Positions 1 to 64,000 of a stretch of DNA of 64,000 nt are shown here, piece by piece. The notes below the pieces were generated by a model, which was given only the letters and a program-made list of their open reading frames with translations, was not told the origin of the DNA and searched no databases. Position numbers and translations under genes: made by a program. Each line of letters begins with the position of its first letter. Within the stretch, counting starts at the first letter, position 1. The DNA comes from Marivivens aquimaris (GTDB lineage: Bacteria; Pseudomonadota; Alphaproteobacteria; Rhodobacterales; Rhodobacteraceae), in assembly GCF_015220045.1 (NCBI RefSeq), contig NZ_JADBGB010000001.1:62001-126000 (forward strand), written 5' to 3'.

Positions 1-81
1 GAACTGTTTCGGGTAGGATTTGCGGGACAGCGGCCAGAGGCGCGTGCCCGAGCCACCGCAGAGAATGACGGGTGTAATCAT
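1..81 (-). CDS. manC: Mannose-1-phosphate guanylyltransferase, N-terminus only (runs off window)
   Basis: Only the first 27 codons are in the window. They read [20 protein letters not shown] and then [19 protein letters not shown] is the nucleotide-binding signature of GDP-mannose pyrophosphorylases of the ManC/CpsB type, which make GDP-mannose from mannose 1-phosphate and GTP. The gene is divergent from glgP. It would use the product of the phosphomannomutase at 28433, so it probably serves the polysaccharide genes of this window. Whether a C-terminal mannose-6-phosphate isomerase domain is present cannot be seen. Confidence 0.85.
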
Positions 82-374
82 TGTTTTGACCAAACTAAGC
101 TAATTTCCACAAAGGGATAGACGGTGCATGTGACTGTTTCAAGGCAGGTGAACCCGAGGTTGTTGGCCAAAGCGTTTCCCAATCAGGGATAGCAGCGCTG
201 CGTTAACACTCTGTTACTTACGGGATCGCAAAAGCGTAGCGCTTGGGCCGCACCTTTTGAATAACAGTCTTCTGGCACCGTCCGTATATTGCCTGAAATA
301 CATGTTAGCGCCAAAACCCCGCTATTCTTTTGGGTGGTTCGCGTTCTTTTGCGACCAATTAGGACAGGTGACAA
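82..374. other. Intergenic region between divergent manC and glgP
   Basis: This stretch must hold the promoters of both divergent genes. It is richer in A/T than the flanking genes. The glgP start at 375 is preceded by AGGACAGGTG as ribosome-binding site. I found no clear operator or RNA structure. Confidence 0.4.
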
Positions 375-2768
375 ATGAACATGCAAACGACCGTGGTGCC
401 TGAACAGCTTCGGCAGAAAATCCTCGACCATCTGACCTATGCGCAGGGCAAGGATATCTCGCACGCCAGCATTTACGACTGGCGGATGGCCGTGAGCCTG
501 TCGCTGCGCGATATGATCGTTGATCCGTGGTTCAACGCGACCCGTCAGATCTACGAAAAGCATGGCAAGCGCGTTTATTACCTGTCGATGGAATTCCTGA
601 TCGGACGTCTGATCGAGGATGCGGTGACGAACCTCGGCGTGGGCGACGCGCTGAGCGCCATCCTCGCCGACTACGACATCAAACTGAACGATGTCATCGA
701 AAACGAACCCGATGCGGCGCTGGGTAACGGCGGTCTCGGGCGTCTGGCGGCGTGTTTCCTCGAGTCCATGTCGACCCTCGGCTGCCCTGCTTACGGCTAT
801 GGCATCCGTTATGACTTCGGCTTGTTTGCACAGCGTTTCGAAGGTGGCCGTCAGGTCGAGATGCCCGAAGACTGGCTGATGCATCCGAACCCGTGGGAAT
901 TCGTGCGTCCCGAAAGCCAGTACACCATTCCGTTCAAGGGCCATGTTTCGATCGAGAACGGCAAGTCGGTCTGGCACGCGAGCGAGGCCGTTCTGGCCCG
1001 CGCCTACGATATGCCGATCATCGGTTGGAATGCCGAGTGGGCGAACACGCTGCGTCTTTGGGGTGCGCTGCCGACGAAGCTGCTGGACCTCGACCGTTTC
1101 AATTCGGGTGACTACACCGCCGCTGCCGCGCCAGAGGCACTGGCCCGTACGCTCAGCCGCGTTCTCTATCCCGAGGACACGACCGAGAACGGCAAGGAAC
1201 TGCGTCTGAAGCAGGAATTCTTCCTCACCTCGGCCGCGCTGCAAGACATCATCCGCCGCTTCCTCAGCGAGTTCAGCGATCTGGCGCTGCTGCCTGAAAA
1301 GGTCGCGATCCAGATGAACGACACGCACCCCGCGCTGGCTGGGCCGGAGTTGATCCGTCTGCTCGTCGACGAACACGATATGGAGTGGGAGACCGCGAAG
1401 GACATCGCGACCCGCTGCCTGAGCTACACCAACCACACCCTGCTGCCCGAAGCGCTGGAGCGTTGGTCGACATGGCTCATGGGCCGCGTGCTGCCGCGTC
1501 ACATGGAGATCATCCAGCGCATCGACGCCGAACATAAAGCAGAGTCGCAGCGCCCCGACACCGTCGGCATCGTCATGAACGACGAGGTCCGCATGGGCGA
1601 GCTGGCTTTCATCATGGCGCACCGCGTTAACGGCGTGTCGGCGCTGCATACCGATCTGATGCGCGAAACGGTCTTTGCCGACCTCAACAAGCTGCACCCG
1701 AACCGCATCGTCAATGAGACCAACGGCGTTACCCCGCGCCGCTGGCTGAAGTACACCAATCCGAGCCTGTCGACCGTCATCACCGATGTCGTCGGCAGCG
1801 GTTGGGAAGCCGACCTCGACAAACTCGCCGATCTTGCGCCGCTCGCGGGCAACACCGGCCTGCAAAAGCGCGTCATGGCGTCGAAGCAGGAAAACAAGGA
1901 ACGTCTGGCCGAGTGGGTCAAAGGCCACATGGGGATCGAGATCGATCCGACCGCCATGTTCGACGTGCAGGTGAAGCGCATCCACGAATACAAGCGCCAG
2001 CACCTCAACCTGTTCGAGACGATCTACCGCTGGAACGAAATCCGCAAGAACCCGACCGCAGGCTGGACGCCGCGTGTGAAGTTCTTTGGCGGTAAGGCCG
2101 CGCCCGGCTATTTCATGGCCAAGCAGATCATCCGTCTCATCAACGACGTGGCCGAAGTCATCAACAACGATCCGGTGACCAAGGACTTCCTCAAGGTCGT
2201 CTATCCGCCGAACTACAACGTCTCGATGGCGGAAAAGCTGATCCCCGCCGCTGATCTGTCCGAACAGATTTCGACCGCAGGTAAAGAAGCCTCCGGCACC
2301 GGCAACATGAAGTTCACCATGAATGGCGCGCTGACCATCGGCACGCTCGACGGGGCAAACGTGGAAATCCGCGAGCATGTCGGGGCAGAGAACTTCTTCC
2401 TCTTTGGCATGACCGCGCAGGAAGCTGGCGAATGCGCCCGCACGCCCGATCACGCCCGCAACGCCATCGGCAAGAGCCAAGCGCTGCGTGACGTGCTCCA
2501 GATCATCGCGGAAGGCACGTTCAACCGCGCCGAGCCGAGCCGCTACTACGACATCGTCGATAACATCTGGAACCACGACCCGTTCCTCGTTGCTTCCGAT
2601 TTCGAAGACTACCTCGCAGCGCAGGCCGACGTGGATGCCGCCTACCGCGACCGGTCGCGCTGGGCAGAAATGGCGATCCTCAACATCGCGTCGTCGGGCT
2701 TCTTCTCGTCCGACCGGACCATCCGCGGCTACATGGCCGACGTCTGGGACGCAAAATCGCTACTGTGA
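375..2768 (+). CDS. glgP: Glycogen/maltodextrin phosphorylase
   Basis: This 797-residue protein has the usual length for glycogen phosphorylase (GT35 family), which uses phosphate to release glucose 1-phosphate from alpha-1,4-glucans with pyridoxal phosphate. Recognisable blocks are YYLSMEFLIGR near residue 70, ENEPDAALGNGGLGRLAACF near 115, NDTHPAL near 315, VKRIHEYKRQ near 540 and the PLP-lysine block EASGTGNMKFTMNGALTIGT near 640. No other glycogen genes (glgA, B, C, X) are adjacent, which is unusual because glgP often sits with them. The ATG is preceded by AGGACAGGTGACAA. The opposite strand carries an open frame of equal length, but it is a codon-bias shadow. Confidence 0.96.
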   Translation: MNMQTTVVPEQLRQKILDHLTYAQGKDISHASIYDWRMAVSLSLRDMIVDPWFNATRQIYEKHGKRVYYLSMEFLIGRLIEDAVTNLGVGDALSAILADYDIKLNDVIENEPDAALGNGGLGRLAACFLESMSTLGCPAYGYGIRYDFGLFAQRFEGGRQVEMPEDWLMHPNPWEFVRPESQYTIPFKGHVSIENGKSVWHASEAVLARAYDMPIIGWNAEWANTLRLWGALPTKLLDLDRFNSGDYTAAAAPEALARTLSRVLYPEDTTENGKELRLKQEFFLTSAALQDIIRRFLSEFSDLALLPEKVAIQMNDTHPALAGPELIRLLVDEHDMEWETAKDIATRCLSYTNHTLLPEALERWSTWLMGRVLPRHMEIIQRIDAEHKAESQRPDTVGIVMNDEVRMGELAFIMAHRVNGVSALHTDLMRETVFADLNKLHPNRIVNETNGVTPRRWLKYTNPSLSTVITDVVGSGWEADLDKLADLAPLAGNTGLQKRVMASKQENKERLAEWVKGHMGIEIDPTAMFDVQVKRIHEYKRQHLNLFETIYRWNEIRKNPTAGWTPRVKFFGGKAAPGYFMAKQIIRLINDVAEVINNDPVTKDFLKVVYPPNYNVSMAEKLIPAADLSEQISTAGKEASGTGNMKFTMNGALTIGTLDGANVEIREHVGAENFFLFGMTAQEAGECARTPDHARNAIGKSQALRDVLQIIAEGTFNRAEPSRYYDIVDNIWNHDPFLVASDFEDYLAAQADVDAAYRDRSRWAEMAILNIASSGFFSSDRTIRGYMADVWDAKSLL

Positions 2769-2773
2769 TGGTG

Positions 2774-2804
2774 TAGGGCCGGTTCTCGAAAGGGACCGGC
2801 CTAT
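2774..2804 (+). terminator. Hairpin downstream of glgP
   Basis: GGCCGGT (2777-2783) pairs with ACCGGCC (2795-2801), extended by TAG/CTA on the outside. No run of T follows, so it may be a weak or Rho-assisted terminator, or an mRNA-stabilising hairpin. Confidence 0.4.
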
Positions 2805-2914
2805 ACCTCTGTGGGGTCGACCCCATGCGTGCGCACCTGAATTGGTGTAACAATGTTTTCGTGTCTGCCGTTACACCAACCGAGCAAGTTAACTGGTTGG
2901 TCTGGCGCATTAAT

Positions 2915-5212
2915 ATGCTGAAAAACACGAAACTCTCGATCAAGCTGCCCGGCGTGATCATTTTCCTCACGACGATCAGCTGCCTTCTGGTGGGTCTTCT
3001 GTCGTATGGCGTTGTTCAGAGAAACGTGCGCGATCAGGCTTACGAGGGGCTGAAGTCCGCCGCTGCCGAGCGCGCCGAGGACATCCAGTCCCACACCGAT
3101 ACCATTCTCAGCCAGCTTGAACTGATGTCGCATGACCGCGGCATGGCGACCTTTGCCGAGGACCTCACCGAAGCCTACAACAACTCGGACGTCAGCGAGG
3201 ACGGTCCGGGTGATATGCTGCGCGCCTTCTACATCACTCAGAACCCGCACGAAAAAGACGAGCGTCACCAGATGCTCATCAACAGCTACGATCCGACCCG
3301 TTATTCCGTGCGCCACGCCCACTGGCAGGAGTCGATCACCCGCCTCGTCAACTATTACAAGTTCGCCGACATGTACTTCGTCGATAACGATGGCGAGGTC
3401 GTCTATTCGTGGAACAAGGACGAGGAATTCGGCCGCAACGTCTATGACGACAGCGAGATCAGCACGACAAAGTTCGCGCTTGTTGCCGCGACCGCCATTC
3501 GCAACGGCAAGAAAAACCGCGCGCGCGGCATCGAGACGAGCATCATCCTGCCCTACGAGTATGGTGATGAGCAGGTCTGGTTTGCCGGTGTGCCGATCTA
3601 CGACCGTAGCGACGAGTCGCTCGGTGCGCTCGTGGTGCAGATCCCGCTGTCGTCCTTTACTGCGGTGATGACCCGCGAGATGTCGATGACCTACGACACG
3701 GACACGATTCTGATCGCACCGACCCGCGACGGTATGCTGGGTTTCAGTGAAAGCGAGACGACCGACATCGATTTCCTTGTCGATACGATCGCGGACTCCG
3801 AAGTGTCGGTCAAAGCACTCGCCGCGATCAATGCGGGCGTCGAGCCACGCACGACCGAAAACGGGCTCGATATGATCTCTGCCTTCGCGTCGGTCCAGCT
3901 GCCCGCTGGCACTTACGGTATCGTGGTCGAAGCGCTCGAAAACGAAGTCATGGCCGATGCGAACCACCTTTTGCGCATCATTGCCCTCGTCACGATTGCC
4001 GTCGGCGCGATCGCCGGTCTGTCGGGCCTCGTCTTTGCCCGCGCTGTCGTGCGCCCCATGGTTCGGCTGAAGGATACGCTGACCCGCGTGTCAGAGGATA
4101 AGAACCTGTCGCTCGTCATCCGCGCCCGCCGCAAGGACGAGGTCGGTGAAAGCACCCGCGCCGTCAAAGACATCCTGGATATGTTCGACAGCACCCTGAT
4201 CGCTGTGCGCGAGGAAACCCTGAACGTTGCGCGCGCCGCCGACGATATTTCAATCTCTGCGCAGAGCATTGCGGAAAACGCAGCGGTCCAGTCGTCGGCT
4301 GTCGAGGAACTCAGCTCCTCCGCCGAAGAGACCGCATCGCAAGCGCGCGCTGGCGTCGAAAACGCCAAGCGGGCAGGGGATCTGGTGCAGACCACCTCCA
4401 ACGTTGCGCATGAAGGTAAGGCCAAAGTTGCTGAAATGGTCGGCGCGATGGACGACATCAGCAAGAGCTCGCAAGAGATCGCCAAGACCATCAAGGTCAT
4501 CGACGAGATCGCGTTCCAGACCAACCTTCTCGCGCTCAACGCCGCTGTCGAGGCGGCCCGCGCAGGCGTTCACGGTCGCGGCTTCTCTGTCGTGGCCCAA
4601 GAGGTTCGCAACCTCGCGGCCCGTTCCGCCAAGGCCGCTCGCGAGACAGGCGAACTCATCGACAAATCGGTGCGTCAGGTGAAGGTCGGCGTCGAAGTGT
4701 CGGGCGAAACCTCCAAAGCGTTCGAGGATATCGTCGGCAACGTCTCCCACGTCACCGATCTGGTCGGCAGCATCGTCGCCACATCCGAAGAACAGCAGCG
4801 CAGCGTCGAACACATGAACAAGGCGATTATCTCGGTTGCCAAGATTGCCCGCGAAAGCACCAATCAGGCCGAGATGATGTCCGAAACGGCAGAAAAACTC
4901 ACCACGATGAACAGCAACGTGGTGGCCGAACTGTCCCGCTTCCAGCTCAGCGAAAGCAGCACCATGGTTGCCGAGGTCGAAGAGCAGGACGTCTCTGAAA
5001 CCGCGCTGGAAACCTATCAGGAAGATTCCGACTTCGAGGATTTTGACAACTTCGGCAGCCGTTGGGCCGACGAACAGATCGTCGAAGCCGCGATCGAGGA
5101 GAACACTGCCCCCAACGAGTTGGCCGAGGACATGGAAAACAAGGAGCCCGCCAACAGCGCGCAGCCTGTCCGTTCAGTGGACCGTGACGAGCGGAGCTTC
5201 GGCTTCTTCTAA
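2915..5212 (+). CDS. Methyl-accepting chemotaxis protein with periplasmic Cache-like sensor
   Basis: This transmembrane chemoreceptor signals to a CheA-CheW complex. I chose the ATG at 2915 (MLKNTKLSIKLPGVIIFLTT), which places the first membrane helix at the N-terminus; the frame is open upstream to 2825. A periplasmic region of about 310 residues contains a Cache-like stretch (DMYFVDNDGEVVYSWNKD). A second membrane helix, a HAMP domain and the cytoplasmic signalling tip with [15 protein letters not shown] follow. After the methyl-accepting region comes an unusually long acidic tail of about 100 residues with no CheR-docking pentapeptide. It is 4.5 kb from the nearest che gene and separately transcribed. 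The ligand is unknown. Confidence 0.93.
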   Translation: MLKNTKLSIKLPGVIIFLTTISCLLVGLLSYGVVQRNVRDQAYEGLKSAAAERAEDIQSHTDTILSQLELMSHDRGMATFAEDLTEAYNNSDVSEDGPGDMLRAFYITQNPHEKDERHQMLINSYDPTRYSVRHAHWQESITRLVNYYKFADMYFVDNDGEVVYSWNKDEEFGRNVYDDSEISTTKFALVAATAIRNGKKNRARGIETSIILPYEYGDEQVWFAGVPIYDRSDESLGALVVQIPLSSFTAVMTREMSMTYDTDTILIAPTRDGMLGFSESETTDIDFLVDTIADSEVSVKALAAINAGVEPRTTENGLDMISAFASVQLPAGTYGIVVEALENEVMADANHLLRIIALVTIAVGAIAGLSGLVFARAVVRPMVRLKDTLTRVSEDKNLSLVIRARRKDEVGESTRAVKDILDMFDSTLIAVREETLNVARAADDISISAQSIAENAAVQSSAVEELSSSAEETASQARAGVENAKRAGDLVQTTSNVAHEGKAKVAEMVGAMDDISKSSQEIAKTIKVIDEIAFQTNLLALNAAVEAARAGVHGRGFSVVAQEVRNLAARSAKAARETGELIDKSVRQVKVGVEVSGETSKAFEDIVGNVSHVTDLVGSIVATSEEQQRSVEHMNKAIISVAKIARESTNQAEMMSETAEKLTTMNSNVVAELSRFQLSESSTMVAEVEEQDVSETALETYQEDSDFEDFDNFGSRWADEQIVEAAIEENTAPNELAEDMENKEPANSAQPVRSVDRDERSFGFF

Positions 5213-5272
5213 GTCACCGGTTTTCTCTCAATCTGCCATCGGCTACATCATCAGAAACCTGAGCGGGGGCTT

Positions 5273-6121
5273 ATGATGAAACTGGTTCTGATCCACACAG
5301 GCGGCACAATCGGCATGGCGGAAACGCCCGACGGCCTCGCGCCCAAGCCCGGTCTGGTCGAGGACGCGATCAAAGCGCGTCTTCCCGAAGGTGTTGAACT
5401 GGTCGAACACGTCTTCGATCCGCTGGTCGATAGTGCCGATGTCGGCCCTGATGACTGGAACCACATCCTCGATGTAATCGACGCGGAGCCCGATGCGCCT
5501 GTCATCCTCACCCACGGCACCGACACGATGGCCTTTACTGGCGCGGCGCTGTCGCAGGCGCTGTTCGGTCTGGGCCGCCGCGTTGTGATGTGCGGCTCCA
5601 TGTTGCCGCTCGGTATGGACGGCGACGCCGAAGGCAACCTCGACCTCGCGCTTCAGGCTGTCATGGAGCCGGAGGAGGGCGTTTTCCTCGCCTTCGCCGA
5701 CCAGATCATGCCCGCCGCCGGCCTCGTGAAACACAACAGCCATCAGGTCGACGCGTTTCGTTCGGTCCCGCAATCGCTCACCAAACCCGCTGTGCGCCGT
5801 TTTGCCCCGCGTAACCTGGCCATCCTGACCCTGTCGCCTGCGCTGCCGGTGGCGGCTCTGACCGCGGCGCTCTCTGCGCTGGACGGTGCGGTGCTGCGCG
5901 TCTTCGGCTCAGGGACCATGATGAACGACCCCGACCTGATCGCTGCGCTGCGTGCCGCGACCGACTCGGGCACACCCATCAGGTGTGTTTCGCAGTGCGA
6001 GTCGGGTGGTCTTGAGCCAGGCACCTACGCGGCAGGGGCCGGACTATGGTCTGCTGGCGTCGAAAATGGCGGGAATCAGACCGCCGAGGCGGCTCTGGTT
6101 TCGCTTTGGTTGCGGAATTAA
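5273..6121 (+). CDS. ansA: Asparaginase/glutaminase family amidohydrolase
   Basis: The protein (282 residues) carries both asparaginase signatures. HTGGTIGM at residues 8-15 holds the first catalytic threonine, and LTHGTDTMAFTG near residue 80 holds the second Thr-Asp pair. The family hydrolyses L-asparagine to aspartate and ammonia. There is no signal peptide, so it is probably cytoplasmic (type I-like). It is shorter than the typical 320-340 residues, with a compact C-terminal domain. Two ATGs lie in tandem at 5273 and 5276 behind GCGGGGGC. It sits 60 bases after the chemoreceptor and may be co-transcribed with it. Substrate preference cannot be told from sequence. Confidence 0.88.
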   Translation: MMKLVLIHTGGTIGMAETPDGLAPKPGLVEDAIKARLPEGVELVEHVFDPLVDSADVGPDDWNHILDVIDAEPDAPVILTHGTDTMAFTGAALSQALFGLGRRVVMCGSMLPLGMDGDAEGNLDLALQAVMEPEEGVFLAFADQIMPAAGLVKHNSHQVDAFRSVPQSLTKPAVRRFAPRNLAILTLSPALPVAALTAALSALDGAVLRVFGSGTMMNDPDLIAALRAATDSGTPIRCVSQCESGGLEPGTYAAGAGLWSAGVENGGNQTAEAALVSLWLRN

Positions 6122-6485
6122 ACCTGTATGCAAATTACGATTTAATCCGAACGTGACGCTGACAGTATTTCAAAGTGACTTTGGAATATTCGTTCGCATA
6201 TGAGGAACGCCGATAGCGCCTCTCGCGGAAAATTCGATACTAGATGTAGATCCGCGCCTACGGCCACAAAGTGCGTCAAATTCGAATAGAATTTTCCACT
6301 AAAATATACGTTCGAGTATAAACGCTGTAGCCGAAAGTATCCAAATTGGCGCGAAATGATCCTTTAAAACAAGACTTTCGTGAAAAATGACATTCTAACA
6401 GGATGCTGAAAATACCCCCGTTGTATCTCCGTCGGAGCAAGGGAAGGGGGGTGGCTATGGGGTGTCCTGTTAAGGGCGTATTCAA
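6122..6485. other. A/T-rich leader region upstream of the RTX protease
   Basis: This 364-base region has no credible gene. It is clearly more A/T-rich than its surroundings and contains an inverted repeat, GGAAAATTC (6227-6235) and GAATTTTCC (6289-6297), with arms 53 bases apart. A purine-rich AGGG (6473-6476) lies 9 bases before the TTG start of the protease. It probably holds the protease promoter and regulator sites. Confidence 0.45.
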
Positions 6486-7946
6486 TTGGCAGATGTAGTG
6501 AGTTCTGCCATGACCAGTGTAAATCAAAATCTCGCCGTAAACGCCCTGAATGGTTCCCAAGCGACCAAGTATGTCAGCCAGTCGGGCGATGCCTCCATCG
6601 ACACCTTCTTCGAAGGCACGCCGAAAGTCTGGGCACCGAACAACGGTAACGGCCCGACACAGATCAGCTTCAGCTTCTATAACGGCAACAGCGCCACGCT
6701 GAACGAGGGCGCATACGGTAGCGGCTTTGCGGGCCAGATCGCCAACGAGCCGACCGTACAATTCACCGACGCGCAGAAAGCCGCGATCCGCGCCGCTCTG
6801 ACCGAGTGGGAAAAGGTCGCCAACGTCGAATTCGTCGAAGTTCAGGAAGTGAACGGCGACGCTGGCACGATGCGCTTCTTCGGCACCAACGAAAGCTACA
6901 ACGGTTACGCAGCCTATGGCTTCTACCCGTCCTCCACTTCGGCCGGTGGCGACATCTGGTTGATGGAAGACTACATGACCGCCGACAGCTGGGAGCAGGG
7001 CGAAACCTGGCAGTTCCGTACCCTCATGCACGAAATCGGCCACTCCATGGGTCTCGGTCACGCAGGCGAGGGCGGCTCTGCCGACTTCCCGACGTACCGC
7101 ACCTACTCGATCATGGCCAAGAGCGACTATGCATCGAGCTGGGCCGTTGTCGACGGCGAATTCCGTTACACCGTTTCGAACACCCCGATGGTCTACGACA
7201 TTCAGGCAATGCAGTACCTATACGGTGCGAACGAAAGCTACAACGCAGGCGATACGACCTACAAATTCGAGCAAGACGACGCCCAAGTCACCGCCATCTG
7301 GGATGCTGGCGGCGAGGACACTTTCGACTTCACCGACTTTACGGCCGACAACATCATCGACATGCGTGCAGGCAAATACTCGACCATCGCATTCGATGGC
7401 GTCCGTGAAGGCACCGTCAACATCGGCAACGCATTCGGTGTGACGATCGAAAACCTCGACTCCGGCGCAGGCAACGACAAGATCACCGGCAACGACGCCG
7501 CAAATGAGATCAATGCAGGTGCGGGCCGCGACGTGGTAAACGGCCTCGACGGCAACGACGTCATCTATGGCGGCGCAGGCAACGACAAACTGCGCGGTCA
7601 GGACGGCAACGACGTGCTGAACGGCGGCGAAGGCAAGGACAAGCTCTACGGCGGTGCCGGTTCCGACCAGCTGTTTGGCGACGCGACCGACCTGCTGGTG
7701 GGCAACGGCGGCGCTGACCGCTTCATCTTTACCGGCGCCGAGGGCCGCATCAAGATCAAGGACTTCGACGCCGGCCAAGGCGACGTCATCATCGCTGCCG
7801 CTTCGAACGGCGAAAGCGCAGGGGACATCCAGTCGCAAGCCTACGAGAGCGGCAAGAACACGATCCTCGAGTTTGACGACTTCACCATCGTGCTGAAAAA
7901 CACGCAGCTGGACGACCTCGAAGACCACTCCGGCTGGCTCTTCTAA
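6486..7946 (+). CDS. Serralysin-like secreted metalloprotease with RTX calcium-binding repeats
   Basis: The zinc motif HEIGHSMGLGH (residues 182-192) followed by the Met-turn SIMAKSDY defines an M10-type metzincin protease. Residues about 322-400 contain glycine/aspartate nonapeptides of the GGxGxDxLx type (GGAGNDKLRGQDGNDVL), which bind calcium and accompany type I secretion from a C-terminal signal. There is no N-terminal Sec signal, as expected for this route. No ABC exporter, membrane fusion protein or inhibitor gene is adjacent, so the secretion system must be elsewhere. The start is uncertain: TTG at 6486 has AGGG 9 bases upstream, while ATG at 6510 would give MTSVNQNL but lacks a clear ribosome-binding site. 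Confidence 0.92.
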   Translation: MADVVSSAMTSVNQNLAVNALNGSQATKYVSQSGDASIDTFFEGTPKVWAPNNGNGPTQISFSFYNGNSATLNEGAYGSGFAGQIANEPTVQFTDAQKAAIRAALTEWEKVANVEFVEVQEVNGDAGTMRFFGTNESYNGYAAYGFYPSSTSAGGDIWLMEDYMTADSWEQGETWQFRTLMHEIGHSMGLGHAGEGGSADFPTYRTYSIMAKSDYASSWAVVDGEFRYTVSNTPMVYDIQAMQYLYGANESYNAGDTTYKFEQDDAQVTAIWDAGGEDTFDFTDFTADNIIDMRAGKYSTIAFDGVREGTVNIGNAFGVTIENLDSGAGNDKITGNDAANEINAGAGRDVVNGLDGNDVIYGGAGNDKLRGQDGNDVLNGGEGKDKLYGGAGSDQLFGDATDLLVGNGGADRFIFTGAEGRIKIKDFDAGQGDVIIAAASNGESAGDIQSQAYESGKNTILEFDDFTIVLKNTQLDDLEDHSGWLF

Positions 7947-7949
7947 GAC

Positions 7950-7986
7950 AAAAACGCAGCGATCTTGCCGATTGCTGCGTTTTTTC
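7950..7986 (+). terminator. Rho-independent terminator of the RTX protease
   Basis: AAAACGCAGCGAT pairs with ATTGCTGCGTTTT around a short loop, one mismatch in the stem, and ends in a run of T at 7980-7985. Confidence 0.85.
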
Positions 7987-8060
7987 ATTGCCCGACTAGC
8001 TTCGGTGTTAATCTTCTGGTGTAGTATGACTGTAAGTCGTACCACTTCAGGGGATGTTTC

Positions 8061-8279
8061 ATGTCGGACGAGCAAAAGCTGCTTCAGCGCAAGGTCATGC
8101 TGATGTGTTTTCTCGGCACCCACATTCCGCTTACCGTGCTGTGTATCTACGCGATGACCAGCGGCGTGGCTGGCGTGGGTATGATGCTGCTGGCAACATT
8201 GCTCGCCACCGTAGTCGGCGCGGGTGTTGCGCTGCTTGCAGTCAGAAACGGTTTCCGTGCGATGGCGACCGCTAACTGA
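8061..8279 (+). CDS. Small two-helix membrane protein of unknown function
   Basis: The 72-residue product has two hydrophobic segments (about residues 13-33 and 38-60) with a short loop containing TSGVAGVG, and a basic end. AGGGGATG lies just before the ATG. It follows the protease terminator by 75 bases and converges on the next gene with an 8-base overlap of the 3' ends. I do not recognise a family. Confidence 0.6.
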   Translation: MSDEQKLLQRKVMLMCFLGTHIPLTVLCIYAMTSGVAGVGMMLLATLLATVVGAGVALLAVRNGFRAMATAN

Positions 8280-8601
8280 AAATCCAGTTCAGCACGATGA
8301 CCTTCACGGTCAGAACCGCCAGCAGGCCCAGCCCGTACCACTGCCATTTCCCGATCTTGAACCGGCGTTCCTTCGCGGGATGGCCAAGCTCTTCCTGCAC
8401 CGCGCTCAGCACTTTCAGCTTTTGCGCAGGGGACAGCGTCGGCCCATAAGCCTGTTCGAGGATTTCGAACCAATAGAGCGTATCCTCACCGAAATCCGCA
8501 CGCGCCTTCGCGCCCTCGTCGGCTTCGGCCAGCCCGAGCAGGAACTCCATCGCATCAAGACTGCGCTGTGCATCCGGCGAGATGTCATCGTTATCGGGCA
8601 T
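8272..8601 (-). CDS. Anti-sigma-factor-like single-helix membrane protein
   Basis: The ATG at 8601 starts MPDNDDISPDAQR and gives 109 residues; the open frame extends further upstream but without family-like sequence. A soluble N-terminal part (EFLLGLAEADEG, then YWFEILEQ) is followed by a basic stretch and one C-terminal membrane helix. The pattern matches, block for block, the anti-sigma protein encoded at 9358 (EYVLGVLPPDEE, then DYWRTSFAEW, then a terminal helix) and the two are almost the same length. The gene is divergent from the ECF sigma gene at 8759. I infer a second, diverged anti-sigma protein or a paralogue; this is not proven. Confidence 0.55.
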   Translation of the reverse strand: MPDNDDISPDAQRSLDAMEFLLGLAEADEGAKARADFGEDTLYWFEILEQAYGPTLSPAQKLKVLSAVQEELGHPAKERRFKIGKWQWYGLGLLAVLTVKVIVLNWIFS

Positions 8602-8758
8602 TGTGATCCAATAAATCGGGTGCTCGTAAGGAATTACGTGTCCGCTGTAAAAGAGTTGCGCGTTTCGCATCTGCAGCAGAACACGGCTAGTATTATGCTC
8701 AACCTGTGCTAGTTTTCTCACGAGCAGAAACCGTCCGCAGGAGCGGGCGATCGGGCCG

Positions 8759-9361
8759 ATGAGGGACTTCGCCCGTATGTTTTCTGCGGCAGTAATCGGG
8801 GGCGATGTGGCTGCTTCGGACGATGACAGTAATATTCTACTGGTCGACATCGCGCGCGGATCGCGAGATGCGTTCGACCGGTTTTACGAACTTCACGCGG
8901 GGCTTGCCTTCGGTGTCGTGCTGCGCGTTGTCCGCGATCGTTCGCTGGCCGAGGATATTTTGCAGGACGTGTTCGTAAAGGTCTGGCGGTCTGCTGGTCA
9001 GTTCGACCGCAACCGCTCTGCCGCGACGACGTGGCTGGTCACCATCGCCCGCAATGCCGCCATCGACAACGTCCGCCGCTCGCAGCGCCGCGTGGTGACG
9101 ACCCAGATCAACGAATGGAACGGCGGGAACGACAAATCGTCCGAAGACGAAATGATGCTCACCGACGACAAGCGTGTGCTGGCGATCTGTCTCGACGAAC
9201 TTGAAGGCAAGCAGCGCTGGGCTGTCGGGAAGGCGTACCTCGAAGGGTTCACCTATCAGGAACTGGCCGTCGCGATGGACGCTCCGCTGAACACCGTGCG
9301 ATCGTGGCTCCGCCGGTCGTTGCACCGTCTGCGCCTGTGCCTTGAGGAGCGCCAACCATGA
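8759..9361 (+). CDS. ECF-family RNA polymerase sigma factor
   Basis: The 200-residue protein has sigma region 2 (AFDRFYELHAG through LAEDILQDVFVKVWRS, with TTWLVTIARNAAIDNVRRS) and region 4 with a helix-turn-helix (FTYQELAVAMDAPLNTVRSW). It lacks the domains of housekeeping sigma factors, so it is an extracytoplasmic-function type that redirects RNA polymerase to a small regulon. The stop codon overlaps the start of the anti-sigma gene as ATGA, so the two are translationally coupled. The start may be ATG 8759 or ATG 8777. It is clearly different from the EcfG gene at 40752. The inducing signal is unknown. Confidence 0.9.
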   Translation: MRDFARMFSAAVIGGDVAASDDDSNILLVDIARGSRDAFDRFYELHAGLAFGVVLRVVRDRSLAEDILQDVFVKVWRSAGQFDRNRSAATTWLVTIARNAAIDNVRRSQRRVVTTQINEWNGGNDKSSEDEMMLTDDKRVLAICLDELEGKQRWAVGKAYLEGFTYQELAVAMDAPLNTVRSWLRRSLHRLRLCLEERQP

Positions 9362-9684
9362 GCGAAGACCTCGAAGCGCTGGCAGGCGAATACGTGCTAG
9401 GCGTGCTGCCTCCCGACGAGGAGCACGCGTTCGAAGTCCGTATGCGCACCGATGCCGAGGCCCGCGCGTGGGTGGATTACTGGCGCACCAGCTTTGCCGA
9501 GTGGTCGCAGGCCATGCCGCCCGCGCCCGTGCCGCACGTCAAAGACCGCATAGACGAGGCAATCTTTGGCAAGCCGACCTTCAAACGGTGGGAGAGGGTG
9601 CTGCTCCACCCGTTCTTTGTCCCCGGTATCGTGCTGGTCATTCTCGCCGCGACGCTATTGAAAGTGCTTCTGATCCCGCACTAG
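9358..9684 (+). CDS. Membrane anti-sigma factor (RskA-like, short form)
   Basis: The N-terminus LAGEYVLGVLPPDEEHAFEVR is the typical anti-sigma start, EYVLG then PxEExAFExR, followed by YWRTSFAEW. A single membrane helix lies at about residues 84-102 near the C-terminus, and almost nothing projects into the periplasm. Usual RskA proteins are around 230 residues with a periplasmic domain; this one has 108, so the periplasmic sensor half is missing. It overlaps the sigma gene by 4 bases and meets the hybrid kinase gene tail to tail with a 4-base overlap. Confidence 0.8.
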   Translation: MSEDLEALAGEYVLGVLPPDEEHAFEVRMRTDAEARAWVDYWRTSFAEWSQAMPPAPVPHVKDRIDEAIFGKPTFKRWERVLLHPFFVPGIVLVILAATLLKVLLIPH

Positions 9685-12209
9685 GCGTCTTCCATTTCGG
9701 CGAGGTGCGCGAGCAGGAGCTCCATGTCCATCGGTTTTGACAGAACCAGCGAAGCGCCGGCCTCGTGGAAACGTTCCATGTCATTGCCGACCGCCGCAGC
9801 CGTAAGGCCGATCATCGGGAAGGTATGGCCGCGCTCGATCAGCGTCTTGATGAGCACATCGCCTTCCATTTCGGGCATGAAGAGGTCCGTGACCAGCAGA
9901 TCCGGCGTGGCGTTTGACAGGGAGTACATCGCCTCCACACCCGTGCGGGCCAAGGTGACGGATCGGAAGATTTTCTCCAGCCGCGCTTTGGTGACATCGG
10001 CCACTAGCGCGTTATCCTCGACCAGCAGGACGTCCATCCGCGAGAGGCGGGCAGGGTCGGCGGTCTTGCGGACCGCTGCGACCTCGTCGGCATCGTTCGA
10101 CACGTCTTCGGGCACGCTGATCATATAGCAAGCACCGCGCGGCTGCTGGATGTATTCGATCGTCCCGCCCAAGAGCTCCACCGCTGTCTTCGCGATATAG
10201 AGGCCAAGCCCGCTGCCGTCCGCCTGATTGCGCGGGTCGTTTCCGCCGCGCTCGAACGGTTCGAACAGGCGCTCGACCTGCTCGGGCGCGATGCCGATGC
10301 CGTCGTCCTTGACGGTCCAGACGCTCCACGGATTGTCGTCCTCGTCGCGAACGCAATCGAAGCCGATGTCGATCTTGCGCCCGCGCGAGTGAATGATCGC
10401 GTTGCGCACGAGGTTGCCGATCAGCTGTTTGAGGCGCGCACTGTCCCCGACACGGCTCATGTGGGCGTTCCTGCCCAGCGTCACGCCGATGGTCATTTTG
10501 TACTTCGACGCCTGGTCCTGATAGGTGTTGCGCACCGTGTCGGCGAGCTCGGACGGCTTGTAGGGCTTTTTGACGACGGCGAGGTTCTGTTCGGGGTTAA
10601 CGGCCTGACGCATGTCCGACAGCACGCCGAGCAGTTGGTGCGACGCCTCTTTCAGCTTCGGTTGCAGCTTCGCCACGGTGTCTTCGCCAAGATCTTCGAT
10701 CAGCATCGACATGACCGAGGCAGGGGTGCGGATTTCGTGCGAGATGATCGAGAACATGCGCCGCTGCCGCTCGTCCTTTTCTTCCAGCACGGCGAGTGCT
10801 TTCTCCAGATCTTCGCGCTGGGCAGCCTGAACGGTGACATCCATGACGAGGCCGTAGGCCAGCTTCGCACCGCTCTCGGACCGCTCGGCCCAAACGAGGA
10901 TACGCAAGATACGGATTTCTTCGCGGCGGCCACGGACGTGCAGCACCAGCTCTGCCGTCTGTCCGGGTTCTACGATGCCCAAGGTCGCCAGTTTCGCCTG
11001 CGCGTCGGGTTCGAACCGCTCAAACAGCTCGAAAATCGGAATGAATGGATGTTCGAGCGAGAACATGCGCTGACCCGTCCGGTCGAGCTGGATGATCGCT
11101 TGGTTCTGGTTGACTACGAAGATGCCCACACCCGCAAAATCGCGCGCGGCATCCAAACGGCGGATACTGGCTTTGCTGGTCTGTTCGCGGTGTTCGACAA
11201 ACCCGCGATAGCTCAGGAAATATCCGACGAAGGCCAGCAGGATGATGGCGTAGTAGTCCATCAGGTTGTCGCGGGCGTCGGACGGGATGATGTCCTTGAG
11301 GAAGTTCCCCGTCATGCCGGAATAGAGCGCGAAACCGGTCGCCTGCGCGAGCGGTGCGATACGGGGAGGAAGAACAAAGCAAAGCGCGATGGCAACGAGG
11401 ATCGCATCCATGGGTTGGAAGCCGCCGTACCCTTCGAGGTGCAGGATCGCGAGGCAGAAATAGATCGCAAGTGTCGGCGCGACATACTGCGCATCCTTCA
11501 GTTCGGCCTTTTGCAGAACGGCGAGGAAGAACACCAGCAGCACCGTACAGCCGCGCAGGGTGCGTTTGACGGCGAGCGACAGGAAGTTGTCGTCAAACCC
11601 CATAAGCGCCTGAAGGTCGGGCGACAGGTTGGCCATGTAGGTGTAGAACGTCGCGATCATCGCGAGGTTCATGGCAAGGAAGCCCGCCTGCGTGACCAGA
11701 ACCATCGTCATATCCGCGGCATAGGCCGACAGGCGCGTCTTGGCCCGCTGGAGCGTCCGCATTGCGACAAGTCCCGTGATGACCGCGCTGACGATGTTGA
11801 TGATCAGGAAGAACACCAAGACCCACGGTGCGGTCACGACCAACTCCCGCCAGTGCTCCATCCCGCTCATGGGAAGGAAGATCGGCATCAGGAATACGAA
11901 GATGAACACCACCACGGGCACCCAGAACAGGCGCGCGGGGTAGATAATCATGCCGATGATGATGGTGTAATGCGCGATGTGCGGGCTGAACTGGATCGCG
12001 AACAGGTTCGAGCCGTGCATCGCTGCGCCGACGGACATCAGCAGCGTCCACATCACCACGACGGGCACGAGGAAGATCAGGAACCTGAACGGAGCCTTGG
12101 CAACGCTCCGCCGCAGTTTGTACAGGCGCGAGACGGCGAAGCCGTCCTTGAGAGGTTCGGTGGACGAGAAAAACTCTGGCTTCACACTGGGATCAGAGAG
12201 TCGAGTCAT
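9681..12209 (-). CDS. Membrane-bound hybrid histidine kinase with receiver domain
   Basis: The N-terminal 335 residues hold about eight to ten membrane helices forming an integral sensor domain that I cannot match to a named family with certainty (MASE-like in size). A PAS-like part follows (GVGIFVVNQNQAIIQLDRTG near 360). Next are a HisKA dimerisation domain with the phospho-accepting H491 in IISHEIRTP, an ATPase domain with NLVRNAI, DDGIGI and GSGLGLYI boxes, and a C-terminal receiver domain (LLVEDNA, phospho-acceptor in LLVTDLFMPEMEG, lysine in LSKPMD). No output domain follows, so phosphate must pass to another protein. It is transcribed alone, downstream of the chemotaxis operon on the same strand with 215 bases between. 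Confidence 0.92.
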   Translation of the reverse strand: MTRLSDPSVKPEFFSSTEPLKDGFAVSRLYKLRRSVAKAPFRFLIFLVPVVVMWTLLMSVGAAMHGSNLFAIQFSPHIAHYTIIIGMIIYPARLFWVPVVVFIFVFLMPIFLPMSGMEHWRELVVTAPWVLVFFLIINIVSAVITGLVAMRTLQRAKTRLSAYAADMTMVLVTQAGFLAMNLAMIATFYTYMANLSPDLQALMGFDDNFLSLAVKRTLRGCTVLLVFFLAVLQKAELKDAQYVAPTLAIYFCLAILHLEGYGGFQPMDAILVAIALCFVLPPRIAPLAQATGFALYSGMTGNFLKDIIPSDARDNLMDYYAIILLAFVGYFLSYRGFVEHREQTSKASIRRLDAARDFAGVGIFVVNQNQAIIQLDRTGQRMFSLEHPFIPIFELFERFEPDAQAKLATLGIVEPGQTAELVLHVRGRREEIRILRILVWAERSESGAKLAYGLVMDVTVQAAQREDLEKALAVLEEKDERQRRMFSIISHEIRTPASVMSMLIEDLGEDTVAKLQPKLKEASHQLLGVLSDMRQAVNPEQNLAVVKKPYKPSELADTVRNTYQDQASKYKMTIGVTLGRNAHMSRVGDSARLKQLIGNLVRNAIIHSRGRKIDIGFDCVRDEDDNPWSVWTVKDDGIGIAPEQVERLFEPFERGGNDPRNQADGSGLGLYIAKTAVELLGGTIEYIQQPRGACYMISVPEDVSNDADEVAAVRKTADPARLSRMDVLLVEDNALVADVTKARLEKIFRSVTLARTGVEAMYSLSNATPDLLVTDLFMPEMEGDVLIKTLIERGHTFPMIGLTAAAVGNDMERFHEAGASLVLSKPMDMELLLAHLAEMEDA

Positions 12210-12424
12210 AGTACCTGCACGGTCCGGCCTGCCACGTCACCGGTCCTCCAACACATCCATATCGACACGCGGCAGCGTTGCCTGTCAAATCACAGTACGA
12301 CCAACGGACGAGTGCATGAAGCCACGCACCGCCAATGATTGCCGATCGTATCCTATTGTATCGGAATACGTTGCGAATTCTTCATTGGTTGCAAATTTTT
12401 GCAATCCGGCGAAGGCCGTCCGCG

Positions 12425-14161
12425 TCAGAACATGATGTCGTCGAGGTCGTCACCGCCGCCGCCCGCGCTGGCCTTGGGGGCGTCGCCGAAATCGTCAAAC
12501 AGGCCGTCGTCTTCTTCCACATGGGCAGGGCGCTCGGCACCCAGAACGTTGTCGTGGAGGACACGTTCCGCTTCCATCGTGTAGTGCGACCGCAGTTTCG
12601 CAAGCACCGCGCCGTCGGCCGATCCTTCGGCAGGAACCTCGGGGTTCGGCGGCAGCATGGCGCGGTAGATATGGACGGGCTGCTCTACCGCATCTAGATC
12701 GTTTAGTGCGGTGCGGAAGGTCGAGAGGTTCGCGATGGTTTCCTCGATCCGTTCCGGCAGTTTCTTGGCCGTGACCGAGAAAGCATCCGAGGTCGTCAGC
12801 ACCACTTCGCCAATCTGGTTCATATGCGTGCGCAGGTCGGTCGCGTCGGTGAGGAACGTGCCGAGGCTCGATTCCAAACCTTTGATGTGGTCCTCGGTGA
12901 CAGCGTGGATGCGGACGCGGGATTTCTCCAGAATGCTCTGAAGACGGTGGATGATCGCGTCGCTTTCGTCGGTCAGATCACGCAGCCACTGTGCCAGTTC
13001 GCGCAAGGCGCGGCCGTCTTCGCCCAGCTTGGCGCAGATGATGACCGCGTTGATACCGGCGAGGCGAACTTCGTGGGCGATTTTGCGCAGGGTGGACTCG
13101 TGCTTGAGGATCACGTCGAGGCGTTTGTTGATCTTCTGCGCCTGTCCCGCCATCACCGCAAAGTGCTTGCGGCTGGCGTCGAGGCTCGTGTTCAGATCAT
13201 TCTCGTCATGGTCGATTTCCCAGACCGAGCGTTGGCCGAAAGCCGAAACGGCAGCAGCCTGAAGCGCCTGATGCGCACTGTCGCCCACACCTTCGAGCGA
13301 TCCGATCGCCACGTCGACTTCGGCAATCGCGTCTTCGCGGGCGCCCTCGGTCAGGGCAATCGACACGTCGATAAGCGTCGCGCTGAAGTCGGGCTTGGCC
13401 CCAGTGCAATAGCTCAGGGTCTGTTCGACACGTTCGAAACGCTGGCGTGTGGAGTCGCCGATCTGCATCGCGATGATGATGCGCGACACTTCGGACGAAA
13501 TCTGGCCCATCTGCGTGGACAGCTCCAGCGAGGCGCTCATCAGGGCGTCCTGACTGTTCCGCATTCGCTGCGAGATCGTGGCATATCCGGTGATCGCAGG
13601 GATCACGTTGCGGCGCAGATCAAGCAGCATGTCCTTCTGTTCGTATTCCATCTTGGACACGTCGAAGATGGCCGAGGACATGGCGTCGTTGATCTCGCCA
13701 AGGATCTCTTCGGCCTCGCTCGACATGGTGCCGAGCCGCTCGATGAACGCCGTCACCTGCGGGCGGGGCGGGACAAGGCCATTGCCCTGAATGCGCGCGT
13801 TGATGGAGATGTTCGCCATGGTGCGCACGACACGGTCAAGCTCGCGCACTTCGGTTAGGATTGCACGGATCGCGTCGCGCAGACCGTCGGATGCCACGCC
13901 AAAGCCGTCAATGTCGCTGCGCAGGTTGCTCAGCTCGGTGTTGACGGTGTCAATCGACTGACCAAGCGCCTCGCTGTCGCCGAGCGTCTTTTCCAGCGTG
14001 CGGAATTCTTCGGACAGGTTCTGCAATTCGTCCAGAGACGCTTCGAGCCCCGTACCCGCGGCATCGAAAATGCGTTCGGTCTCACCGCGCAAACTCGCAA
14101 TGCCGATCCGGAAATTTTCGGCCGGTGTATTCGTGTTGGATTGGCGCAGAACCTGGTTCAT
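12425..14161 (-). CDS. Cytoplasmic MCP-like coiled-coil protein at the end of the chemotaxis operon
   Basis: The 578-residue product has no membrane helix and is predicted by eye to be almost entirely alpha-helical coiled coil. Two places resemble a chemoreceptor signalling tip. ANISINARIQGN followed by VTAFIERLGTMSSEAEEI lies near residue 120. RLAGINAVIICAKLGEDG followed by ALRELAQWLRDL lies near residue 370. In a normal receptor the tip reads LALNAAIEAARAGEQG then FAVVAxEVRxLA. Here the conserved glutamate and arginine contacts are replaced. The C-terminus is acidic (DDLDDIMF). It begins 5 bases after cheB. The position suggests a scaffold or modulator of the cheA-cheW array; the function is unknown. 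Confidence 0.7.
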   Translation of the reverse strand: MNQVLRQSNTNTPAENFRIGIASLRGETERIFDAAGTGLEASLDELQNLSEEFRTLEKTLGDSEALGQSIDTVNTELSNLRSDIDGFGVASDGLRDAIRAILTEVRELDRVVRTMANISINARIQGNGLVPPRPQVTAFIERLGTMSSEAEEILGEINDAMSSAIFDVSKMEYEQKDMLLDLRRNVIPAITGYATISQRMRNSQDALMSASLELSTQMGQISSEVSRIIIAMQIGDSTRQRFERVEQTLSYCTGAKPDFSATLIDVSIALTEGAREDAIAEVDVAIGSLEGVGDSAHQALQAAAVSAFGQRSVWEIDHDENDLNTSLDASRKHFAVMAGQAQKINKRLDVILKHESTLRKIAHEVRLAGINAVIICAKLGEDGRALRELAQWLRDLTDESDAIIHRLQSILEKSRVRIHAVTEDHIKGLESSLGTFLTDATDLRTHMNQIGEVVLTTSDAFSVTAKKLPERIEETIANLSTFRTALNDLDAVEQPVHIYRAMLPPNPEVPAEGSADGAVLAKLRSHYTMEAERVLHDNVLGAERPAHVEEDDGLFDDFGDAPKASAGGGGDDLDDIMF

Positions 14162-14166
14162 GACGA

Positions 14167-15279
14167 TTATCCTCCGCGGTGCATCCGCGCAAAGGCCATG
14201 ATGGCCGTCGCGATGCGGTTGAGCGGCATGACTTGCTGGGCGTGGCCACGCTCCACTGCCGCGCGGGGCATGCCATAGACGACGCAGGAGGCTTCATCCT
14301 GCGCAATGGTCCGGCCGCCGATCTGTTTGATCTCGCCAAGGCACGTTGCGCCGTCGTCGCCCATGCCCGTCATGATGACGCCGAGCGTATTGGCACCGGC
14401 TTCTGCCGCGCCGGAACGGAACAGCACGTCTGCGGACGGCTTGTGGCGACTGACGGGCGCGCCTTCGATGACCTTGCAACGATAGTTCTGACCGATGCGC
14501 TGGAGCGCGAGGTGACGATCGCCCGCCGCAATGATCGCGTGCCCCTGCTGGACTGGCATCCCGTCTGCAGCTTCGAACACGCGGATCTGGGAAAGACTGT
14601 CAAGGCGGCGCGCAAAGGCGCTGGTGAAGCCCTTCGGCATATGCTGGACGATCACGATGCCGGGCGCATCAGGGGGCAGGGCGCAGAGGACTTCGCGCAG
14701 GGCCTCGGTCCCGCCCGTGGACGCGCCGATGCAGACGATCGGCTCGGTGCGCGGGTGGGCTTTCTTGAAATTCGGCGGCGGCAGGATTTCGTCCGCAGTC
14801 AGCCTGGGCGACGGCGGAACTGGCGCAGCAGGGCCGGTGCGGCGGCGCACCGCACGACCGCGACCACGCGACTGCGCTGCCCCGTAAACCGCGTTGCAGA
14901 TCGTTTCGGCCGCTTCGGCGCGTTCCTGATCGCTCCGCGGGGCGGGCTTGAGGATGACGTCGATAGCACCTGCCTCCAGCGCCTCGACCGTACGGGCAGA
15001 GCCCTGATCGGTTAGCGAAGAGCAGATGATGATCGGCAGCGGGCGCTGGTCCATGATTTTGCGTAGGAAGGTCAGGCCATCCATTCCCGGCATTTCAAGG
15101 TCGAGCAGAATAACGTCCGGCAACGCATCTTTCATCGTGCGCGCAGCCGTGTAGGCATCCTGCGCTGCAGCCAGCACCTCGATCCCGGGATCGGTCTCCA
15201 AGAGGCGCTTGAGCATGACACGAGACGACGAGGAGTCGTCGACGATGAGAACTTTGATTTTATCGTTACCGAGAGACAT
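14167..15279 (-). CDS. cheB: Chemotaxis protein-glutamate methylesterase
   Basis: CheB removes methyl groups from chemoreceptor glutamates and is activated by phosphorylation. The receiver domain (LIVDDSSSSR, phospho-acceptor D60 in ILLDLEMPGMDG) is joined by a proline-rich linker to the methylesterase domain. The catalytic triad is visible: Ser in GASTGG, His in QHMPKGF and Asp in MTGMGDDG. Its ATG overlaps the cheR stop as TAATG. With cheR it allows adaptation of the receptors encoded here. No cheD gene is present in the cluster. Confidence 0.96.
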   Translation of the reverse strand: MSLGNDKIKVLIVDDSSSSRVMLKRLLETDPGIEVLAAAQDAYTAARTMKDALPDVILLDLEMPGMDGLTFLRKIMDQRPLPIIICSSLTDQGSARTVEALEAGAIDVILKPAPRSDQERAEAAETICNAVYGAAQSRGRGRAVRRRTGPAAPVPPSPRLTADEILPPPNFKKAHPRTEPIVCIGASTGGTEALREVLCALPPDAPGIVIVQHMPKGFTSAFARRLDSLSQIRVFEAADGMPVQQGHAIIAAGDRHLALQRIGQNYRCKVIEGAPVSRHKPSADVLFRSGAAEAGANTLGVIMTGMGDDGATCLGEIKQIGGRTIAQDEASCVVYGMPRAAVERGHAQQVMPLNRIATAIMAFARMHRGG

Positions 15280-16115
15280 TACAGAGCCTTCTTGAAGATA
15301 GTCGGTTGGACGTGTTCCAGTCCTTCGGACCGCACGATCATGCTTTCCGCATGACCGGTGATCAGATAGCCGCCAGGCGCGAGGTGGTCTTGCATACGGC
15401 GTACCACAGCCGATTTGTCGTCCGCGTCGAAGTAGATCAGCACGTTGCGCAAGAAGATCACGTTGATATCCCGATCCAGCGGATAGGTCGGGTCCATCAG
15501 GTTCATGTGGCGGAACTTCACGCGGCGGCGCAATTCGGGCACAACGCGCACCTTCGTCGCGACTTCGGGCGCGGTGCCGCGCATGAAGTATTTGGACGAC
15601 AGATGGCGCGGGATCAGCTTAATCTGTTCGGCTTCGTAGACCGCCTGATTGGCGCGCTGAACCATGCGGCGCGAGATGTCCGTGCCGAGGATCGCCCACT
15701 CGAACTTGCGCCGGATCGCGGCTTCGTTGAGCACCATCGCAGCGGTGAACGCTTCTGCCCCTTCGGAGCTTGCCGCACTCCAGACCTTGAACTTGCGGCG
15801 ATCATTCGCCGTCCGGTCGAGGAATTCCTTCAGCGCGACCTCCGTGAGGAAATCGAAATGCTCGGCCTCGCGGAAAAAGCTGGTGGTGTTCGTGGTCAGA
15901 AGGTCCAGCACGACCTTGATCTCGTCCTGACCGAGCTTGCCCTGCATGAGTTCCTGAAGGTAGGTCTCTGTATCGGGCAAACGCGCCAGCACCACACGGC
16001 GGCGCAGGCGTTGCTCGATCATGGCGACCTTGCCCTCGGGCAGGGAAATTCCGCTGAGCGATTTGAGCAGCTCGCGGAATCTCTGGCTGGTCAGTGACTG
16101 GATAGCTTCGGCCAT
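15279..16115 (-). CDS. cheR: Chemotaxis protein methyltransferase
   Basis: CheR methylates receptor glutamates using S-adenosylmethionine. The 278 residues show the N-terminal helical domain (FRELLKSLSGISLPEGKVAM), the TTSFFREAEHFDFL block, the SAM-binding KVWSAASSEGAEAFT and VIFLRNVLIYFD motifs, and the typical end GGYLITGHAES. It lies 7 bases after cheW and overlaps cheB by one base, so the three are co-translated. Confidence 0.96.
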   Translation of the reverse strand: MAEAIQSLTSQRFRELLKSLSGISLPEGKVAMIEQRLRRRVVLARLPDTETYLQELMQGKLGQDEIKVVLDLLTTNTTSFFREAEHFDFLTEVALKEFLDRTANDRRKFKVWSAASSEGAEAFTAAMVLNEAAIRRKFEWAILGTDISRRMVQRANQAVYEAEQIKLIPRHLSSKYFMRGTAPEVATKVRVVPELRRRVKFRHMNLMDPTYPLDRDINVIFLRNVLIYFDADDKSAVVRRMQDHLAPGGYLITGHAESMIVRSEGLEHVQPTIFKKAL

Positions 16116-16122
16116 ATATGGT

Positions 16123-16626
16123 TCACGCCGCAGATGAGCTGTCGGAAGCAGACACGTCTGAGTCCATTTTCAGCAGGGTACGCCCGGCTTGGGCAAAAAG
16201 GTTATCGAGGTCGAGCACGCTGACGACTTCGCCATTGCGGCGACCGATGCCTTCGATCGAAGCGCCGTGCCATTGCAGCAGGTCGGCTTCGGACATCGGA
16301 CGCAGTTCTCCGTCGTCGACTTGGCAAACCTCGATCACCTTGTCGGTGCGCAGACCTATGACGAGCTTGCGCCCGCCGTGGTCGATCAGCGTCACGAGGA
16401 TGCGGGTCTGCGGCGTGTCTTCCAGAGCGGGAAGCTTCAGAAGCGTGCGCAGATCCACCACCGGAATGTTATCGCCGCGAAGGTCGATAACGCCCATCAG
16501 GTAGGCCGGTGCGCTGGGCATCGGCGAAATCGGACGGATGTCGAGAATTTCCTGCACCCGTTCGACCGGGACTCCGTAGAGTCCACGGTCGACGGTGAAG
16601 GTCACTACTCCGGATGCGATAGACAT
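16123..16626 (-). CDS. cheW: Chemotaxis coupling protein CheW (second copy)
   Basis: CheW couples receptors to CheA. The protein has the standard CheW fold markers: VVTFTVDRGLYGVPVERVQE, then AYLMGVIDLRGDNIPVVDLR near residue 45 and the end block EVVSVLDLDNLF. It carries a serine-rich tail of about 15 residues. It lies between the MCP and cheR genes. The operon has two different cheW genes, this one and 18319, which may favour different receptors. Confidence 0.93.
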   Translation of the reverse strand: MSIASGVVTFTVDRGLYGVPVERVQEILDIRPISPMPSAPAYLMGVIDLRGDNIPVVDLRTLLKLPALEDTPQTRILVTLIDHGGRKLVIGLRTDKVIEVCQVDDGELRPMSEADLLQWHGASIEGIGRRNGEVVSVLDLDNLFAQAGRTLLKMDSDVSASDSSSAA

Positions 16627-16647
16627 TCGGTGTCCTCCAGTCAGGCG

Positions 16648-18306
16648 TTAGCCGCGTGCGAAGGCTTGGTCGAGATTGTCGTCGCCACCTTCCAGATCGA
16701 AGTCGAAACCGGCGCTATCGTCGTGACGCGGCATCGGGGAGTGACCCTTGTTTGCCGGTGCCGCGTTGCGCGGCTGGCTGCGACGGATCGCACCCGCGTT
16801 CGATGCGCCGTCGACCTTGAAGAAGCTCACGGTCTCCGACAGTTCGGCCGACAGGTCGGCCAGTTCGGTCGCGCTGGACGACAGCTGTTCCGACGCAGAG
16901 GTGTTTTCCTGCGTGACGCGGTCGAGCTGGTTGATCGACATGCTGATCTGCGAGGAGCCGGTGGCCAGTTCGCGCGATGCAACGGTGATCTCGGTGACGA
17001 GCTGCGAGGTGCGCTCGATATCGGGAACCAGTGCCTGCAGCATGTCGCCTGCGCTGGCTGCGGTCGTGACGGTCGAAGCCGACAGCGACGAGATTTCCGC
17101 AGCAGCGGTCTGGCTGCGTTCTGCAAGCTTGCGTACTTCGGCAGCAACAACCGCGAAGCCGCGACCATGTTCACCTGCACGGGCTGCTTCCACAGCGGCG
17201 TTCAGAGCGAGAAGGTCGGTCTGACGCGCGATTTCCTGAACGATCATGATACGCTCTGCGATGGTCTGCATCGCGTTGACGGCGTCCGATACGGCCTTGC
17301 CCGAAGCGCGGGCGTCTTCTGCCGACTTGGTCGCCATCTTTTCGGTGGTCTGCGCGTTTTCCGACGATTGCTTGATGTTCGCAGCCATCTCTTCGACAGC
17401 AGCCGAAGCTTCTTCGGTCGACGAAGCCTGCTCGGTCGCACCCTGCGAAAGCTGCTCCGAGGTCGCGGCCATCTGGTTCGCACCGTTCGACACGTTGCGC
17501 ACCGAAACCGAAACTTCGTTCACGATGTTACGCAGGTTGGTGACCATCTCGTTCATCGCGTTCTGAAGCTGGGCAATCTCGTCCGAGCCCTTCACTTCAA
17601 GCATGTTGCGCAGGTCGCCGTTGGCGATCTTGTTGGCAGCCTTGGCGCTGAGCGCGAGGCGGCGCGAGATGCTCAGAACGATGAAGGTCGACGAAATGAC
17701 GCCGACGGCAATCGCAGCAGCCGCAAGAAGGATCAGGTTCATACGGTTGGTGACGAATGCAGCGTGGTTCGCAGCAACGTCGGCTTCGACCTTGCCGTGG
17801 ATGACTTCGTGCAGTTCCTCGAGTTTCTCTTCGATGTGGAAGTTCGTTGCACCGAGATCATCGTGATAGAGCGTGTTTGCCATATCGCCCTGACCCGAAA
17901 GTTCGAAGCTGATCACGCGGCGGGCAGTCGCTGCCGCTTCTTCGCGCAGGGACTGGATTTCAGCCACGATCGGCAGGGCTGCCGGAATGTGGCTGCCTCC
18001 CAGTTCTTCGATAATGCGATCTGCGTTCTCTCCATGAGCACGCATTTCTTCCTGAAGGTTCGGGATGTGGTTTGCAGGTGCACCCGGAAGACCGATCAGG
18101 ATTCTCGAGACCGTGTAGGCTTCGAGAAGCTGCTCTTTGCGTAGATCTTCGACCAGCAGCAGTTCAGGCACCTCGACGTCGACGACGCCCGAGAAGCTCT
18201 CGTTCGTTTTGGTCAGGTTGTTGATCGCCATCCACGAGGAGAAGGCGAATAGGGCGAACACAAAGGCAAATGTCGCCGCGAGTTTGGCTTTGATTGTAAG
18301 GCGCAT
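16648..18306 (-). CDS. Methyl-accepting chemotaxis protein with four-helix-bundle sensor
   Basis: The receptor begins with a membrane helix (residues 9-29), then a helical periplasmic domain of about 160 residues of the 4HB_MCP type, and a second helix near residues 190-210. A HAMP domain and the cytoplasmic signalling region with [20 protein letters not shown] follow. The C-terminus is acidic ([13 protein letters not shown]) and resembles the acidic end of the MCP-like protein at 12425. It is encoded between the two cheW genes, so it is likely the main receptor of this array. Confidence 0.94.
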
Positions 18307-18318
18307 GGCGTGTCCTCT

Positions 18319-18813
18319 TTAGGCAGCAGCAGCGGCGCGCTGCGCCATTGCGGTACAAATGGTGGAAAGATCAGGCATCAGGACGAAAGTCTCGTCGTCA
18401 CCCTTGAAGAGACCGGTAACAAAGTCGGCGGGCCACATGCTGTTGGACGGCAGCGGCTCGATCGACGATTTGGGGATCATCGCAACCTCGTGGACGATGT
18501 CGGACATGATCGCGACGGTCGCCGGCTCTCCTGCAAGCAGCAGTTCGAGCACAAGGAAACGACGGGCATCTTCGGGACGGTCGGCGGGGCCTTTGTCCGT
18601 GATACCCAGCGGCAGGCGCAGATCGGCCAACGGCAGAACCTGCCCGCGCACATTCAGAACCCAAGGGGCGAATTTTCCCGCACCCGGAACACGGGTCATA
18701 GGCAGCGGGTCCATAATCTCGCGCAGGTCGGTCGCCGGAATGGCGAGCTTCTGCGGCCCGATGGAAAACGTAATCACCGTGATGGTGGCGTTCTTGTTGG
18801 TTTCAGCGCTCAT
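18319..18813 (-). CDS. cheW: Chemotaxis coupling protein CheW (first copy)
   Basis: The 164-residue protein has the CheW pattern TVITFSIGPQKLAIPATDLR, then KFAPWVLNVRGQVLPLADLR and a C-terminal alanine run. It overlaps the end of cheA by 4 bases (ATGA), so its amount is probably tied to that of CheA. It differs clearly from the other CheW at 16123. Confidence 0.92.
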   Translation of the reverse strand: MSAETNKNATITVITFSIGPQKLAIPATDLREIMDPLPMTRVPGAGKFAPWVLNVRGQVLPLADLRLPLGITDKGPADRPEDARRFLVLELLLAGEPATVAIMSDIVHEVAMIPKSSIEPLPSNSMWPADFVTGLFKGDDETFVLMPDLSTICTAMAQRAAAAA

Positions 18814-20906
18814 GCAGCAGCCTCCTTCGAGCTGTCGGCCAGCGGACCGGCCTGTGCGAGCAATTGCGGCACGTCGATAATCAGCGACACCGTGCCATCA
18901 CCGAGGATGGTGGCGCCCGAGATCGACCGTGCACTGTGCTGGAGTTTGGAAACCTGTTTGATCACCGTCTGGTTGGTGCCGATGATGTGGTCGACGACGA
19001 TACCGATGCGGCTCTCGCCCGCTTCGACAACGACGACGTTCTGTTCCTTGGGCGCTTCGCCCGTACATTCGAAGATGCTGCGCAGGCGGATGAACGGGAC
19101 AAAGTGACCACGGATATCGAGGTAATCGCCCGTCCGGCTCGCCAGCGTCTTTTCGGCCGGCAGTTCGAAGATTTCCTTCACCGCCGCCATCGGCAGTGTG
19201 TAGCGCTCATCGTCCACTTCGATCAGCAGACCGTCGATGATCGCCAGCGTCAGCGGCAGGCGCAGGGTCACCGTGGTGCCTTCGCCCAGTTTCGATGCGA
19301 CTTCGATATTGCCGCGCAGGCCTTCGATGGTCCGGCGCACAACATCCATACCGACACCGCGCCCCGAAAGCTCGGTCACCGTTTCGGCGGTCGAGAAACC
19401 GGGCTCGAAGATCAGCATGAAGATCTGGCTATCGGTCAGCACCATGTCCGAATTGATGAGTCCGCGCTCGATAGCTTTGTGGCGGATCACGTCGGGGTTC
19501 ATGCCGCGGCCGTCGTCCTTGACGCGGATCAGCACTTCGCCGCCCGCGTGGACAGCCGACAGCTCGACCTTTCCGATCATCGGCTTGCCGGTCGTTTCGC
19601 GCTGTTCCTGCGTTTCCATGCCGTGATCGATGGCGTTGCGAAGGATGTGCACCAGCGGATCGGCCAGCTTTTCAATGACGGTCTTGTCGAGCTCGGTTTC
19701 CTCGCCGTGAACCTCGAAATCGACGGGTTTGTTCAGATCGTCCGACAGACCCATAATCAGGCGACGGCAACGGGCCACGAGCGTGCGCATCGGCACCATC
19801 CGCATGGTCATTGTCGCATCGCGCAGACGCGCGGCAAGGCGAGCGACTTCTTCGGCTGTGGCGATGATCGCGGCATCACGGCTCTGGCGGGCCAGTTCGG
19901 TCAGGCGGGCCTCGACGGTGACAAGCTCACCGACCGAGTCCATGAGCGTATCGAGGCGCGCCGCAGGGACGCGGACGGAAGCCGCAGGCTCGGAAGACGC
20001 ATCGGCCTTGGGTGCTTTGGCAGCAGGCTTCGGTGCAGCGGGCGCAAGGGCAGGCTTCGGCGCTTCGGCAACCGGCGCATCCTCTGCCTCGTCTTCCTCT
20101 ACCTCATCGGGTGCGAAGAAACCGACGCCCTCTTCGTTCTCATGCTCGGCAGCAAGTTCGCCCAGATCGAGGTCGAAACCGCCCTCGGCAGGCGCGTCCG
20201 CTTCAAGGCTCCAATCCGCTTCGGCGAACATGAAGACTTCGTCGATGTCCTCGCGGCTGATGCCATCGGGGAAATACATCGACCAGCCGACATAGCAGAC
20301 GTCGACATCAAGGTCCGACAGACCCGGAACGCGAGAGATATCGGCCTTCAAATCCGTACCGCCCAGATCGCGCAATTCGCCCAGAACGACCGACGGAATA
20401 GCGCCAAGGCCCAGCGCATCGTCCGTCAGGGTAAAGCGCAGGATCGCACCGGCGGTGACGGGCTCCGGCTCGGGCAGGGGATCTCCGAAATCAACATCCA
20501 GAGGTTCTTCGACGGCAGGCGCAGGCGGGGCATCGCCCGCATCGGCGGTCATCGCAGTCAGCGCGGCAAGGATCTCCTCCCGCACACCGTCCGGATCGTC
20601 CGTGCCTTCGACAAGGCCGGGGATTTCATCACGGGCAGCGAGGCCGAGCTTGATCAGTTCGTTCGTCACTTTGACCTGACCCGAGCGGACCTTGTCGAAA
20701 GCGGTTTCAAAGTCGTGGATAAAAGCCGCGAGGTCGACAAATCCAAACATCGCGCCGCTACCTTTGATGGTATGCAGATCGCGGAACACCTGATTGACCA
20801 GCCCCTCGTCATCGGGGCTGACCTGCAAGTCGATGAGACCCCGTTCGAGGCTCTCGAGCAGTTCTCTCAGCTCTTCGTGGAAAATTTCGACCATTTCATC
20901 GGACAT
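18810..20906 (-). CDS. cheA: Chemotaxis histidine kinase CheA
   Basis: CheA autophosphorylates on a histidine and passes phosphate to CheY and CheB. The HPt domain has H45 in RDLHTIKGSG. Residues about 155-245 form an extra domain (ending VCYVGWSMYFPDG... and VFMFAEADWSLE) seen in many CheA proteins. An alanine/proline linker leads to dimerisation and ATPase domains (HILRNAIDHGME, VKDDGRGM, GRGVGMDVVRR) and a C-terminal CheW-like domain. Length (698) is normal. The cheY gene upstream overlaps its start by one base. Confidence 0.96.
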   Translation of the reverse strand: MSDEMVEIFHEELRELLESLERGLIDLQVSPDDEGLVNQVFRDLHTIKGSGAMFGFVDLAAFIHDFETAFDKVRSGQVKVTNELIKLGLAARDEIPGLVEGTDDPDGVREEILAALTAMTADAGDAPPAPAVEEPLDVDFGDPLPEPEPVTAGAILRFTLTDDALGLGAIPSVVLGELRDLGGTDLKADISRVPGLSDLDVDVCYVGWSMYFPDGISREDIDEVFMFAEADWSLEADAPAEGGFDLDLGELAAEHENEEGVGFFAPDEVEEDEAEDAPVAEAPKPALAPAAPKPAAKAPKADASSEPAASVRVPAARLDTLMDSVGELVTVEARLTELARQSRDAAIIATAEEVARLAARLRDATMTMRMVPMRTLVARCRRLIMGLSDDLNKPVDFEVHGEETELDKTVIEKLADPLVHILRNAIDHGMETQEQRETTGKPMIGKVELSAVHAGGEVLIRVKDDGRGMNPDVIRHKAIERGLINSDMVLTDSQIFMLIFEPGFSTAETVTELSGRGVGMDVVRRTIEGLRGNIEVASKLGEGTTVTLRLPLTLAIIDGLLIEVDDERYTLPMAAVKEIFELPAEKTLASRTGDYLDIRGHFVPFIRLRSIFECTGEAPKEQNVVVVEAGESRIGIVVDHIIGTNQTVIKQVSKLQHSARSISGATILGDGTVSLIIDVPQLLAQAGPLADSSKEAAA

Positions 20907-21271
20907 CAGCCAAGCACCTTCTTCATCACGGCAAGCAGCTTGTCCTGAGTGAACGGTTTGACCATCCAGCCCAGCGCACCCGCAGCGCGGGCCTGTTGCT
21001 TGAGGTTGTCTGCGGAATCCGTGGACAGCACGACGATCGGCACACCTTTGCCGTTCGGATGCGCGCGCAGGGCGCGGATCATGCTGATGCCGTCCATGTT
21101 GGGCATGTTCTGGTCAGTGATGATCGCATCGACGCGGCTGGTGGTCGCCTTGGCAAAGCCGTCCTGACCGTCCACCGCTTCGAGCACATTGTAGCCCGCC
21201 TCGCGCAGCGTCAGAGACACCATGCGCCGGATCGAGGGGCTGTCATCTACCGTCAGAATGGTTTTACTCAT
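20906..21271 (-). CDS. cheY: Chemotaxis response regulator CheY
   Basis: A single receiver domain of 121 residues: acidic pair in TVDDSPSIRRM, phospho-acceptor D53 in AIITDQNMPNMDG, Thr/Ser in VVLSTDS and Lys in MVKPFTQDKL. It receives phosphate from CheA. In flagellated bacteria it acts on the motor; no flagellar genes are in this window, so the target here is not shown. It overlaps cheA by one base. Confidence 0.94.
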   Translation of the reverse strand: MSKTILTVDDSPSIRRMVSLTLREAGYNVLEAVDGQDGFAKATTSRVDAIITDQNMPNMDGISMIRALRAHPNGKGVPIVVLSTDSADNLKQQARAAGALGWMVKPFTQDKLLAVMKKVLG

Positions 21272-21278
21272 AATATCC

Positions 21279-21581
21279 TCAGTGCTCGTTATTTTCTGCT
21301 ACAGGCTCTGCGAGTGCGAGTTGGGAGCCCAGCGCGTGCAAGGACACTGCCTGCGCAACGGCGCTGTCTGCTCCTGCAAGAACCGTGAAAGTCCGCGCGC
21401 GTGCCGCCGCATCGAGCGAAGCACTGACCATGACCTGAAGCGGTCCGAAGTCGATTTTGGTCACTTCGGTTGCGTCGATCAGACAATCACCTTCGTCCAC
21501 GGCCTCGATCAGAACTTCGAGGAGGTCGGTAGAATCCGCGTGGTTGAGGTCCCCTGTCAGGGCGATTTCGACGTTTGGCAT
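21279..21581 (-). CDS. STAS-domain protein, first gene of the chemotaxis operon
   Basis: I chose the ATG at 21581 (MPNVEIALTGDLNHADSTDL), which has GGAG six bases upstream; the longer frame starts in non-homologous sequence. The 100-residue product has the STAS beta-alpha pattern, with DCLIDATEVTKIDFGPLQVM where anti-sigma-factor antagonists carry the DxSxxxFxDSSG-like site. The usual phosphorylated serine is not obvious in the FGPLQV position. The gene precedes cheY by 7 bases. Such proteins often head chemotaxis-like operons, but their role there is not settled. Confidence 0.75.
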   Translation of the reverse strand: MPNVEIALTGDLNHADSTDLLEVLIEAVDEGDCLIDATEVTKIDFGPLQVMVSASLDAAARARTFTVLAGADSAVAQAVSLHALGSQLALAEPVAENNEH

Positions 21582-21894
21582 GCCTTGCTCCGATCTACCG
21601 TTATCGCGACAGCCTGCAGAACTGTCTGGTATGCCACGTCTAACGGTTGATCGAAGCAAACCTTTATGACGCCATCGGCTTGGGCGGTGTATCCTTTTGG
21701 ACGGGCCGCCCGATCAATGGGTCAGTATTGGGCTTCTCTGTGCAAATACCTTGCCATTTAACGAAAAGTTTCTTGATCGGAGCGAGTGGTTAATTCCCGT
21801 TAAAGTTGACAGTTGTCAATTAATTCAACTTTGAATAACCTTATTTTAAGACCGCCGCGCATAGCCTGATCCCCGTCCAACGGAGGGTCCAGCT
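21582..21894. promoter_or_regulatory. Divergent regulatory region of the chemotaxis operon and the polysaccharide operon
   Basis: The 313-base gap separates divergent operons. Its right half is A/T-rich. Two TTAA half-sites, at 21790-21793 and 21800-21803, are six bases apart. Read in the chemotaxis direction they give TTAACGGGAATTAACC, close to a CtrA full site (consensus spacing is usually given as seven). A near-palindrome TTGACAGTTGTCAA (21806-21819) sits inside an outer repeat AAAGTTGA (21802-21809) and TCAACTTT (21825-21832). TTGACA could be a -35 box for the rightward operon. Confidence 0.4.
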
Positions 21895-22773
21895 ATGTTC
21901 GACATGTCCACGTCCGCTCACGTCCTGCCGCAGGTCGCGGTGATGATGACCTTGCATCGCGGCGACCGCCTCGATCAGTTTGAAACCGCGCTCGGATCGG
22001 TGGAGGCGCAAGCGGGTGTTGCCGCCGTCCACGTCTACCTATGCTGCGACGGCCCGCTGCCTGTCGCGCATGAAGACTGGCTCGCCGCCAACCGCGACCG
22101 TTTCCACTGCGTGATCCGTAATCCCCGCTGCCTCGGCCTCGCGGAGTCGCTCAACCGCCTGATCGACATGCTCGGGGAAGAGCCCTTCGTCTTCCGTATG
22201 GATGGAGACGACGTCTCACACGCTGGCCGTTTCGCCGCTCAGATCGCGTACATGAACGATCACCCCACGCTCGGCCTCGTCGGCTGTCAGGTGGTGGATA
22301 TCGACGACGACGGTACACCTCTGGCCCGCCGCAAATACCCCGTCGCGCAAGAGGACGTGGTGCGTTCCCTCACGCGGGTCATTCCCGTGCTGCACCCGAC
22401 TTTCTGTATGCGCCGCAGTATCTTGCGCGACCGTAAAGCCCGTTACCCTGCCGCCTATCTGACCGAGGATCTGGCGTTTCTGGTGCGCCTGTCAGAGCTT
22501 GGCGTGCAGATCGGGAACTGCCCTCAGACGCTGTTCAGTTGGCGGACAGGGAAGGGCTTCTACCGTCGCCGCACCTCGGTCCGCCGCGGTCTGACCGAGG
22601 CAAAATGGTACGCCCGCGCAGTCTACAAGCAACACGGGCTGATTTCTGCGGGCTACGTTTACCCGATGTTAAGGCTTGGTCTGCGCATGATGCCCGCATC
22701 TCTCATGCGGTTGGTGTATCAAAGTAGCCTGCGCAGCCGCATCTCCCGCACCCAAGGCCCGACGGAGGCGTAA
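21895..22773 (+). CDS. Family 2 glycosyltransferase
   Basis: GT2 enzymes transfer a sugar from a nucleotide-sugar donor. The 292-residue protein has the N-terminal nucleotide-binding strand (VAVMMTLHRGDRLDQFETAL), NPRCLGLAESLNRLI and the DxD-containing FRMDGDDVSHAGRFAAQ near residue 100, then the acceptor block TEDLAFLVRLSELG near 190. No membrane helix is obvious. It is the first gene of the polysaccharide operon and its stop overlaps the next start as TAATG. Sugar specificity is unknown. Confidence 0.9.
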   Translation: MFDMSTSAHVLPQVAVMMTLHRGDRLDQFETALGSVEAQAGVAAVHVYLCCDGPLPVAHEDWLAANRDRFHCVIRNPRCLGLAESLNRLIDMLGEEPFVFRMDGDDVSHAGRFAAQIAYMNDHPTLGLVGCQVVDIDDDGTPLARRKYPVAQEDVVRSLTRVIPVLHPTFCMRRSILRDRKARYPAAYLTEDLAFLVRLSELGVQIGNCPQTLFSWRTGKGFYRRRTSVRRGLTEAKWYARAVYKQHGLISAGYVYPMLRLGLRMMPASLMRLVYQSSLRSRISRTQGPTEA

Positions 22774-24062
22774 TGCACATCCATATGCCCGCGCGCATGA
22801 TGCGTTTGCCCAACATCTCGGGCGACCTCGCGCTGGCGCTTTTGCTGACGCTCCCGTTCTGCGCCATGGCCAAACCGGGGTGGTTGGGAAACTTCGACGC
22901 GAACCTGTCGCTGTTCGTGCTGGTGCCTTTGCTGCCCGTCCTGTGGTTTACCCGCACATGGCGGGTCGTGCTGGTGCGCGGGCGAGGCGGCGTGATGCTC
23001 CGCGCAGTGGTTGGGCTGTTGTTGATCTGCGCGGTGTTTACCGTAATCGGAGGCGTGCGGTTGCACTTTGAGGGCGTCACCGCCTACGGCCTCGACCCGC
23101 TGCCAAAGTCACTGAAGACCGCCATCGTGCCTCTGCTGCTCGCAGTCTTCGTGACAGCCGCTGCAGCCGTCCCCAGCCTTGCGCGCCCCGCCGATCTGCA
23201 ATCCGCCATGGTCGCGGGCTTTGCCCTCGTCGCTGCGTACACGGCTATTCAGTGGGTATCTTTGGTCGCCCCAAACGCCATATATTCAATGCTTTGGCCC
23301 GCCATCGAAGGCGCGCGGGACAACGGCGGCGTCTCTGCTATCACCCGCTTTGGCCGCGTTACCGGCCCGACGATGGAGCCGGCCGAGCTCGCCAAACTCG
23401 CCATCCTGTTCTTCCTCCCGTGGTTCGCATTTCCGGCGGAGGGGCGGGCGAACATCTGGCTACTGCTGGGCGCTCTGACACTCGCCGCGCTGAGCATGTC
23501 GATCATCGGCCTCTTGCTCGTTGGCATGTCCGCCGTGCTGCTGATCCGCCACTTCCGATGGCTCGCGATAGTCGTCATCGCTGCTGCGGTCAGCGCTTCG
23601 CTGCTTCCGGGGCTGACGGAGCGCCTCGCGAACATCTCGCATGACCCCTCGGCCATCATCCGCAGTCACTACAACGCCGCCGCGCTGGGCCTCATCGCAG
23701 AGCGCCCGATCTTCGGCCTCGGCTGGTCGAACGAATTGTTCTTCTACCCCGAACGCGTCTCCGGCATCTCCCACCTTTGGGAAGTGTCCGAGGACCTCCG
23801 CACCGGCAACGCGCTCACCGCGAAAAGCCTGATGCTGCGCCTCGCGATGTACGCGGGGCTTCCCGTGCTCATCGGAACTATCTCCACCATCACTTGGGCT
23901 CTGATCGGGGGTCGCAGCCGAGCACTTTCCCGCGCTCGTTTCGCCTTAGCAATCTTCGCCATCGCCGGAGCCATCGACGGCGGCATGATCACCTCGCTCT
24001 ACCTCTGGGCGGGGCCGTCGCTTTGTATCGGTGCGCTCATCGCAGAGAGGCGAGCGCTATGA
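22773..24062 (+). CDS. O-antigen ligase/polymerase-like membrane protein
   Basis: This 429-residue protein has about ten to twelve hydrophobic segments and a large hydrophilic loop near residues 280-350 (RSHYNAAALGLIAERPIFGLGWSN), the layout of the Wzy/WaaL family. The loop motif ERPIFGLGWSN corresponds to the conserved xPxxGxGxxxF region. It would polymerise or ligate polysaccharide repeat units on the periplasmic side. It overlaps its neighbours on both sides (TAATG and ATGA). A second, unrelated-looking member of the same family is encoded at 32816. Confidence 0.8.
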   Translation: MHIHMPARMMRLPNISGDLALALLLTLPFCAMAKPGWLGNFDANLSLFVLVPLLPVLWFTRTWRVVLVRGRGGVMLRAVVGLLLICAVFTVIGGVRLHFEGVTAYGLDPLPKSLKTAIVPLLLAVFVTAAAAVPSLARPADLQSAMVAGFALVAAYTAIQWVSLVAPNAIYSMLWPAIEGARDNGGVSAITRFGRVTGPTMEPAELAKLAILFFLPWFAFPAEGRANIWLLLGALTLAALSMSIIGLLLVGMSAVLLIRHFRWLAIVVIAAAVSASLLPGLTERLANISHDPSAIIRSHYNAAALGLIAERPIFGLGWSNELFFYPERVSGISHLWEVSEDLRTGNALTAKSLMLRLAMYAGLPVLIGTISTITWALIGGRSRALSRARFALAIFAIAGAIDGGMITSLYLWAGPSLCIGALIAERRAL

Positions 24063-25225
24063 TCCGGCAGAGTTTTCTCGCGCTCGGACTTCGGCTCATG
24101 GCTGCCGGCATTGCCTACGCCACGGTCATGCTCTTTGGGCGCTGGATGACGCCACAGGACTACGGCGACTTTGTCATTGTGCTCTCGGGCCTCGGGTTCG
24201 GCGCGGTCATCGTCGGGCAGGGTTATCCGCTCATTCTGCTGCGCTACGTGCACGAGCCGAACGGAGGCGCCGCGCTCTCTGCCGCCAATTGCCGCGTGCT
24301 GATGATGGCCGTCGCGGCTGCGCTATTGGCGGCTGTCATCGCTCCGCGTCCCGCGCTGGCCTACGGCGCGCTGCTGCTCCCCGCCTTTGCCCTCTGCGAT
24401 ATCAGCGGCGCGGCTCTGCGCGCTCAAGGCAAGATCACCGCCGCGCTTGCGCCCCGCGATATCAGCTGGCGTCTGGCCCTGATCGGTCTCGCGCCTGCGG
24501 TAGGGTTTGGAGCGTCCGATCTGCTGATTGCCGCCAACTTCATCCTTTGGCCGATTGCCTTGGCGATGTGGGCTGCTGCGAGGTTGCCCCGAACTGGCCA
24601 CGCGCCACCGATGCAACGGCCCGCGCGGCGCGTCTGGACCACGATGCTGGCGAATGCGGGCCTCGCAAACCTCGATACGCTCTGTATCGCTGGGGTTTTC
24701 GGCCCCGAAATCGCAGGCCTTTACTTCGCCGCCGCCCGCACGGCGAGCCTCCCGTCCTTTGCCCTTAACGCCGCGAACATGGTCCTCGGCCCGCGCATTG
24801 CAAGGGCGCCTGTAGTCACGGACCTGAGAAAATCCGCGCTGTTCGGCGCGCTCCCCGCCTTCGCGGCATTTTTGGTGTTTTGGGTGGCGGGCGAGCGCAT
24901 CCTCGCGCTATTCGGCGAGCGGTTCACCAATATGTTGCCGGTCCTGCTGATCCTGTCTCTGGGCCAGGTCGTGAACGGAGCCGCCGGACCCGCTGGCCTC
25001 ATCCTGAATTTGCGAGGGCACGAGGCGTGCCACAGCCGCATCTCGCTATCGGCGTTCGTCGCAGCAATGATCGCTGTCCCGCTTGCGGCGCTGTTCGGCA
25101 GCCCGGTCACCGTGGCGATCACGTCGACCGCGATCCTCATCGCCTACGAACTCGCACTCTTGCGGGCCGCGACCCGTAAAACGGGGCTCTCGATTTCAGT
25201 CTTTTCCCAGGGGGCTCGCGGATGA
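24059..25225 (+). CDS. Wzx-like polysaccharide flippase
   Basis: The ATG at 24059 overlaps the upstream stop as ATGA and begins MIRQSFLALGLRLMAAGIAY, the usual start of a MATE/Wzx-type transporter; the open frame runs further left only by chance. The 388 residues contain about twelve hydrophobic segments, with GRWMTPQDYGDFVIVLS near residue 25 and LANLDTLCIAGVFGPEIAGLYFAAART near 200, which is typical of lipid-linked oligosaccharide flippases. It would move undecaprenyl-linked repeat units across the inner membrane. The stop overlaps the next gene as ATGA. Confidence 0.87.
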   Translation: MIRQSFLALGLRLMAAGIAYATVMLFGRWMTPQDYGDFVIVLSGLGFGAVIVGQGYPLILLRYVHEPNGGAALSAANCRVLMMAVAAALLAAVIAPRPALAYGALLLPAFALCDISGAALRAQGKITAALAPRDISWRLALIGLAPAVGFGASDLLIAANFILWPIALAMWAAARLPRTGHAPPMQRPARRVWTTMLANAGLANLDTLCIAGVFGPEIAGLYFAAARTASLPSFALNAANMVLGPRIARAPVVTDLRKSALFGALPAFAAFLVFWVAGERILALFGERFTNMLPVLLILSLGQVVNGAAGPAGLILNLRGHEACHSRISLSAFVAAMIAVPLAALFGSPVTVAITSTAILIAYELALLRAATRKTGLSISVFSQGARG

Positions 25226-27294
25226 AGGCACGTCTACTTCTCGCTCTTGGCATAAATCCACACCGGCGCGGGGTGGGGTCATTTTGGATCAAGATGGCCC
25301 AATATGTGGTCGGTTCGCTCGAACTTCTGCTGCTCTTTACGCCTTATGTGCGCACACTCGGACACTTGCCCAAAGTCGATCTGATGGTGGTCGGCGCACA
25401 AAAAGCGGGAACAACGTGGCTCGACGCCCAATTGCGAATATCGAGGGTTTGTCGCCTGCCTGACATCAAGGAACTCCATCATTTCGACAGGGGGCGATGC
25501 TGGACGCTGCGACGATATCTGAGGCAGTTAGGCAGAGCGACCGTTATCGAGATCGCGCCGGACTACGGGCCGCTGTCGGTGTGGCGTATCCACGCGATGC
25601 GGCGGCTGTTTCCGGACATGAAGGTCGCCATGATCCTCCGCCATCCGGCCGAAAGGGATTGGTCTGGCCTGCGTATGGAGATGGGTTTTGACAGTGGGCA
25701 GCCGCTTGGGGACGTTCCGGTGGCCGCGATGCTAGGCTATCTGAAATCCCGTCGCGGGCGTCGGTACAGCGACTACAGCACCCATATTGCAAGGTGGAGT
25801 GCCGTGTTCGGCCGCGAAAACCTGCTATTGGTGCCGTTCGATGATATTGCGCGGGATCCGGCGGGGGTGGTGGGGCGCGTTTTGAGCCATGCGGGTCTGG
25901 ACGCCGAAGCGCCGGTGATTTCGCCTGAGCCAGTATTTACCGGAGAGGCGCGAGACCCGCCACCCGCTGTCGCGGCTTTTTTGAACCGTCGGGCGCGGGC
26001 GCAAATTGCCAAGCTTCCGACACGGTGGGCGGAGCGGTGGGATCGGCAATTACAGGCTTTGCCGTCGGGTAAGTCCCTGTATATCTGCGGGTTTTGTCCG
26101 AACGACAGGTCGACGTCTTCGGGTCAGAAACTGGCGCATCGAAAGATCACTGAAATGGCGAAGCAATTCGCGCAGGTCGACGTTATTTATTTTCGGAACA
26201 AACTGGATCGTCTGGACCCTCAGCCAGCCAATTGGCCCACGAATGTGCGCATCCTGACGGACTTTGAAGTGGGTCCAAAGCAGCGCATTGTGGGCGCACT
26301 ACGCTGGCCTCACCTGCCGAAATTCGCCTCTGCGCGTCGCTGGGCGGCCGGGCGTCTGATTGGTAGGCTTGTGGAATCCGCAGACTATCGCGCGTTTTAT
26401 GCTGACTTTTCGCAAGGCGCGGGCGCGATACCAGAGGCCGCGCTGCCTCTGTTCGAATTTCGGCAACATGATGTGGTGTCGAAGCTTTACGATCGCATGG
26501 CGGATCAGCGCCCGATGTTGCGGCTTGAGGCGTTCCTCACGCGCCGTTGGGAGCAGCGGGTTTGGTCGCGCGTTGCCCAGGTGACGACCTTGTCCGAAGA
26601 GGATGCGGCGGAAATAGCTGCCTTTTGCGTGGAGGCCCGCGCCGAACCTGTGTCCGGGACGGTCGCAATCGCGAAGCCGGCCCCCGTTTCAGGGCGCATC
26701 ATTTTCTGGGGCAACATGGCCCGTGCGGAGAACGAGGACGCGGCGGTTCGGTTGGTGAACGACATCCTGCCGCGCGTGAAGATGGTAGTCCCCGATGCGC
26801 ATGTCTGGATCGTTGGCGCCCATCCGACGGAGAGGGTGCAAGAGCTGGCGAGCGGTGCTGTGACGGTCACAGGCTTCATCGACGACCCCGCGCCGGTTTT
26901 GGCGACGGCTGCGGTGGCTGCAGTGCCGCTCAAGCTCGGCTCGGGCGTGAAAATCAAGGTATTGGAGACGTTGGAGGGCGGCATTCCGACGGTGGTGTCT
27001 CCGGTGGGCGGGGAGGGGATCCCCGACCACCCGCTTTTGACCCGCGTGCTCGATGACGGCGCAATGGCGGACGCAATTATCGACATTCTGGCCGCTCAGA
27101 GTGTGCCGGCCGCAAAGAACGACATGCGGGAAATGGCAAACGGTGGAACCCAGTTGGCGTCGACCGAAATGGTAGAGAAGAAGTGCTCCGTCCCGCCAGC
27201 GTCCGTTGCGGCGATGTCGAATGTGCCCGTCGGTGCGGCCCAGTGGACGGCGTCGGCCTCGCGCAGCGCGGGCGCGCCTGAGGTTCCGATATAG
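25222..27294 (+). CDS. Sulfotransferase-glycosyltransferase (GT4) fusion protein
   Basis: One uninterrupted frame of 690 residues holds two enzymes. Residues about 45-270 are a sulfotransferase: VVGAQKAGTTWL is the PAPS 5'-phosphosulfate loop and ILRHPAERDWSGLRMEMG is the 3'-phosphate site. Residues about 285-625 are a GT-B glycosyltransferase: SLYICGFCPNDRSTSSGQK opens the first Rossmann half, and FWGNMARAENEDA, VTGFIDDPAPVLA and LKLGSGVKIKVLETLEGG form the donor half. The last 63 residues look non-homologous and overlap ghsB on the other strand. It overlaps the flippase gene by 4 bases. The likely role is adding and sulfating a sugar in the exopolysaccharide; donor and acceptor are unknown. 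Confidence 0.85.
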   Translation: MKARLLLALGINPHRRGVGSFWIKMAQYVVGSLELLLLFTPYVRTLGHLPKVDLMVVGAQKAGTTWLDAQLRISRVCRLPDIKELHHFDRGRCWTLRRYLRQLGRATVIEIAPDYGPLSVWRIHAMRRLFPDMKVAMILRHPAERDWSGLRMEMGFDSGQPLGDVPVAAMLGYLKSRRGRRYSDYSTHIARWSAVFGRENLLLVPFDDIARDPAGVVGRVLSHAGLDAEAPVISPEPVFTGEARDPPPAVAAFLNRRARAQIAKLPTRWAERWDRQLQALPSGKSLYICGFCPNDRSTSSGQKLAHRKITEMAKQFAQVDVIYFRNKLDRLDPQPANWPTNVRILTDFEVGPKQRIVGALRWPHLPKFASARRWAAGRLIGRLVESADYRAFYADFSQGAGAIPEAALPLFEFRQHDVVSKLYDRMADQRPMLRLEAFLTRRWEQRVWSRVAQVTTLSEEDAAEIAAFCVEARAEPVSGTVAIAKPAPVSGRIIFWGNMARAENEDAAVRLVNDILPRVKMVVPDAHVWIVGAHPTERVQELASGAVTVTGFIDDPAPVLATAAVAAVPLKLGSGVKIKVLETLEGGIPTVVSPVGGEGIPDHPLLTRVLDDGAMADAIIDILAAQSVPAAKNDMREMANGGTQLASTEMVEKKCSVPPASVAAMSNVPVGAAQWTASASRSAGAPEVPI

Positions 27295-27998
27295 CTGGTG
27301 CCAGCCGCGCCCTGTTCGAACTGCGCGGCTAGCAGGATGACGTCCTCGCCTGCTACCGCGCTGCCCGGACCGAAGCCGATATTCAGATCGCCCGTGTAGT
27401 TCGGCGTGAACTGGATAGTGAGGCGAAGAGCGCCTCCGATGGGAACGATCGCCACGTCTCCGATAGTGCCCGCGTCGATGGCCTCGACGACGATGCCTTG
27501 GTCGATGAGGATGCGCGTTTCCGTGCCGCCCGCGTTGTCGCGCAGGATGCAGCGGGCCTTGCCGGAGGTGCCAAGGATGAGCCACGCGGACAGGCAATAG
27601 ACCTGACCGTCGGTAACTGGCGGACGGTTGGTGTGGAGAAGCCGGTGCCAAGTGGCTCCGTTCGAGCTGATCCGGCACCCGTCGAAACGGCCAAGCGCGG
27701 CGAGCGAAAGCATCTCTGCACTGCCGCCCGACGCCGTCCAGCCGCCTGCGATATCTGCAGCGCTGAAGTGTAGGAGGTTGGTGGACGCGCCCTCGATCAG
27801 CGCGGCGGGAACGCCTCCGGTATCCGAAGTGCGCAGCGTGTTCGCGGGGGCGTCGATAAACGCGCCGCCAGCGATGCTGATCCCCGCGCTATCGCGCTGA
27901 ACGCCGAAGCCGGCGGGGTAAACCTGCCGCGCGATGTCCCATGTGGCGATGGGGGCGGCGACCGCGCGGGTCGCTTGGAATTTCACGCTCGTTTTCAT
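27096..27998 (-). CDS. ghsB: Phage-type head spike fibre protein, GhsB-like (gene transfer agent)
   Basis: The ATG at 27998 (MKTSVKFQATRAVAAP) overlaps the upstream stop as TGATG and gives 300 residues. The sequence shows the pattern of phage head spike fibre proteins: LIEGASTNLLHFSAADIAGGWTASG near residue 75, then a beta-rich jelly-roll-like domain (YCLSAWLILGTSG, LRLTIQFTPNYTGDLNIGFG) and a glycine-rich end. With the upstream gene it matches the Rhodobacter capsulatus pair rcc01079-rcc01080, which encodes GTA head spikes that bind the polysaccharide capsule (established for that species; identity here is from memory of the family). The 3' end overlaps the sulfotransferase fusion by 199 bases. 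Confidence 0.78.
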   Translation of the reverse strand: MKTSVKFQATRAVAAPIATWDIARQVYPAGFGVQRDSAGISIAGGAFIDAPANTLRTSDTGGVPAALIEGASTNLLHFSAADIAGGWTASGGSAEMLSLAALGRFDGCRISSNGATWHRLLHTNRPPVTDGQVYCLSAWLILGTSGKARCILRDNAGGTETRILIDQGIVVEAIDAGTIGDVAIVPIGGALRLTIQFTPNYTGDLNIGFGPGSAVAGEDVILLAAQFEQGAAGTSYIGTSGAPALREADAVHWAAPTGTFDIAATDAGGTEHFFSTISVDANWVPPFAISRMSFFAAGTL

Positions 27999-28264
27999 CA
28001 CCAGCCCACCATGATGCCGGAGGCCGTGGTGCCAGTGGCGTGGATGCGGGTCGCCTCGATCAGGTGCCAGCCTCCGTTCAGCGCGGGGGTCGTCAGCGTC
28101 TGCCCGCCCGCGGTGGTCAGCGTGACCGCGCCGCCGTCCGCGAGGTAAATCCACTGCGATACGACCGGCAGATCGGTGTCATCGGACGGCGTGACATTGG
28201 CGAGGTTCGCGGGGCCGCCAGCGCGGCTGCGGGTCTGCGAGGCGTAGGGATCGTGAGCGGTCAT
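27998..28264 (-). CDS. ghsA: Spike base protein, GhsA/Rcc01079-like (gene transfer agent)
   Basis: The ATG at 28264 follows AGGAG with eight bases between. The 88-residue product starts MTAHDPYASQTRSRAGG and continues NVTPSDDTDLPVVSQWIYL, then short beta strands (GGAVTLTTAGGQTLT, NGGWHLIEATRI) and ends GTTASGIMVGW. This is the form of the spike base family named after Rcc01079: a small beta protein that joins the spike fibre to the head. It is the first gene of a two-gene unit with ghsB. No other GTA structural gene is nearby, as in R. capsulatus, where these two genes lie away from the main cluster. Confidence 0.8.
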   Translation of the reverse strand: MTAHDPYASQTRSRAGGPANLANVTPSDDTDLPVVSQWIYLADGGAVTLTTAGGQTLTTPALNGGWHLIEATRIHATGTTASGIMVGW

Positions 28265-28432
28265 GGGGTGTCTCCTGTGCTTTGATCCGGACATTAACGC
28301 GGAGCGTTTAACGGGCGCCGAAGGGTGCGTACGGTGCTCTTTTCGCGAATGCAGCATTGCTTTGACTGGGCGGGGCGGGGTACTCCTATGCGCATTGCAA
28401 AGCCCTTTTCATTGGTAAATTTGGAGTTTTCC

Positions 28433-29818
28433 GTGGCACCGAAATTCGGAACGAGTGGTCTGCGTGGTCTTGTGACCGAACTGACCGACGATCTTGTCGG
28501 CGACTACACCCGTGCGTTTATTGACGCTTGCCAGCATGGCTCGCGCATTTACGTGGGTCAGGATCTGCGTCCGTCCTCCGAAAGCATCGGCGAGGCTGTC
28601 ATCCGCGCGATCCGCGAACAGGGCGTCGAAGCGGTCGATTGCGGCGTGGTGCCGACCCCCGCGCTGGCTCTCGCTGCGAAAGGTGCGGGCGCGGTGATGA
28701 TTACCGGCAGCCACATTCCCGCGGACCGCAACGGCCTGAAATTCTACGTGCCGACGGGCGAAGTGTCCAAGGCGGACGAGCAGGCGATCGTCGCGGCATA
28801 CGATGCCAAGGTCGCGCCCGCTGGCAAGGACGCGCCGGTCGTCGAATACGGCGCGATCGCGCCCTACGTGGACCGCTATGCCCGCGCGTTCGGTGACACG
28901 GCGCTCGCCGGTTTGCGCATCGGCGTTTACCAACATTCCTCGGTCGCGCGCGATGTGATGATGGCGGTGATCGAACGTTTGGGTGGTGAGGGCGTTGCGC
29001 TCGCGCGGTCTGACGCGTTCATTCCCGTCGATACCGAAGCGGTCGATCAGGGCACCCGCGATATGCTGCGCGGTTGGTGTGCGGAGCATAACCTGTCGGC
29101 TGTGATTTCCACCGACGGTGACGCGGACCGCCCGATGGTGACGGATGGCGAAGGCAATGTGATCCCCGGCGATATCCTCGGCGTTCTGACCGCGCGGATG
29201 CTCGGTGCAGAGGTCGTCTGCACGCCGGTGTCGTCGAATTCGGTTGTCGGAATGCTGCCGGAGTTCGGCACCGTTCACATGACCCGCATCGGCTCGCCCT
29301 TCGTGATCGCCGCGATGGAAGAGGCGCTGGCCGAAGAGGGCGCGAAGGTTGTCGGGTTCGAGGCCAACGGCGGGTTCCTCCTCGGGTTCGAGGCGGACGC
29401 GCCAGCCGGAAAGCTGGAGCCGTTGATGACCCGCGATTCCATTCTACCGATCGTTGCGCCTCTGGCTGCAGCGAAGGCTGCGGGTCGCACCGTGGCTGAG
29501 TTGGTGGCGGAACTGCCGCCGCGCTTTACCGCTGCGGACCGCGTGACGGAAACGCCGACCGATAAATCGAAGGCTCTGCTGGCGGAATTGTCGGAAGACG
29601 CTGCGAAGCGTGCGGACTTCTTTAGCGCGCTGGGCGGGGTTTCGAATGTCGATCAGACCGACGGTCTGCGTGTGACATTCGAAAGCGGTGATGTCGTTCA
29701 CCTGCGCCCGTCGGGCAATGCGCCCGAGTTCCGCGTTTATGCGGAAGCGAGCACGCCGGAACGTGCTCGCGAATTGGTCGACATGTATATGGAAACGGTC
29801 GGTAGCGCGCTGCGATAA
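28433..29818 (+). CDS. manB: Phosphomannomutase
   Basis: The enzyme interconverts mannose 6-phosphate and mannose 1-phosphate (possibly also the glucose phosphates). I chose the GTG at 28433, because GGAG lies six bases upstream and the protein then begins MAPKFGTSGLRG, the normal family start; an in-frame ATG at 28388 would add 15 unrelated residues. The catalytic phosphoserine loop is TGSHIPADRNG, the metal site is STDGDADRP, the sugar-binding loop is GFEANGG and the phosphate-binding loop is RPSGNAPEFRVY. Length is 461. Its product is the substrate of the guanylyltransferase at the window start. It is divergent from ghsA. Confidence 0.93.
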   Translation: MAPKFGTSGLRGLVTELTDDLVGDYTRAFIDACQHGSRIYVGQDLRPSSESIGEAVIRAIREQGVEAVDCGVVPTPALALAAKGAGAVMITGSHIPADRNGLKFYVPTGEVSKADEQAIVAAYDAKVAPAGKDAPVVEYGAIAPYVDRYARAFGDTALAGLRIGVYQHSSVARDVMMAVIERLGGEGVALARSDAFIPVDTEAVDQGTRDMLRGWCAEHNLSAVISTDGDADRPMVTDGEGNVIPGDILGVLTARMLGAEVVCTPVSSNSVVGMLPEFGTVHMTRIGSPFVIAAMEEALAEEGAKVVGFEANGGFLLGFEADAPAGKLEPLMTRDSILPIVAPLAAAKAAGRTVAELVAELPPRFTAADRVTETPTDKSKALLAELSEDAAKRADFFSALGGVSNVDQTDGLRVTFESGDVVHLRPSGNAPEFRVYAEASTPERARELVDMYMETVGSALR

Positions 29819-29829
29819 CGCAGCGCGCT
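29804..29829. terminator. Perfect hairpin spanning the phosphomannomutase stop codon
   Basis: AGCGCGCTGCG (29804-29814) and CGCAGCGCGCT (29819-29829) form an 11-base-pair stem. The loop ATAA (29815-29818) contains the stop codon TAA. It sits between convergent genes and could end transcription from both sides, although there is no T run. Confidence 0.5.
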
Positions 29830-29836
29830 CAAGCGC

Positions 29837-31951
29837 TTAGCTGTAGTAACCGGTGTAGCGGTAGGACTTTTCCTGCCCTTCGTGGCAGTTCAGGACCGAC
29901 ACCATCGCAGTGCCCTGACGAACCGAGTCCGTCAGCTGTTCGTAGCAGGTGCGCAGGTCCGACTGGTTGGTCACGCCGTAGCGCACACAGACCACAACGG
30001 CGTCCGCCATCGGAGCGATGTAGCGGGCGTCGACCACGGGAACGAGCGGCGCGGTGTCGATGATGATGACGTCAAGCGCCTTGCGGGCGTTCTTGATCAG
30101 CTCTTCAAAAGCAGCCGATTGGAGCGGCGCGTCGGTCGGTACGTTGCTGCGGCGCTTACCCATCATGATACCCAGCGGGGTCTTCGGGTCAGCGTCGTAG
30201 AATTCGCCTGTCGAATGTTCGGACGAATTGCCATCGATCAGGTATTCCAGCAGGCCGTGCTGGGGTTCCGCGCCGATCAGCTTGTGCTGGCTCGGCTTGC
30301 GAAGGTCGCCGTCGATCAGCAGCGTGCGCTTGCCTGCAATGGCGTAGGTGCGGGCGAGCGACAGGGCGTCGGTCGACTTACCTTCGGCGGGGATCGAGGA
30401 CGTCACCATGATGACTTTGCCCTCACCCGGTTTGTCGGGCACTTGAAGGTCGATCGTGGCGCGCAGGCGGCGGAAGGATTCCGCGATCATCGACATCGGT
30501 TCGTCGACCAGACGGTCGGCCACCGACAGCTCGTTGGTGCCTTGCTGGACCTTGGGGATCACAGCAGCCACGCGGAGCGGGATGATGTTCGCAAGCTGGC
30601 TGGCCGAAACAACACCGCCAAAGAAGTATTCGTTGGCGAAGGCAATCGCGATACCGATACCGAGGCCGGCAACCAGCGCGAGCGCCAGTTCAAGTTTCTT
30701 GTTCGGGAACGACGCGTTGCGCGGCGGCAGGGCTTCGGAAACGATGCGGCTGTCCGCGATCTGCACCAGAGCCTGCGTTTCGATATCGCGCATACGCGAC
30801 AGCAGGGTGTCGTACTGACGCTGGGCGATCTGGGCTTCCTGCTGGAGGCTATAGATCTCTGCCAGTGTTTCGGGGCTCAGGTTCGAGGCGAGCACTTCGT
30901 CACGGATGGCGCCGCGAATGGTCGTGCCTTCGTCCTGATAGCTGCGGATCGAGTTGTCGAGGTCGGAGACAGCAGCCTGCGCTTGGCTCTGCAGCTGGTC
31001 TTCGATCTGGGCGAGGCCGGAAGCAAGGTCGATCGCTTCGGCGGTGCCTGCTTCGGTGCCAGCAAGACGACGCTGGAGAGCTTCACGCTGCTGGTTCAAG
31101 CGGGCAAGGGCAGCATCGCCAACCTGCTGGGCCAGTTCATCGTAGTTCTGGTTGGCCAGCGCCTGACGGGCAGCGGTCTGGCTGGCGCGCGCCATGTCCA
31201 GCTGCTGGTTCATCGCAGTCAGGTCGCCGCGTAGCTGCGAAATACGGTCGGAGCCGATTTCGCTTTCGAGGCGCGACAGGTTCTGGTCGATGTAGGCTTC
31301 CAGCGCGCCGTCGGTGCTGGCCAGCGTTGCGCGGGCCTGAGCGAGCTGGTTCTGGATCACGTCACGGGCGGACAGCGAGGAGTCGACCTTCGAAGTGACC
31401 TGCTGCGCGATGTAATTCTGCGCATGGGCGTTCGCGATGTCTGCGGCACGCTGCGGGCTTTCCGAAGTGGCCGAAACCGCGATCAGGTAAGTCAGGCCGC
31501 GGCGACGCACGGACAGGCTATCGTTGAACTTGCCGAGTGTGCTTTGCATTAGGTCTTCACCGGTCGGCAGTTCGTTCACGTCCATCCCGAGTGCTGCGCG
31601 CAGCTTGTCGGTGATGCCAAAAGACGGGCCGTATTCGTCGGTGAGGTAAAGCTCCTGCGTCTGGATCGTCGTCAGCGCGAGGCTGTCGGATTTCAGGATC
31701 TCCACTTCGCTTTCGAGGCGCGCGTTGTCGGCCTGAGAGCTAGTGGTACCCGTTTCAAGGTCGAGGACGTTTTTCCCTTGCGGATCAACCATAAGGAGGG
31801 TCGTCGCAGTGTATTGGGAGGTCGCCTGCGTCAGGTGGAAGAATGCGATCGCAAGGGCAATAATCACCGTCAGAACAATGAGTCGTGCCTGGCGTCTGAT
31901 GATTGAAAGAATTTCCTTGAGGTCGATAAAATCGGAATCTTGGTCAGTCAT
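29837..31951 (-). CDS. Wzc/ExoP-like polysaccharide co-polymerase and tyrosine autokinase
   Basis: The ATG at 31951 (MTDQDSDFIDLKEIL) has AGGA upstream; the frame extends five codons to a TTG. An N-terminal Wzz domain lies between membrane helices at about residues 24-42 and 420-440, with a long periplasmic coiled coil in between. The cytoplasmic BY-kinase domain has Walker A (SSIPAEGKSTDALSLA near 520), Walker A' (LLIDGDLRKP) and Walker B (VIIIDTAPLVPVVD). A short tyrosine cluster YRYTGYYS ends the protein. Such proteins control chain length and export of capsule or exopolysaccharide by cycles of tyrosine phosphorylation. It is the last gene of a minus-strand operon. Confidence 0.93.
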   Translation of the reverse strand: MTDQDSDFIDLKEILSIIRRQARLIVLTVIIALAIAFFHLTQATSQYTATTLLMVDPQGKNVLDLETGTTSSQADNARLESEVEILKSDSLALTTIQTQELYLTDEYGPSFGITDKLRAALGMDVNELPTGEDLMQSTLGKFNDSLSVRRRGLTYLIAVSATSESPQRAADIANAHAQNYIAQQVTSKVDSSLSARDVIQNQLAQARATLASTDGALEAYIDQNLSRLESEIGSDRISQLRGDLTAMNQQLDMARASQTAARQALANQNYDELAQQVGDAALARLNQQREALQRRLAGTEAGTAEAIDLASGLAQIEDQLQSQAQAAVSDLDNSIRSYQDEGTTIRGAIRDEVLASNLSPETLAEIYSLQQEAQIAQRQYDTLLSRMRDIETQALVQIADSRIVSEALPPRNASFPNKKLELALALVAGLGIGIAIAFANEYFFGGVVSASQLANIIPLRVAAVIPKVQQGTNELSVADRLVDEPMSMIAESFRRLRATIDLQVPDKPGEGKVIMVTSSIPAEGKSTDALSLARTYAIAGKRTLLIDGDLRKPSQHKLIGAEPQHGLLEYLIDGNSSEHSTGEFYDADPKTPLGIMMGKRRSNVPTDAPLQSAAFEELIKNARKALDVIIIDTAPLVPVVDARYIAPMADAVVVCVRYGVTNQSDLRTCYEQLTDSVRQGTAMVSVLNCHEGQEKSYRYTGYYS

Positions 31952-32042
31952 GCCAGTCCTAGTCAAATAAATCAGTTCAATTACTGGTACACAAAGAATT
32001 CGGGTCGCTTATGGCGGCTGCGTTCAAGGCACACAAGACGGT

Positions 32043-32816
32043 TCAGGTTTGAAAGAGAACTATCGTGTCGTCGTCACGCAAGATACGCGCAGCGGTCAAT
32101 TTGCCAGTTTTGTAGGCACCTGTATCAATATTGATGCGATTGGGATGCTGCTCTACTTCGTTGACGATTACATGACCATGGATGAGAAAATTCTCGCCCT
32201 GGTACGCATCGGTGTCGCTGGCATCACCCCACATGAGGGTCGAAGGGGTCTGCTGTTCGAGCGGCAGACCAAGCTCGTAAGTCGCATGGGCAAAGCGGTA
32301 GCGGCCGACTTCGAGCGCGACCGGAAGATTCTTGAGGAATGTCTGGTGCTCCTGCGGAACGGCAGCTTCGGTCATGTGCGACAGCTTGGACGGCGAGGCG
32401 CTGAAGTTGCCTTCGGCGTCCGGTTTCAGGCCGTAGGACAGCATCGTTTCGGTGCCGCCCCAGACCAGCCAGTTCATGTTGTCGGACGGATCTTTGATGA
32501 ACTTTATCATCATGTCTTCGTGGTTGCCGCGAATGGCGATCCGCGTGAAACCCTTGGGGGCAGGGGACATGAAGTGCTCGATCACGCCGCTGCTGCCGGT
32601 CGAGCGGTCGATGAGGTCGCCAAGGCTGACGATCAGTTTCGGGCCTGCGATATTGGCGCCGTCCGCAATGATCTGCTGTTCGAGCTTTTGCAGCAGATCG
32701 AGACGTCCATGGATGTCACCGATCGCGTAGATCGCGGCAGGCATGGACGGAAGGCGGAGGAGTTTCGTGTCGGGTTTAGGCTCGGCAGGTTCGGACTTTC
32801 GGAAAAGCTTGAACAT
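32043..32816 (-). CDS. PPP-family metallophosphatase in the exopolysaccharide operon
   Basis: The start ATG at 32816 overlaps the upstream stop as TGATG, giving 257 residues. The three metal-binding signatures of PPP-type phosphatases are present: GDIHGR near residue 34, GDLIDR near 67 and RGNHE near 96, with later histidines in FAHATYELG and LIHGHVIV. The family includes serine/threonine protein phosphatases and diadenosine tetraphosphatases. Its place between a polymerase gene and the tyrosine autokinase gene suggests it acts in polysaccharide control, for example on a phosphorylated partner. The substrate is not shown by sequence. Confidence 0.88.
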   Translation of the reverse strand: MFKLFRKSEPAEPKPDTKLLRLPSMPAAIYAIGDIHGRLDLLQKLEQQIIADGANIAGPKLIVSLGDLIDRSTGSSGVIEHFMSPAPKGFTRIAIRGNHEDMMIKFIKDPSDNMNWLVWGGTETMLSYGLKPDAEGNFSASPSKLSHMTEAAVPQEHQTFLKNLPVALEVGRYRFAHATYELGLPLEQQTPSTLMWGDASDTDAYQGENFLIHGHVIVNEVEQHPNRINIDTGAYKTGKLTAARILRDDDTIVLFQT

Positions 32817-34294
32817 CAAGCGGACTTTCTACGGAAATTGGCAACACCAAGTGCCAGAATGATTACAAATACAAAATTAACGCCCGGAAACTCGAAGCTG
32901 AAATCAACGAGAGAGTGCAGCGCTGCCTGCACGATAACACCGCAAGCGACGGCTGGCCCGATAAATCCGTGCTCGCGGCGTTTCCACGCAGCAAATGATG
33001 AAACAAACGCCATTGCGACGATCGCAGGAGGAATGCTGCCCAAGATGACGCCAGCTTCGCTCCAGAGCGCGAGGTAGGTGTTGTGGGCTCTTTCCCAAAT
33101 TAAAGTCGTGCTGACTTCGTCTCTATGGAAAATTTCGAATGCGATCTGGTAATTGTCAAAACCGTAACCAAGCAGGGGATGTGCTGCGATCATCGTCAGG
33201 GTCTGGCGGTAAAGTTCGATGCGGCTATCTGAGTCTCCCGCAGTGAAGATCGCCCGCTCGATCACCCCTTGGCCGAAGCTGAACAGGAACACGGTGCCAA
33301 ACACAGCTCCGACACCGACCAGCCAGAGGGCGGTTTTCCGCATTTTCACTCCGGCCTTCTTGTTCATGAGAAGCAGCGTGACAACGCCGCCGACAACGGT
33401 GGCGGCCATGCCTGCGCGGGATTGGGTCGCAAGAAGTGTGCCGCCCATGAGCGCAAGCATGCAAAGGCGCATCGCGGCCTCGATATGACGGGGGGTGATG
33501 CCTTTGCTCCCGCCAGGACGACGCATTTGCGGTTCATTGAACTTTTTTATGGTCACCGCGATGCCGGTGATGATCCCCATTCCGATGAACGTGGCAAAGG
33601 TATTGCGGTTTACAAAGGTGCCGGTCGCGTAACCGAGGTAGTAGGTCTTCTCACCCCAGAGGAAGCTGTCACCGAGGAACGAGAACGTAATCAGCGCAAA
33701 TACCGCGTGGACCAGAATGCCGTAGAAAATCCACGACATCATGCGTTCGACGCGGTTGATGTTCTCGGCCACCCCGAGCGCCACGATGAAAACAAGCGCA
33801 TAACTGCACCAGCGGATGATGCCTTGCAGAGAGGGGCCGCCGGCAAGGGTCAGCTTGGCAGTCTCGATGATTGTGCCGTCTTGCAGCCCAATCTCGCGCC
33901 CGATGGGCAGGAACTGCAGCAGCAGGCCGATAACGAACAGGGCGCCAGCAATCGTGATGAGGGGATGTTGGGTGATCGGCGGCTTTCTCTTCGGGTCGAT
34001 CTGATAGATGACCAGCATTTGCAGGGTGCAGAGCACTGCGGCAGCAATCGCCAGCATCATTTGCGGCACAGGACGCGCGCCGCCCAGCGGGATCGGCGCG
34101 ATCAGTGCGAGCAGGACGACCAGCACGGAAAAGATGTTGTTGGCCTGACTGGTGGAGGCGGCGCTCGGCTTGCCTTCGTCACGGGCCACCATCACTTCTT
34201 CGAACACAATCTCGGCGGAGTCGGCTTGCGCAGTTGTCTGGGTCGTCTCGCGCTTTTCTTTGAGCTTGTCTTCGAAGTTATTGAAGTCGATCAC
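32816..34294 (-). CDS. O-antigen ligase-family polysaccharide polymerase
   Basis: The 492-residue protein has a soluble N-terminus of about 50 residues, then ten to twelve membrane helices. Family markers are GTFVNRNTFATFIGMG near residue 235, TQSRAGM near 290, and the periplasmic loop HPLLGYGFDNYQIAF followed by ERAHNTYLALWSEAG near 400. These are classic O-antigen ligase/polymerase motifs. It lies 3 bases after the gene at 34298 and overlaps the phosphatase gene, so the operon is tightly coupled. It is the second polymerase-like protein of the region and belongs to the Wzc-type module. Confidence 0.87.
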   Translation of the reverse strand: MIDFNNFEDKLKEKRETTQTTAQADSAEIVFEEVMVARDEGKPSAASTSQANNIFSVLVVLLALIAPIPLGGARPVPQMMLAIAAAVLCTLQMLVIYQIDPKRKPPITQHPLITIAGALFVIGLLLQFLPIGREIGLQDGTIIETAKLTLAGGPSLQGIIRWCSYALVFIVALGVAENINRVERMMSWIFYGILVHAVFALITFSFLGDSFLWGEKTYYLGYATGTFVNRNTFATFIGMGIITGIAVTIKKFNEPQMRRPGGSKGITPRHIEAAMRLCMLALMGGTLLATQSRAGMAATVVGGVVTLLLMNKKAGVKMRKTALWLVGVGAVFGTVFLFSFGQGVIERAIFTAGDSDSRIELYRQTLTMIAAHPLLGYGFDNYQIAFEIFHRDEVSTTLIWERAHNTYLALWSEAGVILGSIPPAIVAMAFVSSFAAWKRREHGFIGPAVACGVIVQAALHSLVDFSFEFPGVNFVFVIILALGVANFRRKSA

Positions 34295-34297
34295 GTG

Positions 34298-34963
34298 TTA
34301 AGTTCCTTGCAGTCTTGCTCGTACACCGCTGAGGAAGCGGCGCTGCATGGACCCGTCGGCGGTCTGTACCGTCGCAACGAGCTGGTCCTGAAGTGCGGGG
34401 AAGCGGAAGTAGAGGTCGATGAGACCTTGGTAGAACTGGTAGCTTCCGAGCGCGGTTTTGACGTCGTCTTCGATGAAATCCGGAATGCCATCAGCACCGT
34501 TCTTCGCCGCGACGATATAGGCCGCTTCCACGCGGCGCAGCGCGTACCATGCATCGTTCGGGTTGGTGCTATGCGAAATACTTAACGGTGATTCGTATAG
34601 ATCGAACTCGCCTTTTGTGGCTGCCACTGCGCCCTGTACCAGATATGGTAATGACATGGTTGGTGCGTCAGCGATGACCTCTTCCGCGCGTGCTGCACAG
34701 GTGTCGGCAATCGCATTACGTGCATCCGCAGCATAAAAGTCCGCCGTTTGGGACAAAAGTCCGCTCGCACAGCTTCGAAGCTGACCGTTTCGCGTGAGGT
34801 TCGCACCGGCATCATCAAGGGCATACTGTCCCTCGTACTGCATTTGGTACATCGTCCGGAATTCGAGATTCTGCTGCCTTAGCGACTTGAATTCACTGGG
34901 TATTAGAACGGCGGAGCCTGCTATGATCAACAGAGAAGCGGCCCCTATGGCAAGCCTGATCAC
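34298..34963 (-). CDS. Membrane-anchored protein of unknown function, first gene of the Wzc operon
   Basis: The 221-residue product starts with a hydrophobic anchor (residues 3-22) and is otherwise soluble and mostly helical, probably facing the periplasm. Two cysteines lie near residues 65-90 (LRSCASGLL, ADTCAARAEEV). The C-terminal part has repeated helix pairs, loosely TPR-like. I do not recognise a named family. Position ahead of polymerase, phosphatase and tyrosine kinase genes suggests a role in exopolysaccharide assembly. Confidence 0.65.
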   Translation of the reverse strand: MIRLAIGAASLLIIAGSAVLIPSEFKSLRQQNLEFRTMYQMQYEGQYALDDAGANLTRNGQLRSCASGLLSQTADFYAADARNAIADTCAARAEEVIADAPTMSLPYLVQGAVAATKGEFDLYESPLSISHSTNPNDAWYALRRVEAAYIVAAKNGADGIPDFIEDDVKTALGSYQFYQGLIDLYFRFPALQDQLVATVQTADGSMQRRFLSGVRARLQGT

Positions 34964-35192
34964 GAATCCTCCGTCATGGTGTTAAGTAATTTGGTCGTCG
35001 TTTTCTTAATACTATCGTTCATTAGATGCCACGATAGGCGACAATTTGTTCAATATACTCGCAGAACGTTGTTTTAGGGTAACCGAAATGGTAACGAATG
35101 GTGGATATCAATGCCAACGGGTATTCTGCACTTGCAAAAGGGTAGTGCCTGTGGCCCTAGTTGAAGAAATTAGCCCCACACGAGGTAGTACG

Positions 35193-35618
35193 ATGAAAAA
35201 TGTTTTTAAAGTTCTCGCAGTCTCGGCGGCCCTCGCTGGCGGCACTGCAACCACCACTTTCGCCCAGGGCGTAACCATCACCACCCAAGCTGAGCTCGAG
35301 GCACAGTGCACCGTCGCTCCGGAAACTTGCGCAGCTCTCGTTGCACAGTTCGGTGCTGCTCTGGCTGCTGCCAACGCTCCGGTGAACCAGATCGCACAGC
35401 TCGTCGCTTACGCGAAGCAGTTCGTGGCCCAGAACCCGGTATACCGCGAAGTTATGGCCGGTTCGGTTGTAGCGGTTGCTTCTTCGGTTGCTAACGGCGC
35501 TGCAACCAATCCCGGTTACACCGCGTTCGCTTCGCAGGTTGTGGCTGACGCTCAAGACATCGATCCGGGCGTCGACTCCGGCACCGTTGTTGGTCAGAAC
35601 CCGGGCTCGCCGGCTTAA
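35193..35618 (+). CDS. Small secreted alanine-rich protein, paralogue 1
   Basis: The ATG at 35193 has GAGG seven bases upstream and opens a clear signal peptide (MKNVFKVLAVSAALAGG, cleavage likely after TTFA). The mature part of about 118 residues is alanine- and valine-rich. It has two cysteines as C-x6-C (AQCTVAPETC) and ends GTVVGQNPGSPA. It resembles the product of the gene at 35833 throughout, including the cysteine spacing and the GTVxGQ end. I do not recognise the family. A strong terminator follows. It is divergent from the Wzc operon. Confidence 0.75.
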   Translation: MKNVFKVLAVSAALAGGTATTTFAQGVTITTQAELEAQCTVAPETCAALVAQFGAALAAANAPVNQIAQLVAYAKQFVAQNPVYREVMAGSVVAVASSVANGAATNPGYTAFASQVVADAQDIDPGVDSGTVVGQNPGSPA

Positions 35619-35640
35619 TAGCTGCGACACAGAATTGATG

Positions 35641-35670
35641 AAAAGGCGGGCCTTCGGGTCCGCCTTTTTT
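35641..35670 (+). terminator. Strong terminator with UUCG tetraloop after paralogue 1
   Basis: AAAAGGCGGGCC, loop TTCG, GGTCCGCCTTTT and further T form a 12-pair stem with one G-T pair. This is a textbook intrinsic terminator. Confidence 0.92.
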
Positions 35671-35832
35671 CGTTCCAGAGCCTTAACACGCAGGCCATGA
35701 GCGGAGTTTAGCCCGCTAGTTGCGATGTTAATGGGCTTGCGACTTATGCGAGAAAAATTCCGCTTGTGAGACTCATGAAACGGTGCACTAGCTCGGCCAT
35801 CGGGCGCTTTTGCCCTTTCGAGGTAGTTAAAG

Positions 35833-36267
35833 ATGAAGAGTGTTATCAAGTCGGCCGCTCTGGTTCTGGCAGTTGCGGGTATGTCCACGGCGCCAGTTTT
35901 CGTGCCGCAAGCGCAGGCCCAACAGGCCATCATCCAAGTCACATCGCTGGAAGAACTGATCGCGCAGTGTAATGCCGATCCGGCTATCTGTGCGACGCTG
36001 ATCGCGAGCTATGGTGCGGCGCTGGTCGCAGCGGGTGCTTCGGTTGAGCAGCTCACTGCCCTGTCGAACTTTGCAGTCGACTTTTCGAACGGCGCGGGTG
36101 CTGCGTATCGTTCGGCGATTGCTGGTGCGATCATTGCGGTTGCGACCCAAGCCGCCAACAATCCGGCCTATATCGGACTGGCATCGCAGATGGTTGCCGC
36201 AGCAACGACGATTGACCCGAACGCTGACGTTGGCACCGTTGGTCAGGCTCCTGCTTCGCCGACCTAA
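35833..36267 (+). CDS. Small secreted alanine-rich protein, paralogue 2
   Basis: The 144-residue product has a signal peptide ending near QAQAQQ. Its mature part follows the same plan as the product at 35193: SLEELIAQCNADPAIC with C-x6-C, a long alanine-rich helical middle (GAALVAAGASVEQL, AGAIIAVATQAANNPAY) and the end GTVGQAPASPT. GAGG lies a few bases before the ATG. It has its own terminator, so the two genes form a tandem duplication with separate transcripts. Function is unknown; a matrix or surface role is a guess from the position beside exopolysaccharide genes. Confidence 0.75.
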   Translation: MKSVIKSAALVLAVAGMSTAPVFVPQAQAQQAIIQVTSLEELIAQCNADPAICATLIASYGAALVAAGASVEQLTALSNFAVDFSNGAGAAYRSAIAGAIIAVATQAANNPAYIGLASQMVAAATTIDPNADVGTVGQAPASPT

Positions 36268-36290
36268 GTCCATCAAGACAGACAGAAAAC

Positions 36291-36317
36291 AAACGGCGGG
36301 TCAGTGCCCGCCGTTTT
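36291..36317. terminator. Bidirectional terminator
   Basis: AAACGGCGGG (36291-36300) pairs with CCCGCCGTTT (36307-36316). A T run follows on the plus strand and, through the A-rich left flank, on the minus strand. It serves paralogue 2 and the convergent gene at 36321. Confidence 0.88.
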
Positions 36318-36320
36318 GCG

Positions 36321-36836
36321 TTAGGCGCACTCGCGCACTCCCATGCGGATCATGTCGCGTCCGCTGAGGTTGATAAGATTGGTCGAAGCATAGCGACCTG
36401 TACGCAGGAACCAGTCGCGAAGCTGCGGCGGATAGTAATACGCCATTGTCTGCGACCACGCTTCCCACTCCTGACGGGTGATGCGGCGGTCGGTGCGGGC
36501 GGGGCCATGGAACGCGAAGGTCGCGTTGCGGCCGACGCATGTGTTGGGCAGGCCCAGATACATGGTGCAGGCAGATGCGCAGTAACCGTTGCGGATTTCG
36601 ATGGGTTGGCCGGTAACCTGAAGCCGTCCGATTTCGGCCATGCGTTGGCTGAGGACGCCGCCGCGGTCGTTGGTGATGCGGAGCACACCTTGGGCCGAGC
36701 TGGCGGTCGGCAGTGCGACCAGCGAAACAAGAAGAGCGATTGCGGCAAGCAGATTGCCAAGTTTTGAAACAAGCGATCCCGCTCCCGTGCAAGCCATTGC
36801 ACGAGCTGCGAGACCACCGAAGTGATCTTTACGCAT
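36321..36836 (-). CDS. Predicted periplasmic protein, COG3904-like (ClpP/crotonase fold)
   Basis: The 171-residue protein has an N-terminal hydrophobic stretch (LLAAIALLVSLVALPTASSA) acting as signal or anchor. The block NGYCASACTMYLGLPNTCVG followed by ATFAFHGP is the hallmark of the COG3904 group, in which the serine after the cysteine resembles the active-site serine of ClpP-type proteases. The biochemical role is not established. Four cysteines suggest disulfides. It converges on the secreted paralogue through a shared terminator. Confidence 0.72.
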   Translation of the reverse strand: MRKDHFGGLAARAMACTGAGSLVSKLGNLLAAIALLVSLVALPTASSAQGVLRITNDRGGVLSQRMAEIGRLQVTGQPIEIRNGYCASACTMYLGLPNTCVGRNATFAFHGPARTDRRITRQEWEAWSQTMAYYYPPQLRDWFLRTGRYASTNLINLSGRDMIRMGVRECA

Positions 36837-37187
36837 GAGTTACCCCGTATACTTTCCCACTTGCCGCCCCACGCGGCTCATAGGTGTTACGCTACCCATG
36901 ACGACTTTCGGAATAGCTAATGTAGGCTCCTAAGCCTTTGCTTTCTCAGCGTTATCTGTTTCGAATTTTTATCAACCTTAGGGCTAATGCTGCCGGAAAA
37001 CCGGCTAGCGAGTGGCCCGGAGAGGTCAGGTGAACCCTACCGCCCGATACATTTAGATATCGTGATGGTTACGTGTGGGGCTCGTAATACACTCAATTAT
37101 TAGACTTTAGAGATACTAAAATAGCCCGTTGCTCGCCCATTGCGGAAGTGACTCGTGCCTGCAAACCAAAGCCTGTAAGCAGGCGGA
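36837..37187. other. Long intergenic region with a possible structured element
   Basis: This 351-base gap holds the promoter of the minus-strand gene at 36321 and of the methyltransferase at 37188. Around 36981-37018 the sequence can fold: GCCGG and CCGGC around AAAA, flanked by GCTA/TAGC and GGGC/GCCC. I could not match it to a known riboswitch or RNA. The rest is A/T-rich with no convincing open frame. Confidence 0.3.
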
Positions 37188-38288
37188 ATGAAAGATACCT
37201 TCGAAATTTTCGTTTCCGTGGCCCCCGGGCTTGAAGATGTGCTCTGCGCCGAGGTGGCCGAGGCGGGATTTCCGTCGCCGCAATCCGTGCAGGGCGGGGT
37301 GAGTTTTGAAGGAAACTGGGTCGATGTGTACCGCGCGAATCTCGAATTGCGGGGCGCGGCGCGTGTTTTGGCGCGCATCGGAGAGTTCCGAGTCATGCAT
37401 CTTGCGCAGCTCGACAAGCGGGCGCGAAAGTTCCCGTGGGGCGATGTTCTGCGGAGCGATGTGCCGCTGAAGGTCGACGTGACCTGCCGCAAATCGAAGA
37501 TCTACCACGACAAGGCCGCGCGCCAGCGGATCGAAACAGCGCTGAAGGAAGACTTCGGGGCAACGATTGCTGAAGATGCGCCCGTGGTGCTGAAGGTGCG
37601 GATCGAAGACGACCTTTGTTCGATAAGTGTCGATACCTCGGGCGAGAGCCTGCACAAACGCGGCCATAAGGAAGCCGTCGGCAAAGCGCCGATGCGGGAA
37701 AACCTCGCCGCGCTGTTCTTGCGGGAATGTGGTTACACGGGCAGTGAGCCGGTGGTCGATCCGATGTGCGGCTCTGGCACGTTTGTCATCGAGGCGGCGG
37801 AGATCGCGATGGGCCTGCAACCTGGTCGCTCGCGCGAGTTCGCGTTCCAACATTTCGTTAACTACGACGATGCCGCGTTCCAGAAGCTAAAAAAGGCGGG
37901 CGGATCGACCGAGCTACGCTTCTTTGGCTCGGATCGCGACGCCGGTGCGGTGCGAATGAGCACGCAGAATGCGGAGCGGGCAGGGGTGTCGGGTGTTGCT
38001 GCGTTCAAAAACCACGCGGTCAGCGATCTACAGCGTCCCGAAGGTGCCGAAGGTCTGGTCATCGTGAACCCGCCCTATGGCGCACGGATCGGACAGCGCA
38101 AACTACTTTACGCGGTTTACGGTGCTTTGGGGAAAACGCTGATAGAGAGGTTTAGCGGCTGGCGGGTCGGCATTATTACGAGTGATGCAGCTCTCGCACA
38201 CGCGACCGGCCTGCCGTTCATGTCCGAGCCCATCTCCGTGTCCCACGGCGGGCTGCGGGTGCAACTGTTCAGAACCGAAGCTCTGTAA
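37188..38288 (+). CDS. rlmL: RlmL-like class I rRNA methyltransferase with THUMP domain
   Basis: The 366-residue protein starts with the THUMP-type RNA-binding region (FEIFVSVAPGLEDVLCAEV, later LCSISVDTSGESLHKRGHK). The Rossmann methyltransferase domain follows with VDPMCGSGTFVIEAAEIA (SAM binding) and the catalytic VNPPYGARIG. This is the layout of the enzyme that makes N2-methylguanosine at position 2445 of 23S rRNA in E. coli. Only the RlmL half is present, not the fused RlmK half. It has its own promoter region and is followed by convergent genes. Confidence 0.9.
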   Translation: MKDTFEIFVSVAPGLEDVLCAEVAEAGFPSPQSVQGGVSFEGNWVDVYRANLELRGAARVLARIGEFRVMHLAQLDKRARKFPWGDVLRSDVPLKVDVTCRKSKIYHDKAARQRIETALKEDFGATIAEDAPVVLKVRIEDDLCSISVDTSGESLHKRGHKEAVGKAPMRENLAALFLRECGYTGSEPVVDPMCGSGTFVIEAAEIAMGLQPGRSREFAFQHFVNYDDAAFQKLKKAGGSTELRFFGSDRDAGAVRMSTQNAERAGVSGVAAFKNHAVSDLQRPEGAEGLVIVNPPYGARIGQRKLLYAVYGALGKTLIERFSGWRVGIITSDAALAHATGLPFMSEPISVSHGGLRVQLFRTEAL

Positions 38289-38303
38289 TGGCGGGCGGCC
38301 TTA

Positions 38304-38603
38304 TTAATAGCGGCCGCCGCGACCTCTGTTCATGCCATCGAGAAACGCAGTGAACATAGCTGCGCGCGGGTCGACTGCGGGGAGGCGCGGTCGGTAGCGT
38401 CGCGAAATGGCCATGCAGACTGCCGAGCCGAGTGCGAGAACCGCGCCGATAATTGCCGACGCGGCTATCTCGCCCAGCTCGATGGCGAGCCAAGCCCAGA
38501 AGGCCCAGCCCAGCATCAGGACCGAAGCGGTCCCGAGGACGGCAGCGACAAAGCCAAAGCTCAGTCGCGTGCCGATACCTGCGAGTCTGGGAAACATCAG
38601 CAT
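38304..38603 (-). CDS. Two-helix inner-membrane protein, YqjE-like
   Basis: The 99-residue protein has two long hydrophobic helices (about residues 17-41 and 44-68) and a basic C-terminus ending RGRGGRY. Its start lies one base after the stop of the DUF883 gene (TAATATG), so the two are translationally coupled. A DUF883 gene followed by a small two-helix gene is the yqjD-yqjE arrangement known from enterobacteria, where these proteins are stress-induced. The match to YqjE is by layout rather than by clear motif. Confidence 0.6.
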   Translation of the reverse strand: MLMFPRLAGIGTRLSFGFVAAVLGTASVLMLGWAFWAWLAIELGEIAASAIIGAVLALGSAVCMAISRRYRPRLPAVDPRAAMFTAFLDGMNRGRGGRY

Positions 38604-38604
38604 A

Positions 38605-38964
38605 TTAGCGGCGACGGGTCAGAAGGCCGATCGCAAAGCCGATAGCAGCAGAGACGGCTACGGCACCGGCCGGATTTTCGCGGATCATTTCTTCGGCTTC
38701 CATGGCCTTGAGCGAGGTGTATTCCTTCGCGCGGTCAGCCTGGCGCTCGCCTGCTTTGCGGTATTCGTCAAAACGGTCCTGAGCGGCGCTCGATGCAGCC
38801 GAGGTCTTGTTCGATGCGATGTCCGAAACGGTCTGAGCAAGGCTCTTGAGATCAGCGCGCAGAGCGTCGAGGTCTTTCGAGATGTCTGCCTTGTGCTCGT
38901 TCAGGTCTGCCTTGTCGCGGCCGTTCAGTTTCGCGTCGTTGGTCGGGTTCGCTGCGGTAGCCAT
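38605..38964 (-). CDS. DUF883 family membrane-anchored protein (YqjD/ElaB-like)
   Basis: A long charged helical region (residues 15-85, KADISKDLDALRADLKSLAQ) is followed by the family end: AEEMIRENPAGAVAVSAAIG, one membrane helix and LLTRRR. In E. coli such proteins attach to the inner membrane by the C-terminal helix and associate with ribosomes in stationary phase. A consensus EcfG promoter lies 40-64 bases upstream (39004-39028), so the gene should belong to the general stress regulon of this organism. Confidence 0.88.
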   Translation of the reverse strand: MATAANPTNDAKLNGRDKADLNEHKADISKDLDALRADLKSLAQTVSDIASNKTSAASSAAQDRFDEYRKAGERQADRAKEYTSLKAMEAEEMIRENPAGAVAVSAAIGFAIGLLTRRR

Positions 38965-39003
38965 AATAAATTTCTCCTTGATAGGAAGTACATTTGCTAA
39001 ACC

Positions 39004-39028
39004 AACGCCCCTTCACCGAGTCCGTTCC
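39004..39028 (-). promoter_or_regulatory. EcfG-type promoter of the DUF883 operon
   Basis: Read on the minus strand the site is GGAAC (39028-39024), 16 bases, then CGTT (39007-39004). This matches the alphaproteobacterial EcfG consensus GGAAC-N16/17-CGTT exactly. The start codon of the DUF883 gene is 40 bases downstream. Confidence 0.8.
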
Positions 39029-39073
39029 TGTCTTTTTCAAAAAAATGAGAATCCGTCTTTTTTCGAAAATCGC

Positions 39074-39099
39074 GGAACCAACTGCTTCGACCACGGGTT
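39074..39099 (+). promoter_or_regulatory. Near-consensus EcfG promoter of the DUF1328 gene
   Basis: GGAAC (39074-39078) is followed after 17 bases by GGTT (39096-39099), one base from the CGTT consensus. The DUF1328 start is 55 bases downstream. With the opposite promoter it would make this a divergent stress-controlled pair. Confidence 0.5.
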
Positions 39100-39154
39100 G
39101 TAGTTGCAAATGCCGGTCACGGTGCCGGCCACACAAATTGAAGGAGTTACTACT

Positions 39155-39328
39155 ATGCTTGGTTGGGCTGTTACCTTCCTCGTTATCGCCATCATCGCCG
39201 CTCTGTTCGGCTTCGGTGGCATCGCCGGCGCTTCGGCTGGTATCGCACAGATCCTGTTCTTCGTATTCCTGGTTCTGTTTGTTGTCGCCATGGTGGCACG
39301 CGCTGTTCGCGGCAAGCCGCCGGTCTAA
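39155..39328 (+). CDS. DUF1328 small membrane protein (YtjA-like)
   Basis: The ATG at 39155 ([20 protein letters not shown]) follows AAGGAG at nine bases, giving 57 residues. Two membrane helices with the glycine-rich link [14 protein letters not shown] and a basic end RGKPPV match the DUF1328 family. Such proteins are tiny inner-membrane proteins of unknown biochemical role. The upstream EcfG-like promoter and the position next to the phyR locus point to stress control. A strong terminator follows. Confidence 0.87.
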
Positions 39329-39336
39329 GATTTAAA

Positions 39337-39370
39337 GAAAGAGGGCAGTTTTTGACTGCCCTCTCTTTTC
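39337..39370 (+). terminator. Terminator of the DUF1328 gene
   Basis: AGAGGGCAGT (39340-39349) pairs with ACTGCCCTCT (39355-39364), then CTTTTC. A strong stem with a moderate T run. Confidence 0.88.
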
Positions 39371-39470
39371 TTTGTGTTTGCAAGTTCTAGTTGATCCGGT
39401 GTTGTGCGGATCTGAGGTTTTCCAATCATTTCCAAGTAACGATGCGCCGGCATTTCGCCGGTCGGTTTTT

Positions 39471-39606
39471 GTAGAATTACTTTTGAACATAGCCGCTTGA
39501 GATATTTCAGCTCGTTGGTCGCGGTGTCCCTTGGGTGATCTCTTCCTGTTCCCGGATCACCCTTTTTAGCCCCGCTCGGCCGTCCCTCCGAGCGGGGCAT
39601 TTATTT
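39471..39606 (+). ncRNA. Candidate small RNA with two hairpins carrying pyrimidine-rich loops
   Basis: The 316-base gap 39371-39686 has no open frame of merit. Three hairpins appear in it. The first, CCGGC-ATTTC-GCCGG (39447-39461), ends in TTTTT. The second is GGGTGATC (39533-39540) with GATCACCC (39555-39562) around a 14-base loop containing CTTCCTGTTCCC, followed by TTTTT. The third is GCCCCGCTCGG (39569-39579) with CCGAGCGGGGC (39588-39598), loop CCGTCCCT, followed by ATTTATTTT. Two neighbouring hairpins with CU-rich, anti-Shine-Dalgarno-like loops recall the CcsR/cuckoo small RNAs of alphaproteobacteria. The 5' end is a guess and no promoter was recognised. Confidence 0.35.
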
Positions 39607-39634
39607 TGGCGGGGCGTATCCTGACATGCAGACA

Positions 39635-39660
39635 CAAAAAAACGCGCCCGAAGGCGCGTT
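39635..39660 (-). terminator. Terminator of phyR
   Basis: On the minus strand AACGCGCC, loop TTCG, GGCGCGTT and a run of T form a compact intrinsic terminator 27 bases after the phyR stop. Confidence 0.92.
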
Positions 39661-39686
39661 GAAGTGTCGAGGACTTTACGCTCGCT

Positions 39687-40499
39687 TTAAGCTTTGAGCG
39701 TTTCCGTCGAAGCAAAGAACATCGCTTGGCTGACAGCCGAGCGGACCTGCTCTTCGGTGTAAGGCTTGGTGATGACGAATGCCGGTTCGGGGCGTTCGCC
39801 GGTCAGCAGGCGTTCGGGGAAGGCAGTGATGAAGATCACCGGAACATCGCCCGCGGCCTTGAGGATCTCGTTGACAGCATCGATACCCGACGAGCCGTCG
39901 GCGAGTTGGATGTCCGACAGGATAAGGTCAGGGCGTTCCTGATTGAACAGGTCAACCGCAGCCTTGTGGGTCGGTGCGACACCAGTGATGCGGTGGCCCA
40001 TGTCGGCAACGATGGACTGGAGATCAAGCGCAATGATCGCCTCGTCTTCGATGACCAGAACCGAACCAGCCACGCTATCTGCCATTTCGGAGATTGCGCG
40101 TTCATAAAGCTCGCTCACTTCGTCTTCGTCGATGCTCATGATCACAGCGACTTCGTCATGGCTGAAGCCTTCGATCGTTTTCAGCAGCAGAACTTCGCGG
40201 CTGTTGGTCGTAAGGCTGTTCAGGTGACGTTGGGCACGCTGTGCAATGTTGTCGTCGAGTTCAGGCGAGGGCGAGCCAGTGCTGACCCAGATCGCATGGA
40301 AGGACTTGAACAGGGCAACCTTGGGCGAATGGCCTTCCTGGAAAACGGTACGATCTACCAGCAATGCCTCAAGCGTTGCGGCCGCATAGCGGTCACCTGT
40401 TGTCTGGCTACCAGTAAGAGCGCGCGCATAACGACGAAGGAAAGGAAGCAATCCTGCCACGGTGACGGATAGAAACGTCTCGTTGGCGTTAGTCGACAT
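39687..40499 (-). CDS. phyR: General stress response anti-anti-sigma regulator PhyR
   Basis: The 270 residues join an N-terminal sigma-like domain (residues 8-138: LLPFLRRYARALTGSQ, and region-4-like FSHDEVAVIMSIDEDEV) to a C-terminal receiver domain (SVLVIEDEAIIALDL, phospho-acceptor D196 in LILSDIQLADGSSG, lysine in VITKPYTEEQ). When phosphorylated, PhyR binds NepR through its sigma-like domain and frees EcfG. This partner-switch is established in alphaproteobacteria. The gene is divergent from nepR-ecfG, the usual arrangement, and its promoter overlaps theirs. Confidence 0.96.
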   Translation of the reverse strand: MSTNANETFLSVTVAGLLPFLRRYARALTGSQTTGDRYAAATLEALLVDRTVFQEGHSPKVALFKSFHAIWVSTGSPSPELDDNIAQRAQRHLNSLTTNSREVLLLKTIEGFSHDEVAVIMSIDEDEVSELYERAISEMADSVAGSVLVIEDEAIIALDLQSIVADMGHRITGVAPTHKAAVDLFNQERPDLILSDIQLADGSSGIDAVNEILKAAGDVPVIFITAFPERLLTGERPEPAFVITKPYTEEQVRSAVSQAMFFASTETLKA

Positions 40500-40526
40500 T
40501 TTTTTGAAAGTCCTCTCATTATTTCT

Positions 40527-40558
40527 GGAACCAAACGCAGGGAAGCGCGTTTGGTTCC
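40527..40558. promoter_or_regulatory. Interdigitated divergent EcfG promoters of phyR and nepR-ecfG
   Basis: On the plus strand GGAAC (40527-40531), 16 bases, CGTT (40548-40551). On the minus strand GGAAC (40558-40554), 16 bases, CGTT (40537-40534). Both fit the EcfG consensus. The two promoters share one inverted repeat, GGAACCAAACGC (40527-40538) and GCGTTTGGTTCC (40547-40558), with eight bases between the arms. Leaders would be about 25 bases for phyR and 47 for nepR. Confidence 0.88.
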
Positions 40559-40606
40559 CGCGTACCAGTGAAAAAGTTGGGCCCCAACTAACATTCGGGA
40601 AAGTGA

Positions 40607-40765
40607 ATGGACGAGAAGAAAGAAAAGGACGCTCTTGAGGAGCAGATCCGCGAAAATTTGCAGCGGGCGTTCATGGAAAAGGCTCAGGAGAACGTTCCTG
40701 ACCGGTTCATGAGCTTGCTTGCGCAGCTCAAAGAGCAGGACGAGGCCAATCATGGGGAAGAATAA
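40607..40765 (+). CDS. nepR: Anti-sigma factor NepR
   Basis: This 52-residue protein begins MDEKKEKDALEEQ. The core ENLQRAFMEKAQ followed by ENVPDRFMSLLAQL matches the NepR family pattern, in which the VPDRF-LL segment contacts the sigma factor. NepR holds EcfG inactive until phosphorylated PhyR displaces it. The gene ends 14 bases inside the ecfG coding sequence, so translation is coupled and the two proteins should be made together. Confidence 0.9.
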   Translation: MDEKKEKDALEEQIRENLQRAFMEKAQENVPDRFMSLLAQLKEQDEANHGEE

Positions 40766-41339
40766 CGAACCGAAGGATCCGCAAGATCCGCGGGAAGAAA
40801 TCGTCACCCATCTTGGTCCGATGCGTGCTTTTGCCCTCTCCCTGACCCGTAACGGTGCAGAGGCCGACGACCTTGTTCAGGAGTCGCTGGTCAAAGCATG
40901 GAAAAACCTCGACAGCTTTACGCCCGGCACCAACATGCAGGCTTGGCTGTTTACCATTCTTCGCAACAGCTTCTACTCGTCGCGCCGCAAGGTCGCCCGC
41001 GAGGTGTCCGATCCCGACGGCATCGCTGCTGGCGCGCTGGCTGAAAAGCCCGCACACGATGGTCGCCTTGCGATGAACGACTTCATGGCTGCATTTCAGA
41101 ACCTTCCAGTAGAGCAACGCGAGGCGCTTTCTCTTGTAGGCGCATCAGGTTTTTCTTATGAAGAAGCAGCGGACATGTGCGGCGTAGCCGTCGGCACAAT
41201 CAAAAGCCGCGTGAATCGGGGTCGCGCCCGTCTCGTTGAACTGCTGCAATCTGAAGGCGTCGATTTCGGTGATATGACCGATCGCGTTACCGAAGCAGTC
41301 GTTAACGCGGCAGGACGCAGCGGAGGGGTCGCTGCTTGA
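40752..41339 (+). CDS. ecfG: General stress response ECF sigma factor EcfG
   Basis: I chose ATG 40752 (MGKNNEPKDPQDPREEIVTH), inside the end of nepR; the frame is open 33 bases further upstream but that part overlaps nepR deeply. Sigma region 2 (AFALSLTRNGAEADDLVQES with WLFTILRNSFYSSRRK) and region 4 (GFSYEEAADMCGVAVGTIKSRVNRGRARL) are of the EcfG type. It directs transcription from GGAAC-N16/17-CGTT promoters, several of which are present nearby. It overlaps the next gene by 4 bases. Confidence 0.95.
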   Translation: MGKNNEPKDPQDPREEIVTHLGPMRAFALSLTRNGAEADDLVQESLVKAWKNLDSFTPGTNMQAWLFTILRNSFYSSRRKVAREVSDPDGIAAGALAEKPAHDGRLAMNDFMAAFQNLPVEQREALSLVGASGFSYEEAADMCGVAVGTIKSRVNRGRARLVELLQSEGVDFGDMTDRVTEAVVNAAGRSGGVAA

Positions 41340-43084
41340 AACTAACAAAGCTTCTGCGCCCGCGCGGACTTGCACTTCGAATGGCCGGCTTGCTTACGCT
41401 GGCCATTTTGCCTGTGGGGATCATGTCCCTTCTGCAGTCACAACAGATCGCCGAGCAAGCCGCACGCCGTCAGGAAAGCTCCCTTCTCGCCCTTACCTCC
41501 GAAGCCGCCGCATCTGAATCGCAAGCCATCGCGAACGCGCGTGGCCTTGTTTCCGGCCTGTCCGCTCTGGTTGCAGAAGCGGTCGAAGCCCCGCAAGCGC
41601 CGCCCGACGGCTGCTCGGAACTGTTCGAACGCATCATCCGTGAAGAGGGAATGTTCTCTTTCGCGGGCTTTATTGATGTGAACGGCACTATACAGTGCGG
41701 CTCTGCTGGCGTCGGTACCGATGTATCCGATGGCCCGTCTTTCACAGCCATGAGCGCGCGGCCTGTTCCGCAAGTTGTTTCAAACTCGCTTGGTCCCATT
41801 TCCGGTGAATCGATCATGATTTCCACCGGCCCCGTCGTGCGCGATGGGGAGTATATGGGCTATGTCGCGGTTTCGATTCCGCACAACAACTTGCGCAACC
41901 TGCCGTTCGTTGGCGAAACGCCCCAGCCGCTGGATCTGCTGGTCTTTAACTATGATGGTGAGCTGATCTCATCGGAGTCCGACCGCGAAACCGTGATGGA
42001 CGAGCTGCCGGTCGATCGTGATCCGGCGCAGATGGCGTCCCGCGTTCAATATGCCCTGACGGGCTACGACCGTACCGGCGACCGCCGGACCTTTGCCGTT
42101 GTGCCAATCGTTCCTGGTGAAGTCTTCGCGATGGGCATATGGCCCGCTGAACGGTTTACGTGGGATCTCGTATCGCCGTACGTCTTCCCGTTCCTGATGC
42201 TGCTTGCGGGCTGGATCGGCGCTGTCTTTGCCGTGTGGAAGCTTGTGATTCGCCATATCCGCAATCTTCGCCGGAACATGGAGTTCTTTTCCGATCACCG
42301 CGAAATTCGTCCGCTGGCGTCTGATGGTCGACTGTCGATCGAATTTGAAGAAATCGATCAGGCTTGGACCGAACTGGCGCATCGCCTGCTGATGGACGAA
42401 GCCGAGCTCGAAGGCATGGTGCGCGAGAAGAACGTGCTTCTGAAAGAAGTGCACCACCGCGTGAAGAATAACCTCCAGCTCATCGCGTCCATCGTGAACA
42501 TGAAGCTGCGCCGCTCAACCACCGTCGAGGCGCATAATGCGCTAAAAGATGTGCAGGGCAGGGTGATGTCTATCGCGGCTGTGCACCGCGCGCTTTACTC
42601 GAATCCGTCAAGCGGTCAGGTCCGTGCAGACGAGCTGCTGAAGAACGTGATCGACGCGACGCTTCAGGCCGTGATGCCGTCCGACTGGAACATCGATATC
42701 GAGTCCCACTACGAGCCGGTTGGCCTCTATCCCGATCAGGCTGTGCCGCTTCTGCTGCTCGCTGCCGAGGCCGTAACCAACTCGCTCAAATACATGGGCC
42801 GTCTGCCTGATGGCTCCGCGCGTCTGTCGATTGATCTGCGTAACCTGCCGGATGGTCTGGCGCGCCTCACGGTGTCGAATACCTGCGGCGTGCAGTTGAT
42901 GCCAGCCGATCAGGTCACGGGATCGGGTCTGGGTAAATCGCTGATGCAAGGCTTCGCGCTACAGATCGGCGGTGGCTGCCTCATCAAGGAAAGCGATGTG
43001 GGTCATACGTTCTCGGTCGATTTCTCGCCCGCGCCGTTCGATGCCGAGCAACAAGTGCCGGACATCAAAGACAATCACGATTAA
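41336..43084 (+). CDS. HisKA_2-type sensor histidine kinase of the general stress locus
   Basis: Two membrane helices (about residues 15-35 and 280-305) flank a periplasmic sensor domain of about 240 residues (FSFAGFIDVNGTIQCGS, Cache-like). The cytoplasmic kinase has the HisKA_2 phospho-acceptor block LLKEVHHRVKNNLQLIASI near residue 370 and an ATPase domain (AEAVTNSLKYMG, GSGLGKSLMQG). Kinases of this class commonly phosphorylate PhyR. The start is a TTG at 41336 that overlaps the ecfG stop (TTGA), with GGAGGGG seven bases upstream. It is co-transcribed with nepR-ecfG, so it is the likely PhyR kinase (PhyK-like). Confidence 0.9.
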   Translation: MKLTKLLRPRGLALRMAGLLTLAILPVGIMSLLQSQQIAEQAARRQESSLLALTSEAAASESQAIANARGLVSGLSALVAEAVEAPQAPPDGCSELFERIIREEGMFSFAGFIDVNGTIQCGSAGVGTDVSDGPSFTAMSARPVPQVVSNSLGPISGESIMISTGPVVRDGEYMGYVAVSIPHNNLRNLPFVGETPQPLDLLVFNYDGELISSESDRETVMDELPVDRDPAQMASRVQYALTGYDRTGDRRTFAVVPIVPGEVFAMGIWPAERFTWDLVSPYVFPFLMLLAGWIGAVFAVWKLVIRHIRNLRRNMEFFSDHREIRPLASDGRLSIEFEEIDQAWTELAHRLLMDEAELEGMVREKNVLLKEVHHRVKNNLQLIASIVNMKLRRSTTVEAHNALKDVQGRVMSIAAVHRALYSNPSSGQVRADELLKNVIDATLQAVMPSDWNIDIESHYEPVGLYPDQAVPLLLLAAEAVTNSLKYMGRLPDGSARLSIDLRNLPDGLARLTVSNTCGVQLMPADQVTGSGLGKSLMQGFALQIGGGCLIKESDVGHTFSVDFSPAPFDAEQQVPDIKDNHD

Positions 43085-43566
43085 TCGGACTTCTTGCAGC
43101 CGAGCAGATTGAATTCGCGTATCCGTGAAAGCGTATGCGCGATGCCTTCCGACACACTGCGATGGAATACGGCGCAGCCGCGTAGGCGCTCTCTGGTCCC
43201 GCTGTCATCCCCGTCCAGCGCCTCGATAATGTGTTCCACTTCGGACGCGGTGCGATCCATTTCCTCGCTCAGAGAGCCGAGCATGGACTGCAAAGCCGAG
43301 TGGGAAATCTCGAAATAATCCTGACGATCGCCCTCGCGCTCGACCCGCTGGATCATGCCGTGCTCGATCAGATGACGGGTATTGGAGCTGATGCTGCCGC
43401 GGCTCACGCCAAGCTCTGTCGCCAATTCGCTAAAGGAGTAGGGCTGGCCATCGAACAAAAGCAGGCCGGTAATGCGCCCGGAAATGGGGGTATGCCCCTT
43501 TCGCTCGGCAGATTTGGCCATGAGCTCTATAAAAGAAGCTCGCAGTTGTGCTTTATCTTTAGACAT
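43081..43566 (-). CDS. GbsR/MarR-family transcriptional regulator of the efflux operon
   Basis: The ATG at 43566 (MSKDKAQLRASFIELMAKSA) gives 161 residues. A winged helix-turn-helix lies at residues about 25-90 (GRITGLLLFDGQPYSFSELA, then ELGVSRGSISSNTRHLIEHG and RVEREGDRQDYFEI). A helical C-terminal part follows. This is the GbsR-like branch of MarR regulators. The gene is divergent from the RND efflux genes, and two identical-spacing inverted repeats lie in the shared promoter region, so it probably represses both units. Its 3' end overlaps the kinase gene by 4 bases. Confidence 0.85.
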   Translation of the reverse strand: MSKDKAQLRASFIELMAKSAERKGHTPISGRITGLLLFDGQPYSFSELATELGVSRGSISSNTRHLIEHGMIQRVEREGDRQDYFEISHSALQSMLGSLSEEMDRTASEVEHIIEALDGDDSGTRERLRGCAVFHRSVSEGIAHTLSRIREFNLLGCKKSD

Positions 43567-43607
43567 CGGACCCCCACGTGTGCAGTGCAACATAGTTTGT
43601 GGCGAAT

Positions 43608-43625
43608 GTTCAATCAAGACTGAAC
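43608..43625. promoter_or_regulatory. Operator 1 for the GbsR-like regulator
   Basis: GTTCA, eight bases, TGAAC. It lies 42 bases upstream of the regulator start and is repeated with the same spacing at 43663. Confidence 0.7.
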
Positions 43626-43662
43626 AAAGAGATTGACACTCACGTCAACCGTCACTAGCTGC

Positions 43663-43680
43663 GTTCAGTGAGGACTGAAC
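43663..43680. promoter_or_regulatory. Operator 2 for the GbsR-like regulator
   Basis: GTTCA, eight bases, TGAAC, 55 bases from operator 1 and 30 bases before the efflux adaptor start. Six of the eight spacer bases also agree or nearly agree (ATCAAGAC, GTGAGGAC). Confidence 0.7.
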
Positions 43681-43710
43681 AGTCACGACGGACAGAACCG
43701 GAGAAAATTT

Positions 43711-44916
43711 ATGCGACAGACGAATGGATGCCGTGAGGCCGCCAAGGGGATCACGCTCGTGCTCGCCCTTGCTGCACTTCCCATGGCCGCGTTTGCCCAA
43801 GAAGACGAGGCGCATACCGCCGAGCCCAACCGTATTCCGGCAGTATCGATTGCCACTGCCGAGACCTCCCATTTCAAAGAAACGGTTGCTGTGACCGGCA
43901 CGCTCGTCGCCCGCGAAGAGGTGCAGGTGTATCCGCAGGTCACCGGTTTTATCGTCAACGAACTCGTCGCTGAAACCGGCGACAGCGTTCAGGCGGGGCA
44001 GGTGCTTGCCGTGATCGACGACCGGACGCTGGGGTCGAAAGTGACCCAAGCGAACGCCGAACTGGCCCGCGCCAACGCAAGCCTGCGTCAGGCCACAAGC
44101 CAGGTCGCTTCGGCAGAGGCGAACCTGCATCAAGCCGAACAGGCGCTCCAACGGACACAATCGCTGCGTGACAGCGGCTCGGCCACGCAAGCCTCGCTCG
44201 ATAACGCGATCGCAGCGGAGCAAAGCGCCCGCGCGTCCTATGACGCCGCCAACGACGGTGTCGCAGTGGCAGAGGCTGCGATGGCGCAGGCGCAGGCGGC
44301 ACTGGATGTGGCGGAGCGTGATTATGAAAACGCCCACGTCACCGCGCCGGTCGCCGGTATCGTGTCCGAACGCAACGCGGAGCTGGGCATGATCGCTTCG
44401 GTCGCGGGCAACCCGATGTTCCGTCTGATCCGTGACGGCCAGATCGAACTGCTCGCCGATGTGGTCGAAAACGAACTGGTGAAGCTCGAAGTCGGCCAGA
44501 CCGTCCAACTGAACGTTGCCGGTTTGCCATCGGGCAGCGGCACCGTCCGCCTCGTGCCGCCGGTCGTCGATAGCCGCACCCGTCTGGGTGAAGTGCGTAT
44601 TTCCATCGAAAGCCAAGAGGGCCTGCGCCCCGGTATGTTCGCCAGCGGCACCATCATGGTGACCGAGCGTGACGGCCTTGGCGTGCCATCCACGGCGGTT
44701 CTGTCTGCCGAGAATGGCTCCAAGGTGCTGACCGTTGTCGATGGCAGCGTCCATGAGGTCGAGGTCACGCCTGGCCTTATCTTTGACGGGCAGCGCGAAA
44801 TCCTCGACGGGATCGACGCAGGTACCGAAGTCCTCGCCCGCGCGGGTGCGTTCTTTGGCGAAGGCGACGAAGTGCAGCCGCTCAAGGACGCGGCTGAGGT
44901 GGAGCATTCCGAATGA
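43711..44916 (+). CDS. RND efflux periplasmic adaptor (membrane fusion protein)
   Basis: The 401-residue protein has a signal peptide (cleavage near AAFA-QE). The lipoyl-like halves (VQVYPQVTGFIVNELVAETG and NAHVTAPVAGIVSERNAELG) flank a long helical hairpin of about 120 residues, followed by beta-barrel parts. This is the MacA/AcrA-type adaptor that joins an inner-membrane RND pump to an outer-membrane channel. GGAG lies seven to eight bases before the ATG. It overlaps the pump gene as ATGA. No TolC-like gene is in the window. Confidence 0.93.
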   Translation: MRQTNGCREAAKGITLVLALAALPMAAFAQEDEAHTAEPNRIPAVSIATAETSHFKETVAVTGTLVAREEVQVYPQVTGFIVNELVAETGDSVQAGQVLAVIDDRTLGSKVTQANAELARANASLRQATSQVASAEANLHQAEQALQRTQSLRDSGSATQASLDNAIAAEQSARASYDAANDGVAVAEAAMAQAQAALDVAERDYENAHVTAPVAGIVSERNAELGMIASVAGNPMFRLIRDGQIELLADVVENELVKLEVGQTVQLNVAGLPSGSGTVRLVPPVVDSRTRLGEVRISIESQEGLRPGMFASGTIMVTERDGLGVPSTAVLSAENGSKVLTVVDGSVHEVEVTPGLIFDGQREILDGIDAGTEVLARAGAFFGEGDEVQPLKDAAEVEHSE

Positions 44917-47900
44917 ACTTCTCCACCCTCTCCATCCGGCATCCGGTTCCGCCGATAGCCCTGTTCGTGATCCTCGTGATCATGGGGCTTGTCAGCTTTT
45001 TCCGCTTGCCCGTCACGCAAATGCCGAACGTCGACCTTCCGGTCATCAACATCAGCATCGGCGCGCCGGGGTCGGCGCCGTCCGAAATCTCGTCTCAGGT
45101 GATCCAGCCTGTTGAGACCGAAGCGAGTGATATCGCGGGCGTCAGCCACATCGCGGCAACGGCTCGTGAGGGCCTTGCGACGATGACCATCATCTTCGAC
45201 ATGGGTACCAACACCGACCGCGCGCTGAACGACGTCAAAGACGCCGTGACCGCTGCGCGTGGCGATATGCCCGAAACGATCAGCGAACCGATCATCCAGC
45301 GTCTGGACTTCACTGGTGAGCCGATCCTGACCTACGCCGTGCTCGATCCGACCAAGACGACCGAAGAGCTTTCGACCTTTGTGGACGACGTTGTCGCCCG
45401 CGAGGTTATCAGCGCATCGGGCGTCGGTAGCGTCGAGCGTATGGGCGGCGCGGATAGCGAGGTGAACGTCAATCTCGATCCCGACCGTCTGCTGGCGTTC
45501 GATCTGTCGGCCAGCAACGTCAGCCAGCAGCTTCTCCAGACCAACCGCGACCAAGGCGGCGGTTCGGGAGATCTGTCGGGTGTCGAATACGCGATCCGTA
45601 CGTTGGGTTCGGCCCAGTCCATCGAACAACTGGCCCGCACCCCGATCCGCACGCCCGCTGGCGGCACCATTCCGCTAAGCGCGCTTGGCACCGTGGAAAG
45701 TGGGGCAGGCGAGGTTGCGACCTTTGCGCTTTATAACAACCAGCCTGTTGTCGCGTTCGGTGTCTACCGTGCCAGCGGCGCGTCCGACCTCGAAGCGGGG
45801 GAGAACGCCAAGCACAAGCTGGAGGAGCTCAAGGAGCAGTATCCCAACGTCGAATTCGCGCTGGTGAACGACACGACCGTCTACACCGAGGCGAACTTTG
45901 AATCGGCGATGGATACACTCTACGAAGGTGCGATCCTCGCGATCATCGTGGTGTTCCTGTTCCTGCGGGACTGGCGCGCGACCGTCGTCGCATTCGTGGC
46001 GCTGCCGCTTTCGGCCATTCCGACGTTCATCGTCATGGACATGCTGGGCTTCTCGCTCAACACGATCAGTCTTCTGGGTATCACGCTCGTCGTCGGTATC
46101 CTCGTGGACGACGCGATTGTGGAGATCGAGAATATCGTCAGGCACATTCAGCTCGGGGCCAAACCCTATGATGCTGCGGTCGAAGCTGCGGACGAGATCG
46201 GTCTGACGGTTATCGCGATCAGCTTTACCATCGTGGCCGTGTTCGCGCCGGTGAGCTTCATGGGCGGTATTGCGGGCGAGTTCTTTAAGCAGTTCGGTCT
46301 GACCGTGGCTGTGGCGGTGCTGTTCTCGCTGCTCGTCGCGCGTCTGATCACGCCGCTCTTTGCCGCATACTTCATGAAGTCGGGCAAGGTGCACGCAGAG
46401 CCCAAGGACGGCTTCATCATGCGTCGCTACATGGGCGTGCTGGCTTGGACCCTGCGCAACCGCGTCATCACGCTGTTCATTGGTCTCGCGATCTTTGCAG
46501 GCTCGATCTATTCGGCCACCCTGCTGCCGACGGAGTTCATTCCGGCGTCCGATACCGGCCGCTCGATTGTCTCCATCGAACTGCCGCCTGGCTCGACGAT
46601 CGAAGAGGCCCGCGAGGTCGGTGATATCGCCACCGAGCGCCTGATGCAGATCCCCGAAATGGAGGGCATCTTCGTTGACGGTTCCTCGGCCACGAAAATC
46701 TCGCTCCGCGTCGATTATGGCGACAAGGAAGAGCGCGAGCGTGACTTCGTTGCGATCAATGCGGACATCGAGGCGCTGCTCGCCGATATTCCGGACATCC
46801 GTTACTACGTGATGGACGAGGACGGCGCGCGCGAGATCGTCATCAACGTGCAGGGCGACACGCAGGAGGCCGCGCAGGAAGCTGCCGTGCTGCTCCTGGC
46901 AGAACTGAAAACGCTGCCCGAATTGCGTAACCCTGCCAGCTCGGCCTCGCTGCTGCGTCCTGAAATCCAAATCATTCCCAACCCCGATCTGGCGGCGCAG
47001 CTTGGCGTGAATGCCGCGACCCTGTCTTCGGCCATTCGTGTGGCGACCATGGGCGATATCGACGCCAACCTCGCGCAGTTCGACGCGGGCGAGGAATCGA
47101 TTCCGATCCGTGTGCGTCTGAACGAGGAGACCCGCAACGACGTGTCGCGTCTGATGGCGTTCCGTCTACCGAACTCCTCGGGCGAGCTGGTGCCGCTGGG
47201 CGCTGTGGCGGAGGTTCGTCTGTCTTCCGGCAGCAGTGTCATCGAACGCTACGACCAGCGTTACAGTATCGCGATCGAAGCGGACACTGCCGAGGGCGTG
47301 GCGCTGGGTGATGCGACTGCCGCCATTCAGGCCGCCGCCGACAGCATCGAGATGCCCGAAGGCGCCAACATCGAGGAATCGGGTGACGCCGAGACGATGA
47401 ACGACATCTTCTCAAGCTTCGCGCTGGCGATGGGTGCGGGCATCATGCTGGTCTACATCGTGCTGGTTCTGCTGTTCAGCAGCTTCGTCACGCCGCTGAC
47501 AATCATGATGTCGCTGCCGCTGGCCATCGGTGGTGCGATCTTCGGTCTGTACATCTACGGCTCGGGCATCGGTCTGTCGGTCGTCATCGGCTTCCTCATG
47601 CTGATGGGCATCGTGACCAAGAACGCGATCATGCTGGTCGAATTCGCGCTGGAGGCCATCCACAACGGCGCCGACCGCTCGGCTGCGATCATCGATGCGG
47701 CGCACAAGCGTGCCCGTCCGATCATCATGACCACGATCGCGATGACTGCGGGCATGATTCCTTCGGCCATGGCGCACTCCACCGGCGGCGAATTCCGCGC
47801 GCCGATGGCGATTGCGGTGATCGGTGGCCTGCTGCTGTCGACCGCGCTATCGCTGCTGTTCGTGCCGTCGCTGTTCAGTGTGATGGAAGGTCTGAAGCAC

Positions 47901-47975
47901 CGCCTGCGCAGGCTGCTGCTCTGGGGCCTTGGCGGTGATCCGTCGAAGGATAGCAAGACCGCGCAAGCCCACTAA
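44913..47975 (+). CDS. RND efflux transporter (AcrB/HAE1 type)
   Basis: The 1020-residue protein has the twelve-helix, two-fold plan of AcrB pumps with two large periplasmic regions. Markers are IRHPVPPIALFVILVIMG at the first helix, the proton-relay helix GILVDDAIVEIENIVRHIQ near residue 400 with its two aspartates, and GFLMLMGIVTKNAIMLVEFA near residue 890. It would use the proton gradient to export drugs or other small amphiphilic compounds. The substrate is not evident. It is the second gene of the operon and is followed by an intrinsic terminator. Confidence 0.95.
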   Translation: MNFSTLSIRHPVPPIALFVILVIMGLVSFFRLPVTQMPNVDLPVINISIGAPGSAPSEISSQVIQPVETEASDIAGVSHIAATAREGLATMTIIFDMGTNTDRALNDVKDAVTAARGDMPETISEPIIQRLDFTGEPILTYAVLDPTKTTEELSTFVDDVVAREVISASGVGSVERMGGADSEVNVNLDPDRLLAFDLSASNVSQQLLQTNRDQGGGSGDLSGVEYAIRTLGSAQSIEQLARTPIRTPAGGTIPLSALGTVESGAGEVATFALYNNQPVVAFGVYRASGASDLEAGENAKHKLEELKEQYPNVEFALVNDTTVYTEANFESAMDTLYEGAILAIIVVFLFLRDWRATVVAFVALPLSAIPTFIVMDMLGFSLNTISLLGITLVVGILVDDAIVEIENIVRHIQLGAKPYDAAVEAADEIGLTVIAISFTIVAVFAPVSFMGGIAGEFFKQFGLTVAVAVLFSLLVARLITPLFAAYFMKSGKVHAEPKDGFIMRRYMGVLAWTLRNRVITLFIGLAIFAGSIYSATLLPTEFIPASDTGRSIVSIELPPGSTIEEAREVGDIATERLMQIPEMEGIFVDGSSATKISLRVDYGDKEERERDFVAINADIEALLADIPDIRYYVMDEDGAREIVINVQGDTQEAAQEAAVLLLAELKTLPELRNPASSASLLRPEIQIIPNPDLAAQLGVNAATLSSAIRVATMGDIDANLAQFDAGEESIPIRVRLNEETRNDVSRLMAFRLPNSSGELVPLGAVAEVRLSSGSSVIERYDQRYSIAIEADTAEGVALGDATAAIQAAADSIEMPEGANIEESGDAETMNDIFSSFALAMGAGIMLVYIVLVLLFSSFVTPLTIMMSLPLAIGGAIFGLYIYGSGIGLSVVIGFLMLMGIVTKNAIMLVEFALEAIHNGADRSAAIIDAAHKRARPIIMTTIAMTAGMIPSAMAHSTGGEFRAPMAIAVIGGLLLSTALSLLFVPSLFSVMEGLKHRLRRLLLWGLGGDPSKDSKTAQAH

Positions 47976-47981
47976 ACAACA

Positions 47982-48009
47982 AAACGCCCGCTTTTCAGCG
48001 GGCGTTTCG
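47982..48009 (+). terminator. Terminator of the RND efflux operon
   Basis: AAACGCCCGC (47982-47991) pairs with GCGGGCGTTT (47998-48007) around TTTTCA. A strong stem with a short T end. Confidence 0.85.
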
Positions 48010-48137
48010 ACATTTGGGGACATGTCATCCGATGCGTCTCCGCGCCGGACAGGCATTGAATATCAGGGGGCGGGGAGGCGTCGCAAGTTGAGGGCTCGGC
48101 TGGAAATAGCCGTCCGCAAAATGCTGCTGATCAAAAA

Positions 48138-48161
48138 CAAAAAACACGCCGAAAGGCGTGT
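48138..48161 (-). terminator. Terminator downstream of tRNA-Ala
   Basis: On the minus strand ACACGCC, loop TTTC, GGCGTGT and a run of T lie 23 bases after the tRNA 3' end. Confidence 0.85.
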
Positions 48162-48183
48162 CATCGTCACCGTCGAGGGTGAT

Positions 48184-48259
<76 letters not shown>

Positions 48260-48360
48260 GTTATCGTTCGCTTTTCCGTCACCGGCGTTACGTCGATGGC
48301 GGCTATCTAAAGGTCGGCTCGGGCGGGTGCAAGAGCAAAAACGCCCGAGCCGGAAATTTC

Positions 48361-48684
48361 TTAGTCGTCGTCGTCTTTGGCAGCAACGTCGCCAAGTTCT
48401 TCGAACGAGACGTTATCGTCGTCGCTGTCATCATCGTCGAGCAGGTCGTCGTCGATATCGACATCTTCGTCGTCGTCGAGGATCAGATCTTCTTCTTCCT
48501 CGTTCGACTTCAGTTTCTTGGTCTGCGCGTCTTCGGCGTCGGCGACCATGGTACGGGTCTTCGACGATTCAATGTTTACGACTTCGCCAGTATAGGGGCT
48601 GACGATCGGGTCACGATTCAGGTCGTAAAAACGCTTGCCGGTGGTCGGGCAAACGCGCTTGGTTCCCCATTCTTCCTTGGGCAT
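48361..48684 (-). CDS. FYDLN-acid domain protein (TIGR02300 family)
   Basis: The ATG at 48684 (MPKEEWGTKRVCPTTGKRFY) follows AAGGGA. The N-terminal 45 residues carry the family signature CPTTGKRFYDLNRDPIVSPY. The rest of the 107 residues is extremely acidic, with long runs of aspartate and glutamate after residue 60. The family is typical of alphaproteobacteria and its function is not known. It is transcribed towards the tRNA-Ala gene. Confidence 0.92.
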   Translation of the reverse strand: MPKEEWGTKRVCPTTGKRFYDLNRDPIVSPYTGEVVNIESSKTRTMVADAEDAQTKKLKSNEEEEDLILDDDEDVDIDDDLLDDDDSDDDNVSFEELGDVAAKDDDD

Positions 48685-48789
48685 GGCTATCCCTTCAATA
48701 TTCACGCTCTTGCGGTGGATCGATGCCACCTGCCATAAGCCGGAACAGGTGTCAAAGCCTTTGGCACCTTAATTGTCAAGAAGGTGCAT

Positions 48790-49482
48790 ATGGGACCGCA
48801 TAGTTTGCCTGGCAACCCTCCGATCGCGATCACCTTGCGTCGTTCGACGCGGGCGCGGCGGATCAGCCTGCGAATTTCGCGGGTCGACGGGCGTGTGACC
48901 CTTACCATACCGAAAAAAGTCTCAGAAGCCGAGGGTATGGCCTTTGCCCGCGAGCGTGAGGAGTGGCTGCGCGGTCACCTTTCCGAGATGTCGGGCGTCA
49001 ATGTCGTCGGGATCGGCTCCAAGGTGCCCGTGCGCGGCATCCTGCGAGAGGTCACAGCGGGGCAGGGGCGCAGCATCGCGATGAACGATTCGCAGTTGAT
49101 AGTGCCTGGTGATCCCGCGCGGGCTGGTGTGCGGGTGCAGGCGATGCTCAAGACGATGGCCCGCGATGCGCTAGCGGAGGCGTCGGACCGCTATGCCGCC
49201 AAGGTCGGGAAGCAATACAACAAGATCACCCTGCGCGATACGCGCTCCCGATGGGGGTCGTGTACGTCGCGGAAGGACCTGATGTATTCGTGGCGGCTGA
49301 TTATGGCTCCGGCCGAAGTTCTGGAGTATGTGGCCGCCCACGAGGTCGCGCATCTGGTGGAAATGAACCACTCCGACGCGTTCTGGAATGTGGTCGAGGG
49401 CATCTATCCCGACTACCGCAAGGTGCGTCATTGGTTGCGGGTGAACGGGCAGGATCTTCACAGCTATCGCTTCACCGATTGA
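48790..49482 (+). CDS. YgjP-like zinc metallopeptidase (DUF45/SprT-type fold)
   Basis: The ATG at 48790 has AAGAAGG just upstream; an in-frame GTG lies two codons earlier. The 230-residue protein begins with a basic beta domain (ITLRRSTRARRISLRISRVDG). The C-terminal domain has SRWGSCTSRKDLMYSWRL and the zinc motif AAHEVAHLVEMNHSDAFW, where two histidines and a glutamate of HExxH lie in a helix and a third ligand follows. This is the YgjP/M48-like group found next to many housekeeping genes. Its substrate is not known. Confidence 0.9.
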   Translation: MGPHSLPGNPPIAITLRRSTRARRISLRISRVDGRVTLTIPKKVSEAEGMAFAREREEWLRGHLSEMSGVNVVGIGSKVPVRGILREVTAGQGRSIAMNDSQLIVPGDPARAGVRVQAMLKTMARDALAEASDRYAAKVGKQYNKITLRDTRSRWGSCTSRKDLMYSWRLIMAPAEVLEYVAAHEVAHLVEMNHSDAFWNVVEGIYPDYRKVRHWLRVNGQDLHSYRFTD

Positions 49483-49494
49483 CCTGCACGGCGT

Positions 49495-49506
49495 TTGTGA
49501 TCACAA
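49495..49506. promoter_or_regulatory. Palindromic operator in front of the GntR gene
   Basis: TTGTGATCACAA is a perfect 12-base palindrome that ends eight bases before the GntR start codon. The core TGTGATCACA is repeated twice in front of sucC. Its position over the ribosome-binding region fits self-repression or activation. Confidence 0.7.
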
Positions 49507-49513
49507 GAAACGC

Positions 49514-50164
49514 ATGATCCCGCCCTCACGTCCCGTCGACTCCGCTGCCTCTGCCCATGAACGGGTGTACCGTGCGCTCCGCACGCAGGTCATGCACGGA
49601 GAGATCGCGCCAGGTGCGGCGCTGACGTTGCGGGGGATCGGCAAGCAGTTCGACGTCTCCATGACCCCTGCGCGCGAAGCCGTGCGCCGCCTCGTGGCCG
49701 AAGGCGCGCTGTTCCTGTCGTCTTCGGGCCGTGTGTCCACGCCAGAACTGACCAACGAGCGGATCGAGGAACTGGCGAGCATCCGTGCGCTGCTGGAGCC
49801 GGAACTTGCGAGCCGCGCGCTGCCGCGTGCGCACTTTGCCCTGATCGAACGTCTGGAGACAATTAATTCGGGCGTCAGTCAGATGGTCGCGCGGCACAGC
49901 GCGTCGGGATACATCCGCATGAACCTCGAATTCCACAGGACGCTTTATCTGCGCGCTCAGGCACCCGCCATGCTCGCGATGCTGGAGACGGTGTGGTTGC
50001 AGCTCGGGCCGACCATGAGCGCCCTCTATGGGCGTCTGAACCGCACAGAGCCGCCGTATCACCACAAGCTGATCCTCGCCGCACTCAAGGCTGGCGACGA
50101 GCCGAGCCTGCGCCTCGCCATTCGGACGGACGTGACGCAGGGCCTGCGGATGCTGAAGAACTGA
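49514..50164 (+). CDS. GntR/FCD-family transcriptional regulator, possibly AkgR-like
   Basis: The 216-residue protein has a winged helix-turn-helix at residues 15-75 (RVYRALRTQVMHGEIAPG, then LRGIGKQFDVSMTPAREAVRRLVAEG) and an all-helical FCD effector domain (LEFHRTLYLRAQAP, HHKLILAALKAGD). FCD domains bind small carboxylates. The palindrome in its promoter also occurs upstream of sucC, which points to control of 2-oxoglutarate/succinate metabolism. In Rhodobacter sphaeroides a regulator named AkgR has such a role; I recall this but cannot confirm orthology here. Confidence 0.88.
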   Translation: MIPPSRPVDSAASAHERVYRALRTQVMHGEIAPGAALTLRGIGKQFDVSMTPAREAVRRLVAEGALFLSSSGRVSTPELTNERIEELASIRALLEPELASRALPRAHFALIERLETINSGVSQMVARHSASGYIRMNLEFHRTLYLRAQAPAMLAMLETVWLQLGPTMSALYGRLNRTEPPYHHKLILAALKAGDEPSLRLAIRTDVTQGLRMLKN

Positions 50165-50167
50165 TCC

Positions 50168-50740
50168 TCAGGCGAGGACCAACTCTCCGTTTCCATCGAG
50201 AGTGCCGGACAGTCGGCGCAGGATTTCCTTCACCGTCTGCGGACGCAGGTCGAGCTGGTCGGTCACATCAACCAGCGTATCGTAGGCTTCTTGCGTGATC
50301 GGACCGTAGGCTGCGGCCATGCGGATGGCAGCCTCCATAACCTCTGTGCGTTGCTGGAACGACAGGGTCGTGCCGAGGGCGTCGATCATATCGCGCGCAC
50401 CGACGGTGCGTTGCAGGCCGTCCAGAACACGTCCGTGTAGCGGGCGTTCACCGAACATCTCGTCCAGCGCGTCACCGATGAAGTCGGCGTCCGCAGGATC
50501 GACGTTGCCGCGCGCGGTCGCGACGTAGCACATGGCCGTCAGCGCCTCTGTCGTGGTGCGGGACAGTTGATAATTGACCGAGTTTTCACGGCGCGGGCGG
50601 GACTGCGCGGGCGTCAGGCGAAACATCAGCAGGCATAGGATGATAGCAGCGACAAGGACGCCAATCGTTGGCGCATCGCTAAACGGCATTGCAGCCGCAG
50701 GACCGTGGGATTCCACGGGCAACCAGAGAACTCGTAACAT
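50168..50740 (-). CDS. TerB-like membrane-anchored protein
   Basis: A short N-terminus with one membrane helix (residues about 24-42) and a basic stretch is followed by a helical domain (ALTAMCYVATARGNVDPADA, then VMEAAIRMAAAYGPITQEA) that resembles TerB-type tellurite-resistance domains in its duplicated helix pattern with acidic residues. The 190-residue protein has no recognised function. It converges on the GntR gene with 3 bases between the stops and is divergent from the dioxygenase gene. Confidence 0.65.
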   Translation of the reverse strand: MLRVLWLPVESHGPAAAMPFSDAPTIGVLVAAIILCLLMFRLTPAQSRPRRENSVNYQLSRTTTEALTAMCYVATARGNVDPADADFIGDALDEMFGERPLHGRVLDGLQRTVGARDMIDALGTTLSFQQRTEVMEAAIRMAAAYGPITQEAYDTLVDVTDQLDLRPQTVKEILRRLSGTLDGNGELVLA

Positions 50741-50905
50741 GACACACGCTCTAACTGAGCAAAAACAAACTGACTAAATCGTATCATAAATCGGGGGCCT
50801 GTCTCAAAGAATATACCTTTTCACCAAAACTATTGGGCAGTGATGCGACAGAAACACGTCTGGAGCTCGTTAAATTTCGGAAAGCTAAACGAGGTTTTAT
50901 TCAAA

Positions 50906-51757
50906 ATGTCCGATTTTCTCCCCACTTCCCGCCGCGGTTTGCTGCGCGCTCTGGCCGCTGCTCCGGTTGCTGCCGTGTTCCCGATGGCCAGCCGTGCGCA
51001 GGACGCCGCCGCTGCCTCCGCCGGCCTGATTTCGTCTTCCGTCTGTCTGGTGATGCCCGAAACCACCGAGGGTCCGTACTATATCGACCCCGAGCTGGTG
51101 CGTGCCGATATCACCGAAGAGAAGACCGGCGTGCCGCTCAAGATGCAGATCCAGGTGGTCGATGCGAACTGTACGCCGATCCCCGAGGCGCGTGTCGATA
51201 TCTGGCACTGCGATGCGCAGGGCAACTACTCGGGCTACGCGAACCAAGGCTCGGACGGCACGGTGAATACCGAAGGCGAGACCTTCCTGCGCGGCACGCT
51301 GATGGCGGACGAGAGCGGCATCGTCAGCTTCGACACCATCTACCCAGGTTGGTATCGCGGCCGCACGACACACATCCACTACAAGGTCTTCCTCGACGAG
51401 ACGACAGTTCTGACGAGCCAAATTTTCTTCCCCGATGCGCTGAGCCAGTACCTGTTCGAGAACGTCACCGAGTACGAACGTTCGGGCACCCGCGATACGG
51501 TGAACAAGACCGACTCCATCGCGCAGGATGCGGGCGACGGGGCCTATTGTTTCATCAAGGAGCAGTCGGACGGCTATGTCGCGGCGCTGGTTGTCGGTGT
51601 GAACCCTGATGCGGTCAGCAGCGAAGGTGGCATGGGCGCTCCGGGTGGTCAGCCGCCCGCAGGTGGTCCGCAGGGTGGCGGTGAGCCGCCCGCGCAGGGT
51701 GGTCCGCTGGGCGGTGACTGGACGCCCGAGGGGTTGGTTCCGGGTACGGACAACTAA
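50906..51757 (+). CDS. Tat-exported intradiol ring-cleavage dioxygenase-like protein
   Basis: The ATG at 50906 opens a twin-arginine signal (PTSRRGLLRALAAAPVAAVF), so the protein is probably exported folded. The catalytic core is that of protocatechuate/catechol intradiol dioxygenases: TTEGPYYID with a tyrosine ligand, VDIWHCDAQGNYSGY, and YPGWYRGRTTHIHYKVF with the tyrosine and two histidine ligands of Fe(III). The last 35 residues are a glycine/proline-rich tail (GGQPPAGGPQGGGEPP). Cytoplasmic ring-cleavage enzymes have no Tat signal and work in pathways; here no catabolic genes are adjacent. The physiological substrate is unknown. Confidence 0.85.
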   Translation: MSDFLPTSRRGLLRALAAAPVAAVFPMASRAQDAAAASAGLISSSVCLVMPETTEGPYYIDPELVRADITEEKTGVPLKMQIQVVDANCTPIPEARVDIWHCDAQGNYSGYANQGSDGTVNTEGETFLRGTLMADESGIVSFDTIYPGWYRGRTTHIHYKVFLDETTVLTSQIFFPDALSQYLFENVTEYERSGTRDTVNKTDSIAQDAGDGAYCFIKEQSDGYVAALVVGVNPDAVSSEGGMGAPGGQPPAGGPQGGGEPPAQGGPLGGDWTPEGLVPGTDN

Positions 51758-51761
51758 GGGT

Positions 51762-51830
51762 GGGAGGGGCTCTGCCCCTCTTGGCCTTTGGCCAATTCAC
51801 CCCGGGATATTTGGGGCACAAAGGCAAAGA
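51762..51830 (+). repeat. Intergenic composite repeat, copy 1
   Basis: A hairpin GAGGGGC-TCT-GCCCCTC (51764-51780) is followed by CCCCGGGATATTTGGGGCA and an A/G-rich end. The order and wording match copy 2 at 53762. Similar hairpin-plus-GTATTT elements are familiar from intergenic regions of many Rhodobacterales (from memory). Confidence 0.45.
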
Positions 51831-51832
51831 AA

Positions 51833-51857
51833 AAGGGCGGCAGATGGGGCCGCCCTT
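51833..51857 (-). terminator. Terminator of the suc-lpd operon
   Basis: On the minus strand AAGGGCGGC pairs with GCCGCCCTT around a seven-base loop, followed by TTTCTTTG. It lies 23 bases after the lpd stop. Confidence 0.85.
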
Positions 51858-51879
51858 TGTGTTTGGGTTACGGGGTCGA

Positions 51880-53268
51880 TCAGCTGTGGATCGCGCCGTC
51901 GCCGCAGGCGAGCGCTGCTTCGCGGACCGCTTCGGAGAAGGTCGGGTGCGCGTGGCAGGTGCGTGCGAGGTCTTCGGCAGCGGCGCCGAATTCCATGGCG
52001 ACGCAAACCTCGTGGATCAGGTCGCCAGCTGCCGGGCCGATGATGTGGCAGCCGAGGATGCGGTCGGTTTCTTTGTCCGCGAGGATTTTGACGAAGCCGT
52101 CGCCCATGAAGACAGCCTTGGCGCGGCCGTTGCCCATAAAGGAGAATTTGCCGACCTTGTAGGCGCGGCCTTCTTCCTTGAGCTGCTCTTCGGTCTTGCC
52201 GACCGAGGCAACCTCGGGAGCGGTGTAGATGACGCCCGGGATGACTTCGTAGTTCACGTGACCGGCCTGACCGGCGATGATCTCGGCGACGGCCATGCCT
52301 TCGTCTTCGGCTTTGTGGGCCAGCATCGGGCCAGCGATCGCGTCACCGATGGCGTAGACGCCTTTGACGTTGGTGGCGTAGTGGCTGTCGGTCTTGATCT
52401 GGCCACGCTCGGTCAGTTCGACGCCGATGGTGTCGAGGCCGAGACCGGTGGTGTAGGGGCGGCGGCCGGTGGCGACCAGAACGACTTCGGCGTCGATCGA
52501 GGCTTCGCTGTCGTCCTTGCGCAGTTTGTAAGTGACGGTGTTTTTGCCGTCGCCTTTGGTCACGCCCTGAACGGCGGCGCCCATAACGAAGTCGAGGCCC
52601 TGCTTTTTCAGCATCTTCTGGAAGGTCTTCTGGACCTCTCCGTCCATGCCAGGGGTGATGACGTCGAGGAATTCGACGACGGTGACTTTGGTGCCGAGGC
52701 GTTTGTAGACCGAGCCGAGTTCAAGGCCGATGACGCCAGCGCCGATGACGACCATCGACTCCGGCACTTTGTTAAGGGCCAGAGCGCCGGTCGAGGTGAC
52801 GACGGTTTCTTCGTCGATTTCGATGCCGGGCAGAGCGGAAGGCTCGGAGCCCGACGCGATGATGATGTTCTTGGCCTCGTGGACGTCGTCGCCGACCTTA
52901 ACCTTGCCAGCTTCGGGGATGGAGGCCCAGCCTTTGATCCAGTCGATCTTGTTCTTCTTGAAGAGGAACTCAATGCCCTTGGTGTTGCCGTCGATGACGC
53001 CCTGTTTGTAGTCGAGCATCTTGGCCCAATCGACGTCGGGCTTGGCGACGTTGAGGCCCATTTTGGCGAAGTTTTCTTCGGCTTCGTGCAGCGAATGCGA
53101 GGCGTGGAGGAGGGCCTTGGACGGGATACAGCCGACGTTGAGGCAGGTGCCGCCGAGCGCGTCACGGCCTTCGACGACTGCGGTTTTGAGACCAAGCTGG
53201 GCGCAGCGGATGGCGCAGACATAGCCGCCGGGGCCGGCACCGATTACGATCACGTCATAGGACGACAT
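51880..53268 (-). CDS. lpd: Dihydrolipoyl dehydrogenase (E3 of 2-oxoglutarate dehydrogenase)
   Basis: The FAD-dependent enzyme reoxidises the dihydrolipoyl groups of E2 and passes electrons to NAD. The 462 residues show the FAD loop [21 protein letters not shown], the redox disulfide [17 protein letters not shown], the NAD loop [37 protein letters not shown], and the catalytic HAHPTFSEA near the C-terminus. Its place as last gene of the suc cluster assigns it to the 2-oxoglutarate complex, although E3 can be shared with other complexes. Confidence 0.97.
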
Positions 53269-53319
53269 ATGTACACTCCTTTGTCAGGGTCGGAGGCGCG
53301 CGGCCCCCGTAGAATTTGA

Positions 53320-53736
53320 TCAGGCGACGAAGCTCGACGCAATCATCACCATTGTCGCAAGAAAGCCGACCATCCAGATGTAGGAACGCCACGGGCGCCA
53401 TCCGAAATAGTAGGCAGGAATATAGAGCACGCGGGCAGCAAGGTAGGTCCATGCGCAGGCCGCGGAGAGACCGGTGGATTTGTCGCCGAGCGTGACGACG
53501 ACCACGGCGATCGTGAAGAGGATGAGCGCTTCGAAGTGGTTGTTCAGAGCGCGGAAGAGGCGGCCCGTCTTGACGCTGACCATCTGTTCGAGCGGCTGGC
53601 CGAGGCGCTGCGGGTCGCGCGGGCTTGTGGTGACCTTGGGGCCGAGCTCGATATTCGCGGGGACCGACATCAGGACGAACTGAATGCCCTGAAGAAGTCC
53701 GGCGAGTGCAAGGACGGTTAGTTCTGGCGTCATCAT
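53320..53736 (-). CDS. MAPEG-family membrane protein
   Basis: The ATG at 53736 (MMTPELTVLALAGLLQGIQF) gives 138 residues; the longer frame starts in repeat sequence. Four membrane helices and the segment RLFRALNNHFEALILFTIAV match the MAPEG superfamily, which includes glutathione-dependent membrane enzymes of eicosanoid metabolism in animals. Bacterial members have no agreed function. It lies between sucB and lpd on the same strand, so it is probably co-transcribed with them; this insertion is common in related bacteria as far as I recall. Confidence 0.85.
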   Translation of the reverse strand: MMTPELTVLALAGLLQGIQFVLMSVPANIELGPKVTTSPRDPQRLGQPLEQMVSVKTGRLFRALNNHFEALILFTIAVVVVTLGDKSTGLSAACAWTYLAARVLYIPAYYFGWRPWRSYIWMVGFLATMVMIASSFVA

Positions 53737-53761
53737 TTGACAGGGTCCGTCTGGGTGGAAA

Positions 53762-53820
53762 GAGGGCGGGGGGCTGTCTGCCCCCCGCACCCCCCGAAGG
53801 TATTTTCGTCAGAATGAAGA
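53762..53820 (+). repeat. Intergenic composite repeat, copy 2
   Basis: A hairpin GCGGGGGGC-TGTCT-GCCCCCCGC (53766-53788) is followed by CCCCCGAAGGTATTTTCGTC and AGAATGAAGA. It has the same plan as copy 1 at 51762. Confidence 0.5.
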
Positions 53821-53846
53821 GTGCGGGGGCTCTTCACACCAATGGA

Positions 53847-55055
53847 TTACAGATCCATCAGCAGGCGGCGCGGATCCTCGAGGGCTTCCTTGACGCGGAC
53901 GAGGAAGGTCACGGCGCCTTTGCCGTCGACGATGCGGTGGTCATACGACAGGGCGAGGTACATCATCGGGCGGATGACAACCTGACCGTTGATGGCCATC
54001 GGACGGTCCTGAATCTTGTGCATGCCGAGGATACCCGACTGCGGAGGGTTCAGGATGGGCGAGGACATCAGCGAGCCGTAGACGCCGCCGTTCGAGATGG
54101 TGAACGAACCACCCTGCATTTCGGCCATCGAGAGCTTGCCGTCACGGGCGCGGGCGCCTTTTTCGGCGATCGCCTTTTCGATCTCGGCAAAGGACATCTG
54201 GTCGGCATCCATGATAACCGGAACAACGAGGCCGGTCGGGGTGCCTGCGGCGATGCCCATGTTGACATAGTTCTTGTAGACGATGTCGGTGCCGTCGATT
54301 TCGGCGTTTACTTCCGGCACTTCCTTGAGCGCGTGGATACATGCCTTGGTGAAGAAGGACATGAAGCCGAGCTTTACGCCGTGCTTTTTCAGGAAGAGGT
54401 CTTTGTATTCGTTACGCAGAGCCATCACTTCGGTCATGTCCACCTCGTTGTAGGTGGTGAGCATGGCGGCGGTGTTCTGGCTGTCCTTCAGACGCTTGGC
54501 GATGGTCTGGCGCAGGCGGGTCATCTTCACGCGCTCTTCGCGCGATGCCTGATCCGCAGCGACCGGTGCACGCGGGGCAGCAGCCGGAGCCGGCGCAGCG
54601 GCTTTGGGTGCGTTGATCGCGTTCAGCACGTCTTCTTTCATGATGCGGCCGTCTTTGCCGGAGCCCTTAACATCATCGGAAGAGATGTTGTTTTCGGCCA
54701 TCAGCTTTTTGGCAGACGGTGCGTCTTCAGTATCTTTACCGCTCGACGACTGCGGAGCGGCGGCCGGAGCAGCCGGAGCCGGAGCGGCTTCGGACGCGGG
54801 AGCGGCAGCAGCGCCTTCGCCTTCGGTCAGGGTTGCCAGAAGGGCGTCGACACCAACGGTGTCGCCTTCGGCGGCGACGATTTCACCCAAAGTACCGGCG
54901 GCGGGCGACGGGACTTCGACGGTGACTTTGTCGGTTTCGAGTTCACACAGCATTTCGTCGACAGCGACTTTATCGCCCGGCTTCTTGAACCAGGTTGCGA
55001 CGGTGGCCTCGGTGACGCTCTCACCCAGGGTGGGCACGCGGACTTCGATGCTCAT
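53847..55055 (-). CDS. sucB: 2-oxoglutarate dehydrogenase E2, dihydrolipoyl succinyltransferase
   Basis: E2 transfers the succinyl group from E1 to coenzyme A. The 402 residues comprise a lipoyl domain with the modified lysine in [15 protein letters not shown] (near residue 43), an alanine/proline-rich linker, the peripheral-subunit-binding segment [18 protein letters not shown] and a catalytic domain ending with the active-site [17 protein letters not shown]. It has a single lipoyl domain. It lies 3 bases after sucA. Confidence 0.97.
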
Positions 55056-55058
55056 GGT

Positions 55059-58016
55059 TTATTTCCCTTCGATGGTCAGGGCCTCGTTCACGAGGGCTTC
55101 CTGTTGAGCTTTGTGTTGCGAGGCCAGGCCCGTTGCGGGCGAAGCCGATGCGGCGCGGCCGACGTAGACCGGACGCTTGTGAGTGGCGTTGATGCGGGTC
55201 AGCACCCATTCGATGTTCGGTTCGATGAACGACCAAGCACCCTGGTTGCGCGGCTCTTCCTGACACCAGACCATTTCGGCGCCTTTGAAGCGCTCAAGCT
55301 CGGCGATCAGCGACTGGGCCGGGAACGGGTAGAACTGTTCCAGACGCATCAGGTAGACATCGGTGATGCCGCGGGCGTCACGCTCTTCGAGGAGATCGTA
55401 GTAGACCTTGCCCGAGCACATGACGACGCGCTTGATCTTGTCGTCGGCGACCAGCTTGGTGTCCGAGTGACCGCGTTCCGCGTCATCCCACAGGATACGG
55501 TGGAAGGACGAACCGGTGGTGAAGTCCTCGGCGTCCGAGATGCAGAGCTTGTGGCGGAGCAACGACTTCGGCGTCATCAGCACCAGCGGCTTGCGGTAGT
55601 TGCGGTGCATCTGGCGGCGCAGGATGTGGAAGTAGTTGGCCGGAGTCGAGCAGTTCGCAACGATCCAGTTGTCACCACCGCACATCTGCAGGAAGCGCTC
55701 GAGACGGGCGGAGGAGTGCTCCGGCCCCTGACCTTCGAAGCCGTGCGGCAGAAGGCAGACGAGGCCCGACATACGCAGCCACTTGCTTTCGCCCGACGAG
55801 ATGAACTGGTCGAACATGATCTGGGCACCGTTGGCAAAGTCGCCGAACTGGGCTTCCCACATGACGAGCGCATTCGGTTCGGCCAGCGAGTAGCCGTATT
55901 CGAAGCCAAGTACCGCGTATTCCGACAGCATCGAGTCGATGACTTCGTAATGTGCCTGACCCTCGCGGATGTTGTTCAGCGGGTAGTAACGGTCTTCGGT
56001 CTTCTGGTCGATCAGGCCCGAGTGACGCTGCGAGAACGTACCGCGGGTGGCATCCTGACCCGAAAGACGGACGGGGTAGCCTTCGAGCTGGAGCGAACCG
56101 AAGGCCATCGCCTCGGCGGTTGCCCAGTCGTAGCCCTGACCGGTTTCGAACATCTTCGCTTTGTTTTCCAGCTGGCGGGCAACAGTGCGGTGGATGTTGA
56201 AGTCTTCGGGGTAGGAGGACAGCGCCTTACCGATTTCCTGAAGGGTCTTCTCTTCGATTGCAGTTTTGCCGCGCTGGTATTTGCCCTCTTTTTCGCGGTC
56301 CATATGGGACCAGCGACCGTCGAGCCAGTCAGCCTTGTTCGGCTTGTATTCCTTGGCCGCCTCGAACTCGTCGTTCAGGTTGGCTTGGAACTGGGCCTTC
56401 ATGTCTTCGATCTCGCCCTCGGGGATGAGACCGTCGGCAACCAGACGTTCGGTGTACAGCTGGAGCGTCGTCTTGTGACGCTTGATGTTGTTGTACATCG
56501 CCGGGTTGGTGAACATCGGCTCGTCGCCTTCGTTGTGACCGAAGCGGCGGTAGCAGAAGATGTCGATGACAACGTCTTTGTGGAACTTCTGACGGAATTC
56601 GGTCGCGACCTTGGCGGCGTGGACAACAGCCTCCGGATCGTCACCGTTCACGTGGAAGATCGGTGCTTCGACCATCAGCGCGATGTCGGTCGGGTAGGGC
56701 GACGAACGCGAGAAGTGCGGCGCGGTGGTGAAGCCGATCTGGTTGTTGACGACGATGTGGATCGTGCCGCCGGTGCGGTGACCTTTGAGGCCCGACAGAC
56801 CGAAGCATTCCGCAACAACGCCCTGACCTGCGAAGGCGGCGTCGCCGTGCAGCAGGATCGGCAGAACGGTTTCGCGGGTCATGTCGTTGCGCTGGTCGGT
56901 CTTGGCGCGGGCCTTGCCGAGCACAACGGGGTTCACTGCTTCGAGGTGCGAGGGGTTCGCGGTCAGCGACAGGTGAACCTTGTTGCCGTCGAATTCGCGG
57001 TCGGATGAGGCACCGAGGTGGTACTTCACGTCGCCCGAACCATCGACGTCCTCGGGCTTGAACGAGCCGCCCTGGAATTCGTTGAAGATCGCGCGGTAGG
57101 GCTTGTTCATCACGTTGGCCAGAACCGACAGGCGGCCGCGGTGCGGCATACCGATGACGATGTCCTGAACGCCCAGAGCGCCGCCGCGTTTGATGATCTG
57201 TTCCATCGCGGGGATGAGAGCCTCACCACCGTCCAGACCGAAACGCTTCGTACCCATGAACTTGACGTGGCAGAACTTCTCGAAGCCTTCGGCCTCGACC
57301 AGTTTGTTCAGGATCGCCTTACGGCCGTTCTGGGTGAAGGTGATTTCCTTGCCGAAACCTTCGATGCGTTCCTTCAGCCAGCCAGCTTCCTCGGGGTTCG
57401 AGATGTGCATGTACTGGAGCGCGAAGGTGCCGCAGTAGGTGCGGCGGACGATGGCCATGATCTCGTTCATCGTCGCGACTTCGAGGCCGAGTACGTTGTC
57501 GATGAAGATCGGGCGATCCATGTCGGCATCGGTGAAGCCGTAAGTCTTCGGGTCGAGCTCCGGATGCACGGTCTGGTCACGCATGTTCAGCGGATCGAGG
57601 TCGGCGATCAGGTGACCTCGAATACGGTAGGCGCGGATGATCATCAGCGCGCGCAGGGAGTCGGTCACAGCAGCGCGGACCTGCTCTTCCGAAATCTCGA
57701 CGCCTTTGTCGGCGGCCTTTTTCTTGATCTTGTCGCCGGCGGCTTTGCCGTCGTCGGGCCACTGGCCGTCAAGAGCGGCAACGAGGTCTCCACCCGGAAC
57801 GGGCGGCCAGTCGTTGCGGGCCCACGACGGACCGGCTGCTTCGGCTTTGGCGTCCGAAGCGCTGTCACCGAGAGCGGCGAAGAATTCGCGCCAGGTCTTG
57901 TCTACAGCGTTCGGGTTGTCGGAATATCGCGCGTAGAGCTGCTCGATATACTCGGCGTTATGCCCCTGCAGGAAGCTCGAAGCATGGAACTGGTCGTTAG
58001 GGCTTTGGTCGTTCAT
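55059..58016 (-). CDS. sucA: 2-oxoglutarate dehydrogenase E1
   Basis: E1 decarboxylates 2-oxoglutarate with thiamine diphosphate and succinylates the lipoyl group of E2. The 985-residue length is normal. The N-terminal segment EYIEQLYARYSDNPNAVDKT binds the complex, MPHRGRLSVLANVMNKP near residue 295, HGDAAFAGQGVVAECF near 395 and VVNNQIGFTT follow, and the transketolase-like half has RLSGQDATRGTFSQRHSG. The C-terminal part ends with EEPRNQGAWSF. It is encoded between an unknown exported protein and sucB. Confidence 0.97.
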   Translation of the reverse strand: MNDQSPNDQFHASSFLQGHNAEYIEQLYARYSDNPNAVDKTWREFFAALGDSASDAKAEAAGPSWARNDWPPVPGGDLVAALDGQWPDDGKAAGDKIKKKAADKGVEISEEQVRAAVTDSLRALMIIRAYRIRGHLIADLDPLNMRDQTVHPELDPKTYGFTDADMDRPIFIDNVLGLEVATMNEIMAIVRRTYCGTFALQYMHISNPEEAGWLKERIEGFGKEITFTQNGRKAILNKLVEAEGFEKFCHVKFMGTKRFGLDGGEALIPAMEQIIKRGGALGVQDIVIGMPHRGRLSVLANVMNKPYRAIFNEFQGGSFKPEDVDGSGDVKYHLGASSDREFDGNKVHLSLTANPSHLEAVNPVVLGKARAKTDQRNDMTRETVLPILLHGDAAFAGQGVVAECFGLSGLKGHRTGGTIHIVVNNQIGFTTAPHFSRSSPYPTDIALMVEAPIFHVNGDDPEAVVHAAKVATEFRQKFHKDVVIDIFCYRRFGHNEGDEPMFTNPAMYNNIKRHKTTLQLYTERLVADGLIPEGEIEDMKAQFQANLNDEFEAAKEYKPNKADWLDGRWSHMDREKEGKYQRGKTAIEEKTLQEIGKALSSYPEDFNIHRTVARQLENKAKMFETGQGYDWATAEAMAFGSLQLEGYPVRLSGQDATRGTFSQRHSGLIDQKTEDRYYPLNNIREGQAHYEVIDSMLSEYAVLGFEYGYSLAEPNALVMWEAQFGDFANGAQIMFDQFISSGESKWLRMSGLVCLLPHGFEGQGPEHSSARLERFLQMCGGDNWIVANCSTPANYFHILRRQMHRNYRKPLVLMTPKSLLRHKLCISDAEDFTTGSSFHRILWDDAERGHSDTKLVADDKIKRVVMCSGKVYYDLLEERDARGITDVYLMRLEQFYPFPAQSLIAELERFKGAEMVWCQEEPRNQGAWSFIEPNIEWVLTRINATHKRPVYVGRAASASPATGLASQHKAQQEALVNEALTIEGK

Positions 58017-58049
58017 TTTGTGGCCTTTCCCTCAGGGCGGAATGGGCGG

Positions 58050-58760
58050 TTAGTTTGAAGGGTCACGGTGTTCCGTGAAGCGGATATCGATGCTCTGGGC
58101 CGGAAGGCCCAGGCCGAGGTCGGGCGTATAAGCGATGATCGTGGCGCCGAAGTCGGCGATCTGGGAGCCGTCGACGGGGCTGACCTGCGCCAGCGGCGCG
58201 TCACGTTCGCCGCGGAAACCGATGATCTGACCGAGGTCTTTCATCTTTGTTTCTGGCGTTTCGGTGATGGCCATCAGGCCGGTGTCGCCCGAATAGTCGT
58301 CCGGCCACATGATGAGGCACGAACGATGAACTATATCGATGGAACCTTTGACGAACGGGCCTGGTTCGCGTTCTTGCGTCACAGCAGCGCCGGTCGGGTG
58401 CGTCCAGTGGATCGTCTCGCGGGTATGGTCGGGGAAGGGCTCGAACGCCTCGGCATAATCACCGGCTTCGATGAATTCGATGATGTTGTCCGTGGACCAC
58501 GTGTTGTTCACCACGCGGTGCGCTTCGGCCACTTTGGCCATCTCAGCCGTCGGCTCATTTACCTCCGAGAAACCTGCGGCTTCCATCGCGGCGATCTGGT
58601 CTTTGAAAGGCTGGGAGATGTCCGAGCAGATGTCGAACGCGGTCACGATCTGGGCGTGAGAGGTGAGGGGAAGAACCACCATAGCCGACGCGAAAAACGC
58701 AGCTACCGATTGACGGTATTGCGCAAGGTGCGGACCTGCCTGTTTTCGCGTGCTCTTCAT
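58050..58760 (-). CDS. Exported protein of unknown function inside the suc operon
   Basis: The 236-residue product has a signal peptide (VAAFFASAMVVLPLTSHAQ, cleavage likely after SHA). The mature part has two cysteines far apart (FDICSDISQ, HRSCLIMWPDD) and no motif I recognise. It lies 125 bases after sucD and 33 bases before sucA, on the same strand, so it is probably part of the transcript. A periplasmic protein among cytosolic TCA enzymes is unexpected. No homologous family is known to me. Confidence 0.7.
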   Translation of the reverse strand: MKSTRKQAGPHLAQYRQSVAAFFASAMVVLPLTSHAQIVTAFDICSDISQPFKDQIAAMEAAGFSEVNEPTAEMAKVAEAHRVVNNTWSTDNIIEFIEAGDYAEAFEPFPDHTRETIHWTHPTGAAVTQEREPGPFVKGSIDIVHRSCLIMWPDDYSGDTGLMAITETPETKMKDLGQIIGFRGERDAPLAQVSPVDGSQIADFGATIIAYTPDLGLGLPAQSIDIRFTEHRDPSN

Positions 58761-58885
58761 CCGAGCGGACCTTTTTTAGCTCTGACAATCGGCCCCTGAA
58801 CGGGCAATCCGATCTAACTATAGGGTTGCGGCCATCATTATCGACGCCCGCAACCTGATTTCTTACGACAATGGCGTGAAGCCTA

Positions 58886-59773
58886 TTAGCCGTTCTGGAT
58901 CGCTTTCATTACGGCTTCGCCGAGAGTAGCGGGGCTGTCTGCGACAACGATACCGGCCGACTTCATGGCTTCGATCTTGTCTTCAGCGCCGCCTTTGCCG
59001 CCTGCAACGATCGCACCGGCGTGGCCCATGCGGCGTCCCGGAGGAGCGGTGCGGCCAGCGATGAAGCCAGCGGTCGGCTTCCAACGGCCCTTTTTCTTCT
59101 GCTCGGCGAGAAACTCGGCTGCGTCTTCTTCAGCCGAACCACCGATTTCACCGATCATGATGATTGCTTCGGTTTCCGGATCGTCGAGGAACATGTCGAG
59201 GACGTCGATGTGCTCGGTGCCCTTGATCGGGTCGCCGCCGATGCCGACAGCAGTCGACTGGCCGAGGCCCATGTCGGTGGTCTGCTTCACAGCCTCATAG
59301 GTCAGGGTGCCCGAACGGGACACAACGCCGACCTTGCCGCGCTTGTGGATGTGACCCGGCATGATGCCGATCTTGCAAGCGTCAGGGGTGATGACGCCCG
59401 GGCAGTTCGGGCCGATCAGGCGCGACTTGGAGTCGATCAGAGCGCGCTTCACCTTCATCATGTCGAGCACCGGAATGCCCTCGGTGATGCAGATGATCAG
59501 TTCCATTTCCGCGTCGATGGCTTCGAGGATAGAGTCAGCCGCGAAGGGCGGCGGAACGTAGATCACCGATGCGTTGGCTTCGGTCTTTGCCTTGGCTTCG
59601 TGAACCGAGTTGAAGACCGGCAGGCCGAGGTGATCCTGACCGCCCTTGCCGGGGGTCACACCGCCAACCATCTTGGTGCCGTATGCGATTGCCTGTTCCG
59701 AGTGGAACGTACCCTGCGAGCCGGTGAAGCCCTGACAGATGACTTTGGTATTTTCGTCTACGAGGATTGCCAT
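58886..59773 (-). CDS. sucD: Succinyl-CoA synthetase alpha subunit
   Basis: With SucC it makes succinate and a nucleoside triphosphate from succinyl-CoA. The 295 residues show the CoA-binding Rossmann start ([20 protein letters not shown]), [20 protein letters not shown], and the phosphohistidine block [20 protein letters not shown]. It starts 5 bases after the sucC stop. Confidence 0.97.
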
Positions 59774-59778
59774 AATTC

Positions 59779-60972
59779 TTAGCCCTTCACCGCTTTAACG
59801 ATTTTCTCTGCGCCGTCCGACAGGTTGTCGGCTGCGATGACGTTAAGGCCGGAGGTGTTGATGATCTCTTTGCCCTTCTCGACGTTGGTGCCTTCGAGGC
59901 GAACGACGAGCGGAACCTGGAGACCGACTTCCTTGACCGCAGCGACAACGCCTTCAGCGATGACGTCACAACGCATGATGCCGCCGAAGATGTTGACGAG
60001 GATGCCTTTGACGTTCGGGTCAGAGGTGATGATCTTGAACGCTTCGGTCACTTTCTCTTTGGTGGCGCCGCCACCTACGTCGAGGAAGTTTGCCGGCTCT
60101 GCGCCGTAGAGTTTGATGATGTCCATGGTGGCCATCGCGAGGCCAGCACCGTTCACCATGCAGCCGATTTCACCGTCGAGAGCGATGTAGTTCAGGTCGT
60201 ACTTGGACGCCTGAAGTTCCTTCGGGTCTTCTTCGGTTTCGTCGCGGAGTTCCGCGATGTCGGGCTGGCGGTAGATCGCGTTGCCGTCGAAGCCGAGCTT
60301 GGCGTCGAGAACCTTGAGCGAACCGTTGGTCATGACGATCAGCGGGTTGATCTCCAGCATCTCCATGTCTTTTTCCATGAAGGCTTTGTAGAGAATGCCC
60401 ATCAGCTTGACGCATTCCTTGACCTGCGAACCTTCGAGGCCGAGGGCAAATGCGATGCGGCGGCCGTGGTAGGCTTGGTAGCCGGTGGCCGGATCGACGG
60501 AGAACGAAAGGATCTTCTCGGGGGTCGACGCTGCGACTTCTTCGATGTCCATGCCGCCTTCAGTCGAGCAGACGAAGGAGACGCGCGACGATACGCGGTC
60601 GACCAGCAGGGCGAGGTACAGTTCGCGTTCGATGTCCGAACCGTCTTCGATGTAGATGCGGTTCACCTGCTTACCAGCCGGACCGGTCTGGTGGGTGACG
60701 AGGGTCTTGCCCAGCATCTTCTTGGCTTCTTCGGCGGCCTCTTCGACCGACTTTGCCAGGCGCACGCCGCCCTTTTCGCCAGCTTCGGCTTCCTTGAAGG
60801 AGCCCTTGCCGCGTCCACCTGCGTGGATCTGGGCTTTGACGACCCAGAGCGGACCGTCAAGTTCGCCTGCTGCCGCTTTGGCATTTTCGGCCTTCAGTAC
60901 GGCACGGCCTTCCGAGACCGGAGCGCCGTAGCTGCGCAGGAGCGCCTTGGCCTGATATTCGTGAATGTTCAT
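59779..60972 (-). CDS. sucC: Succinyl-CoA synthetase beta subunit
   Basis: The ATG at 60972 begins [20 protein letters not shown], the standard family start; the frame is open 15 codons further up. The 397-residue ATP-grasp protein has [27 protein letters not shown] and the C-terminal [14 protein letters not shown] block. It is the first gene of the suc cluster. Two TGTGATCACA palindromes lie about 100-130 bases upstream. Confidence 0.97.
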
Positions 60973-61070
60973 CGAGTAGTCCTCGCTGTGCTTCGCTTTG
61001 CACCCCACTAAGCACACTAAAACGGACCTTAGAACGACAAACTTAGCTGTTTGCGGTAAAACCCGACATT

Positions 61071-61101
61071 TGTGATCACAGTTTTTCGGGGTGTGATCAC
61101 A
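61071..61101. promoter_or_regulatory. Tandem TGTGATCACA operators upstream of sucC
   Basis: Two perfect ten-base palindromes, 61071-61080 and 61092-61101, have centres exactly 21 bases apart, about two helical turns, so two dimers could bind the same DNA face. The same core lies at the promoter of the GntR gene at 49514. Confidence 0.75.
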
Positions 61102-61142
61102 AATTGCGAGCCCCTTAGTTCTTTAGGATATAAAGAATCAAA

Positions 61143-61808
61143 TCAGCGGTTCGGGCGGGCGATGAAAAGCACCTGACCTCGGGGCAACATCACGGGCTGT
61201 TTGGCAATAGTCCAGTCGGTTACGGACGCCAGATGGTCGATATCGGATTCCAGAACGTGATACGGCGCACGGATGTCGTGCGTGACCACTCCGTCAGGTT
61301 GCCGATACGGGCGCGTCGATGCGACGGCGTCGGGTGCCAGAAAGACAGTGAAGAGGAACTGTTCGAGCGCGGGAAAGCGCGAAAGGTTCACGAGCGCGCG
61401 CCGGAGAAATGCGATCGGCAGGTGGGGGAAGACGGCAAAGGCGATGGCGTGGGTGATCTCTGCGGGAATGCGCGGGAAATCGAAGGTCGCGTCCTGGATC
61501 AGGTGGCTCTTGCGGAGTGCGCTCGGGTCTTCGAGTTCTTTCGCGTGACCTGCCAGCATGATGTCGCGGGAAAAGTCGGTCGCCCAGTAGTGACCGCTTT
61601 CCAGATAAGGGACCGCCTTACAGCCCAGCCGCAGCGATCCTGCGCCAATATCGAGGAGATGGTGGTGAGGCAGCAGACCCGCCTCACGCAGGATGCCCAT
61701 CTGGGCACGTCCGGTTTCATCCCACCGCCCGCCGACGATGTCGCGGTGCTTTCCGTCGGCGATGGCCCGATCATAGAAACCGGGCGTCTCGTAGGGCGAA
61801 ACCGGCAT
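61143..61808 (-). CDS. Class I SAM-dependent methyltransferase
   Basis: The ATG at 61808 (MPVSPYETPGFYDRAIADGK) starts 5 bases after pepT and gives 221 residues; the longer frame lies within pepT in a different frame. The SAM-binding motif HHHLLDIGAGSLRLG near residue 50 and YWATDFSRDIMLAG near 75 fit a small-molecule type Rossmann methyltransferase. The substrate is unknown. It is probably co-transcribed with pepT and ends before the sucC promoter region. Confidence 0.78.
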   Translation of the reverse strand: MPVSPYETPGFYDRAIADGKHRDIVGGRWDETGRAQMGILREAGLLPHHHLLDIGAGSLRLGCKAVPYLESGHYWATDFSRDIMLAGHAKELEDPSALRKSHLIQDATFDFPRIPAEITHAIAFAVFPHLPIAFLRRALVNLSRFPALEQFLFTVFLAPDAVASTRPYRQPDGVVTHDIRAPYHVLESDIDHLASVTDWTIAKQPVMLPRGQVLFIARPNR

Positions 61809-61813
61809 TTTCG

Positions 61814-63049
61814 TCAGCCTTTGACAGCGCGTTGCGCGATGGTGAGGCAAAGCTCGGTCGCGCGGGCCATGTCCTGAACCGAAACCCATTCGAGCGGGCC
61901 GTGGATGTTCTGCATTCCCGTGAACAGGTTGGGGCAGGGGACGCCCATCTCGGTCAGGCGCGAGCCATCGGTGCCGCCGCGGATCGGAACGGATTTGGGA
62001 TTGAGGCCCAGTTCCTTCGCCGCTTCGGTCGCGAGGTTGACGGGCGTCATGTCCTTTTCCAGCCAGTAGCGCATGTTGCGGTACTGCGGGCTGATCTCGC
62101 AAGTAATCTTGGCGCGGGGTTCGGTCGCGGCGACGGCGTTACACACGTCGCGGATCATCTGGCCCTTGGCGTCCAGTCCGTCGAGTTCGAAGTCGCGGAT
62201 GATGACGCGGACGGTCATTTCCGAGCTGCCGCCGTTCATATCGACCACATGGACGAAACCTTCGCGGCCCGAGGTTGTCTCGGGTGTCATCGCCCACTGA
62301 GGCAGGGTCTGCACGATCTTCGACGCGAAGTGCGTGGCGTTGACCAGCTTGTCCTTGGAGAAACCGGGATGGATGGAGACGCCCGTGACTTTGATCTCGG
62401 CACCGTCGGCAGAGAACGTCTCGAATTCGATCTCGCCGAGGCGGCCGCCGTCGAAGGTGTAGGCCCAATCGACGCCCAACTCGTCGGGCAGGCGGGGATC
62501 GACGCCGCGACCGACTTCTTCGTCAGGGGTGAAGGCCACGCGGATTTTGCCGTGCGGGATGTCCTTGTTTTCCAGCATGTGACGGGCAGCGGCCATGATG
62601 ATCGCAACACCGGCCTTATCGTCAGCGCCGAGCAGCGTGAGGCCCGATGCGGTGATCAGATCGTCGCCGACTTTTTCGGCCAGATAGGGGAACTGGTCGG
62701 GCGACATCGACAGGTCGGGATTGTCGGGGAAAGTGATCGTGCCGCCGTTGTAGCCCTTGATCACGCGAGGCTTTACGTTGGTCGCGTTGAACTGCGGCGC
62801 GGTGTCGACGTGCGCGAGGAAACCAATGGTCGGGCCTTCGGCTGTGGCGGGGATGGTCGCCAGCACGACGCCGTATTCGGTGATCGTCACGTCTTCGGCG
62901 CCGATTTCAGTCAGCTCGTCGCGCAGCAGGTTCAGCATCCCGAATTGGATGTCGGTGGACGGCTGGGACATGCTGTCGATGTCAGACTGGCTGTCGATCG
63001 CAGCGTAGCGGCAAAGGCGGGTTTCGAGTTCGTCTGTAAAGTTCGTCAT
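61814..63049 (-). CDS. pepT: Peptidase T (tripeptide aminopeptidase)
   Basis: This M20-family dizinc peptidase removes the N-terminal residue of tripeptides. Its 411 residues match PepT in length and motifs: IGFLAHVDTAPQFN (first metal histidine and aspartate), LLGADDKAGVAIIMAAARH (bridging aspartate), FTPDEEVGRGVD (catalytic glutamate), and FTGMQNIHGPLEWVSVQDM near the end with the last metal histidine. It lies 130 bases after mdh on the same strand. Confidence 0.96.
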   Translation of the reverse strand: MTNFTDELETRLCRYAAIDSQSDIDSMSQPSTDIQFGMLNLLRDELTEIGAEDVTITEYGVVLATIPATAEGPTIGFLAHVDTAPQFNATNVKPRVIKGYNGGTITFPDNPDLSMSPDQFPYLAEKVGDDLITASGLTLLGADDKAGVAIIMAAARHMLENKDIPHGKIRVAFTPDEEVGRGVDPRLPDELGVDWAYTFDGGRLGEIEFETFSADGAEIKVTGVSIHPGFSKDKLVNATHFASKIVQTLPQWAMTPETTSGREGFVHVVDMNGGSSEMTVRVIIRDFELDGLDAKGQMIRDVCNAVAATEPRAKITCEISPQYRNMRYWLEKDMTPVNLATEAAKELGLNPKSVPIRGGTDGSRLTEMGVPCPNLFTGMQNIHGPLEWVSVQDMARATELCLTIAQRAVKG

Positions 63050-63130
63050 GGAAATCTCCTATTGCCCGAAGATCTGCGCCCGAGAGGCGCGTGTGTCAAC
63101 GCGGGGCCTGCACATGCCCGTCTGCAAAAG

Positions 63131-63157
63131 CAAAAGGGCGACCCGTGGGCCGCCCTT
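63131..63157 (-). terminator. Terminator of mdh
   Basis: On the minus strand AAGGGCG pairs with CGCCCTT, extended inside by CCCACGGG, then TTGC. It lies 22 bases after the mdh stop. It should separate mdh from pepT transcripts at least in part. Confidence 0.7.
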
Positions 63158-63179
63158 CGTATTCGGTGCTGCGTGGCGA

Positions 63180-64000
<821 letters not shown>

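Follow-up and report, generated by a model that had tools for sequence, protein, structure and literature searches.

Two adjoining genes on the minus strand at 27096-28264 of the window (the whole 64-kb stretch of DNA that was analysed) were found to encode a head-spike base and a head-spike fibre of the gene transfer agent (GTA) type, placed within a locus for polysaccharide synthesis. We consider it probable that the pair is a linked ligand-receptor cassette, in which the head spike of the bacterium's own GTA is kept with the genes for the surface polysaccharide that it binds. A sequence-only reading of this DNA had likened the two-gene unit, without naming its strand, to ghsA-ghsB and had placed it between a polysaccharide operon (21895-27294) and phosphomannomutase with a Wzc-type operon. 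Profile searches of the two proteins bore out the likeness, and Pfam and HMM matches confirmed the neighbours. The genes concerned are as follows.

21895..22773, plus strand: glycosyltransferase family 2 (GT2), PF00535
22773..24062, plus strand: Wzy-like polymerase/ligase, PF04932 at 26.3 bits, below the cut-off of 31.7
23777..25225, plus strand: Wzx flippase-like ORF, matched by a Wzx HMM from related loci; start probably further downstream
25222..27294, plus strand: sulfotransferase and GT4 glycosyltransferase, PF13469/PF00685 and PF13692
27096..27998, minus strand: head-spike fibre gene, ghsB / rcc01080 type, 300 aa; NF048003, 6tb9_F3
27998..28264, minus strand: head-spike base gene, ghsA / rcc01079 type, 88 aa; NF048002, 6tb9_E3
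28325..29818, plus strand: phosphomannomutase/phosphoglucomutase, divergent from the spike operon; PF02878, PF02879, PF02880, PF00408
29837..31966, minus strand: Wzc-type (Wzc/Wzz) chain-length regulator, PF02706 at G000:C1:93661-93930, within the ORF
32816..34294, minus strand: Wzy/O-antigen-ligase-like protein, PF04932 at 79.8 bits

The spike base scored 74.2 bits against NF048002 (RCAP_Rcc01079 equivalog, NCBIfam; cut-off 28) and the fibre 104.2 bits against NF048003 (GTA spike-fibre domain, NCBIfam; cut-off 36), and the two proteins matched the head spike base chain 6tb9_E3 (E 1e-4) and head spike fibre chain 6tb9_F3 (E 3.4e-6) of the RcGTA structure in the PDB. Sequence comparison thus confirmed the pair as a spike base and fibre of the Rcc01079/Rcc01080 kind, the curated cut-offs being passed and a chance match ruled out. 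The base gene is read first (28264-27998), its first ATG preceded by AGGAGA, which resembles a ribosome-binding site, and the fibre gene follows (27998-27096), with the stop and start codons overlapping as TGATG. A single copy of the spike base was present in the 4.05-Mb assembly to which the window belongs, and the fibre was 94% identical to that of Marivivens donghaensis HF1; M. donghaensis has the pair at 94-97% identity. Pfam and PADLOC gave no family covering base or fibre, and a tblastn search of phage records returned no match to the base and only four distant matches to the fibre. A PHROGs label of tail fibre/tail protein for the pair was dropped, the NCBIfam models being more specific. 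No signal peptide was apparent at either N-terminus, as judged by reading the sequence. The predicted model of the fibre, made from eight sequences, was of modest confidence (mean pLDDT 68.6). When compared with the PDB by Foldseek its top two matches were phage tail fibres (E 3e-6), followed, at low TM-scores, by carbohydrate-binding modules (E 3e-3 and weaker), while matches in BFVD were to phage proteins (E 3e-9 and weaker); these structural matches to tail fibres and carbohydrate-binding modules are suggestive only.

The sulfotransferase-GT4 ORF (25222-27294) and the fibre gene converge and have 199 bp in common, tail to tail. The GT4 domain match stops at residue 624, roughly where the fibre gene ends, and as the ends of the fibre and of related fibres line up, the extension responsible for the overlap belongs to the glycosyltransferase gene. 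Tail-to-tail overlaps were also observed in M. donghaensis (199 bp, L105) and in the genome G201 (91 bp, L103). As the sequence-only reading had stated, no other GTA gene was found nearby: a tblastn search (E 1e-3) of the 64-kb window with ten structural proteins from the GTA of the same genome gave no matches. Elsewhere in the window, at 35046-36267, two adjoining paralogous small proteins are encoded which have hydrophobic N-termini and a common C-terminal motif.

An RcGTA-type cluster was located in the same genome, 1.38 Mb from the spike pair. Nine of ten scanned cluster proteins matched named families (megatron at 1794.7 bits, NlpC peptidase, hub, distal tail, RcGTA tape measure, tail tube, head-tail connector, capsid and portal), and the large terminase was recognised by eye. 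The genome contained one match to DUF6456 (171.5 bits, cut-off 26.3), which we take to be a domain of GafA/GafZ and whose profile also matches in Caulobacter; judged by this domain, the genome has a putative GafA-type activator gene.

In the family (Rhodobacteraceae sensu GTDB, following the placement of Marivivens) NF048002 was present in 63 of 198 genomes, and in a sample of 385 genomes from across the class it was present in 11, two of which belong to the family. All seven Marivivens genomes carried it, with exactly one base copy each, and these congeners also carry the GTA capsid gene. The capsid matches of three of the seven (G117, G200 and G201; L191, L193 and L194) contained one in-frame stop each, perhaps a sign of a decaying GTA or perhaps the edge of the open frame. 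The GTA megatron was detected in 179 of the 198 family genomes, namely 61 of 63 with the spike and 118 of 135 without it, so the presence of a GTA predicts little about the spike. Two family genomes (G114 and G141, the latter a single-contig assembly) had a spike base and no megatron match.

Linkage of the spike to polysaccharide genes was far above that of controls. In 24 of 68 genomes Wzz (PF02706) was found within 20 kb of the spike, against 1.5 expected under random placement, and in 22 of 63 once five further Marivivens genomes were left out; matches to PF02397 were kept out of the statistics. Counted by copy, it was within 20 kb of 25 of 75 spike copies, from which a broken fragment (G100:C15:459-542) was left out, and of none of the 54 megatron copies listed (45 genomes). 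For a wider count, HMMs for 14 polysaccharide families were derived from the gene clusters of spike and control regions taken together, with a check against Pfam; controls were random 20-kb regions from the same contigs (64 drawn, 60 used), and matches were counted by distinct ORF so that one Wzc matching several models counts once. At least two distinct polysaccharide ORFs were present at 46 of 75 spike loci and in 2 of 60 random regions, and at least one at 53 of 75 and in 5 of 60, a contrast which is partly post hoc as the HMM clusters come mainly from spike loci; this does not apply to the Wzz counts. Seventeen of the 75 spike loci and none of the controls were shorter than 20 kb. With six Marivivens relatives removed, 42 of 69 spike loci had two or more polysaccharide ORFs. 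Because genomes of one family share ancestry, the loci in all these counts are not independent. ABC transporters (17 spike and 23 control loci) and SDRs (6 and 9) were not enriched. The 53 linked loci formed 4 groups when one shared flank gene (45% identity or more) was enough to join them, 23 when two were called for and 35 when three were, indicating that they are of many kinds, though the common ancestry of some is clear. The arrangement, published for one species, was thereby confirmed to be wider than the sequence-only reading had claimed, and the interpretation in that reading is as a whole supported.

At 22 of the 75 spike loci none of the 14 polysaccharide families tested was present. 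Among the commonest 25 of 108 Pfam families found in 93 of the nearest ORFs, the neighbours at these unlinked loci looked mixed and mostly housekeeping, with a few phage portals and integrases. The ten own-GTA structural queries gave no match at any of the 75 spike loci. These queries do match at L182, a 12-kb locus of a genome from another alphaproteobacterial family (G303), where the base and a fibre-like gene are situated within a TerL-portal-capsid-connector-tail cluster, the base lying between the capsid and connector genes. This arrangement may be the ancestral place of the spike base. Including L182, nine loci lay outside the family: three from one family (L179, L180 and L183) carry Wzy together with genes for Wzc, GT2 or Wzx, L185 had a Wzx match only, at the locus edge, and four others had none.

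The proposal that spike and receptor synthesis are inherited together was examined in the seven Marivivens genomes (21 pairs, with two near-identical pairs), using identity of the major capsid protein (MCP) as the phylogeny control, and it held for the base, while the fibre did not reach significance. Given capsid identity, the base co-varied with the shared flank genes (rank partial Mantel 0.71, exact P 0.0008), whereas over the 21 pairs the fibre did not do so significantly (0.13, P 0.27); the fibre signal may be saturated at 25-35% identity. As there are few genomes and the base is physically linked to its flank, the co-variation shows block inheritance and not binding. Single comparisons with the window's genome (G000) illustrate the pattern. 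For G201 the MCP identity of 69% was the lowest of the six values, and yet base (64%) and fibre (45%) were both second highest, five flank genes were common, the GT2-Wzy-Wzx-sulfotransferase/GT block among them, and its fibre was the nearest to that of G000 from a different species group. G199 and G117, with 80% capsid identity, had bases of 28-29% and no flank genes in common. G202 had five genes in common (phosphomannomutase, Wzc and others), with base at 50% and fibre at 29%, a pattern in closer accord with the base than with the fibre.

The ORF that follows the base was tightly coupled to it in most loci and showed great variety of sequence. From 84 loci we hand-picked 57 downstream ORFs (gap -25 to +15, 150 aa or more), leaving out contig-end ORFs (L050, L066, L090), L096 and loci with no qualifying ORF; some downstream ORFs in the wider set are probably wrong frames. 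An apparent base fusion in L090 (668-aa ORF) was rejected, since the reading frame there appears to have been extended upstream. NF048003 was matched by 15 of the 57 proteins, a SASA carbohydrate esterase family by four (L060, L068, L082, L106) and a GDSL hydrolase family by two, and the rest matched single families or none; the GDSL match of the L048 protein was below cut-off. The downstream ORFs of L108, L110 and L181 read as phage genes, and DUF2213 and terminase matches among the set agree with this. Head spikes bearing SASA domains could possibly be coat-deacetylating spikes of GTA or phages. In RcGTA-type head spikes an N-terminal peptide of alternating (iso)leucines plugs the base pentamer, and the pattern h-G-h-x-h, derived from the published base-binding peptide, was present in 18 of 57 downstream proteins and in 17 of 2315 control ORFs, a background that uses mechanical ORF starts. 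An earlier, looser plug pattern had been drawn after seeing the data. Since the pattern occurs on unrelated downstream proteins, unrelated distal parts appear to share one kind of plug. The fibre of the window starts MKTSVKFQ and does not match h-G-h-x-h; its V5 and F7 alternate, as in the MKFTCDFS class.

On the reading that we favour, the small base would form pentamers on the capsid vertices and the fibre would reach outward. By analogy with R. capsulatus, the spike genes would be co-regulated with the polysaccharide genes, spikes would be added during GTA production to particles encoded by the distant main cluster, and the fibre would bind the surface polysaccharide made by the surrounding genes. 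We infer such expression, assembly and binding for this bacterium. If the fibre does bind the product of its neighbours, particles would stick first to cells with the same coat. Where coat genes are swapped by a lineage, the matching spike would tend to go along, being in the same locus, and selection for matching of spike and coat would maintain the linkage.

The linkage could instead be a by-product, polysaccharide loci acting as recombination hot spots that collect phage genes with no functional tie between spike and coat. Polysaccharide loci are often exchanged, the 22 of 75 unlinked loci fit such a process, and so does the lack of significant co-variation of the fibre. Against incidental collection stand the lack of a match to any other GTA structural gene at the 75 loci (ten own-GTA queries), the single base copy kept in each of the seven Marivivens genomes, and a base that tracks its flank genes beyond the MCP phylogeny. 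In R. capsulatus, moreover, passages of PMC10218006 describe a spike that binds the capsular polysaccharide (CPS) made next door. We therefore regard this explanation as rather unlikely.

Less likely again, and in our estimation improbable, is that the pair is a prophage relic or serves resident phages instead of the GTA. The same base is found on phage contigs (14 loci, at least 8 with a plug-like protein after it), phages of R. capsulatus carry homologues according to parts of PMC8601537, and the L182 base has TerL, portal, MCP and connector genes around it. Against a relic, the window retains an intact two-gene operon with AGGAGA and gave no GTA structural match, and the pair is kept in 7/7 congeners, which carry the GTA capsid gene. 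Megatron is also present in 61 of 63 spike-bearing family genomes, though in 118 of 135 spike-less ones too. A role at the producer's own surface, e.g. as a lectin-like protein of the cell surface or biofilm tied to its polysaccharide, would suit the site within a polysaccharide locus and the weak Foldseek matches to carbohydrate-binding modules, but with no signal peptide apparent at either N-terminus by reading, and with a base family that takes its definition from the spike base of the RcGTA capsid, we give it very little weight.

Returning to the ligand-receptor cassette, the pair in the window is ordinary-looking but real, and the wider pattern is the interesting part if upheld. We put forward tentatively, as a possibility rather than an expectation, that spikes of this family are modular cartridges in polysaccharide loci, each combining a conserved base with a short base-binding plug and with an exchangeable part that binds or edits sugars (lectin-like, or an esterase of the SASA or GDSL type), inherited with the fitting coat genes so that ligand and receptor form one greenbeard-like kin-recognition unit. 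If this is true, the unit would steer GTA DNA to cells with the same unit, which would help explain the upkeep of costly GTA production. A recurrent linked spike-receptor locus, block-swapped within a genus, would make gene-exchange partners predictable from the spike-coat cassette, and esterase-bearing spikes would predict coat-editing particles. On the question of how GTA producers keep the benefits among their kin, sections of PMC10883770 argue that specific polysaccharide receptors could be the means.

Adjacency as such is not new, as it is in print for R. capsulatus, where according to portions of PMC10218006 the GTA spikes bind CPS and the CPS genes adjoin the spike genes and are co-regulated with them. 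In the literature searched, from which older key work may be missing, family-wide linkage, exchangeable spike parts and block swaps were not met. The R. capsulatus phages RcapNL and RcapMu carry spike homologues, as excerpts of PMC8601537 report. Phage head fibres and spikes share the base family with the window, but the ten GTA queries found no phage structural gene beside the pair in the window; conversely, the 14 phage-contig loci (L195-L208, one scan) gave no polysaccharide HMM match. The RcGTA tail spike TspA, as described in part of PMC13420450, is likewise an ectopic GTA accessory gene dealing with extracellular polysaccharide, but its product is a different protein, tail-borne and detachable, encoded at another locus. 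The closest counterpart is RcGTA GhsA/GhsB, which, going by those portions of PMC10218006, the window pair resembles in both families, gene order, site outside the main GTA cluster and polysaccharide neighbours, and from which it differs in its divergent sequence (28-30 bits in phmmer), in its other polysaccharide genes and in the tail-to-tail overlap of fibre and sulfotransferase-GT genes.
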